Below, piece after piece: positions 1 to 34,677 of a stretch of 34,677 bases of DNA; the stretch's first letter is position 1, and the number at the start of each line of letters is the position of its first letter. The DNA is taken from IMG/VR virus record IMGVR_UViG_3300021959_000181, positions 1 to 34,677 of that record; one strand, written 5' to 3'. A program made the position numbers and the translations under genes. This DNA is from a virus. The notes beneath the pieces are model-generated. The model had not been told where the DNA came from. It did not search any database and saw only the letters and a list, made by a program, of their open reading frames with translations.

Positions 1-114
1 CCACCGTTCATTTTGAACACCACCGTTCATTTTGAACACCACCGTTCATTTTGAACACCACCGTTCATTTTGAACACCACCGTTCATTTTGAACACCACC
101 GTTCATTTTGAACC
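1..114. repeat. 19-bp tandem repeat array, left end
   Basis: Six head-to-tail copies of CCACCGTTCATTTTGAACA start at 1, 20, 39, 58, 77 and 96; the last ends in C instead of A. Each unit holds an inverted repeat, GTTCA-TTT-TGAAC, so the array is a ladder of palindromic sites 19 bp apart. The same unit recurs at the right end, so the two ends probably join in a circle and the true copy number is unknown. Tandem dyads of this kind act as iterons, partition sites or operator clusters in phages and plasmids; which applies here is inference. Confidence 0.97.
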
Positions 115-161
115 AGAATAATTTGTGTTCGTGTATGACTCACAGTATGGATGCTTATGAC

Positions 162-1217
162 ATGGCAAATAGAAAAAACGAAAATGAAAAGAACATCAAG
201 GTCGATGGCGGTCGCATTTATTTACGACCAACGGCTTTGCAAAAGTCTTTTGGTAAAAAACAGATCCGCATATTTAGTGAGCGTGGGTCTGATGAATACT
301 TTGAGGAACTTGCCCAGGCTCGTCTTATCATGGGTCAGGAAGTTGTTGAAGTTCAGACAAATGATTTACGGTGGCTTGTTGTGCAGTATATGAAATCGCC
401 AGAATATCGGAGCTTGGGACCGACTACCCGCAAGGTGCGTCAGCCGATCCTTGAGAAGACCGGCAACTACCTGGGCGGTACGGGCCGATCATACAACGAT
501 GTCGAGACAAAAGAGATTAGAGCCATGCGAGACAGCATGAGTGACCGACCTGATGCCGCTAACGCCTGGGTAAAGGCATTACGCCAGGTCTACAAGTGGG
601 CATTGAGTTGTGACCTTACCGAGATTAACCCAGCTTTAAACGTGCCGTATCTGCCCAGCAAAAACCCCACAGGCTTTTATACCTGGACAGAGCAAGAGAT
701 CGAACAATACGAAAGTGTCCACAAAATCGGCACAAAGGCCAGGCTGGCTATCGACATTTTTCAGTACACCGGTGTACGCCGATCCGATGCCATATTGCTA
801 GGCAAGCCAATGGAACGTCATGGCACATTAGAATTTACTGAAGAAAAGAATAAACGCAACGAGCCAAAGAAAAGAATAATACCAATACTGCCAGAGTTAC
901 GCCGGTCAATTGACGCAACACACACTGGCCCGTTTACATACCTGGTGACGCAATTTGAAAGACCATTTACACGGGCGGGTTTTGGCAACTGGTTTAAAAA
1001 ACGATGCCGTGAAGCTGGCCTTGAACATTGCTCGGCACATGGGCTCCGCAAAGCCGCCGCCGTCAAAGCGGCTATGCAAGGGGCAAGCTCCAAAGAACTC
1101 ATGGCCATTTTTGGATGGGATTCAATTAAGATGGCTGAACACTATACCAGGGCGGCTGAAACCCAGCGGCTGGCCTTAAATTCAATGCATTATCTGGGGA
1201 AGAAGAACAGTCAATGA
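162..1217 (+). CDS. int: Tyrosine recombinase / phage integrase
   Basis: Site-specific recombinase expected to integrate and excise the phage at an att site. The catalytic signature is visible in order: Arg in TGVRRSD, a basic beta-hairpin segment (EEKNKRNEPKKR), HxxR in SAHGLRKA, Trp in FGWDS and the nucleophile Tyr in AEHYTRA. The N-terminal part resembles an arm and core-binding SAM-like domain. The frame is open from a TTG at 108 inside the last repeat, and ATGs occur at 135, 147 and 162. None has a clear Shine-Dalgarno, so 162 (MANRKNEN, 351 aa) is a choice, not a proof. The last repeat supplies a -35-like TTGAAC (108-113), so expression may be controlled from the array. A tRNA-like segment lies about 100 bp downstream. 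Confidence 0.93.
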   Translation: MANRKNENEKNIKVDGGRIYLRPTALQKSFGKKQIRIFSERGSDEYFEELAQARLIMGQEVVEVQTNDLRWLVVQYMKSPEYRSLGPTTRKVRQPILEKTGNYLGGTGRSYNDVETKEIRAMRDSMSDRPDAANAWVKALRQVYKWALSCDLTEINPALNVPYLPSKNPTGFYTWTEQEIEQYESVHKIGTKARLAIDIFQYTGVRRSDAILLGKPMERHGTLEFTEEKNKRNEPKKRIIPILPELRRSIDATHTGPFTYLVTQFERPFTRAGFGNWFKKRCREAGLEHCSAHGLRKAAAVKAAMQGASSKELMAIFGWDSIKMAEHYTRAAETQRLALNSMHYLGKKNSQ

Positions 1218-1420
1218 ACGTGACGACAAAGACAAAAAGAACTAAATTAGAACGAATCTGTCTTGAGACAGTTTCAGTTTGCGACCTATGTCTTATTTAT
1301 CAGTGCTTTAACAGGGTGGTGGTGCCCGGGGGCGGAGTGACTCAAGTAATTTGAATCAACAACTTACAAACCTTAAAGACAAAATCTAAGACAAGGTTGC
1401 TCATTTATAGGAGCAAAACC
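1218..1420. other. Intergenic region after the integrase
   Basis: This 203-bp stretch holds no convincing ORF before 1421. It contains a short hairpin, CTGTC-TTGA-GACAG (1258-1271), followed by TTTCAGTTT, which could be a weak terminator for the integrase. It also holds a weak promoter-like pair, TTGAGA (1263-1268) and TATGTC (1287-1292) with an 18-bp spacer, the tRNA-end-like segment at 1320-1347 and the ribosome-site hairpin at 1393-1422. The promoter assignment is weak. Confidence 0.5.
1320..1347 (-). other. attP: Candidate attP core resembling a tRNA 3' end
   Basis: The + strand reads TGGTGCCCGGGGGCGGAGT and onward, so the minus strand ends CCGCCCCCGGGCACCA. That matches the form of a bacterial tRNA 3' end: T-stem half, a 7-nt acceptor strand CCCGGGC, discriminator A, then CCA. 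Alphaproteobacterial tRNA-Leu genes commonly end this way. The T-loop part does not fit the consensus, as expected once an att core diverges. It is GC-rich in an otherwise AT-rich gap and lies just downstream of the integrase, the usual attP position. No full tRNA fold is present. Confidence 0.5.
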
Positions 1421-1422
1421 TT
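1393..1422 (+). promoter_or_regulatory. Hairpin occluding the RBS and start of the 32-aa ORF
   Basis: AAGGTTGCTC (1393-1402) can pair with GAGCAA (1411-1416) and CCTT (1419-1422), leaving a 2-nt bulge and an 8-nt loop. The Shine-Dalgarno AGGAG (1409-1413) and the TTG start (1421) lie in the loop and 3' arm. Opening this hairpin would be needed to translate the peptide and, by coupling, the exonuclease. Confidence 0.4.
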
Positions 1423-1519
1423 GAAAAAAAATATACGAACAATCGCCGAATTTCTTACGATTACTGCCTTCATGGCAACAATATTAGCCTCCTCTATTAT
1501 CCTGGAGGTTATCCTATGA
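1421..1519 (+). CDS. Small hydrophobic membrane peptide (32 aa)
   Basis: The ORF starts with TTG seven nt after AGGAG (1409-1413). It encodes MKKNIRTIAEF and then a hydrophobic helix (about residues 11-32, ending in EVIL), that is, a basic N-terminus plus one membrane span. Its TGA at 1517-1519 overlaps the ATG of the exonuclease gene (1516), giving an ATGA junction like others in this operon, and its last codons include the exonuclease ribosome site (GGAGG). It may be a real single-span protein or a leader peptide that couples translation. No family is recognised. Confidence 0.5.
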   Translation: MKKNIRTIAEFLTITAFMATILASSIILEVIL

Positions 1520-2463
1520 AATTTTCAGTGACAGGTAAAGAAAGCGGTGGATCGAACATACCCTTTATCCTCCAGGTACAAGGGCAATGGCTATGCCCAT
1601 TTGGCATTACGCCTAATGATATGTTGACGCAACACCGTGCGGCCTTGGACGGAATACACCAAGATACTGCCACTGGAATTATGAAGGCTGGCAATTATTT
1701 TGAGGATGCCGCCAGGCAATGGTACCAGGATGAGTTTGGGGCGGTGATTTCTCACCCTGACAAGGGCTATCGGAACCCGCATTGCAACCTGGTCGCCAGC
1801 CTGGATGGTTTGTTTGCTGAAGATTGGGAATATGAAGGCACTGTCATTCCCGCTGGATCGATCTGGGAATGTAAAATACCGACAAGACCAAGCAAGCCAA
1901 CCGATAGCATGGAAAGAATCCTACAGGTACAAGCCCAGTTGGATTGTTGTGATGCCGAGTACGGGGTTATAGCTGAGTTAGCCAGGCTCGATTGTGTCTG
2001 GCGTATCGCAATTGTTAAACGCCATGAGGCAACTATCCTCGCTATCCGTGAGGCTGTGGATGTCTTTTGGGATCACATGGCCAATGACACTGACTACGGC
2101 CCCGTCACATCGTCCGAGTACAGCCGCATGGTGCCTGGTAATCCAATGGCCGAGGCTCACGACATGACCAATGGTCCAGGTAATGGATTAGACGAAGATC
2201 AGTACATCGATTTAAAAGATGCCGCTGACACCTACATATCTGCACAACGTGCAAAAAAGGCATCTGAGTCCATGATGGAGAGTTCGAGTCTTTTAATTAA
2301 ATCAATTATGGGCGGCATGGAAAAAATCAATTTGCCTGACGGGATTACAGTTGGTCACACGACTACTGAGTATAAAGCTCGGCCAAAGAAGGTCACGCCA
2401 GCCAAGCCAGCGTGGACCGGTCGCCGTCTAAGCGTGAAGCAGAAGGAGAAAAAAAGTGACTAA
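1516..2463 (+). CDS. YqaJ-type phage recombination exonuclease
   Basis: Probable 5'-3' exonuclease (PD-(D/E)xK fold, lambda-Exo/YqaJ group) that resects double-stranded ends so the annealing protein encoded downstream can act. Visible motifs: GNYFEDAARQW with E63, the catalytic Asp in ASLDG (D97), the E-x-K pair in WECKIP (E118, K120), and the later QVQAQLDCC segment that matches the helix after the active site in this family. At 315 aa it is typical in length, with a charged basic tail. The start follows a strong GGAGG (1503-1508). Its stop overlaps the GTG of the next gene. Confidence 0.85.
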   Translation: MKFSVTGKESGGSNIPFILQVQGQWLCPFGITPNDMLTQHRAALDGIHQDTATGIMKAGNYFEDAARQWYQDEFGAVISHPDKGYRNPHCNLVASLDGLFAEDWEYEGTVIPAGSIWECKIPTRPSKPTDSMERILQVQAQLDCCDAEYGVIAELARLDCVWRIAIVKRHEATILAIREAVDVFWDHMANDTDYGPVTSSEYSRMVPGNPMAEAHDMTNGPGNGLDEDQYIDLKDAADTYISAQRAKKASESMMESSSLLIKSIMGGMEKINLPDGITVGHTTTEYKARPKKVTPAKPAWTGRRLSVKQKEKKSD

Positions 2464-2782
2464 CATTTTAAACCTCGAACTTGCCCGTGCAAATAAAAAA
2501 TTTGGCATGGAGAGTGCCGCAACCAATCAGGCACAATTACTATTAGTTGCCAGGGACAGTGCAGTCTGGGTGGCCAATAATTTAAATCCAGAAACCAAAA
2601 CAGCGACAAGTGATGACGTTGCCTATCGTATGCAATACCTGGGCTATCACTATGGCGATCTAGGCAATGCTGCCGGGTCAATTTTTAAAGGCAAGCAATG
2701 GCGGTTTACAGGTGATCGAATCCAATCACGCCGCCCCGCCGCTCATGCCCGTGAAATTAAAGTATGGAGACTCGTAGAATGA
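2456..2782 (+). CDS. Small phage protein, possibly wHTH-like
   Basis: A 108-aa protein starting at GTG (2456) behind AGGAG, overlapping the exonuclease end by 8 nt. The C-terminal half (GDLGNAAGSIFKGKQW to SRRPAAHAREIKVWRL) resembles a small conserved module seen in phage recombination or replication operons, with a conserved Gly-x-x-Phe and a final R-x-I-x-V-W-R strand that could be a winged-helix wing. The function is unknown. Its place between exonuclease and annealing protein suggests an accessory role in recombination. Confidence 0.75.
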   Translation: MTNILNLELARANKKFGMESAATNQAQLLLVARDSAVWVANNLNPETKTATSDDVAYRMQYLGYHYGDLGNAAGSIFKGKQWRFTGDRIQSRRPAAHAREIKVWRLVE

Positions 2783-3609
2783 ACCAGGTAGCAAAAACAG
2801 AAGACCCCGCCAGCATCCTTGAGAGCGTGATGATTGGCGGTGACCTGTCACGATTAAGTGTCGATGAAAAAATGAAGTACTACAAAACAATCTGCGAATC
2901 ACTTGGGCTAAATCCAATGACCAAGCCTTTTGATTACATCAAGCTAAATGGTAAAGAAGTTCTTTATGCAAAGCGTGATTGTGCAGATCAACTTCGTGCT
3001 ATCCACGGTGTGAGCATAACTAATTTAACAAAAGAAGAGATTGACGGAATCTATATTGTCAATGTTACAGCAAAAAATAAATATGGCCGTATTGACTCCG
3101 ACACCGGAGCCGTCAATATGGCTGGCCTCCGAGGTGAGGCCAAAGCCAACGCAATGCTGAAGGCAATCACGAAGGCAAAGCGGCGAGTCACTTTGTCGAT
3201 CTGTGGTTTAGGGATGGTTGATGAGACAGAGGCTGATGATACTCCTGGAGGGCCAGTTAATTACCAATTGGATGAACTTTTTGGTGAGGAGATCAAAAAC
3301 GGGGCTCCAGATTTGCCACAGAAGGCCATTGAGGCACCTCCAGAGCCTGACATACCCGAAGAAATTGACAGCCCTCCAGAGCCCTTAAAACTGGCTACTG
3401 ATGACAGTCATCAATTTTACACAGAATATTTAGACGAGTTAACTAAGATATACAATGACGAGGGTATCCCCGCTCGGCAACGCATGACCAACATGAAAAA
3501 GTTTATGCAAGCCAACAAGAAAGGGCTCGATGGTATACCAGAAGCTGGCAGTAAAAAGCTGGAAGACAAACGCAAAGAATATAACAAATTGTTAGGGCCA
3601 AAAAAATGA
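2779..3609 (+). CDS. Single-strand annealing / recombination protein (RecT-like)
   Basis: Probable partner of the upstream exonuclease that anneals resected single strands. The N-terminal core has LSVDEKMKYYKTICESLGLNP, then TKPFDYIKLNGKEVLYAKRD, and a KANAMLKAITKAKRRVTLS helix before GLGMVDETEADD. This arrangement is common in phage annealing proteins, and the GLNP motif recalls RecT/Red-beta. The C-terminal half is a proline- and acid-rich linker followed by a charged helical tail (residues about 165-276). ATG 2779 gives an ATGA overlap with the previous stop and has GGAG at 2766; the upstream in-frame ATG 2764 is less likely. The exact superfamily is not certain. Confidence 0.65.
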   Translation: MNQVAKTEDPASILESVMIGGDLSRLSVDEKMKYYKTICESLGLNPMTKPFDYIKLNGKEVLYAKRDCADQLRAIHGVSITNLTKEEIDGIYIVNVTAKNKYGRIDSDTGAVNMAGLRGEAKANAMLKAITKAKRRVTLSICGLGMVDETEADDTPGGPVNYQLDELFGEEIKNGAPDLPQKAIEAPPEPDIPEEIDSPPEPLKLATDDSHQFYTEYLDELTKIYNDEGIPARQRMTNMKKFMQANKKGLDGIPEAGSKKLEDKRKEYNKLLGPKK

Positions 3610-3827
3610 GCGACAAACTAGGACTGACACCAAAGCAAGCTCACATGAAAGAACTTATTAGAGTTTTTATTAGTGAGCATGGCTATTCACCCAGCTATCA
3701 TGAACTAATGGCTTTGTCGAAATTGAAATCAACCAGCGGAGTGCATCGCTTGGTACATCAGCTTATCAAGCGAGGCCATGCCAACTTCATTGACGGCTCT
3801 GACAGGTCGATTAATTTGATAGACTGA
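3606..3827 (+). CDS. LexA N-terminal-like DNA-binding protein without protease domain
   Basis: A 73-aa protein that aligns by eye with the LexA winged-helix domain: LTPKQAHMKELIRVFISEHGYSPSYHELMA, then SGVHRLVHQLIKRGHA and a final DGSDRSINLI strand. LexA proper continues into an S24 self-cleaving peptidase domain; here the protein ends, so it could bind LexA-like operators but could not be inactivated by RecA-driven autocleavage. Its ATG overlaps the stop of the annealing protein (ATGA). Possible targets include the terminal array, whose palindromes contain GTTC and GAAC half-sites of the LexA type; this link is inference. Confidence 0.8.
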   Translation: MSDKLGLTPKQAHMKELIRVFISEHGYSPSYHELMALSKLKSTSGVHRLVHQLIKRGHANFIDGSDRSINLID

Positions 3828-3958
3828 TGAAGCAAATTGTTTCAGTTATGATCACCTATTCTGACGGCAGTCGAGAAAATATTACTGACTGCCGTCAGTA
3901 CAAGCCAGGTACATTTTCTTTGTTTCGTTTTTTGCGGAATAAAATTTTTGGCTGGTAG
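3827..3958 (+). CDS. Hypothetical 43-aa protein
   Basis: The short ORF starts at an ATG sharing one base with the previous stop (TGATG) and encodes MKQIVSVMITYSDGSRENIT, then a basic, aromatic C-terminus (FSLFRFLRNKIFGW). It ends 9 bp before the stop of the convergent endolysin gene. The tight junction copies the style of the operon, but a perfect 12-bp inverted repeat lies inside it and may be the real function of this DNA. No family is recognised. Confidence 0.45.
   Translation: MKQIVSVMITYSDGSRENITDCRQYKPGTFSLFRFLRNKIFGW
3861..3898. terminator. Perfect 12-bp inverted repeat between convergent operons
   Basis: CTGACGGCAGTC (3861-3872) and GACTGCCGTCAG (3887-3898) are exact reverse complements with a 14-nt loop. 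The element lies where the rightward recombination operon meets the leftward lysis operon, so a bidirectional terminator is the simplest role. There is no U-run directly after the stem on either strand, although T-rich DNA follows at 3911-3930 on +. A protein-binding dyad is the alternative. Confidence 0.5.
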
Positions 3959-3967
3959 CGATCTTAA

Positions 3968-4408
3968 CTATACAGCTTCCATCCGAGCAATTAATCTTCC
4001 GCTACGTTGTGGCAACTGCCGGTGCCAGCGACTGTCACGCATCTGAATTGCCGCCTCTTGCCAATCGGCATCCTCAACAGCGGCGATAAAATTTACAAAC
4101 TTTTGAAAACGTGGCCGCCCTAAATTGAACATCATGTTTGCAATTATAAGCTGTACTTCCTCTGGAAAATCATCAAAGCCATCAAACACCCAGGCACAGT
4201 CTGCAAGTACAATCTTTAAGTCTTCGCCCAATAGCTCATCGCTCCGTTCCTTTGTTATCGGAGCATCCAAGGGCCATCCGTATTCGGGGTCAGCTTTAGT
4301 GATCATGTGTCCAACCCCACACGTTTCATGCCCAGCACTACATAGGTAAACTGCCAACACCTCTCCTTCGTCAGCAACAAGCTCGGTGATAAGTTGATCC
4401 TTATTCAT
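3968..4408 (-). CDS. Endolysin, GH24 (T4-lysozyme family), E-C-T triad
   Basis: Muramidase expected to cut the glycan strands of peptidoglycan at lysis. The N-terminus carries VADEGEVLAVYLCSAGHETCGVGH. With E14 aligned to T4 Glu11, the T4 Asp20 position is Cys23 and Thr26 is Thr29, spacing conserved. Cys at this position is known in active enzymes such as P1 Lyz. There is no N-terminal signal or SAR helix, so release should depend on the adjacent holin. The C-terminal MMFNLGRPRFQKFVNF and RWHRQLPQRSGRL segments fit the family. ATG overlaps the holin stop (ATGA). Confidence 0.88.
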   Translation of the reverse strand: MNKDQLITELVADEGEVLAVYLCSAGHETCGVGHMITKADPEYGWPLDAPITKERSDELLGEDLKIVLADCAWVFDGFDDFPEEVQLIIANMMFNLGRPRFQKFVNFIAAVEDADWQEAAIQMRDSRWHRQLPQRSGRLIARMEAV

Positions 4409-4821
4409 TTCTTTAGTTTACCTGCAACCTTCTCGCCTGACCTGCCTACAATGTAACCGCCAACACCAACAGTTAGCAGTGTCCAGAGTTCTTCTGGCAG
4501 TTCAATCGTCAAGGGTATCTGATTGTTAGTCGTTAGCTGAACAATCAATTCGATCAACGGTGCAAACAAATAGTTCCAACCTACAATTGCTGTAATCACA
4601 AGCATCAATATGGGACGCCAGGTTGCTGTAATTTTATGCTCACTCTTTGCCTCTGCAATAACGACAGATGCCGCCGCTTGTTCTATAGCGGCAGAGTTAG
4701 ACATCATTGCCATATTCAATTCGCTCTCAAGTTTTTGTGCGGCGTTCTTATCGGCTGGCAAGACACGGCCTACGACATCTTTGACAATTGGCCCTAGCAC
4801 GGGCAGTAATGCGGCAATCAT
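4405..4821 (-). CDS. Holin, 3-TM GTA-type
   Basis: Membrane protein expected to permeabilise the inner membrane and release the endolysin. It has an N-terminal amphipathic/hydrophobic stretch (MIAALLPVLGPIVKDVV), a helical region, then AEAKSEHKITATWRPILMLV leading into a membrane span and a second span LWTLLTVGVGGYIVG before a basic tail. The WRP motif ahead of the span is typical of the 3-TM holins found in gene transfer agents and alphaproteobacterial phages. It directly precedes the endolysin. Confidence 0.82.
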   Translation of the reverse strand: MIAALLPVLGPIVKDVVGRVLPADKNAAQKLESELNMAMMSNSAAIEQAAASVVIAEAKSEHKITATWRPILMLVITAIVGWNYLFAPLIELIVQLTTNNQIPLTIELPEELWTLLTVGVGGYIVGRSGEKVAGKLKK

Positions 4822-4832
4822 TTTTTATTCTC

Positions 4833-5051
4833 CTATCGTCCCCAAATAAACGACCACAAATAGCTATCTGCCTTTGCAATCCAATGGTGAATTTTTTTTA
4901 CAATAAATAATTTTCTAAGATAATTTCTTACGACTTGTTTCTCTTTTTTCTTTTGCATGACAAACTCTTTAAACCCTTCTTCTGTTGGATGCTTTGGGCT
5001 TACGCCTACGCCAAATACATACTTGTGATAGGCGTCTTCATAATTTTTCAT
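4833..5051 (-). CDS. Hypothetical 72-aa basic protein
   Basis: The product is rich in Lys, Tyr and aromatic residues (MKNYEDAYHKYVFGVGVSP; KKKEKQVVRNYLRKLFIVKK) with a hydrophobic C-terminus ending SFIWGR. No signal peptide or clear membrane span is seen. The ATG overlaps the stop of the lipoprotein gene upstream (5048-5051), and the gene lies between the lipoprotein and holin genes, so a lysis-module role is possible. Not recognised. Confidence 0.65.
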   Translation of the reverse strand: MKNYEDAYHKYVFGVGVSPKHPTEEGFKEFVMQKKKEKQVVRNYLRKLFIVKKIHHWIAKADSYLWSFIWGR

Positions 5052-5413
5052 AACTTTACACTTTTACTTTTTTCGTCCCAAACAAGCTCTTTAAAATTAT
5101 TTCCGCTCGACACAAGGCACGTTATTGCACTTGCAGTATGCGTAACAGTGAAGGACTTCGTTTCTTTATTTAAAAAAATTGTGAGTATTATTTTATTTTC
5201 ATACACGCCTGAGTAGATTGGTGATTCGTTAAACTTGTTGCGTAGAAATTTAATTACATCGTCCACTGGGGCACACCGTAACACTGGCTGGGCAATGATG
5301 GTTGGCGTTACTTGGGCGGGTTGTGTGGGTGTGGTCTGACACCCTGACAACAGAAACAGAATAAGCGGGGCACTCAAAATAATTAAAATCATGGTGACTT
5401 TTGTCGGGCTCAT
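5048..5413 (-). CDS. Small lipoprotein
   Basis: The N-terminus is a lipoprotein signal: hydrophobic MILIILSAPLILFLLSG followed by Cys25 (lipobox LLSGC). The mature part has VLRCAPVDDVIKFLRNKFNESP, a variant of a small family common in alphaproteobacteria and their phages (a Cys-x-x-x-D-x-V-I-x-x-L-x-x-K motif with a later TCLVSSG), so two conserved cysteines may pair. In a lysis cassette an outer-membrane lipoprotein could act as an o-spanin, but the globular look argues against a classic spanin. Overlaps both neighbours by 4 nt. Confidence 0.72.
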   Translation of the reverse strand: MSPTKVTMILIILSAPLILFLLSGCQTTPTQPAQVTPTIIAQPVLRCAPVDDVIKFLRNKFNESPIYSGVYENKIILTIFLNKETKSFTVTHTASAITCLVSSGNNFKELVWDEKSKSVKL

Positions 5414-5748
5414 TTTGCTTCACCGTTGATCTTGTTGTCGAGCATCCGGTCATCGCCGACTACTCTACGCAGTTCATGGTTGCTAATCTTTGAGCTTGGA
5501 ATGTATTGCCAGGTGCGACCGAACTTTCCATTGCGTTCAAAGATTGTTTCCCGCAATCCGATATGGATTATGACAACCTTCTCACCGTCTAGGATACAAG
5601 TCTCCATAGGCTCAAAGCCTGGCGTAACTTTCCATTTATATGCGGCAATGAGATCAGCCGCCCAATCTCGTATTGCCAGGCCAACGGTCACAGTAATAAT
5701 GAAACCGACCCAGGCAACCCAACCACTTGGCAATTCAATTTCTGGCAT
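5410..5748 (-). CDS. Membrane protein with MscS-like beta segment
   Basis: A 112-aa product with one N-terminal span (WVAWVGFIITVTVGLAI, residues about 9-26) followed by FEPMETCILDGEKVVIIHIGLRETIFE and GRTWQYIPSSKISNHELRRVV. The second part reads like the beta-domain of small mechanosensitive channels (a DG-E turn, a G-x-R-x-T strand and a Y/V-IP-x-SKI-x-N loop). The family match is by eye only. It lies in the lysis/membrane block, starting at the TAATG overlap with the 59-aa gene. Confidence 0.6.
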   Translation of the reverse strand: MPEIELPSGWVAWVGFIITVTVGLAIRDWAADLIAAYKWKVTPGFEPMETCILDGEKVVIIHIGLRETIFERNGKFGRTWQYIPSSKISNHELRRVVGDDRMLDNKINGEAK

Positions 5749-5927
5749 TACAAACCCTTTATGACCAGGCCGACTAGCAACATGATAATCGCACTGGTTG
5801 TGGTCATAATGATAAGCTCCAGCCGTTTGAGCCGTGCATTGACACCCGCAAATTGAAGCTGAATATTTTTGCTACGCTCCTCGCAAACTTTTTCGTGTGC
5901 CTGTAAACTCATATCTTTTTTCACCAT
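5748..5927 (-). CDS. 59-aa coiled-coil plus C-terminal TM protein (XhlA-like)
   Basis: The ORF runs MVKKDMSLQAHEKVCEERSK, then an amphipathic helix (NIQLQFAGVNARLKRLELII) and one membrane span (TSAIIMLLVGLVIKGL) to the end. This helix-then-TM plan matches XhlA-type or holin-associated proteins of phage lysis cassettes. The stop TAA overlaps the next ATG (TAATG). An SD-like GGATTAGGA lies just upstream of the ATG at 5927. It fills a gap that would otherwise be unexplained. Confidence 0.72.
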   Translation of the reverse strand: MVKKDMSLQAHEKVCEERSKNIQLQFAGVNARLKRLELIIMTTTSAIIMLLVGLVIKGL

Positions 5928-5937
5928 GTCCTAATCC

Positions 5938-6156
5938 TCAAAACGACTTTATGAAATCAATGCGGAACCCTTTGCTCTTGGGGAATTGTGCCTCGGCAAC
6001 CCGCTCGGCCTGTTCCACAGATGCTAAGTTTGGATACTCAAAATACAGAACTTCCTCGAAGTCAGCCGAGATATTGGAAGTTTCCTCATCCCAGGTGTCG
6101 CCTCCTCGCACACAATCTCTGACGTTAATATTGTATATCCCTACGGAGAAATTCAT
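5938..6156 (-). CDS. Hypothetical 72-aa acidic protein
   Basis: The product starts MNFSVGIYNINVRDCVRGGD and continues through an acidic segment (DEETSNISADFEEV) to a short helix (LASVEQAERVAEAQFP). It ends 11 bp before the XhlA-like gene and begins 2 bp after the preceding gene ends, so it belongs to the same transcript. No motif assigns a function. Confidence 0.6.
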   Translation of the reverse strand: MNFSVGIYNINVRDCVRGGDTWDEETSNISADFEEVLYFEYPNLASVEQAERVAEAQFPKSKGFRIDFIKSF

Positions 6157-6157
6157 G

Positions 6158-6715
6158 TTAGCAGTCTCCCTGGCAACGGTTAATCCATATGATCCAGCCG
6201 ATCCCCCAGGCCGCCGCTATTACGAATATAAATTTTAGTCCTTCGATTAAGTAACCGACAACTCGATCCCAAAATTCTTTTTCTTCTAGCTCTTTTTCTT
6301 TTGCTCTTTTCTTAGCCAGCACAGCTTGCTCTTTACGCTCATCGATGAGCCGTTCCCTGGTAGCCAGAATCTCATCCCAAGTTCCTTGGCCGTATTTGTT
6401 GTCAATACGGATTCCAAGATTTAATATCTTCCTATCCAGAGCTTTCTTTTCCAGCACCATAGCCGCAACCGAGCCGACAGAAGTCTCATCTTCCTCGTCC
6501 TCCTGGGTGGTGGCATTGAAAAAAGCTCGGAGCTTCGACTTAGGTTTTTTAGGTTTCTGTTTTACAGCCTGATCTATCTGATCTCTAACGTGGAATAGTT
6601 TGTCTAATCCGCTGTATAAACTTGTTGCAGACTCAGCCGTGTCCACCGCAGATGAAACTAGCTCAACTGTCTTCTTGGCTAGTGCAAATATCGCTAGTGA
6701 TTCTGCAACAACCAT
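6158..6715 (-). CDS. Coiled-coil protein with C-terminal membrane anchor
   Basis: A 185-aa protein: N-terminal helix rich in Ala and Val (ESLAIFALAKKTVELVSSAVD), a Lys/Pro linker (KQKPKKPKSK), a charged coiled coil (AVLAKKRAKEKELEEKEF, residues about 130-150) and one membrane span near the C-terminus (FIFVIAAAWGIGWIIWI), followed by RCQGDC. The plan is that of small phage membrane proteins found between tail fibre and lysis genes. The function is unknown. Confidence 0.68.
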   Translation of the reverse strand: MVVAESLAIFALAKKTVELVSSAVDTAESATSLYSGLDKLFHVRDQIDQAVKQKPKKPKSKLRAFFNATTQEDEEDETSVGSVAAMVLEKKALDRKILNLGIRIDNKYGQGTWDEILATRERLIDERKEQAVLAKKRAKEKELEEKEFWDRVVGYLIEGLKFIFVIAAAWGIGWIIWINRCQGDC

Positions 6716-6720
6716 ATCAT

Positions 6721-7092
6721 TTACTCAGGCTTGGGCAAATCAGCCTTGACCTTCTCACAGGCTGATATATACGCCGTCATTTTGCTATTGTCACCCTTCT
6801 GCGCCCAATAGTAAGCGTCAGCAAAGTCACGAATATCTGGATAAACTTCAGCCCTTGCAGACTTGTAAGCGACAGCATTGGCACTAGCTATGTCACTGTC
6901 ATCTTTACTCTTGTCGTAAGTTAAAGTTTCCTTGTCTGCGTCAACAACCCAATAATTGATACCGCCATCAGGCTTGGCACAAACGAACCCGCCATGCGTT
7001 GCAACATGGGCGTTGCAAAATTCCTCCGTGCCGTCTTGGTATTTAGTTATTTTGTTGTCAGCGTGACCGACTACTGCAATAAATTTTTCCAT
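6721..7092 (-). CDS. Tail-fibre-associated small protein
   Basis: A 123-aa protein directly downstream of the fibre gene (9 bp gap). The C-terminal half, ARAEVYPDIRDFADAYYWAQ to KVKADLPKPE, matches the pattern R-x-x-x-YP-x-I-x-x-x-x-DA-x-x-x-x-x-x-x-D ... K-x-x-x-PKP seen in small proteins after phage fibre genes. The N-terminal half (GHADNKITKYQDGTEEFCNA) looks like an independent beta-rich domain. It may be a fibre chaperone or receptor-specificity factor. Confidence 0.6.
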   Translation of the reverse strand: MEKFIAVVGHADNKITKYQDGTEEFCNAHVATHGGFVCAKPDGGINYWVVDADKETLTYDKSKDDSDIASANAVAYKSARAEVYPDIRDFADAYYWAQKGDNSKMTAYISACEKVKADLPKPE

Positions 7093-7101
7093 GTTTTTTG
7101 C

Positions 7102-9351
7102 CTACATATACATGATGTTGATTGTGCCAGCGTCAAAAGTTTCTGAACCACCCTTAGTGGTTATGCGAACTTGAGTTAATTCTGCTGATAAATCCTTAGA
7201 ACCTGCACCCCACGAATGATCGAAACCATCTCTTCTAAATGAACTACTTGAAGTCCAAGTGTGGTTTGTTGGATGATGTAGTGACAGTATCATTTGCCCT
7301 CCAAAAGCATTGCCAGCTCCATCTACATTTATGCCAAAACCTTGGCTTTCGTTACTGTTTGGTGTGCCGTCCGAACCCAATGAACCATTTGTGTTTGCAC
7401 TGCGCTGAGACCTATAATCTGATGTCTCTATTCCCGAACTCGTTCCAAGTTGAACCATCCATTCATCTCCACCAGAGCTACTAAAGTCGTGCATGGTAAC
7501 AACTATAAAACTAATTCCAGATGGTATAGAGCCAAACGTCAGGGATGTTCCTGATCCAGCTTGTGGGGTGGCATGTGTAAATCCAGCAGACACAGCGGCA
7601 AATACAGGAACACTCCCTGCACCCTGTGACTTTAAAAAGTGTCCAGATGTTCCAGCACTTACAGTCGCTGGATTGCCAGAGGCATCCCATGTAATAAGTT
7701 CGCCATCCGTACCACTTGTAATTTTAGCAAGAGTTACTGCATCATCCGCAATGTTAGCTGTTGCTATGGTTCCATAGCTCACATCTGTCCCGTCAGATTT
7801 TAATACAGTATTAGCTGAACCAACCGCTAATCTTGCCGTTGCATTGGAACTGTTACGAACAATAATATCGCCTCGTGTGGTCATTGGATCATCTAAACTA
7901 CCCGCATTACCAGAGCGAGTAAAATGAACTAAAACGGCATCAGAATTTGAAAAACTACCAGAGCTATCAACATGGGTTAATGCTAGTTTTACATAACCAC
8001 TTGCATCGGTGGATGCCCCACTAATTTTATATATAGCAAAATTTTGCTGTGCGGCTTTTTTAACAATAGTAACCTGACCACGATCACTTGTATTTGTAGA
8101 GTCATCCCAGGTTAATAGAAAAGCACTTACGTCTGGGTTACCAGAAGCGGAAGATGTATCATCTAAATAAGCGGCTGTTACCGAACCAAGTGTTCCATTA
8201 TTAAGGCGTATATTCCCAGCACCTGGATCACTATCAGTTGTGGTTGTGCTGAAGGTATAAGGCAATCCACCAAAACCATCTGGGCCCGTGGCACCTGTGC
8301 TACCTGTGCTTCCCGTGCTTCCCGTGCTACCTGTGCTTCCTGTATCGCCTTTCAAACCAGTTCTACTAAAGCTGATCCGAACAGAGTCTGAATTGCTAAT
8401 AGTCCCATTGCTTGAAACATGGCTCACTGCAATCTGTGCCCAGCCAGAATTGTCCGTCAGCCCTGTGATGTTAAATATGGCAAAAGTTGCTGGGGTTCCA
8501 GATTTGACGATCTGAAGCTGGCCCTTGACCGTGCTTGTTGAGTCGTCCCAGGTGGCTATAAACGCATTGATATCTGGGTTGCCGCTGTCAGCCGTAGTGT
8601 CATCAATTGCTATTGCAGATACTGAACTGGTAGTTGCGTGATTATATCTGAGGGCTCCCGTGCCAGGGTCAGCCATACTGGTGCTATTTGACCAGGTATA
8701 TTTAAATGCGACTGATGCAACATCTGATGCCGCTGTTGTAGCACTAGATGCGGCGGCAGTAGCTGATGAGGCGGCGGCTGTCGCACTACTAGCGGCGGCA
8801 GTCGCATTAGTTGAAGCAGACGTAATCTGTGTGGTCGTTGGACCAAGCTCCAAGGCCGTGCCATCGCTGTCATAGGCAATAACCTTGCTGGCATTGTTAC
8901 TAGCTGTTGCATCATAAGGCCAGTTCAATGGGCCGCTGGTTCCACTACCTGACGTTGTACGGGTAGTCGTGGAGGCAAGCTGAATATTGCGTGATAATTC
9001 AGTCTCAATTTGCTGGTCGTTAATTGTCAGTCTGTCCAGGGCATCATTGATTGACGCGGCAGTGAAGTCACCGCCAGTAGTGTAGTCAGTTGTCCTGGCA
9101 ATAGCCTGATCGCTTTCTATTGTAACCACTGCATCAGACGCTGGCTCATTCCCGCTGGTAAATGTGACCGATCCTGTGCCATCAGCGGCATAGGCTGTTG
9201 TGTAATGTGTGCTTACAGTTTTGACAGTAGAGCCCACGCTGACTTTTATGTCTGTCGCCGCCAGGACTTTAAAGGCAAAGCTGTACGGCCCCGCCGATCC
9301 GGTGCTTGTGTATTGTACTTTTCTGTGGACTGCTTCTACTGTTATTGCCAT
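7102..9351 (-). CDS. Tail fibre protein with T7-type N-terminus and collagen-like stretch
   Basis: Receptor-binding fibre. Residues 1-130 (VQYTSTGSAGPYSFAFKVLA to RLTINDQQIETELSRNI) resemble the T7 gp17 N-terminal domain that anchors the fibre to the tail. An Ala/Ser heptad-like repeat (ATAAASS, about 170-210) suggests a trimeric coiled coil. Two related beta-modules (about 217-335 and 362-487) share DDxxxxSGNPDxxAFxxTWDDST and SNSDxVxxxFxRxG; between them lies a Gly-x-y run (GDTGSTGSTGSTG, about 337-355). The C-terminal part is presumably the receptor tip. The start follows AGAGG 8-9 nt upstream, and a promoter-like element lies just before the gene. Confidence 0.9.
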   Translation of the reverse strand: MAITVEAVHRKVQYTSTGSAGPYSFAFKVLAATDIKVSVGSTVKTVSTHYTTAYAADGTGSVTFTSGNEPASDAVVTIESDQAIARTTDYTTGGDFTAASINDALDRLTINDQQIETELSRNIQLASTTTRTTSGSGTSGPLNWPYDATASNNASKVIAYDSDGTALELGPTTTQITSASTNATAAASSATAAASSATAAASSATTAASDVASVAFKYTWSNSTSMADPGTGALRYNHATTSSVSAIAIDDTTADSGNPDINAFIATWDDSTSTVKGQLQIVKSGTPATFAIFNITGLTDNSGWAQIAVSHVSSNGTISNSDSVRISFSRTGLKGDTGSTGSTGSTGSTGSTGATGPDGFGGLPYTFSTTTTDSDPGAGNIRLNNGTLGSVTAAYLDDTSSASGNPDVSAFLLTWDDSTNTSDRGQVTIVKKAAQQNFAIYKISGASTDASGYVKLALTHVDSSGSFSNSDAVLVHFTRSGNAGSLDDPMTTRGDIIVRNSSNATARLAVGSANTVLKSDGTDVSYGTIATANIADDAVTLAKITSGTDGELITWDASGNPATVSAGTSGHFLKSQGAGSVPVFAAVSAGFTHATPQAGSGTSLTFGSIPSGISFIVVTMHDFSSSGGDEWMVQLGTSSGIETSDYRSQRSANTNGSLGSDGTPNSNESQGFGINVDGAGNAFGGQMILSLHHPTNHTWTSSSSFRRDGFDHSWGAGSKDLSAELTQVRITTKGGSETFDAGTINIMYM

Positions 9352-9360
9352 GTCATACCT

Positions 9361-9390
9361 CTTAACGTGTTATATACCCTTTTGACACTA
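9361..9390 (-). promoter_or_regulatory. Promoter-like element upstream of the fibre gene (element A)
   Basis: On the minus strand this 30-bp stretch begins TAGTGTCAAAAGGGTATATA and ends GTTAAG, 9 bp before the fibre ATG. It matches the element upstream of the capsid gene at 24 of 30 positions. TATATA could be a -10 box but no sigma70 -35 sits at normal spacing. Activator-dependent promoter or operator is inferred from its recurrence only in intergenic gaps. Confidence 0.6.
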
Positions 9391-9402
9391 ATGTTAAAAA
9401 AA

Positions 9403-12333
9403 TTATTGCAAAGGTTTTCTTCCTAAACTCAGCATATCTTTTCTGTAATCTTCTTTTGCTTTTAGTTCAGTGCCTTCAGCAAAAATTACATCAAGAACTT
9501 CCTCTTTTCTATTGTTCATAATATTACGCAAAAACTCTAATCGCTCACCTGGATCAGACTCAATGTAATATGTTTCATCAATTAATTGCTCCATCTCGCC
9601 AATCATATCCAGACCATCACCATAGTCGTGCAGGTTCATATCTAAAATCATCTCATTGTATTGATCACTAGTGAGCTTGATGCCACGTTGTGTTTTACTT
9701 GGCATCCTTAATCCAAGTCCAAGATTAACCATTTCTTTGTCTACAATGTTATCTTTAGAATCAATAACTCGAATAGGTGATATGTAACACCAACCGCCGT
9801 TTTCGCATTGCTTCATAGTTTGGCCCCACAGATTTAATTTTTCTGGAACTTCATCAGAAAAAAATGGGCTGCGTGACTTAGCTCGGTTAAGTGCCTTATA
9901 CCAACCTCGTGCCATTGGGCTTGTGTAAAATTCATTTTGTGTTTGTTCTGTTGTTGGATCAACATTAGATGCACCTGGGTTCATTCCACGTTCAATGGTA
10001 GCTGTTAAAGACCCAGTTGGCCCAGGCATAGCAGTCATCAAGGCACCCGCAAATTTCTCAGTAATAAGTTCACCAAAACGCCTCGCTTTGTCGTGCCCAC
10101 TTTCATATTCACTGCCAGCAACTTCAGCGATTTCAAATACACCTTGGAGCATTGGTAATTGTTTTAACTGCTCATACAAAGAAGCACCGGCATCAATTGT
10201 TAATTTTGTTAGAGTGTCCTCATCATCCTCATACTGAGAAAACTCTGAATAATCAGAACTCATTGCAAGTATTCCGGCAATGGGAGCCAGCCGCCCGTAT
10301 TGAACACTAGTCCATTTACCATCTTTGCCTTTGAAGGCAAACGAGTAAGGTTCTAAACCACTACGTTTCCAGGCTGTTCGAGCGTTAGCATCTTTCGGCC
10401 CCATGCCTGTAATCTTAAAGTCTGGCATTACCTCACCAGTAGCGTACATAGCTGTTAATGCAAAAGCACTAGAACCAAGAATAAATTTAGACATGGCAAT
10501 ATCTGCACTTGCTCCACCGGCTCTCATGTCTCTCCAAAAAGCTGGGGTCATACCGGCTACCGGAGTACGCTCTAATGTTTCAGACACAATATTCATTGGG
10601 GTCTTAAAAAACGGCACAAATATTTTCATTAAGGGATGAGAGAACCCGCCCTGTGCCCAACGTGCAATTTTACCTAGATCACCCTGGAAGGTTGTTCGTA
10701 CTGCAAAATCTTCGGCACCTTTAACAATCGTTGCATCGTGCCCAGCTAATATACGGGCACCTTCTAAAACTGCGTCATCCTGTGACATACCGTTATTAAT
10801 CAATTCAGTCATGCGGCGATTTGCAAGTGCTTCCAACTCCATGCGATATAGAACGCCTTTGGCAAACTCATCCTCCATTAACAACATCCGAGAGCCTAAA
10901 GCCCGAACTGTCATTCCATATGCATCAATAGCCTTTGCAAATCCGTTGTTCTCAATATTAAGATATTCGCTGGATATAGCTTTATCTACACGGTTGTCTA
11001 TTTTAGAAGCACCTCTACCGAATGAGCCTTCTTCCTTCATTGCCGCTTTATAAGCCGCCTTGCTTCCAATCTCTAGCCCTCGCCCAAGTGACTGCAACAT
11101 ACTCCATGCTTCAGTCATCTGCACTCGTTCGGTGCCGCCCAAGCCTGTAAAAATATTCACAGGAATTTTTGTACCCATACCTTCTTTAGATAAAAATCTT
11201 TTTGCTGATGTTAGTTGACTTTTTTCTTGTTTAGTCAAATCAGTTTTTTTGCTTAATTTACTAACAAGGTTTTTAGCTTTTAAATTAGTTAAACCTTTTT
11301 GAGCTGTTGTTCTTAAACTTCCTATCACCCCAGCTAATGCTCTCTCTGGAACTTGCATAGCTCCGAACACCGTATTGCCTACAATATTCACTGCATGAGT
11401 TACGGGTGATGATAATAACGAATTGACAAATGCTTCTGCAAAAACGTCTAACCCTTTTTGCCAAATAGTTCTCATGTAACGAGCCTTGTGAGCTTGTGTC
11501 GGCAAAGATAAATAAGCAGCCTTAAAGTTATCCAGCCCTTCTTTATCAGTTCCATATCGTGCCAGCATTTCTGGAACACTTGAAAGTCTACTTGTATCTA
11601 ATGCACCAATTTTTCCAGAGTGTGCTAATACAGCCATAGCACGGCCACCCTCTGTGATCGCTCCAGATGTTTGTATTTCAATTGATCCAGCGAGTGGCAA
11701 GAATTGCAATAAATCAGCGTCATCATATTTACCGCCACCAGAAGCAATATCTCCCATGATGTCATCAAGATGGTTCATTGCATTTAGTCGCACCCATATC
11801 GCCCGTGCCATTTCTACATCGTTGAAGGCTTCACCTTTTTTTCTTTTCAATAACTGTATAGCCGCTTCATCCCATCCAATAGATTGAGCATCTTTAACAA
11901 TTTGATCCATTGTTCGGGTGTGCCGTCTTGCTACGGAAATATCTTCTTTCCATAAACGGTGCAATGTTTCTACATATTGTTTTTGACTGTCTTCAAGATT
12001 CATTTGCCTTAAATTTGGCATAGGAATTTTTATTTCAGTGTCAGGGCCAACGTCTAATATTTTTCTAAATTCGTCAGCTTTAGACGGATCAATTGGATTG
12101 ATAACAATTTGCCCTTCAATTAATTCAGCGGGGGGCACATCCTGTTTAGGTGGCACAGGAACTTCATCTGCCGCTTCCTTCAATGCCTTACCCATACGAC
12201 CAACAGACGACAACATTGCTACGTCAGTCTCTTCTGGTTCGGGCTGTGCTACTTCTGGCAAGACTAATTGAGGAGCTTCCAGCGGCATCTCTTGCTGTGG
12301 GTCTTCAATAATTAAATTTGGATCAGTTGCCAT
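9403..12333 (-). CDS. Large internal virion protein (gp16-like, ejected core)
   Basis: A 976-aa protein in the position of T7 gp16. The N-terminus is acidic and Pro-rich; the middle has long helices. AEAFVNSLLSSPVTHAVNIVGN and MKIFVPFFKTPMNIVSETLERTP are segments typical of large virion-ejected or polyvalent proteins of alphaproteobacterial phages. In T7 the equivalent protein forms the periplasmic and inner-membrane part of the DNA ejection channel and carries a transglycosylase, but no transglycosylase motif is evident here. The start shares a TAATG junction with the preceding gene. AT-rich codon use sets it apart from the head genes. Confidence 0.7.
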   Translation of the reverse strand: MATDPNLIIEDPQQEMPLEAPQLVLPEVAQPEPEETDVAMLSSVGRMGKALKEAADEVPVPPKQDVPPAELIEGQIVINPIDPSKADEFRKILDVGPDTEIKIPMPNLRQMNLEDSQKQYVETLHRLWKEDISVARRHTRTMDQIVKDAQSIGWDEAAIQLLKRKKGEAFNDVEMARAIWVRLNAMNHLDDIMGDIASGGGKYDDADLLQFLPLAGSIEIQTSGAITEGGRAMAVLAHSGKIGALDTSRLSSVPEMLARYGTDKEGLDNFKAAYLSLPTQAHKARYMRTIWQKGLDVFAEAFVNSLLSSPVTHAVNIVGNTVFGAMQVPERALAGVIGSLRTTAQKGLTNLKAKNLVSKLSKKTDLTKQEKSQLTSAKRFLSKEGMGTKIPVNIFTGLGGTERVQMTEAWSMLQSLGRGLEIGSKAAYKAAMKEEGSFGRGASKIDNRVDKAISSEYLNIENNGFAKAIDAYGMTVRALGSRMLLMEDEFAKGVLYRMELEALANRRMTELINNGMSQDDAVLEGARILAGHDATIVKGAEDFAVRTTFQGDLGKIARWAQGGFSHPLMKIFVPFFKTPMNIVSETLERTPVAGMTPAFWRDMRAGGASADIAMSKFILGSSAFALTAMYATGEVMPDFKITGMGPKDANARTAWKRSGLEPYSFAFKGKDGKWTSVQYGRLAPIAGILAMSSDYSEFSQYEDDEDTLTKLTIDAGASLYEQLKQLPMLQGVFEIAEVAGSEYESGHDKARRFGELITEKFAGALMTAMPGPTGSLTATIERGMNPGASNVDPTTEQTQNEFYTSPMARGWYKALNRAKSRSPFFSDEVPEKLNLWGQTMKQCENGGWCYISPIRVIDSKDNIVDKEMVNLGLGLRMPSKTQRGIKLTSDQYNEMILDMNLHDYGDGLDMIGEMEQLIDETYYIESDPGERLEFLRNIMNNRKEEVLDVIFAEGTELKAKEDYRKDMLSLGRKPLQ

Positions 12334-14969
12334 TAACCACCTCCTTCAACTGGAGGCGGGGTGGCCTCTAAGTTTATTTTTTTGCCGTTGCCTTTTTTTT
12401 GCTTGGCTTCATTGATGAGTCTTGAGAAGAGGTTTTCAAGTTCGCTCCTGTCAGGATCGAGTAACTCTGCCTCTGATCTCTCATCTTTTCTGGCTTGTCC
12501 ACTAAAGTAACTTTTGTAATTGCCACCGCTTTGATCCTTTGTCCAATCGTTTCGCAACTTTGTTAGGTCTGCTTCCATAATGTCTACTTGGGCATCAAAA
12601 CCTAACCTATCTGTTATATCAGATAATTCTTTGTTTGCAAAATTCAATATATATTCTTGAGCCTGTTTAACAGTTAATGGACTATTTTTTATAGCATCAT
12701 AATCAATGATTATTTTGATACCAGCTTTTCCATCAATAATAATTGGCTGATACCCTCTAAATAATTCATTTGGTTCAGCTTCAGAAATTGCATTGAACAA
12801 TTCTTTTAGTCGTTCTGAATCCCGTAAATCATTGTTGCCCTCTGCTATAATATCTACGGCAAAGTTCTTAGGGTTAGCTGTTATTGTTTTTGGTGCATTA
12901 ACCCAAACTTCTGTTTGATTAAGCAAATACCCCAATTCAGCCGCAATTTTAATTGCCGTATCTTTTGATGCTATAGCTTGTTGTACTGTTGAAGGGTTCT
13001 GAAATAATTCCCAACCACCCGTGCCATGCACAACATTGCCAAGGCTGACACCATTTCTTTTTCCTACAACATCAATGGCTTTTGCAGTAACTTCGTCATT
13101 TATACTTATTTTAGATGCCTCATCTAGATTTGCGTAATCATCACCAAACTTTGTTGCCCACGGTGAACCAGCACCAGGGTCAACTTCCATTGAAATTCTG
13201 CGTGTGTTTCTTGCAAAAGCATCGACAACATCACCGCCAGTATTTGGTGTGCCATACATTTCAGACAATTGCATCCACCCAATAGCTTGGACTTCAGCCG
13301 GTTCCCAATCAGATTTGCCCATCCAATTAATTGAATTAAGATGATCTGTTAACTCTGCACCAAACATTGCTCTATTTTCGTACATTGCACCTTTTATGCC
13401 GCCACCTCCAAAATCAATGACAATGCTATCTGGCACATCATAACCAAGTCCCTTCATGTGGTTTATATATGTTTCATCAACAAGCCCCATGTCTCTTGCC
13501 GTGTGAACATCTACAACAAATGGGGCACCGCCAGCCGGATCATTGTTCATTAATGAGCGAACATTTTTGCCATAACCGCTGTCAATAAAATCAGATATTT
13601 TTTGCCCAGCACCGCCAGTAATTTTTGACTGTGTTAGAATATCAATAACAATTTTATTTGCTGACGGAAGACCTTTGCCTTTTATCTGGTTTTTTGGCAC
13701 ACCAGCTTTTACTTGCTCATAAACAAACAATACATCATTTAGCGTCTGGCTTGGGCTAGAGTTTTGTTGCCCAGCAAACCAAGCATCAGTAAGTCGTGCA
13801 ATTTCTTCGGGGTCGCCATCAGCTTGCTTTTGAAATTCTCCAAAAACTTTTTTGTACCATTGTGATGTTTTTATAATTTCATCTTGCGACATTGTAGCTT
13901 CAATGCGTGACTGCCAATCCTCTGGCCTAATATCGCCAACAGTTAGATCAGGCAAGCCAGACCCAGCCGGTGCCTTAATAACTGTTCTTTGGTTCTTTGG
14001 TTGACCTGGATACACTTTGCCTTTTGTCTCAATTTCTTCAATTCTTTTTGTATGTAAACGCACATTATTTTTACCAATTTCTTCTGAAAATAAAATACCG
14101 CCTTCAGACCTAATTTCAGTTGTGCCAATTCCTCTTGATACTTCTGGCGTGGCAGAAACATCCTCAATGCTTAAACCCACTGGCATAGGCGACTTGCCAT
14201 CCTTAAAACGCTGAACGCTCTCCTGATACTTGGGGCTATTCCTAATTGCTCGATAAGCCATACCAATACCTTCGATGGCACGTTCAGCAACTAACCCCAA
14301 AGGGCCACCTTCAAGGAACCGGCGGGGAGCATTTTTAAGCCGCTCCATGAAAGCATTTTCGTCCTCCTGGGCTCCCAAGCCAGCATCTAACATTGCTCGA
14401 ATATCAGACGATTCATCGATAAGCTGGATACCCATCTCCAACAATGTCTGATCCTTTGGTGCAACGGCGGCAACTTCAGCGGCACCATAGCCTAGAGCTT
14501 CAGACAAATATCGACTGCCAATTCCAGCGGCCTTAAATGTTCTAGCCGCTAACGCACCAGGGGCAACAATCTGCGATAATGGTTCTGCAATCATGGCTGA
14601 CACTTCTTGGGTTGTGCCTTCCAGTTGCGTTGCCTCTGCAAGTGCCTCGTTAGCCTCTGACAAGCCAGGGACGTTTTCTCGCAACCAGGGCATTACAGTT
14701 GAACTGTAAAAACCGCCCGTCAAAGTATCGCCAATTTCCTGTCCCGCTTTTTGCAAGCCGGTAACTGCCCCACTACCAACACCTTTTAGAACATCGCCAA
14801 TAGCATCCATGACCGTGTTTTCTTCTGGAGCGGCTGGAGCCTCTGCTTCCATAGGGGGCGGTGGCGGCACAACATTGTAACCAGTAGACGAACCACGAAC
14901 ATCGCTTGGCTGAAATACTTCACGGGTTTCAAAGCGTTGCCTGACTAGATTATCGAACCTCTCATCCAT
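12333..14969 (-). CDS. Large internal virion protein, polyvalent type
   Basis: About 878 aa. The N-terminal third has a Pro-rich stretch (VVPPPPPMEAEAP) and hydrophobic helices (IAEPLSQIVAPGALAARTF). The middle part (residues about 430-610) contains NKIVIDILTQSKITGGAGQK, GGAPFVVDVHTARDMGLVD and EVQAIGWMQLSEMYG, a block found in large polyvalent phage proteins (I recall the name DUF7178) and predicted to be enzymatic or DNA-associated. The C-terminus is charged. The gene lies between two internal-virion genes, so co-packaging and ejection with DNA is likely. ATG 14969 is preferred over 14972. Confidence 0.65.
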   Translation of the reverse strand: MDERFDNLVRQRFETREVFQPSDVRGSSTGYNVVPPPPPMEAEAPAAPEENTVMDAIGDVLKGVGSGAVTGLQKAGQEIGDTLTGGFYSSTVMPWLRENVPGLSEANEALAEATQLEGTTQEVSAMIAEPLSQIVAPGALAARTFKAAGIGSRYLSEALGYGAAEVAAVAPKDQTLLEMGIQLIDESSDIRAMLDAGLGAQEDENAFMERLKNAPRRFLEGGPLGLVAERAIEGIGMAYRAIRNSPKYQESVQRFKDGKSPMPVGLSIEDVSATPEVSRGIGTTEIRSEGGILFSEEIGKNNVRLHTKRIEEIETKGKVYPGQPKNQRTVIKAPAGSGLPDLTVGDIRPEDWQSRIEATMSQDEIIKTSQWYKKVFGEFQKQADGDPEEIARLTDAWFAGQQNSSPSQTLNDVLFVYEQVKAGVPKNQIKGKGLPSANKIVIDILTQSKITGGAGQKISDFIDSGYGKNVRSLMNNDPAGGAPFVVDVHTARDMGLVDETYINHMKGLGYDVPDSIVIDFGGGGIKGAMYENRAMFGAELTDHLNSINWMGKSDWEPAEVQAIGWMQLSEMYGTPNTGGDVVDAFARNTRRISMEVDPGAGSPWATKFGDDYANLDEASKISINDEVTAKAIDVVGKRNGVSLGNVVHGTGGWELFQNPSTVQQAIASKDTAIKIAAELGYLLNQTEVWVNAPKTITANPKNFAVDIIAEGNNDLRDSERLKELFNAISEAEPNELFRGYQPIIIDGKAGIKIIIDYDAIKNSPLTVKQAQEYILNFANKELSDITDRLGFDAQVDIMEADLTKLRNDWTKDQSGGNYKSYFSGQARKDERSEAELLDPDRSELENLFSRLINEAKQKKGNGKKINLEATPPPVEGGG

Positions 14970-16752
14970 CATCTAGCTCCGATATTTTTTTAATAAAACT
15001 TCTAGCTTTTTCAAACTCTCTTGTTTTCATAGAGTCAAAGTTTTTGCTATTTATAGCTTTAGTAAAACCATCTGCATCTTTAGAGTAGCCTTCTGGCAAT
15101 TTATCAAATGCCGTATTTACCATTTTTTGAAGTCTGGATTTTTCTTCTTTATTAATTTCCTTTTCAACATTTTCAATTGCGGCATCTACAACGCCCTCAT
15201 AATCAAACGGCTCTGATGGAAGTGATTGGCCGTTTTTAATTCTATTTGCTATATCTTTTTCAAAGGCAACTTTTTTATTAACTAATTTAAGTATTACCCG
15301 ATCAAATTTTAATCTTTGTAATCTGACATCACCTGTTAAATTTTTTGGAGACAAACTTAAATTTGGCTGAAATTTATCTTTTGCTCTAGCTCTTCCTTGG
15401 TCAACAAGCCTATCTCTTTGGGTGGCCATTTTTTCGTAATAATTTGCTTTTGTGCCAGATGACACGTTTGCATTAGCAATTTCAGAATATGTTAATGAAC
15501 TAACTGAAAGTAATTGATTAAGCCTTTCAAGAGCGGGTTCTGAATCTGCAATTACACCAGAGTCTTTTGCATATATTTTTCTGTACTTTGACCCTTCATC
15601 TGGATCAATACTCTCTATGTCCTTTATAGCTTCTAACATTTTAGGACGGTTATTTTCGCTTTGTGCTACAGAAAAATCACTTTGTGCATTTGTAAGCAAT
15701 TCAGCATTTTCATTTTCTTTAATTAAATCCTGATTACGCCTCGCATTGTTAAATTGATTGGCTTGTTTTTGTAAACTGCCAATGACCATTAATCTTTCGC
15801 TGTTGTCCATTGTGTCCCAAATATCTCTTGCATATTGAGGCAGTGAGGACTTTTGTTTTTTCTTTTTATCGGCATATTTTGTAACTTCAAAGATAGCCTG
15901 GTTTGGACGAGTAGAAAATTCACTGGTTAGCGTCCATCCAAGTATTGCATCAACTTTAGCTTTAGATATTGTTTTGCGATAATTTTTTACTGCCGTCTTA
16001 ATTTGGCTTTCTCGTACATTTTGTTTCTCTAAAATGTTTCTAATTTTTGTCTCGCCCAATTTTATTTTATCTAAAACAGTAACCTCGGCATTGCTATCAT
16101 GTGATAAAATTATTTGACGATGTGTCTCGGTAAACTCACCAGCATTTTGTATTGCATCATCTTTATTTCGCTTTATTTCTTTTGCCATAAATTCGCGTGA
16201 AAATTGTACGACTTGAGAATTAGCTAAAATTGATAAGCTGGCGTTTACTTTAGCTCCAGAGCTAGGCGATACAGATGACAAAGTGTCTGAGTATTCTTTT
16301 ACAATTGTGTCTAGTTCTGCCGTAAAATCGTTAGGGTTCATGTTTGGATTTGCCGCCGCATTGGCAAATGAATCACTTAATGCCCTTCGTGCGGAAACTT
16401 CAACACTGTCCTCTAATACTGACAAGCTCGAAGCATACGCCGCTTGGTCATAAATCCTTAAAGATGATGCATCGCCAGGCAAGTCAATTACATCCCCAGC
16501 TTTTTCTGCCAGTTCTACTTGCTCAATTGTAGGTGCATTTCTAGCTCCGTATGCCGCACCAGCGGCCTTGGCCCTTTCACCGGCAACATTAAACGCTGTA
16601 GAACTAAACTGATTTAGACGGCTGGCCAGACTGCCGAAGCCTTGTGCTAATAGTTTGTTATTGGGATCGTCCATTGGCACGGAGACATTGCCACCAGCTA
16701 TCGGTGAGACAGAGCCCTGTAACAAATTTGCACGATTAAAAAATTCAGCCAT
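14962..16752 (-). CDS. Internal virion protein (gp15-like)
   Basis: A 596-aa, Lys/Asn/Ser-rich, mostly helical protein in the gene order tail tube B - gp14-like - this gene, the place of T7 gp15. The N-terminus (DPNNKLLAQGFGSLASRLNQ) followed by FNVAGERAKAAGAAYG resembles the start of gp15-like core proteins; no catalytic motif is seen. Expected to sit in the capsid core and enter the periplasm during ejection. The start shares TAATG with the gp14-like stop. Confidence 0.7.
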   Translation of the reverse strand: MAEFFNRANLLQGSVSPIAGGNVSVPMDDPNNKLLAQGFGSLASRLNQFSSTAFNVAGERAKAAGAAYGARNAPTIEQVELAEKAGDVIDLPGDASSLRIYDQAAYASSLSVLEDSVEVSARRALSDSFANAAANPNMNPNDFTAELDTIVKEYSDTLSSVSPSSGAKVNASLSILANSQVVQFSREFMAKEIKRNKDDAIQNAGEFTETHRQIILSHDSNAEVTVLDKIKLGETKIRNILEKQNVRESQIKTAVKNYRKTISKAKVDAILGWTLTSEFSTRPNQAIFEVTKYADKKKKQKSSLPQYARDIWDTMDNSERLMVIGSLQKQANQFNNARRNQDLIKENENAELLTNAQSDFSVAQSENNRPKMLEAIKDIESIDPDEGSKYRKIYAKDSGVIADSEPALERLNQLLSVSSLTYSEIANANVSSGTKANYYEKMATQRDRLVDQGRARAKDKFQPNLSLSPKNLTGDVRLQRLKFDRVILKLVNKKVAFEKDIANRIKNGQSLPSEPFDYEGVVDAAIENVEKEINKEEKSRLQKMVNTAFDKLPEGYSKDADGFTKAINSKNFDSMKTREFEKARSFIKKISELDDG

Positions 16753-17366
16753 TAAATTATCACCTGACTATTGCCAATAGAATAACCGCCTTGATTAAAA
16801 CCAAAGTATGATCCAGAACCGCTGGCACCAAAACTGCTAGTTGGCAACGGGGCCGCTGTAGGCGTGAGGGTGGTTGTACTGCCTGGTATACTCGTCTGAT
16901 AATAATTAAATGCACCACCAGCCAGGGTCATCATTGCTCCCATCATGCCACTAGATCGAGCCGTCTTACTTGCCGCTCTGGCTCGACTAGCTTGGTACAA
17001 TTGCATCTGAGCCTGGGACTCGCCGGTCAGCCGTGTAATCGTTTCATTCAAACCAGCCATAGCAAAGTTTGTCCCGCCAACATCCAACGCCCTGATTTTG
17101 AGCCCAAACGGATTGCCTGAGAATGGGTCCATATGTCCGGCACCAGCGGCGGCATTGATCTGTGCCAGGCGAACCAGAGTACCTTCAAGCTGGTCGGCGG
17201 CTTGCTTCTTGTATTTAAGCGATTCGCCTTTGGCATTAAAGCGTGTGTATTGAGCTTGTACCTCTAGGCTTCGTGCCTGACCTTCAAGTATAGCCGCCTG
17301 GGCTTGCCCCTGGCGGTATTGCATGAAGGCTGATGCGGCGGCTAATGCTAATCCTACACCTGACAT
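16752..17366 (-). CDS. Internal virion protein B (gp14-like)
   Basis: A 204-aa protein: N-terminal hydrophobic/Ala-rich helix (LALAAASAFMQYRQGQAQAA), long amphipathic helices with many Gln/Ala, a glycine-rich segment (MMGAMMTLAGGAFNYY) and a low-complexity C-terminus. This is the usual pattern of T7 gp14-type proteins, which insert in the outer membrane to open the DNA channel. Gene order just after tail tube B supports it. Confidence 0.78.
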   Translation of the reverse strand: MSGVGLALAAASAFMQYRQGQAQAAILEGQARSLEVQAQYTRFNAKGESLKYKKQAADQLEGTLVRLAQINAAAGAGHMDPFSGNPFGLKIRALDVGGTNFAMAGLNETITRLTGESQAQMQLYQASRARAASKTARSSGMMGAMMTLAGGAFNYYQTSIPGSTTTLTPTAAPLPTSSFGASGSGSYFGFNQGGYSIGNSQVII

Positions 17367-19978
17367 TAGTCTGTCGCCACGCTGACTCGATAATCGAGAT
17401 TTAATAGTGTCATAAACATTGGTTGACTCTGTGTTATTTCAATTTGACCCTTGAGGTCATAACCCAGGAACGGGCCGACCTGTTTGGTGCCGGTGAACTT
17501 GGTAATGCCTTGATCTAAGAAGTCTGCACCTAGTTTCCGCATAGGAACCTCTGATCCGTTAATTTTAATGTTCTGCGTATTGTCCAGAATAAGATTGGCT
17601 TTGACGATCCGCTTTTTATTGCCGGTCACTGGTCCTGACGGCAACCGAGTTTCCACTGGCATTGTGCGAACCAGCGGAGTCGTTTTTGTTGTGCCGGAAA
17701 GCGTGTCATTAAAGCTGGGGTACTCCAAACCAATTTCCATATAAGTCGTTGCTACACGATCTGTCGTAACTTGGTTGGATGCAACTAGCTCATCAGCCAG
17801 CATATTATCATCGGCAATGACTTTGACGGTCTGGTCTTCCAGGAAGTTCAATGAACTGACAGTCGTTGATCCAGGCAAGTTACCCGCCGTTGCCGTATAT
17901 TGAATACTGCAATCTGTCGTGTGATCATTGCTAAATGACTCCACATAATACACCTCGGTATTTACAAAATCAGTGACAGCCAGGCGTGTGGTATCAGAGC
18001 TTGTGACAGTCAGGTTTTCTCTACCAATAGCCGCACGGGTTACGGTAACGGTGGCCGTAGATGCACTTGCAGAAAATGATGCATGGCCATTGATGGCGGC
18101 GGCTAAGTTTGTAGCTGTTTGGTTGTTGCTGCTTGTGCTTTGCCATTGGCTAGTGCCAGCCGAACCCGCACTGGTGAAGGTGACTGATGTGCCAGAAGAT
18201 GTCTTCAAAACAATCGTGGAGCCCACGGCGATATTTGCGTAATCCGACACGATTATTGTGCAAGTGCTTTCGTCAGGCAATGTTCGTTTAATCACACTAT
18301 AAATGACCGGTGCATCTGCATCCTCGACCTGGCAGTCCTGAAACTGGCCGTCAGTTGTAAACAAGCTGGGAGCAATGACGTTCTGTGATCTGAGGATACT
18401 AAAGGCCGCAATCGATCCGTCACCGCTGTTGGTGATTAGCATCAGGTCGCCCTCGTCCACGTTAGTGCCACGCCGCATAGTCATTCGTGTAGGTGTCTGC
18501 AATAAGTGTGATGAAAGCATGGAGATGTCATTGGACACATATGAACCCTCAACATCTGAAAACAGAAACTCTCGAATAGCTTTGCCGCCACGTTGCAGAT
18601 ATAACGTGCCACCCTCGGTCGATACCGGATGAGTGCCCTGTTTCGATCCACGGGTTGTCATGGGCTTGAATATAAAGCTGGTAGGTGTCAGGGGAGAACC
18701 ATCGTTCTGAGGACAGATAAACTCTGTGCCGGTTGTAAATATCTGCAAGTCCCTGCCAGAAAATACACCCACGCAAGCATTTAATTGGTTGGTATCGATA
18801 CTTGCTGACATTCCCTCATCGTCCAGCGACTGCCCAGGGTCAAAGTCAAAGAAGTCGCCAACCCGTGAACCCCAGATGGTTGATGGCAATGAATACGAAC
18901 CGCCAATGATTAAACGGCCCTCATGGAAGGTGGCCGTCCTGGGCCATTGCCGTGTGGACGACCAGGCGTGTTCATAGCCAGCCTCTAAGACCCAGCTACC
19001 AGAAGATATGGCGTCCGTATTGTGGAACGGTACATCAGTCGTAGCTCTGACAACTGTTGCAGAGTCCACCGCCGTAATTCTTGCTCGACCAAAGTTTTCG
19101 CTGTTTTCAACATACTGGCCCACATGGCCGTCAATAACAAATGTCGTATCCGAAGATGGGTTTGTTGTCCAATTAGTTGACACAGTCGCCACTTTGGATG
19201 TGCCATTGTAATCAGAAATAGCTCTGGTCTGACCAGAGCCGGTACCACCGGTGGTTCTTATAACAGACCCGTTGAAGATATCATCAGTTGAACTGGCACC
19301 GCTGTCTAAAGTAATCGTATTTGATCCACCGGCCTGGGCTGTATTAGATCGACCACTGTGCCAGGTTGCCGCTCCGGCGGTTAGCTGGATGTTGCCGGTA
19401 ACTGCACTAGGTGTCAGAGTTGTAGCTGGGCTAGTCTCTGTCAAAATAAACGGATACTTTGGCGTGTAATCGAAGGTAATATCGCTGATTGTCCAGGTGG
19501 CATCCGTAGCCCCTCGAACAACCTTGACCGGTGTCATGGACTCTTCAAATAAGAGTAAGGTGTCGGCTGATTGCGTGTACCAGAGATTTGCCAAACGTGC
19601 AGAAGTCAACCCATCCGTAACACCACTGACTGAACTGGAGACATCTAGAAAATCATCGCCACTGCCATTTATAGCTGTAACCTGTGTGCCGTCTTTAAAG
19701 ACCATCATGCGAGTGCCGCTAAACAAAAGCATATAGGTTTGAGTAGTGCTAAAAGTAAATGGCACCAATCGCACCCCAGATTGTGGAGCGGCGGCGGTGG
19801 GCACTGTGTATAAATATTTTAAACCTGGGCGGCGTTCTACTGACCCATGAGGTTTACACACAACATTACGGGCACGTTCTAGTGCGCTTTCATATTGCTG
19901 TAGATCAATACGACCTCGCAGTTCTGGGTTAATCTCGCCTACACTGAAATTGGTTTGTACTTTAATTACTCTAGGCAT
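17366..19978 (-). CDS. Tail tubular protein B (gp12-like nozzle)
   Basis: An 870-aa tail nozzle protein. The N-terminus VQTNFSVGEINPELRGRIDL followed by CKPHGSVERRPGLKYL is the hallmark of T7 gp12-type tail tubular protein B (FxxGExxP ... G.xxRRPG). The middle has WSSTRQWPRTATFHEGRLIIGG, another conserved block. Expected to form the distal nozzle of the short tail and hold fibres. Starts 4 bp after the tail tube A stop. Confidence 0.9.
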   Translation of the reverse strand: MPRVIKVQTNFSVGEINPELRGRIDLQQYESALERARNVVCKPHGSVERRPGLKYLYTVPTAAAPQSGVRLVPFTFSTTQTYMLLFSGTRMMVFKDGTQVTAINGSGDDFLDVSSSVSGVTDGLTSARLANLWYTQSADTLLLFEESMTPVKVVRGATDATWTISDITFDYTPKYPFILTETSPATTLTPSAVTGNIQLTAGAATWHSGRSNTAQAGGSNTITLDSGASSTDDIFNGSVIRTTGGTGSGQTRAISDYNGTSKVATVSTNWTTNPSSDTTFVIDGHVGQYVENSENFGRARITAVDSATVVRATTDVPFHNTDAISSGSWVLEAGYEHAWSSTRQWPRTATFHEGRLIIGGSYSLPSTIWGSRVGDFFDFDPGQSLDDEGMSASIDTNQLNACVGVFSGRDLQIFTTGTEFICPQNDGSPLTPTSFIFKPMTTRGSKQGTHPVSTEGGTLYLQRGGKAIREFLFSDVEGSYVSNDISMLSSHLLQTPTRMTMRRGTNVDEGDLMLITNSGDGSIAAFSILRSQNVIAPSLFTTDGQFQDCQVEDADAPVIYSVIKRTLPDESTCTIIVSDYANIAVGSTIVLKTSSGTSVTFTSAGSAGTSQWQSTSSNNQTATNLAAAINGHASFSASASTATVTVTRAAIGRENLTVTSSDTTRLAVTDFVNTEVYYVESFSNDHTTDCSIQYTATAGNLPGSTTVSSLNFLEDQTVKVIADDNMLADELVASNQVTTDRVATTYMEIGLEYPSFNDTLSGTTKTTPLVRTMPVETRLPSGPVTGNKKRIVKANLILDNTQNIKINGSEVPMRKLGADFLDQGITKFTGTKQVGPFLGYDLKGQIEITQSQPMFMTLLNLDYRVSVATD

Positions 19979-19981
19979 TGG

Positions 19982-20611
19982 TCAACTCAAAGTCATGCGT
20001 GAGTCGATAAGCGGGTAGTCGCCGATAAATGTTGTGCCACTGCCCATGCCATCGATACTGGCGGCCTGACGGAAATATCCACCACGGCCACCCTCAACCG
20101 GATTGCCAAAGGCCAGCCGCTCAAAGTTCTGCGACTTGGTAACCTGGTCAGTGACCGGCTCGGCAATGTGCATTGCAACGGCGTATTTTAATAGCTGGAT
20201 AAAATAGGATGGCATCTCTGCCTCCAGGGGCCGCTTCTGATAATCAATTGTGATGCTTGTGTTGTCTGTTAAAACTTCGCCTTCGTATATTTCCCAACCG
20301 CTTGTAATAGGGCTGGCACCAACGGCAGAAGAATTAAACACCGCCCGTGGAATTTTTGTAATTGCATCTGAAGGCAAAGGATAAGCGTATGTCCATTCAT
20401 TGACCGGCGTTGTCGTTGATCTTGCCAGGTCAGATTTTACCAAACTAAATGACCAGGGGTACATTGTGATGCACATATCCCTGATATCTGGGTAAAGTTC
20501 AGAGCATACATTTGCCTGGACAGTACCGTCACTAAAACTGGAAATGGTATTTTCACCGAGGAGAGTTAGTGCGTGACTGCATATCGTTACGTCTGTGTCA
20601 TTGACCGCCAC
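19982..20611 (-). CDS. Tail tubular protein A (gp11-like gatekeeper)
   Basis: A 209-aa adaptor between portal and nozzle. ICSHALTLLGENTISSF followed by ANVCSELYPDIRDMCITMYPWSF is the conserved start of T7 gp11-type proteins. YAYPLPSDAITKIPRA and AMHIAEPVTDQVTKSQ also fit. The start is GTG at 20611, seven nt after GGAGA. A strong hairpin lies between it and the decoration gene. Confidence 0.9.
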   Translation of the reverse strand: MAVNDTDVTICSHALTLLGENTISSFSDGTVQANVCSELYPDIRDMCITMYPWSFSLVKSDLARSTTTPVNEWTYAYPLPSDAITKIPRAVFNSSAVGASPITSGWEIYEGEVLTDNTSITIDYQKRPLEAEMPSYFIQLLKYAVAMHIAEPVTDQVTKSQNFERLAFGNPVEGGRGGYFRQAASIDGMGSGTTFIGDYPLIDSRMTLS

Positions 20612-20631
20612 TTGTCTATCTCCAAATTAGT

Positions 20632-20672
20632 TGCCGGTGGGAAGGGGGAGTTTAAAAACCTGCCCACCGGCA
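20632..20672 (-). terminator. Hairpin between capsid and tail genes
   Basis: TGCCGGTGGG (20632-20641) pairs exactly with CCCACCGGCA (20663-20672); after one mismatch three more pairs extend the stem inward. There is no U-run after it on the transcribed strand, and the gp11-like ribosome site begins just past it. It may be a partial terminator, an RNase processing site or a 3'-end stabiliser that keeps capsid mRNA more abundant than tail mRNA. Confidence 0.55.
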
Positions 20673-20683
20673 CTTAATCACTC

Positions 20684-20959
20684 CTAGTCGGAATCTGTCT
20701 CAGCTACGGCGGTCCCGTCCGAAATATCGACAACGGCCGAACTGTTACTTAGAACACTCACGATGTGAAGTGTGGGGGTATTGCTGTCCACGATGAACAT
20801 AATATCCCGCACGTTTAAAAGTGTAGATGCGTTGTTAAAATAACCAGCGGTATTCACCGTAGCAATTGCATCAGCACTTGTGTAAGTCCAGACCTGTGGA
20901 GCAGATCCGGCTTTGCCACCACCTCCGATGAGGTTAAGGCCGTCTTTAGAATAAGCCAT
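20684..20959 (-). CDS. Probable capsid decoration / head fibre-base protein
   Basis: A 91-aa protein immediately after the major capsid gene (13-bp gap). The motif order - Gly-rich start LNLIGGGGKAG, QVWTYTSADAIATVNTAGYF, VRDIMFIVDSNTP, then ISDGTAVAETDSD - is that of a small beta-rich domain often found next to phage capsid genes. The family usually decorates the capsid or forms head fibre bases. The assignment rests on context and pattern. Confidence 0.7.
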   Translation of the reverse strand: MAYSKDGLNLIGGGGKAGSAPQVWTYTSADAIATVNTAGYFNNASTLLNVRDIMFIVDSNTPTLHIVSVLSNSSAVVDISDGTAVAETDSD

Positions 20960-20972
20960 GTTCTATCTCCTA

Positions 20973-21812
20973 TTATTCTCTGGCTGTGATTGAAACAATG
21001 CCGGTTGCATCAATAGCTATGGCACCAGCGGAAAGGACACAGTTTGTCAACCAGGACATTCTCTCTGGAACGTAATTAATTTCCGTTTTTGGAGAGATAC
21101 CTTCAGCATAACCAACTGAATCTTTATGCCAGGCAAAGCAAGTTCTGTCAGAACTGCCATCAATTGCCAGGCCACCTTCGTCCATGTCACCAATCATGAT
21201 GATCTTGAACCCAAGGAAGCTGTCAATGCGTCCATCTGTCATTGCTTTGTGAACAGTGTAGTCCTGACTAGCGGCTTTCTCTTCACTCAAAAGAGCGGAG
21301 AGTCCGTCTGCACTAATCGCCATATATCGGTCAGTGCTTGGTACGCTTTTGCCATTCATCAATCGAGCGGCCTCTAGCACTTTAGCAACATTAATATTAG
21401 TAGTTGATCCACCAATGCTGTTGGCCACTGTGAGTGAGGTGCTTGATGCGGCTAGTGCATCCAGAACAATCTGGTCTGCTCTGCGACCGATAGCTTTGCC
21501 GAGAGTTTGCGTTAGCTCGGAACGCTCATCAAAGTTGACCTTTGCCTGGTCAAACATGGATGTGTACTCCGGTGCGGCATAGTCGGTCAAAGTAGCAGTC
21601 ACGTTGCTATGCGTTACATTTAAGGCAGACACTTGGCTCTGTGGAACAACCACTTGAGCTTGTGCAGATGCCAATTTAGGGAATTGGACAGTGCTGGAGT
21701 TTACCCCAGTACGAGTCCTGATCGTGCCAGCAAGTTTTCTCTCGCTCTGGTAAATGTGATGTACCTCGGCCTCGAACTGCTTCACGAATTGTTGTGATAG
21801 GCTATTTGCCAT
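20973..21812 (-). CDS. Major capsid protein
   Basis: A 279-aa capsid protein (HK97-like fold expected) in the normal place after scaffold. It begins SLSQQFVKQFEAEVHHIYQS and has TEINYVPERMSWLTNCVLSAG near the end, consistent with podovirus T7-group or related alphaproteobacterial capsids. ATG follows GAGG 8-9 nt upstream. It has its own promoter-like element (21954-21983) and a structured leader, as expected for the most abundant protein. Confidence 0.85.
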   Translation of the reverse strand: MANSLSQQFVKQFEAEVHHIYQSERKLAGTIRTRTGVNSSTVQFPKLASAQAQVVVPQSQVSALNVTHSNVTATLTDYAAPEYTSMFDQAKVNFDERSELTQTLGKAIGRRADQIVLDALAASSTSLTVANSIGGSTTNINVAKVLEAARLMNGKSVPSTDRYMAISADGLSALLSEEKAASQDYTVHKAMTDGRIDSFLGFKIIMIGDMDEGGLAIDGSSDRTCFAWHKDSVGYAEGISPKTEINYVPERMSWLTNCVLSAGAIAIDATGIVSITARE

Positions 21813-21953
21813 TTTACAATCCTCGTTAAAGTTAAAATTTAATCGCTCAACAGGTAGGACTAAATCTTAGTCGGCTGTTATAAAACCGACCGGCCTCTAA
21901 CGAGGGTAGGGTCTATTTGTTTTTAGACACAAAACCTGTGTATTGTCAAGTAA
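21813..21953 (-). other. Structured leader of the capsid gene
   Basis: The 141 bp between the promoter-like element and the capsid ATG hold no ORF. It contains a 15-bp palindrome GACTAAATCTTAGTC (21858-21872), a second pair GTCGG (21870-21874)/CCGAC (21886-21890) that shares bases with it, and ACACA/TGTGT flanking AAAACC. The first two structures are mutually exclusive, so the mRNA leader could switch or be protected from decay. Confidence 0.4.
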
Positions 21954-21983
21954 CTTAACACATCATATAGCGTTTTGACACTA
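21954..21983 (-). promoter_or_regulatory. Promoter-like element upstream of the capsid gene (element B)
   Basis: The minus strand begins TAGTGTCAAAACGCTATATG and ends GTTAAG. It shares 24 of 30 bases with the element in front of the fibre gene and part of the one in front of the RHH gene. It overlaps the scaffold stop codon. Likely start of a capsid/tail transcript; no sigma70 -35 at normal spacing. Confidence 0.6.
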
Positions 21984-22751
21984 CTCTGGATAGACAGCGG
22001 CAAAGGCTTTCGACACTTTATTTCGATAAGCGGTATCCGTGTTATACCTAGGGTCAGCCACCATCTCACGCAACTCGCCCTCTGTCGGCAGAGCTTCGCT
22101 GTCCGGTGTTGTCTGCACAGGGATATCTTTCTCCCCGTAGTAATTGCGAAGCCGGTTAAGGGCACGGATACCATTTGCCGTTCCACCAAAGACCTTGAAC
22201 TCTTCAAAATCTTCACCTGTCCAGGCACCTTGACGGACCAGACCTTCAGCCCACTTGACCAGGCCATTAGTGATCGCCTCGGCGTTTGGCCCTAGCTTGG
22301 ACATCTCTGCATCCATGTCAAACTTTTCCTCTGGACCTTCCTGTTCTTCCGGCATTGTATCCAGTACCAGGCCGACAATGCTTTCAAAGTCATCCTGAGT
22401 AAGACCCCGATCCGATGCCATCGTTTTAAATTTGGTCATCAACTCATCGTCTTCAGCTATTTTGTCACTTGCAAACTTGAGATCGTAATTGCCATCTTCG
22501 GGAGCATCGTGCTTTCCACCGCGTAACTTTTTATAAAGTTCCTGTTGGCTCTTTGCTAGGCCCTCATAGTCAGCCCCTTTATCCTCATCCCAGAACCGAT
22601 CTGGCAACCAATCGGGTCGCTCACCGCTGGCATTCTTATCAATGTGGTCAAGTTCCTCTTCGACCTCTTCTACCTCTTCTTCGACCTTTGCATTATCCAA
22701 AAGACCGGTTGGTTCTGTTTGCTCTTCAACTTGTGCTTGTGCTTCAGCCAT
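21981..22751 (-). CDS. Capsid assembly scaffolding protein
   Basis: A 256-aa, strongly acidic protein between portal and capsid genes, the position of T7 gp9. Features: poly-Glu N-terminus (VEEEVEEVEEELDHID), GERPDWLPDRFWDEDKGADY followed by LAKSQQELYKKLRGG, a block shared by podovirus scaffolds, and a basic C-terminal helix (NKVSKAFAAVYPE) that usually contacts the capsid protein. Overlaps the preceding gene by 8 nt. Confidence 0.87.
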   Translation of the reverse strand: MAEAQAQVEEQTEPTGLLDNAKVEEEVEEVEEELDHIDKNASGERPDWLPDRFWDEDKGADYEGLAKSQQELYKKLRGGKHDAPEDGNYDLKFASDKIAEDDELMTKFKTMASDRGLTQDDFESIVGLVLDTMPEEQEGPEEKFDMDAEMSKLGPNAEAITNGLVKWAEGLVRQGAWTGEDFEEFKVFGGTANGIRALNRLRNYYGEKDIPVQTTPDSEALPTEGELREMVADPRYNTDTAYRNKVSKAFAAVYPE

Positions 22752-23031
22752 CTGTCGCTCTCTCCGCTCTTAATAAAATTTCTCTGATTAAAGTGTTCTG
22801 GCCTTCACGAAAAAAACCATAGTCGGTGGTGTAGCCAGGTGCCCATGTAGGCTGATGGAGAAACGCTCCGCATAACCAATCCATGAGCTTTTGTCCGTCA
22901 TCACTTTGAGATATACGGGCAATACACCGGTCAAGTTCAATCTGAAATCTCTGTGTCTCGTCCGGTGGCAACGGGCTCTCGGCGTTTACGCCTTCCCAGC
23001 CTGGGTGTGACATATCAATAATATCGGCCAT
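22744..23031 (-). CDS. Bbp19-like phage protein
   Basis: A 95-aa protein between portal and scaffold. Its core, LMDWLCGAFLHQPTWAPG then DYGFFREGQNTLIREILLRA, is the pattern of the Bbp19-like phage domain (a conserved FREGQxxxxxxIL helix). The role is unknown; constant placement next to portal/scaffold suggests head assembly. Starts at TAATG with the gene before it. Confidence 0.75.
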   Translation of the reverse strand: MADIIDMSHPGWEGVNAESPLPPDETQRFQIELDRCIARISQSDDGQKLMDWLCGAFLHQPTWAPGYTTDYGFFREGQNTLIREILLRAERATDG

Positions 23032-23177
23032 TATTTTTTCTTGGTTTTCTTTTTAGGAAATCCAGCCTTCATGTTGGCGTATGCCTTGGGTGAAATTGTA
23101 CTTTTACTTTTAGGCCGCGACTTACCGGCCTTACGCCTGGCATTAAGATTGGCGTATAAGCCTGGACGTTTTGCCAT
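23031..23177 (-). CDS. Small basic protein (48 aa), RPGLYANxxA family
   Basis: The ORF encodes MAKRPGLYANLNARRKAGKS and a Lys-rich C-terminus with SPKAYANMKAGFPKKK. The RPGLYANI/L-x-A-[RK]-R start is typical of a small basic family next to portal genes in podoviruses of alphaproteobacteria. Start and stop both share TAATG overlaps with neighbours (23177 and 23031), which strongly supports translation. May bind DNA or neutralise charge in the capsid; unproven. Confidence 0.75.
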   Translation of the reverse strand: MAKRPGLYANLNARRKAGKSRPKSKSTISPKAYANMKAGFPKKKTKKK

Positions 23178-23278
23178 TACTTCTTGCCCTTTTTCTTCAT
23201 CATTTTCATTGGTGCTTTTTTTGTCACCTTAACTGGCTTTTTTTTAGAACTGCTTCCGTATCCCATTCCTTTTGGCAT
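23177..23278 (-). CDS. Small Lys-rich protein (33 aa)
   Basis: The ORF encodes MPKGMGYGSSSKKKPVKVTK then a Lys/Met-rich tail. It begins 1 bp after the DUF6321-like gene stops, with GGAG in the preceding AAGGAGAAATAAA, and its TAA overlaps the next ATG. Similar tiny basic ORFs starting MPKGMGYG occur in this place in related phages. It is probably structural or nucleic-acid binding. Confidence 0.65.
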   Translation of the reverse strand: MPKGMGYGSSSKKKPVKVTKKAPMKMMKKKGKK

Positions 23279-23279
23279 T

Positions 23280-23603
23280 TTATTTCTCCTTGCTAAGTTT
23301 GTAAGATTTTAAAAGATTTCGGCCTTTGCTGACCGCCGAGGCTTTGTCACCACGGTGACCCCATGCCTCTAGTGATAATTTCAGTCGTGTCTTTTTGCCG
23401 TTCTTCATCAGTGGCCCGTTTGTTGATCCCATGCGTACCAGGAAGGAACCCTTTCTTCTTTTTTGCTGGGGTGTCTTCGCTGACTTTTTGACCGGTGCTT
23501 TGAGTGTACCGCCGGTCTGTGCCTTGTAGCTGGCTCGGCCTTTAGCATTTAATCCACCCTTTGGGTTCTGCCCCGCCTTGCGAGTCCATGCCGCACTCTT
23601 CAT
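23280..23603 (-). CDS. DUF6321-like basic protein
   Basis: A 107-aa basic protein starting MKSAAWTRKAGQNPKGGLNA and followed by KGRASYKAQTGGTLKAPVK, then KGSFLVRMGSTNGPLMKNGK and RLKLSLEAWGHRGDKASA. The two blocks are those of a small family (I recall DUF6321) found beside portal genes of short-tailed phages and in marine viral contigs. The function is unknown. Overlaps the portal stop by 4 nt. Confidence 0.75.
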   Translation of the reverse strand: MKSAAWTRKAGQNPKGGLNAKGRASYKAQTGGTLKAPVKKSAKTPQQKRRKGSFLVRMGSTNGPLMKNGKKTRLKLSLEAWGHRGDKASAVSKGRNLLKSYKLSKEK

Positions 23604-25156
23604 TGCGGCGGCATTTCTTCTGGTGGCATCCCTTGTTGCTGTTGCTGTTGCAACATCTGCCCGATTTGCTGTTCAAGCTCCTGGCGTTCTTCATCCGAAG
23701 TTCGTAAGCTGTTTGGGACTCCAAGTTTATTGGCCACATAGTCAGCGATAGCATCTTGCTTGACCGTGGCGGCGGCAACCGGCCCCATCTGTGTTGAGAT
23801 TTGTGCCCATTGCATAACGTCCTGTATGTCATCAAGGTTTTGTGCTTTGGCCAGTGGCGACACGGGCGTGATCTTTACCTCCAGGCCGTTAATGCGTAGC
23901 GGTAAATTAATCAGACCCCGCTCGTCCATAATCTGCATAGACCGTCTAACCAGTGGGATCATGCACTCTCGGATTAATCGACCAAAGGCTGACCCCATAT
24001 TGACGGACAGCAACTTCATTCGCTCGACAATCTCTGTGGCAGATCGTGCCGACATGGCATCAGATGGCAGACTGTCATCCATCAACGTCTGCTTAATAGC
24101 CATGCGTAAGTCTTGCAAAACAATCTGGGTCAGTTGGATATCACTAGCCCTGGGCAAAGGCTGAAGGCTGGGTCCACGGGCACCGCCATTGGATGCGACC
24201 GGTATGACGGCACCTGGAACTATACGAATTGATTGCGGGTTCAGAACACCGTCATCAACTGCCGTGAATATGCCTGAGATATTCAAGCTGGCGTTCTTCA
24301 AAAGCAACTCGACCGCCTTATTCAATGTCAAGATATCGCCCAGGCATTGTGTAATCGGACCACGGCCCATAATCTCACCGGATACTTTGCTGTACCTGGA
24401 CACGACCCAGGGTGACAATTTCAACTTGCGATAGACCAAGATCATGTCGTCTTCGTTTTCAGTTTTATAGCAAACGTAATATCCGTAACCGCCCTCGTTG
24501 ACATCGAGAATTGTGCTTTCGGTCAGGGTCACCATTTCCTGTGGCTTGTCTTCAATTAGCCTTTGCAATGTGTCCGGCAACTCGGCATCGTTCCAGATTT
24601 GCTGAATGTTCTCAGCGGCCACCCGCATTTTGCGAAATACATTTTCGACTGTGCCCTGGGGGCCTTCTTCGAGTGCGACCAGAGCCTGTGGAATTGCCTG
24701 GAAGCGGATAGGCTCCAGGTCATCACCTGGCTGGATCAGCATGACACCAGTGCCGATAGACAGGTCAAGCAAGAACTCGCCCATAGCCAGGTCAAATGAT
24801 GTCTGCTTAATAATGCTGAAGAACTTGTCCGTATAGTTCTGCAAGCCTTCACGAACTTCGTCTTGTGCTTCCTCTGGTATTTCAGTGCCAGGCTGTAAGA
24901 CCATCCATTCTTTATCAGGCGGGAACAGCCCAGCCTGGATACGGTTGGCAAAACGCTGAACGCCGTGGACCGCAGTGCTGTCAAACACCTGTAGGTTTTT
25001 TACTCTGCCTGGTATGCCGCCTTCCCAGTAACCATCATAAAGATTTCTCTGGGGCAAAGCATACTGATAGCACTGCTCATAGAGAGTTCGCCAGTTCTCT
25101 TTGCGGGTCCAGGCGGTGTGATATCGCTTATTAACGTGTTCGGCTGACAGTCTCAT
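23600..25156 (-). CDS. Portal protein / head-tail connector (gp8-like)
   Basis: A 518-aa dodecameric portal. RKENWRTLYEQCYQYALPQRN followed by GRVKNLQVFDSTAVHGVQRFA and LFPPDKEWMVLQPG is the conserved N-terminal block of T7 gp8-type connectors. The middle has MGRGPITQCLGDILTLNKAV, and the C-terminus is Gln/Pro-rich, possibly disordered. Located between TerL/GNAT and scaffold as in T7-like genomes. Confidence 0.93.
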   Translation of the reverse strand: MRLSAEHVNKRYHTAWTRKENWRTLYEQCYQYALPQRNLYDGYWEGGIPGRVKNLQVFDSTAVHGVQRFANRIQAGLFPPDKEWMVLQPGTEIPEEAQDEVREGLQNYTDKFFSIIKQTSFDLAMGEFLLDLSIGTGVMLIQPGDDLEPIRFQAIPQALVALEEGPQGTVENVFRKMRVAAENIQQIWNDAELPDTLQRLIEDKPQEMVTLTESTILDVNEGGYGYYVCYKTENEDDMILVYRKLKLSPWVVSRYSKVSGEIMGRGPITQCLGDILTLNKAVELLLKNASLNISGIFTAVDDGVLNPQSIRIVPGAVIPVASNGGARGPSLQPLPRASDIQLTQIVLQDLRMAIKQTLMDDSLPSDAMSARSATEIVERMKLLSVNMGSAFGRLIRECMIPLVRRSMQIMDERGLINLPLRINGLEVKITPVSPLAKAQNLDDIQDVMQWAQISTQMGPVAAATVKQDAIADYVANKLGVPNSLRTSDEERQELEQQIGQMLQQQQQQGMPPEEMPPQ

Positions 25157-25428
25157 TAGCTGGTACTTCCCGCACTAGAGCGAGAGTAACCAGCGGGGCC
25201 GAGTGTTGTCTGTGAGGGTACACCAAGGAAAGGATTGTCACGTTGTGAAAGTAACGCTCTGCGACCGCCGGTACGCCGTGCCCGTTTTCGTGCAGATATT
25301 TCACGCTGGCTCTGTGCCTCCCGTGCTTCGAGCCTTGCTTCCTGTTCTTGCTGGGCTTTGACCATTTCTGGGTCGGGACCAGGCGGGGCGGGAGGAGGAG
25401 TCGGCTTTGAGAAAATAGCACCCATCAT
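25156..25428 (-). CDS. Pro-rich small protein between GNAT-like and portal genes
   Basis: A 90-aa protein: MMGAIFSKPTPPPAPPGPDP, then an Arg/Glu/Gln helix (QQEQEARLEAREAQSQREIS), then basic and Gly/Ser-rich C-terminus with NPFLGVP. Family members start with an SKP-proline run and lie beside the portal in podoviruses; a head-completion role is possible. ATG 25428 shares TAATG with the preceding gene; a second ATG follows directly. The competing frame in this stretch has no such junctions. Confidence 0.7.
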   Translation of the reverse strand: MMGAIFSKPTPPPAPPGPDPEMVKAQQEQEARLEAREAQSQREISARKRARRTGGRRALLSQRDNPFLGVPSQTTLGPAGYSRSSAGSTS

Positions 25429-25922
25429 TAAATCCTTGCCAGTATATAAAAATCTTTTCCGTCAGGGCCGTATCGTTTTAACAACCCCTCCTCTTTAAAA
25501 TAGAGAACCTTTGCCCATTTGAGAGCCAGAAAATTATCGGAATGTACGGTGATCTGAAGGCGAACAAGGTTTAACTCTGACAGAAATCTGTCAAGTATCA
25601 GCTTCGTTACTCGATGAAAGGGCCGTGCATGGCTGGGCAGAGTCTCATCTGTAATCAGCCAGCATTCACCGACACCCTGCCAAAGTGGAATACAGCCAAA
25701 TATGCAGATGACCTGGCCTTTGTAGCAAGCCATATAGGCTGGTCCCATAGTGGCATAGCCTGACAGGATGCCGGAGAAGTCAGGTATATGCTTGAAGAAT
25801 GTAGCGTCCGTACCTCTGGGCTTGAGCATGGGCACCAGTGCTGGCTCAAAGTCGATCAGCTTGTAGTCTGCTTGCAATCTGGCCGCATCATTTAACGCGT
25901 TAATGTCCTCAAGCAAAGACAT
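25428..25922 (-). CDS. GNAT-like protein (gp13-type)
   Basis: From ATG 25922 the product is 164 aa. The layout (N-terminal LLEDINALNDAARLQADYKL, central strand AYMACYKGQVICIFGCIPLW, then HARPFHRVTKLILDRFLSE and a C-terminal NFLALKWAKVLYFKEEG strand-helix) follows the GNAT acetyltransferase fold of podovirus gp13-like proteins next to TerL. An acetyl-CoA loop is not clear, so catalytic activity is uncertain. ATG overlaps the TerL stop. Confidence 0.72.
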   Translation of the reverse strand: MSLLEDINALNDAARLQADYKLIDFEPALVPMLKPRGTDATFFKHIPDFSGILSGYATMGPAYMACYKGQVICIFGCIPLWQGVGECWLITDETLPSHARPFHRVTKLILDRFLSELNLVRLQITVHSDNFLALKWAKVLYFKEEGLLKRYGPDGKDFYILARI

Positions 25923-27426
25923 CAAAGTCCGACTTGGCAATTGGCGGCTGGGCAAAGTTCATTGGCCGCTTGGTCATGCGTTTATGTTCGCCCTGGAGGA
26001 CGAGATAGCCGTAAGCGTCACCAACGTGGGAGTGTTCGTTTTTGTTTGGCACATCTCGAAAGCGTTCCTGACCGGAGCCCATAGATACACGGCTGAAGTA
26101 ATAGCCACCGGCCAGGGCTTTGCGGGTACGCTGGCACTTTTTGTCAATAACGAGGCCAGGGCGTTTATCAAAATAGCGGATCATGGGTGCGGCCATCGCC
26201 TCACGCCTGGTCTTCCAATCGTTGGTCGCCGCCGGTCTGGCCAGCAAGCCGAGTGTCTTCAAGTGATCGAAGGCCGTGACCTCGAATATCTGATCCCTCT
26301 GCATACCGGCTGGATCGCCCCAGACAATAACATCAGCCTTGGGAAACATAACTTCAATTTCTGATTTCAACTGGTTGCCAAAACGCTCAAGACCCATGTC
26401 GAAGGTGACAAGCTCATGGAGGACACGCCATTGGCCGCTGGGGTGTTTCTGTCCGAATACAGCCGCCGGTGTCAAGCCAAAGTCCAGACCGATCTGCAAT
26501 GGCAAGCTCGGATCAAACTGCAACCCGTCCACTGACATTGATTCATCGTCATACTCCGGCGTGATGGGCCGACCTTCCTGGACAAAAGTATATTCGCCCT
26601 TGGCGTAACAGCGAATCCAATCCAGGTTCTTGCCGCCTACGAGTTGGTCATAGTAACCGGCTGGCAAGTTGGGCAAGTTCTCGGCAACTGGGTTTGTCAT
26701 CCACCATCGACCCGCAGACTTGGTGAACCCGTTGAACTCCGGCTCCGCGGGTAGATCGCTTTCCGGCACTTCCAATACGCCGCCTTGTTGTCTGAAGAAC
26801 TTCCAGGCAAATTTTCCGCCTGGTGCTTCCTTGCCTTCGCTCAATTTAAAATACCAATGGTCATCGTCCATCGGGTTGCTGTCCATCCAGATGCCCCGCC
26901 AGCTTGCACCGCCGTCAGCCTTGGTAGGATAGCGACCGACACGGTGTGACAGTCCATCGATAATTGCTTTCGGCAGTTCCCTGGCTTCATTGATCCAGGC
27001 ACCGGTCAATTCCAGTGACAACAGCTTCCGCACATCCTTGGGCTGGTCCAGTGCCAGGAAGATCACTTCGCAGTCAACCCCGTGGGCATCGCCACGGCTG
27101 GGTAATTTTATGTGATGGGTTATGGGCGGCGACCAGTGGGCACGGCCCCAGACATTTTCTGGGAACAATTCCATCCATGTCTTCAAGGTCGTAGTTCTCA
27201 GCATTGGGTAGCTGTTTCTGACAACAGCAAACCTTGAATATCTAATACCATCCCTGGGGCTGGGCTTCTGTCGGACAGCCCGTAACATAATTTCGGCGGC
27301 ACAGGCGTAGGACTTACCCGATCCAACCGGCCCCATCAATCCACGGACAAAGGAATTGTCCTGCAGGAACTTCCAGATATTGGGAGCCGTCTTAAAATCA
27401 AGGTCGAGGCTGGCTATTTCACTCAT
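25909..27426 (-). CDS. terL: Terminase large subunit
   Basis: DNA packaging motor, 505 aa from ATG 27426 (upstream GTG 27435 is in frame but ATG has AGGAAGGTG at ideal spacing). ATPase: Walker A GPVGSGKS (about residues 32-39) and Walker B GAWINEARE with the catalytic Glu near 147. Nuclease: IGLDFGLTP (about 300) and VIVWGDPAGMQ, with HSHVGDAYGYL near the end as the third acid cluster. Overlaps terS. The full set of motifs leaves little doubt. Confidence 0.95.
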   Translation of the reverse strand: MSEIASLDLDFKTAPNIWKFLQDNSFVRGLMGPVGSGKSYACAAEIMLRAVRQKPSPRDGIRYSRFAVVRNSYPMLRTTTLKTWMELFPENVWGRAHWSPPITHHIKLPSRGDAHGVDCEVIFLALDQPKDVRKLLSLELTGAWINEARELPKAIIDGLSHRVGRYPTKADGGASWRGIWMDSNPMDDDHWYFKLSEGKEAPGGKFAWKFFRQQGGVLEVPESDLPAEPEFNGFTKSAGRWWMTNPVAENLPNLPAGYYDQLVGGKNLDWIRCYAKGEYTFVQEGRPITPEYDDESMSVDGLQFDPSLPLQIGLDFGLTPAAVFGQKHPSGQWRVLHELVTFDMGLERFGNQLKSEIEVMFPKADVIVWGDPAGMQRDQIFEVTAFDHLKTLGLLARPAATNDWKTRREAMAAPMIRYFDKRPGLVIDKKCQRTRKALAGGYYFSRVSMGSGQERFRDVPNKNEHSHVGDAYGYLVLQGEHKRMTKRPMNFAQPPIAKSDFDVFA

Positions 27427-27853
27427 CGATATCACCTTCCTTCTTTACCGCTACAACTTCCGGCCCGTGCATCGTAATTCCTACGACTGAGGGGGCTTTA
27501 CTTTCTTCACTAAGCGGCTCCAATAGCCCTGCACTTTTTGCCAGGACTTTAAGCACACTGACTTTATCGTGGAGTTCAATTTCCAAAGTAGGGTCACCAT
27601 CTTTGCTCCTTGTTACTCGTAATTTTTTTATGGCATGGGCCACGGCGTCAGGAATATCCTCCGAGGCTTTGACCGTGACATTGCCCTGGCTGTCCCAGCT
27701 AACAACATCGGTTAAGTTTGCCCTGGCAATATCAACCAGGGTCTGTGCAATGCCCTCCTTGTTCTGGGCAATGACATCACTGCGACCACGCAACCGGTCG
27801 CCCAGCTTCTTCACGCCGCCAAAACGGCCAGTGGGGTGAGGACTACCAACCAT
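27419..27853 (-). CDS. terS: Terminase small subunit
   Basis: A 144-aa protein directly upstream of terL, expected to recognise the packaging site and form a ring on DNA. The segment EGIAQTLVDIARANLTDVVSWDSQGNV and the later EIELHDKVSVLKVLAKSAGLLE match small terminase subunits of the Terminase_2 type. ATG 27853 overlaps the stop of the -1 frame of the preceding gene (TAATG), important for the frameshift argument. Confidence 0.85.
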   Translation of the reverse strand: MVGSPHPTGRFGGVKKLGDRLRGRSDVIAQNKEGIAQTLVDIARANLTDVVSWDSQGNVTVKASEDIPDAVAHAIKKLRVTRSKDGDPTLEIELHDKVSVLKVLAKSAGLLEPLSEESKAPSVVGITMHGPEVVAVKKEGDIDE

Positions 27854-28127
27854 TAAAACGGTATCTTGTCATCAAGATCGATAGGCGTGTCTACAGAACC
27901 AGCGACACGCCCCGTTACTTTCCCCGCCCGTCATCCTCAAACGGCGGCATCATGGAAATAAAAACTTCCACCTGGCCGTTATCATTCATCTGGGGAACCG
28001 GCAACGCCTCCAGTTGTAAATTAAACCCGTCACCGTTCTTTTTGGGGAAGGCTACCCCGACACGGTTCCAGTACGTCTTGCCGTCACGGCCCTTGCGGGG
28101 TGTCTTCAACTCATAACGATCAGCCAT
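27853..28127 (-). CDS. Frameshift fusion: SSB-like protein with acidic C-terminal tip (91 aa)
   Basis: Predicted product of a -1 shift at codons 68-70 of the 70-aa ORF. After Lys70 the ribosome would continue for 21 codons, giving a flexible linker with TGRVAGSVDTPI and ending DLDDKIPF before TAA (27853-27855). SSB proteins end in D-D/x-D-x-I-P-F, which recruits host replication and repair enzymes. The TAA shares TAATG with terS, exactly like other junctions of this operon, whereas the zero-frame stop leaves a 61-bp gap. The phage encodes no other SSB in the window. A sequencing indel in the GGGGAAA run is the main alternative. Confidence 0.72.
27884..27938 (-). promoter_or_regulatory. Programmed -1 ribosomal frameshift signal
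   Basis: In transcription order: an SD-like GAGGA (27938-27934), 9 nt, the slippery heptamer G GGA AAG in the zero frame (27924-27918; the same heptamer drives lambda gpG-T), zero-frame stop TAA (27917-27915), 6-nt spacer, and an 8-bp GC-rich stem GGCGTGTC/GACACGCC (27911-27904 and 27891-27884) with a 12-nt loop. Heptamer, spacer, hairpin and upstream SD together match the canonical bacterial architecture. Confidence 0.78.
27915..28127 (-). CDS. Small beta-rich protein, probable phage SSB, zero-frame form (70 aa)
   Basis: The zero-frame product reads MADRYELKTPRKGRDGKTYW then strands RVGVAFPKKN, FNLQLEALPVP and VEVFISMMPPFEDD, ending DGRGK at the slippery heptamer. The strand pattern suits a small OB-like fold, and similar small proteins (K-T-x-W-x-R-V-G-x-A-F-P-x-K-x-G-x-G) occur in alphaproteobacterial phages and plasmids without assigned function. 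It begins after GGGAG 8 nt upstream and overlaps the previous gene. This form lacks the acidic tip made by frameshifting. Confidence 0.8.
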   Translation of the reverse strand: MADRYELKTPRKGRDGKTYWNRVGVAFPKKNGDGFNLQLEALPVPQMNDNGQVEVFISMMPPFEDDGRGK

Positions 28128-28320
28128 TATTCATCTCCCATTTCAGTTTTTCCAAATATAAAATTCCGTCCATTAATTCTTCCTGGGCGTTTTCAATCCA
28201 ATGGATCGCCGGTGCGTTATTGTCTTGCATAGTTACTCCAAACTTCACCATGCCCTGGCTACTGCGTTTGATAAACTTACCAAGCACACGATTAACAACG
28301 GGGTCGCCGGTAAGATCAGC
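28120..28320 (-). CDS. Small helical protein, MazG-like fragment
   Basis: From ATG 28320 the product is 66 aa: MADLTGDPVVNRVLGKFIKR, KFGVTMQDNNAP, then AIHWIENAQEELMDGILYLEKLKWE. The last helix (W-I-x-x-A-x-E-E-L-M-D-x-x-x-Y-L) resembles the E-E-x-x-D metal-binding helix of all-alpha NTP pyrophosphohydrolases of the MazG group, so nucleotide house-cleaning is possible. Only one motif is visible and the protein is short. ATG lies inside the preceding gene's stop region. Confidence 0.6.
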   Translation of the reverse strand, partial: ADLTGDPVVNRVLGKFIKRSSQGMVKFGVTMQDNNAPAIHWIENAQEELMDGILYLEKLKWEMNNG

Positions 28321-28522
28321 CATCCTTAATCGCTCCCCTGATAATTTCGTCAATAGTCACCCCTATACGCTTGGGGTGCTTTCGCACATAACCGCTCGAT
28401 ACAGCCCGTTCAGACCGTATGTGAGCCGAGGTCATATGAGCGGCTACAGCAATAGCCATATTCAACCGATCACCCTCTGGGACACTCTCCAGGGCCTGTG
28501 TGATCTCCAAAACTAAACTCAT
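28316..28522 (-). CDS. Hypothetical 68-aa protein
   Basis: First gene after the 28523-28683 gap. It reads MSLVLEITQALESVPEGDRL, then NMAIAVAAHMTSAHIR and GVTIDEIIRGAIKDG, mostly helical. ATG 28522 is preceded by GAGGG. The gene is the likely first cistron of the packaging-side operon, so it may be among its first products. No family is recognised. Confidence 0.6.
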   Translation of the reverse strand: MSLVLEITQALESVPEGDRLNMAIAVAAHMTSAHIRSERAVSSGYVRKHPKRIGVTIDEIIRGAIKDG

Positions 28523-28683
28523 CAAAAAACCCTCAAATATTTTTGTGAGATCCCCACACGCACACGGCGAGGGCGGGGGGGGGAAGGGTCGCTTTTCTGT
28601 AGCTGGGGCATTTTCTTTTTTTTCTCCAGGGAAAAGGGCAAGGTCACAATGCTATCCGAACGTATAGCCATGTGACATCGCGG
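28523..28683. promoter_or_regulatory. Gap with inverted repeat, promoter-like boxes and G-tract
   Basis: 161 bp with no gene. GTCACAATGCTAT (28643-28655) faces ATAGCCATGTGAC (28664-28676), an inverted repeat with two mismatches. On the minus strand TTGACC and TATACG, 15 bp apart, overlap it, so it could be an operator on a promoter for 28522 and terS-terL. A G-tract with G3-C-G9-AA-G3 (28571-28588) fits a four-run G-quadruplex pattern on the + strand. The same hairpin could instead end the replication transcript. Confidence 0.45.
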
Positions 28684-29397
28684 TCAATCTCTAAGGAACC
28701 CAAGGTGCGGCGGCGCGGATTGCCTGTTGTTTCTACAGTCTGCCAGCTTGGCTGATGCCTTGGTCTTCACCTGATCGATGGTCAGCCCCTTGTCTGTCAG
28801 GCACTCAACTGCAAGCTCCACCGCCCGTGGGTTTACCAGCCTGATCTCGCCGGTCGCCTCCTCCGCCGCTCGCGCATACCATCGTGCCACATCAACTCCA
28901 TCAACTAGTCTATCGTCCCCTACCTCCTCAGTCTGTTTACCCGCTTCGGTTTCAACGGTTGGCAAGTCTTCCTCCAACACAGGTGCTGGATCATCCTTGT
29001 TCATGCTGTCGATCAACTCCTCTTGGTCTAGCCTGGGGTCATAGACTACTCGCCAGACTGTACCCATAACGTGTCGCCATTTTGGATGTGATCTGTACCG
29101 GCTGACCTTCTCAATGTAGCCCAGCTTCTCGCACCTGGTCAGAGCCCGTGTGACGTTCTTACGATTGGTCCCTACCAGGTCAGAGATTGTCTGCGAGTTT
29201 GGCCAGGTGAAGCCTTGTCCGTTTGCATAACTGCATAGCACTGTGAAGATATGGAAGTCACCTAACGTAAGCCCTTTGCCTTTGTTCTTTGAGTTAGGCC
29301 GCTTTACATTCCAGACCGCTCTGGTTGGTATACGCCCGAAGAAGCTAGGCGGTGAGTTGCTCGACTTGCCGAATGATGGCTCGGTTTGCTTGCTCAT
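28684..29397 (-). CDS. Second wHTH replication-type protein
   Basis: From ATG 29397 (AAGGA 6 nt upstream) 237 aa. The N-terminal half, VWNVKRPNSKNKGKGLTLGD, then WPNSQTISDLVGTNRKNVTR and LTRCEKLGYIEKVSRYRSH, is a helix-turn-helix of the kind found in phage replisome organisers. An acidic linker follows (VLEEDLPTVETEAG) and a helical C-terminus. It shares domain plan with the O-like protein two genes upstream and may be a paralogue, a helicase recruiter or a regulator of the O-like gene. Overlaps the loader-like gene by 53 nt. Confidence 0.7.
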   Translation of the reverse strand: MSKQTEPSFGKSSNSPPSFFGRIPTRAVWNVKRPNSKNKGKGLTLGDFHIFTVLCSYANGQGFTWPNSQTISDLVGTNRKNVTRALTRCEKLGYIEKVSRYRSHPKWRHVMGTVWRVVYDPRLDQEELIDSMNKDDPAPVLEEDLPTVETEAGKQTEEVGDDRLVDGVDVARWYARAAEEATGEIRLVNPRAVELAVECLTDKGLTIDQVKTKASAKLADCRNNRQSAPPHLGFLRD

Positions 29398-29863
29398 ATT
29401 GTGTCCTTTCAATTGCTTTAAGCATCAACCTTCTATGCTGACATCTGAACTCAACGTCTTCCTTGATCTCGATCCAACTTGGAAACCACTTGTACTGGTC
29501 GGGTATCTTTGTGAGGCTTTCCATGACCGCATCCTTGGGGTATTCCTTGAGCTTCTCCACGAAGGCTTCGAGAATGATATCCAGGTCACCGCCATCGTTT
29601 TTGTGTGACATGAGAGCCCTCATCTTGAGTAGAGCCTGGGCTATGTCGTTATCTTCAGCGGGTGCCATTGTTGCCTTGATCGCCTGGCCCAGTTCTTCGA
29701 GCTTGTCGTTGCTGATTGTATTGATGATCTGATAGCCCCTGAGATCGAAATCATGTGTGTAGTTTTCTTCGACTTTTAAACCGGCTGAATGCGTCAACGA
29801 GGTGACCGCTGTTCTGTCGGCTGTCAGTGCGTCTGCTGGCGTGTGTAGTGTGAGTTTGTTCAT
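29345..29863 (-). CDS. Helicase-loader-like replication protein
   Basis: From ATG 29863 (AGGTGG upstream) 172 aa; the longer TTG-like extension to 29956 lies inside the O-like gene and lacks a ribosome site. The sequence has YTHDFDLRGYQIINTISNDK, then EAFVEKLKEYPKDAVMESLT and WFPSWIEIKEDVEFRCQHRR. The YP-x-D/A ... W-F/W-P-x-W-x-E/I block is typical of small phage proteins paired with O-like initiators and thought to load DnaB. Overlaps the O-like gene by 113 nt, as lambda O and P are neighbours. Confidence 0.62.
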   Translation of the reverse strand: MNKLTLHTPADALTADRTAVTSLTHSAGLKVEENYTHDFDLRGYQIINTISNDKLEELGQAIKATMAPAEDNDIAQALLKMRALMSHKNDGGDLDIILEAFVEKLKEYPKDAVMESLTKIPDQYKWFPSWIEIKEDVEFRCQHRRLMLKAIERTQYEQANRAIIRQVEQLTA

Positions 29864-30425
29864 CGAGCCACCTTTCTTGATTGAGCCATGTCGCTGGATT
29901 GCAAATGTAGTCTGGATCAGGATTGTATTTAGCCAGGCCAGCCATGATGGTTTCATGGGGTGTTTTCTTCAGTGCCTGTTTGTATGATTTGAGTGCCGCC
30001 CCTTTACCTACCCGCTTGGGATATTGTTTCCAGAAATCGTCAAAGTTGGCCTTTGCTAATAAAGACTCTTGACGGTTCATTGACGGTTGGGGTGTCGCCT
30101 CCGACACTACCCCCGTGTCTCTACCGACACTAGTGTCGACTCCGACACCCGTGTCTCTAGCGACACTACCCAACGTGATTTTATAGGTTGTAGCTACGCC
30201 GGTTTTGCCCGTGCGAACTCGCTCCAGTTCACCCAATTCGACCAGTTGATTTATGGCATTTATGGTGTTCCGGCGATTGACGTTTACATACTTGGATAAG
30301 CGGCCCAGAGATGGCCAGGCTATCCCTGCAGGATTGCAATGGTCTGCAATAGCCAGCAATACCAGCCGAGCCGTTCCCTTGGCCTGTGAGCCTTCCCAAA
30401 CATTGCCCATGATCTTAACGCTCAT
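29751..30425 (-). CDS. Lambda-O-like replication initiator
   Basis: A 224-aa replisome organiser. Residues 1-85 form a winged HTH (LVLLAIADHCNPAGIAWPSL, GRLSKYVNVNRRNTINAINQLVELGELERVRTGK). A low-complexity linker (SVARDTGVGVDTSVGRDTGV) is encoded by the iterons at 30092-30166. Residues about 127-195 (FDDFWKQYPKRVGKGAALKSYKQAL, CNPATWLNQERWLDE) are the C-terminal domain of phage replication proteins. Binding its own gene's iterons and recruiting helicase loader and host DnaB is the expected role. Starts immediately after the MT-A70 stop. Confidence 0.8.
   Translation of the reverse strand: MSVKIMGNVWEGSQAKGTARLVLLAIADHCNPAGIAWPSLGRLSKYVNVNRRNTINAINQLVELGELERVRTGKTGVATTYKITLGSVARDTGVGVDTSVGRDTGVVSEATPQPSMNRQESLLAKANFDDFWKQYPKRVGKGAALKSYKQALKKTPHETIMAGLAKYNPDPDYICNPATWLNQERWLDEQTHTTHASRRTDSRQNSGHLVDAFSRFKSRRKLHT
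30069..30090. repeat. Direct repeat beside the iterons
   Basis: TTGACGGTT occurs at 30069-30077 and again at 30080-30088 (11-bp period), two bases short of the first iteron. It lies on the side where lambda places its AT-rich unwinding region, and 30040-30068 is moderately AT-rich. A binding site for a host or phage factor is possible. Confidence 0.5.
30092..30166. other. Candidate replication origin: four iterons inside the initiator gene
   Basis: Four 16-bp dyad units of form GTGTC-N6-GACAC start at 30092 (GTGTCGCCTCCGACAC), 30115 (GTGTCTCTACCGACAC), 30133 (GTGTCGACTCCGACAC) and 30151 (GTGTCTCTAGCGACAC). Spacings are 23, 18 and 18 bp. They lie in the linker of the lambda-O-like gene, the layout of lambda ori (four dyad iterons in O). 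The encoded linker is low-complexity, as if selected at DNA level. Confidence 0.75.
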
Positions 30426-30959
30426 TCACGCCACCCAACGCCCTGTCTCGTTGCCTATGGTGTCCCAGCCATCACGATCAGTGCGGCTGAATAGCTCCAG
30501 ATACGGCCCTGGGTATAGCTGTTCGATCCGCTCATATATCTCGTCAGGCTTGCGGCTATGTTCCCGCCTGGGCGACATGATAATTTGATGCACCCCGCCC
30601 GATAATCTTGAGGGTTTTCCACGAGTCGCAAGCAAACATAGCTCCGCATTTTGACGGGTGTGATAGCCTAATCCCATGAAGAGAGAATCCGATTTACTGT
30701 TCTTTTTAACCCAGACGAAGCCAACCGTTTTGTAGGTGTACCCCCAAGCATCAATGAGCTTGAAAGCGTCATCAAGCATTGAACTAATAGCCCACATAAG
30801 TAGAACACTGTCAGGGGCGGCAAGATCAGACACCCGCATACCAGCAATATCGTTCTGTTCCATAACCTCGTAATGGTTCTTTGCACTGCGACCCTCCCCC
30901 TTGTTTGACCACGATTTCCATGACCACGGTGGGTCAGCTAATATCACCCCGTAGCTCAT
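30426..30959 (-). CDS. MT-A70-family DNA adenine methyltransferase
   Basis: A 177-aa N6-adenine methyltransferase. Residues 9-12 are the catalytic DPPW (in VILADPPWSWKSWS), followed by the SAM-side helices (DLAAPDSVLLMWAISSMLDD) and GYHTRQNAELCLLATRGKPSR, EHSRKPDEIYERIEQLYPG, all typical of phage MT-A70 enzymes. It may protect phage DNA from restriction or mark the origin; it sits directly upstream of the initiator gene. Overlaps the zinc-ribbon gene (ATGA). Confidence 0.9.
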   Translation of the reverse strand: MSYGVILADPPWSWKSWSNKGEGRSAKNHYEVMEQNDIAGMRVSDLAAPDSVLLMWAISSMLDDAFKLIDAWGYTYKTVGFVWVKKNSKSDSLFMGLGYHTRQNAELCLLATRGKPSRLSGGVHQIIMSPRREHSRKPDEIYERIEQLYPGPYLELFSRTDRDGWDTIGNETGRWVA

Positions 30960-31216
30960 GTCATTGTCCTGTACTCAGCCTCGGCCCGTTTTACACAGGT
31001 CGGGCATATGTCCATGCCGCCAGGTATGACAACTTCTTTCATGGTGCGGAACCTCTCGCCATTGACGCACTCGACAACCGGCTTGCTGTATTTGCGGTCT
31101 TTGCGATAGATCATGTGTTCGCCGCCGCAGGTGAGACATCTAACGTACTGACGGTCATTAGTACGCCCTGGGTGATCTCTTCTCGCTCCCATCTCATGTA
31201 CAATTCGTGTATCCAA
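30956..31216 (-). CDS. Zinc-ribbon-like small protein
   Basis: Two CxxC pairs, CLTCGG (about residue 29) and DICPTC (about 71), suggest one zinc site. The TTG at 31216 gives 86 aa and follows GAGG, overlapping rusA by 106 nt. An internal ATG at 31114 gives the operon's usual ATGA junction but would drop the first pair and leave 52 aa. The paired cysteines favour the longer form; both could be made. Function unknown, perhaps DNA or protein binding. Confidence 0.6.
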   Translation of the reverse strand: MDTRIVHEMGARRDHPGRTNDRQYVRCLTCGGEHMIYRKDRKYSKPVVECVNGERFRTMKEVVIPGGMDICPTCVKRAEAEYRTMT

Positions 31217-31485
31217 TGGTCATCCTCAATAAGTCTTAGATGTATGGCAGTGTCACACAGACACTTTGATAAGTTGTCCAGGTCTCGCCTTCGCCGGTCC
31301 GGTGGACAGGCCAGTATTGTCATCTTCACAGGTGCATCCAAAGGGGGCCCTGGATGCAAGTGTAACAACTTGCAATCGTTGATGTATTTGACATATTTGG
31401 CAGTTCGATAAACGCCACGTTTTGTGTAACGCCATAGTGCGTTGGTACTTGGCGGATACGGAAGATGGACGCTTCTTGATATCAT
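31111..31485 (-). CDS. rusA: Holliday junction resolvase, RusA family
   Basis: A 124-aa RusA-type endonuclease expected to resolve junctions made by recombination and replication. The N-terminal YPPSTNALWRYTKRGVYRT fits the family, as does CPPDRRRRDLDNLSKCLCD with the acidic DLDN pair, and LIEDDHWIHELYMRWERE with the third Asp. The start shares an ATGA with the RHH stop. Confidence 0.9.
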   Translation of the reverse strand: MISRSVHLPYPPSTNALWRYTKRGVYRTAKYVKYINDCKLLHLHPGPPLDAPVKMTILACPPDRRRRDLDNLSKCLCDTAIHLRLIEDDHWIHELYMRWEREEITQGVLMTVSTLDVSPAAANT

Positions 31486-31688
31486 CTGACACTTCCAGCC
31501 CCTTTAATCAGTCGGCGAAATTCCTCAATGCGATCCTCATTCGTAGCCGCCCTGGCTTGCAGTCCGAGACTACACAAGTCCTCAATCAGCGAAGTCATCG
31601 ACCGCCGCTCCAGGCTGGCCTGGAACTTCAGCCGAGCAATCAAGTCAGAGGGAAATCGCAATGTCGTTTGGTGAAACTCATTATCCAT
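31482..31688 (-). CDS. Ribbon-helix-helix (Arc-type) regulator
   Basis: A 68-aa protein: strand TTLRFPSDLIA, then helices RLKFQASLERRSMTSLIEDLCS, the RHH fold plan. It is the first gene of the leftward replication operon and lies beside a divergent promoter region, so autoregulation of that operon and control of the rightward genes are plausible. ATG follows AGGA at 7 nt. Confidence 0.82.
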   Translation of the reverse strand: MDNEFHQTTLRFPSDLIARLKFQASLERRSMTSLIEDLCSLGLQARAATNEDRIEEFRRLIKGAGSVR

Positions 31689-31703
31689 CAGGGATTCCTA
31701 TGT

Positions 31704-31733
31704 CAAAAAGATTCGTTTAGCCTATTGACACTA
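31704..31733 (-). promoter_or_regulatory. Promoter-like element upstream of the RHH gene (element C)
   Basis: The minus strand has TAGTGTCAATAGGCTAAACG, sharing TAGTGTCAA, the following xAxG and TA positions with the elements before the fibre and capsid genes. The upstream half is conserved; GTTAAG is not. It overlaps a rightward promoter-like pair, so it may serve as operator in both directions. Confidence 0.5.
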
Positions 31734-31753
31734 TCAGCGAGATGCCTTAATGA
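31725..31753 (+). promoter_or_regulatory. Sigma70-like rightward promoter
   Basis: TTGACA (31725-31730), a 17-bp spacer and TAATGA (31748-31753) form a good -35/-10 pair for the rightward block that starts at 31797. The -35 lies within element C, so a protein bound there would block it. First start codon is 44 bp after the -10. Confidence 0.6.
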
Positions 31754-31796
31754 ATAGAGGAATACAACGAGAAAACTTACAGAAAGGAACTAGAAA

Positions 31797-32048
31797 ATGG
31801 AAATGGGAACTAAGATTTACTACACCGGCGACCAAGCTAATATTGGTGGCTTTGGAATTGTTACTCGTTCTTTTGAGGACAAATGGGGCAAATGGTCAGA
31901 CATTAAAATGGATGATGGCAGAGACTTCGGTAACACTCCAACAAGCATAATAAGCACTAAATACAACGGAACTTGTGGATCACGTTTCGTGACTAAGGAA
32001 GCATATGACGCATATCGCACCGAGGCTCTTAAACAATACACAACATAA
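31797..32048 (+). CDS. Hypothetical 83-aa protein
   Basis: First gene of the rightward block: MEMGTKIYYTGDQANIGGFG, then ITR/TRSFEDKWGKWSDIKM and a C-terminal helix DAYRTEALKQY. The Gly- and Tyr-rich start and the FGxVTxxFEDKWG pattern suggest a small beta barrel of the kind that binds nucleic acid or protein, but no family is recognised. AAAGGA lies 7-12 nt before the ATG. Confidence 0.62.
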   Translation: MEMGTKIYYTGDQANIGGFGIVTRSFEDKWGKWSDIKMDDGRDFGNTPTSIISTKYNGTCGSRFVTKEAYDAYRTEALKQYTT

Positions 32049-32081
32049 CCTCTTCACCATAACGAGCTTAACGCTCCCACT

Positions 32082-32114
32082 AGCCCTGGTCTTCAAAAGA
32101 TGGCGGGGCTTTTC
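32082..32114 (+). terminator. Possible intrinsic terminator after 31797 gene
   Basis: AGCCC (32082-32086) can pair with GGGCT (32106-32110) with an inner TCTT/AAGA helix, followed by a short T run (32110-32113). The interrupted stem makes it weak; some read-through into the next gene is likely. Confidence 0.4.
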
Positions 32115-32141
32115 GGGTGAAACAATAAAGGGAGATAGAAC

Positions 32142-32402
32142 ATGGCTAATACAAATTTTCACCTCGTACCAAAAAAATACCATCACATTCTTAATGAAGT
32201 CTGTGACGAACACGGTGTGGTTGAGGTCATTCTCAAAAGAGGGTTTGAGTATGATATCGGATCATCATTGGCTTGCTATGAGCGAGGCGAGTTCTGCAAA
32301 GCAGACGGCACACCAAGCCAGGCCATACTAAAGAGGTGCATTGCAAATGAGATACAACGATATGTCGAAGTGCCTCTGGATCAATGGGATCGTGACCACT
32401 AA
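32142..32402 (+). CDS. Hypothetical 86-aa protein
   Basis: The product starts MANTNFHLVPKKYHHILNEV and continues CDEHGVVEVILKRGFEYDIG, with a helical C-terminus NEIQRYVEVPLDQW. It has three Cys but no metal-site spacing. The start has AAGGGAGATAGAAC 1 nt upstream, the same leader as the two following genes. Not recognised. Confidence 0.62.
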   Translation: MANTNFHLVPKKYHHILNEVCDEHGVVEVILKRGFEYDIGSSLACYERGEFCKADGTPSQAILKRCIANEIQRYVEVPLDQWDRDH

Positions 32403-32428
32403 TCATAAAAACTAAAGGGAGATAGAAA

Positions 32429-33202
32429 ATGACAATCACAACCGAAACACTTGTAAGACATTGGGCACAATTTAAAGCTGAAGTTGATGCGGGTGCTTTG
32501 GTTGTTGTCAACCACAGCGGCGGCAAGGACAGCCAAGCCACTTACGCTGTTATTAAATCTCACGTTCCAGCAGATCAAATTATCGTAGTACACGCTGACC
32601 TGGGCGATGAAGTTGAGCATGAAGGATTGGCTGATCACATTCGGGCCAACATCGATCACGAATTGCTGGTTGCTGAAGCCATCTGGAAGGACGGCTCTCG
32701 CAAGACTTTGCTGGACGCTATTGAGAAGCGTGGAATGTGGCCTTCAAGTGCCGCACGTTACTGCACCAGCGATTTCAAGCGTGGTCCGTGCGATAAAGTT
32801 ATTAGGGCACAACATGATTGGAAGGCGAAGCCCCGAAATGTCATTAGTTGTTTTGGTTTCCGAGCCGAGGAAAGTGCGGCCCGTACAAAGCGACCTACCT
32901 GGCAACGGGTCGAGCGTAACTGCACAAAGACAAGACAATGGTTTGAGTTCTCACCAATCCATGATTTGCTCACCGCCGAGGTTTTTGATGTAATCGAAAA
33001 GGACGGACAAAAACCTCATCCGATTTACGCAACTGGTAACGAGCGTTTGTCATGTGTTTTTTGTGTGTTGGGTTCCGACAATGACATCCGCAATGGTGCT
33101 AAACAACGCCCCGCATTGTTCCAAAAATATTTAGAACTAGAAGAGAGAATTGGCCACACTTTTCGTGCAAAACAATCATTGGCCGAAATTGTTGCTATTT
33201 AA
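32429..33202 (+). CDS. PAPS-reductase / adenine nucleotide alpha hydrolase-like protein
   Basis: A 257-aa protein of the PP-loop ATP pyrophosphatase superfamily. SGGKDS (residues 30-35) is the ATP-pyrophosphatase loop; VVHADLGDEVEHEGL is the next conserved strand-turn. RYCTSDFKRGPCDKVIRA and RLSCVFCVLGSDNDIR supply four cysteines that could hold an Fe-S cluster, as in DndC-like and phage PAPS-reductase proteins. Roles in sulfur assimilation or in sulfur-based DNA modification are both possible; no other dnd genes are present. ATG has the shared GGGAGAT leader. Confidence 0.8.
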   Translation: MTITTETLVRHWAQFKAEVDAGALVVVNHSGGKDSQATYAVIKSHVPADQIIVVHADLGDEVEHEGLADHIRANIDHELLVAEAIWKDGSRKTLLDAIEKRGMWPSSAARYCTSDFKRGPCDKVIRAQHDWKAKPRNVISCFGFRAEESAARTKRPTWQRVERNCTKTRQWFEFSPIHDLLTAEVFDVIEKDGQKPHPIYATGNERLSCVFCVLGSDNDIRNGAKQRPALFQKYLELEERIGHTFRAKQSLAEIVAI

Positions 33203-33215
33203 GGGGAGATAGAAA

Positions 33216-34046
33216 ATGATAGCCAGTAAAAATAATTCGACCCAGGCTGTCTTATACTTGCGTGTTTCAACAAAGAAGCAAGGCATCGATGGCCTGGGCA
33301 TCAAAGCTCAAGAGGATATGGCACGGGCCAAAGCTGAAGAGCTGGGTCTTGAGGTCATTGCTGTTTTTAAAGAGGTTGAATCAGGCCGCAAAAGCCGCCG
33401 ACCAGAATTTAAGAAGTGCATGGAGATGGCTATCGACACCGGTGCCGTAGTCATTGTCGCCGCCATGAGCCGCCTGACCAGGGACTTTAATGTCATGTCG
33501 TACATAGCAAGTGTGAGTGAAGCTCACGGCATTGGCATAGTAGCCTGTGATGTGCCTCAACTCGGTGACCCAGCCCAGACTAAATTCATCTGGCGTATTA
33601 TGGCCTCGGTCGCCGAGTTTGAATCAGAACAAATCAGACAGCGTACTAACCGTGGGTTGAAAAAGGCAAAGGACAGTATCAGTAAAAAAGGTTTTTACAT
33701 GACCAACGAAAAGAAGGTTGGCACACAAGTGATACCGTCACGAAAGATTACCAGCCTGGGCAATCCAAGCATCGATAAGGTCTTCAAAAAAGGCGGGGCG
33801 ACAATGAAGAAGAACGCTCGGGAATTTGCTATCCGCACCTATCCTATTATCCAGGAGATTGAGGCGGCTGGCATTACCAGCTTACGAGGCATAGCCAAAG
33901 CACTCAATGCTCGTGGTGTATTGACGTTCCAGGCTGATTTAGATGACCAGGGGGTTGATGGCGTCAGCCGTGCCCAGACGAATCGCAAGCCGACTAAGTG
34001 GGGGCCTGAGACTGTGAAGCGTGTGATTGCCCAGGGACGTAAATAG
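33216..34046 (+). CDS. Serine recombinase / resolvase
   Basis: A 276-aa recombinase with the resolvase fold: YLRVSTKKQGIDGLG with the nucleophile Ser18, SGRKSRRPEF and MSRLTRDF with the conserved arginines, and ASVAEFESEQIRQRTNRGL as the E-helix. After it comes a Lys-rich stretch and a small HTH-like C-terminus (LRGIAKALNARGVLTFQ). Shorter than large integrases (about 500 aa), so a dimer resolver or inverter is more likely. ATG has GGGGAGAT upstream. Confidence 0.88.
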   Translation: MIASKNNSTQAVLYLRVSTKKQGIDGLGIKAQEDMARAKAEELGLEVIAVFKEVESGRKSRRPEFKKCMEMAIDTGAVVIVAAMSRLTRDFNVMSYIASVSEAHGIGIVACDVPQLGDPAQTKFIWRIMASVAEFESEQIRQRTNRGLKKAKDSISKKGFYMTNEKKVGTQVIPSRKITSLGNPSIDKVFKKGGATMKKNAREFAIRTYPIIQEIEAAGITSLRGIAKALNARGVLTFQADLDDQGVDGVSRAQTNRKPTKWGPETVKRVIAQGRK

Positions 34047-34129
34047 TGAGTTATTCACGATTCGGAAATTTGACTCAAATCTGTTTTTAATATTTTGTGA
34101 AATTAGACTTTTTGTTTAGGAGACAAAAA
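34047..34129 (+). promoter_or_regulatory. Short gap before the array-flanking wHTH gene
   Basis: This AT-rich 83-bp gap has ATTTG-ACT-CAAAT followed by a T-rich run, a weak terminator for the recombinase, and TTGACT with TATTTT 15 bp later, a weak promoter for the wHTH gene. Neither is certain. Confidence 0.3.
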
Positions 34130-34540
34130 ATGACTGATAAGAAACTAGAAAGTATTGTCGAGGTTATGGATTTATATCGCACAATGCTAGACAAGTGCGA
34201 CTTGGAAAATGTCTTCATGGTCACCGACCGATATATTAAAATCTGCGACTTACAGGTTGAAATATTCTGTGATGAAGAAAGTCCTCATTATCTCGTGCGA
34301 ACATATTTTTTTATAATTCAAGGACGTAAAAACCACAAAGAAACAAATGTCACAAGCTTGGCAAATTTCCACGGGATAAGCCGCGCCAGCATGTTACGAA
34401 AACTTCGTGCCTGGGAAGTTGACGGTAAAGTATCCCTCGTAAAAAAAGGAAATGAAACCGTGGTCTATGGTAACGCCAATAGTCTTAAAAAGATTTGCGA
34501 ATATATTAAGAGATTTCAATTGAGTTTTATGCCCATCTAA
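34130..34540 (+). CDS. Winged-HTH DNA-binding protein adjoining the repeat array
   Basis: A 136-aa protein from ATG 34130 (TAGGAGACAAAAA upstream; an in-frame GTG at 34097 is less likely). The C-terminal half has NVTSLANFHGISRASMLRKL then RAWEVDGKVSLVKKGNETVV, a winged HTH of MarR type with a clear recognition helix and wing. The N-terminal half is helical/beta and may dimerise. Its stop is 8 bp before the first 19-bp repeat, so it is a natural candidate to bind that array as initiator, partition adaptor or repressor of the integrase on the far side. No family name is recognised. Confidence 0.7.
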   Translation: MTDKKLESIVEVMDLYRTMLDKCDLENVFMVTDRYIKICDLQVEIFCDEESPHYLVRTYFFIIQGRKNHKETNVTSLANFHGISRASMLRKLRAWEVDGKVSLVKKGNETVVYGNANSLKKICEYIKRFQLSFMPI

Positions 34541-34548
34541 AATGAACA

Positions 34549-34677
34549 CCACCGTTCATTTTGAACACCACCGTTCATTTTGAACACCACCGTTCATTTT
34601 GAACACCACCGTTCATTTTGAACACCACCGTTCATTTTGAACACCACCGTTCATTTTGAACACCACAGTTCATTTTG
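34549..34677. repeat. 19-bp tandem repeat array, right end
   Basis: Six full copies of the unit start at 34549, 34568, 34587, 34606, 34625 and 34644, and a partial seventh at 34663 with CCACAG in place of CCACCG runs off the window. The preceding AAATGAACA (34540-34548) is a degenerate half-unit. With the left array, at least twelve units would form one array between the wHTH and integrase genes in a circle. Confidence 0.97.

Follow-up and report, generated by a model that had tools for sequence, protein, structure and literature searches.

Layout of the putative recoding site

On the minus strand of the window, that is, the whole 34,677-nucleotide viral stretch analysed here, a 70-aa ORF lies ahead of the small terminase subunit gene terS. 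The 3' end of this ORF reads CGG_GGA_AAG_TAA, and a second reading frame runs on past the stop codon. The features of the locus are as follows.

27915–28127, minus strand: 0-frame ORF of a tail-less SSB-like protein (70 aa, PHROG 18187; 56-member alignment, model pLDDT 87.8)
27934–27938, minus strand: SD-like GAGGA, with the heptamer 9 nt downstream (suggestive only)
27918–27924, minus strand: slippery heptamer G_GGA_AAG (GGGAAAG), in X_XXY_YYZ phase
27915–27917, minus strand: 0-frame stop codon TAA, directly 3' of the heptamer
27904–27911, minus strand: 5' arm of the stem, GGCGTGTC, 6 nt 3' of the heptamer
27884–27891, minus strand: 3' arm of the stem, GACACGCC
27853–27918, minus strand: -1 frame tail VTGRVAGSVDTPIDLDDKIPF with its stop codon TAA, carrying an SSB-type acidic tip and showing a third-position bias of changes
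27419–27853, minus strand: small terminase subunit gene terS (PF03592, E = 2.7e-7)

Read in the -1 frame, the gene gains 21 extra codons and the C-terminus DLDDKIPF, and the stop codon of this tail (27855–27853) shares the sequence TAATG with the ATG of terS. The stem comprises 8 bp, and with the spacer of 6 nt it lies approximately 12 nt from the P-site codon's first base. The preliminary description had inferred a programmed -1 frameshift from the heptamer phase, the adjacent stop codon, the stem, the -1 tail, and the TAATG overlap; every one of these elements was present, all on the minus strand. A separate start for the -1 tail was excluded, as the tail contained no ATG, GTG, or TTG codon.

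The heptamers G_GGA_AAG, A_AAA_AAG, and C_CCA_AAG are the most efficient ones measured in E. coli (PMC4066793). Among the genes of the window, in-phase X_XXW_WWN heptamers occurred 9 times in 3786 codons, approximately once per 420 codons. Both frames were open for 13 nt before the 0-frame stop codon, and G_GGA_AAG was the sole heptamer there. The recoding layout goes beyond chance, because such heptamers are rare, the 13-nt overlap holds one of them, the stem is strong, and the layout recurs in five other distinct sequences.

Elsewhere in the window, an in-phase C_CCA_AAG, also a top-three E. coli motif, was located at 23565–23559 (minus strand) inside an ORF at 23603–23280. A PAPS-reductase-like gene (PHROG 424; 32429–33202, plus strand), possibly an auxiliary metabolic gene, had a serine-recombinase-like gene (33216–34046) beside it.

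The split gene in related phages

Beyond the window, the same split was found in six IMG/VR contigs representing five distinct sequences; with the window, this makes seven contigs and six distinct sequences. Two of the relatives, L209 and L291, came from broad DNA pattern scans (AAG-stop followed by DDxIPF), among the matches listed, the others being mostly unrelated genes; several contigs may derive from related sampling projects. At the place of the window heptamer, all five other sequences carried A_AAA_AAG, with A7G in all but L007, followed by TAA in L007, TAA in L209 and in the identical second contig L409, TAG in L410, and TGA in both L291 (= L318) and L317. The G_GGA_AAG version was present in one contig only, the window. 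The 0-frame stop codon always adjoined the heptamer, though it was TAA, TAG, or TGA, and despite these three stop codons the -1 frame read GTA or GTG (GTR), encoding Val, throughout. The -1 tail was 21 codons long in every split member and ended with DLDD(K/E)IPF, and the stretch open in both frames was 7–13 nt with the heptamer inside (window, L007, L209, and L410). Two fused sisters, L319 and L320, carried the same tail in frame, without the heptamer, the stop codon, and the strong stem.

The preliminary description had proposed looking for the heptamer, the stem, and the DDxIPF tip in related phages, and all three were kept. It had also raised the concern of a sequencing or assembly indel splitting a single in-frame gene, and while the heptamers do sit in short homopolymers (G4A3; A6–A7) and most relatives are fused, the split is shared by seven contigs and six distinct sequences whose heptamers differ and which use all three stop codons, and a hairpin excess is confined to split genes. 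A lone indel therefore fails as a general explanation, and its chance is negligible. The GAGGA, counted there among the agreeing elements, was indeed present 9 nt upstream, and SD-like pairing was partly kept, as GAGG in the window and L007, as GGAG in L209 and L410, and weakly in L291 and L317. The element is plausible, but it is weaker evidence and not independent, because it falls within codons that specify a conserved PP(F/Y)E-like motif.

A hairpin began 6 nt after the heptamer in all six distinct split sequences, within the 5–9 nt called for in a -1 frameshift signal. The null for folding consisted of synonymous recodings of the same peptide weighted by codon usage, and the region after the stop codon folded more strongly than these nulls in 6 of 6 sequences (z from -1.7 to -3.0; fractions at least as strong, 0.003–0.057). 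The stem of the window exceeded 97.7% of the synonymous-codon nulls, and the z-scores of single stems were modest (-2.3 for the window and -1.7 for L007). All 8 pairs of the first helix were formed in the window, L209, L291, and L317, and 7 of 8 were formed in L410 and L007. In L007, the most distant split member, three pairs were changed on both sides relative to the window; the stem pairing was counted manually, in register, allowing L007 a loop shorter by 3 nt, as MAFFT had placed its gap at the end. L319 and L320, whose tails are homologous to the split ones, had 6 of 8 pairs with two mismatches within the helix, and showed no stem excess (z of 0.3 and -0.1, respectively). The frameshift reading is thus supported by the heptamer, stem, and tip of the relatives, with L007 keeping the stem through different pairs. 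The six split sequences are related, so that neither the stem figures nor the selection figures below are independent tests.

To describe selection on the tail, changes were counted by codon position. In five alignable tails, the minimum numbers of changes at positions 1, 2, and 3 of the -1 frame were 3, 3, and 15, respectively (p = 4e-4), the third position taking 15 of 21 substitutions. Between L209 and L291, the tail had 11 synonymous changes and 1 nonsynonymous change in the -1 frame versus 1 and 11 in the 0 frame; the corresponding numbers were 5 and 1 versus 1 and 5 between the window and L291, and 3 and 0 versus 0 and 3 between L291 and L317. The tail evolves as coding sequence of the -1 frame, with purifying selection on the shifted frame. 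That the tail has been lost, with the 70-aa protein alone being made and the -1 tail a relic, might be suggested by the existence of tail-less family members such as an unannotated Microviridae ORF, but it is scarcely credible for a tail that is open, exactly 21 codons long, and changed mainly at the third positions of that frame.

A fused product could also arise if RNA polymerase slipped on the A run, without ribosomal frameshifting, and runs of A6–A7 were found in L007, L209, L410, and L291. However, the window is split despite having only G4A3, and the conserved hairpin spaced by 6 nt and the codon-phased heptamer are signals of ribosomal frameshifting. Runs of A6–A7 are, moreover, short for efficient polymerase slippage, and we regard this origin as very improbable. 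It is very likely that the extension is made by -1 programmed ribosomal frameshifting, although no product has been measured.

Frameshifting might be real and yet serve mainly to couple the translation of terS, by bringing ribosomes to the TAATG overlap. The tail stop codon overlapped the ATG of terS in the window, L291, and L317, with the 0-frame stop codon approximately 60 nt upstream. But the start that the tail stop codon overlapped was that of another small ORF in L007 and in L410, and L209 had no overlap; fused relatives had the same overlaps, and coupling would leave the conservation of the acidic tip unexplained. Such a main role is unlikely.

Protein family and SSB-like features

The 70-aa protein of the window was a member of PHROG 18187 (unknown function), and it had no match in Pfam, at the curated level of NCBIfam, or among PDB sequences. 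Its relatives were found in IMG/VR phages, with more distant ones in bacterial genomes. In the named phage records, the search for the closest homologue yielded nothing beyond a weak match in Microviridae, the DNA-level search found no match, and the scan of bacterial genome contigs returned distant relatives only, none with a frame-shifted tip.

Among 95 distinct sequences, the acidic tip was in frame in 58 (by a lenient motif that also counts ends such as NDDPFGLPDV), split in 5, and outside the motif in 32. Most of these 32 were distant matches from bacterial genomes, and two (L323 and L324) ended with DR(E/D)IPF. On the in-frame counts among the 95 sequences, the acidic tip is a trait of the phage members, with the tipped protein as the norm of the family and the split as a derived control.

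Several other members of the family were observed. The subclade of L009, L014, and L035 ended with NDDPFGLPDV, with five residues beyond the acidic motif and the tip not at the extreme C-terminus. L074–L107, from MAGs mostly of Myxococcota and Planctomycetota, were distant relatives of the body with a YW(T/N)(K/R)(I/V)GVAF core and without the phage-type tip. In the Microviridae ssDNA phage MH572507.1 (L438), an unannotated tip-less member at approximately 2842–3033 lay just before the replication initiator gene.

In the tree of the body, which was built from 66 columns and in which many forks were weak, the split appeared in three separate places, and at least three changes were forced by well-supported branches. 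The window was near L001–L004, L007 was beside L008 and L013, and L209, L410, and L291 were beside L319, L320, and L322. The DNA identity between the window and L291 was approximately 55% in the body, 91% in the tail, and 92% in the downstream region, the change being sharp near the heptamer (27853–27924). We infer, without a formal breakpoint map, that recombination near the heptamer may have linked an already existing recoding tail to a new body.

The AlphaFold model of the window protein was a compact, beta-rich body (pLDDT 87.8), and that of the fused L319 had a disordered linker ahead of the tip. Fold searches returned phage relatives (BFVD), with solved SSBs, SsbA among many others, as weak matches only (Foldseek), and from these searches with a predicted model an SSB fold can be neither claimed nor excluded. 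No match to the SSB domain PF00436 was obtained for the window protein, and no member of the 56-member alignment matched an SSB. The acidic C-terminal tip D-D-x-I-P-F was present, in the -1 frame in the window and in frame in most phage relatives, and the gene was positioned between the replication genes and terS. The same slot before terS is occupied in the OM43 phage MEP301 by an annotated ssDNA-binding protein ending with ELEDDLPF; MEP301, a phage of Methylophilales, was the nearest isolate by TerL (68%), too distant for host assignment. Tips on phage SSBs matter, because deletion of the last six SSB residues of phage HK620 cut Sak4 recombineering 10-fold (PMC5928155).

The putative SSB identity is supported by the tip, the layout, and the gene slot, on which it rests, with no known fold matched. 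As Pfam, NCBIfam, and PDB gave no match and the fold matches were weak, ssDNA binding is only inferred. With no recognised ssDNA-binding fold, it remains possible, if doubtful, that the frameshift adds the tip to a body that does not bind ssDNA, for example a partner-mimic titrating the SSB partners of the host. A beta-rich body, a disordered linker, and a tip nevertheless occur together as in SSB; the MEP301 protein in the same slot is annotated as ssDNA-binding, and a family member lies beside the replication initiator in an ssDNA phage.

Proposed mechanism and relation to known systems

Subject to the inference of ssDNA binding, we consider with good confidence that a small SSB-like protein is made in two forms by programmed -1 frameshifting. 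Ribosomes at G_GGA_AAG would be held by the hairpin based 6 nt downstream, possibly with help from the SD-like stretch upstream, and the adjacent stop codon may add to the pausing. Some of them would re-pair on GGG_AAA by -1 tandem slippage and read 21 more codons, giving a 91-aa product extended by a flexible linker that leads to the acidic tip DLDDKIPF, while those that do not slip would end at the adjacent stop codon and yield the 70-aa form without the tip. By inference, the body would bind ssDNA and the tip would recruit replication or recombination proteins of the host or the phage, as the C-terminus of E. coli SSB does. The shift may serve to control what proportion of the subunits on phage ssDNA carries the tip.

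Several known systems resemble this arrangement in part. The dnaX gene of E. coli (tau/gamma) likewise has an A_AAA_AAG-type heptamer, a hairpin a few nt downstream, and an SD-like stretch upstream, and likewise makes a replication protein in two C-terminally different forms; however, the protein is unrelated, and the dnaX shift leads to the shorter product, whereas the shift in the window leads to the longer one with a short peptide tip. Frameshifted C-terminal extensions at a set ratio are also made by the phage tail-assembly chaperone G/GT, the major capsid gene of T3/T7, and Lactobacillus phage A2, but these are structural genes, whereas the gene in the window belongs to DNA metabolism and is extended by a tip for recruiting proteins. 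In bacterial SSB (DFDDDIPF) and tipped phage SSBs (HK620, NDYPPF; PMC5928155), the tip likewise forms the extreme C-terminus, behind a flexible linker. The tip of bacterial SSB is constitutive, whereas the DLDD(K/E)IPF tip here is added by frameshifting to a body not recognisably PF00436. The gp50 of MEP301, likewise small, located before terS, and ending with ELEDDLPF, differs in its body sequence and in having the tip in frame.

No SSB made by programmed frameshifting was found in the open-access literature searched, where absence is not proof; no frameshifted SSB is mentioned in two surveys or in the accessible part of a large frameshifting review. The mechanism is of a known kind; as far as can be told, the novelty lies in the class of gene and in the logic of tip dosage. 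This is probably the first SSB-type protein with a partner-recruiting tip added by frameshifting, and the heptamer, hairpin, and tip probably form a cassette that recombination joins to different bodies at the slippery site.

The C-terminal tips of SSB are the means by which it recruits its many partners, and engineered proteins have been used to study how many of them an assembly requires. In the split genes, evolution seems to have fixed the proportion of tipped subunits by means of a ribosomal switch, and the fused sisters provide natural controls. Gene callers stop short of the functional C-terminus in frameshifted proteins of this kind. The finding would carry frameshifting in phages beyond structural genes into DNA metabolism, and it offers a natural setting in which tip dosage can be tested.
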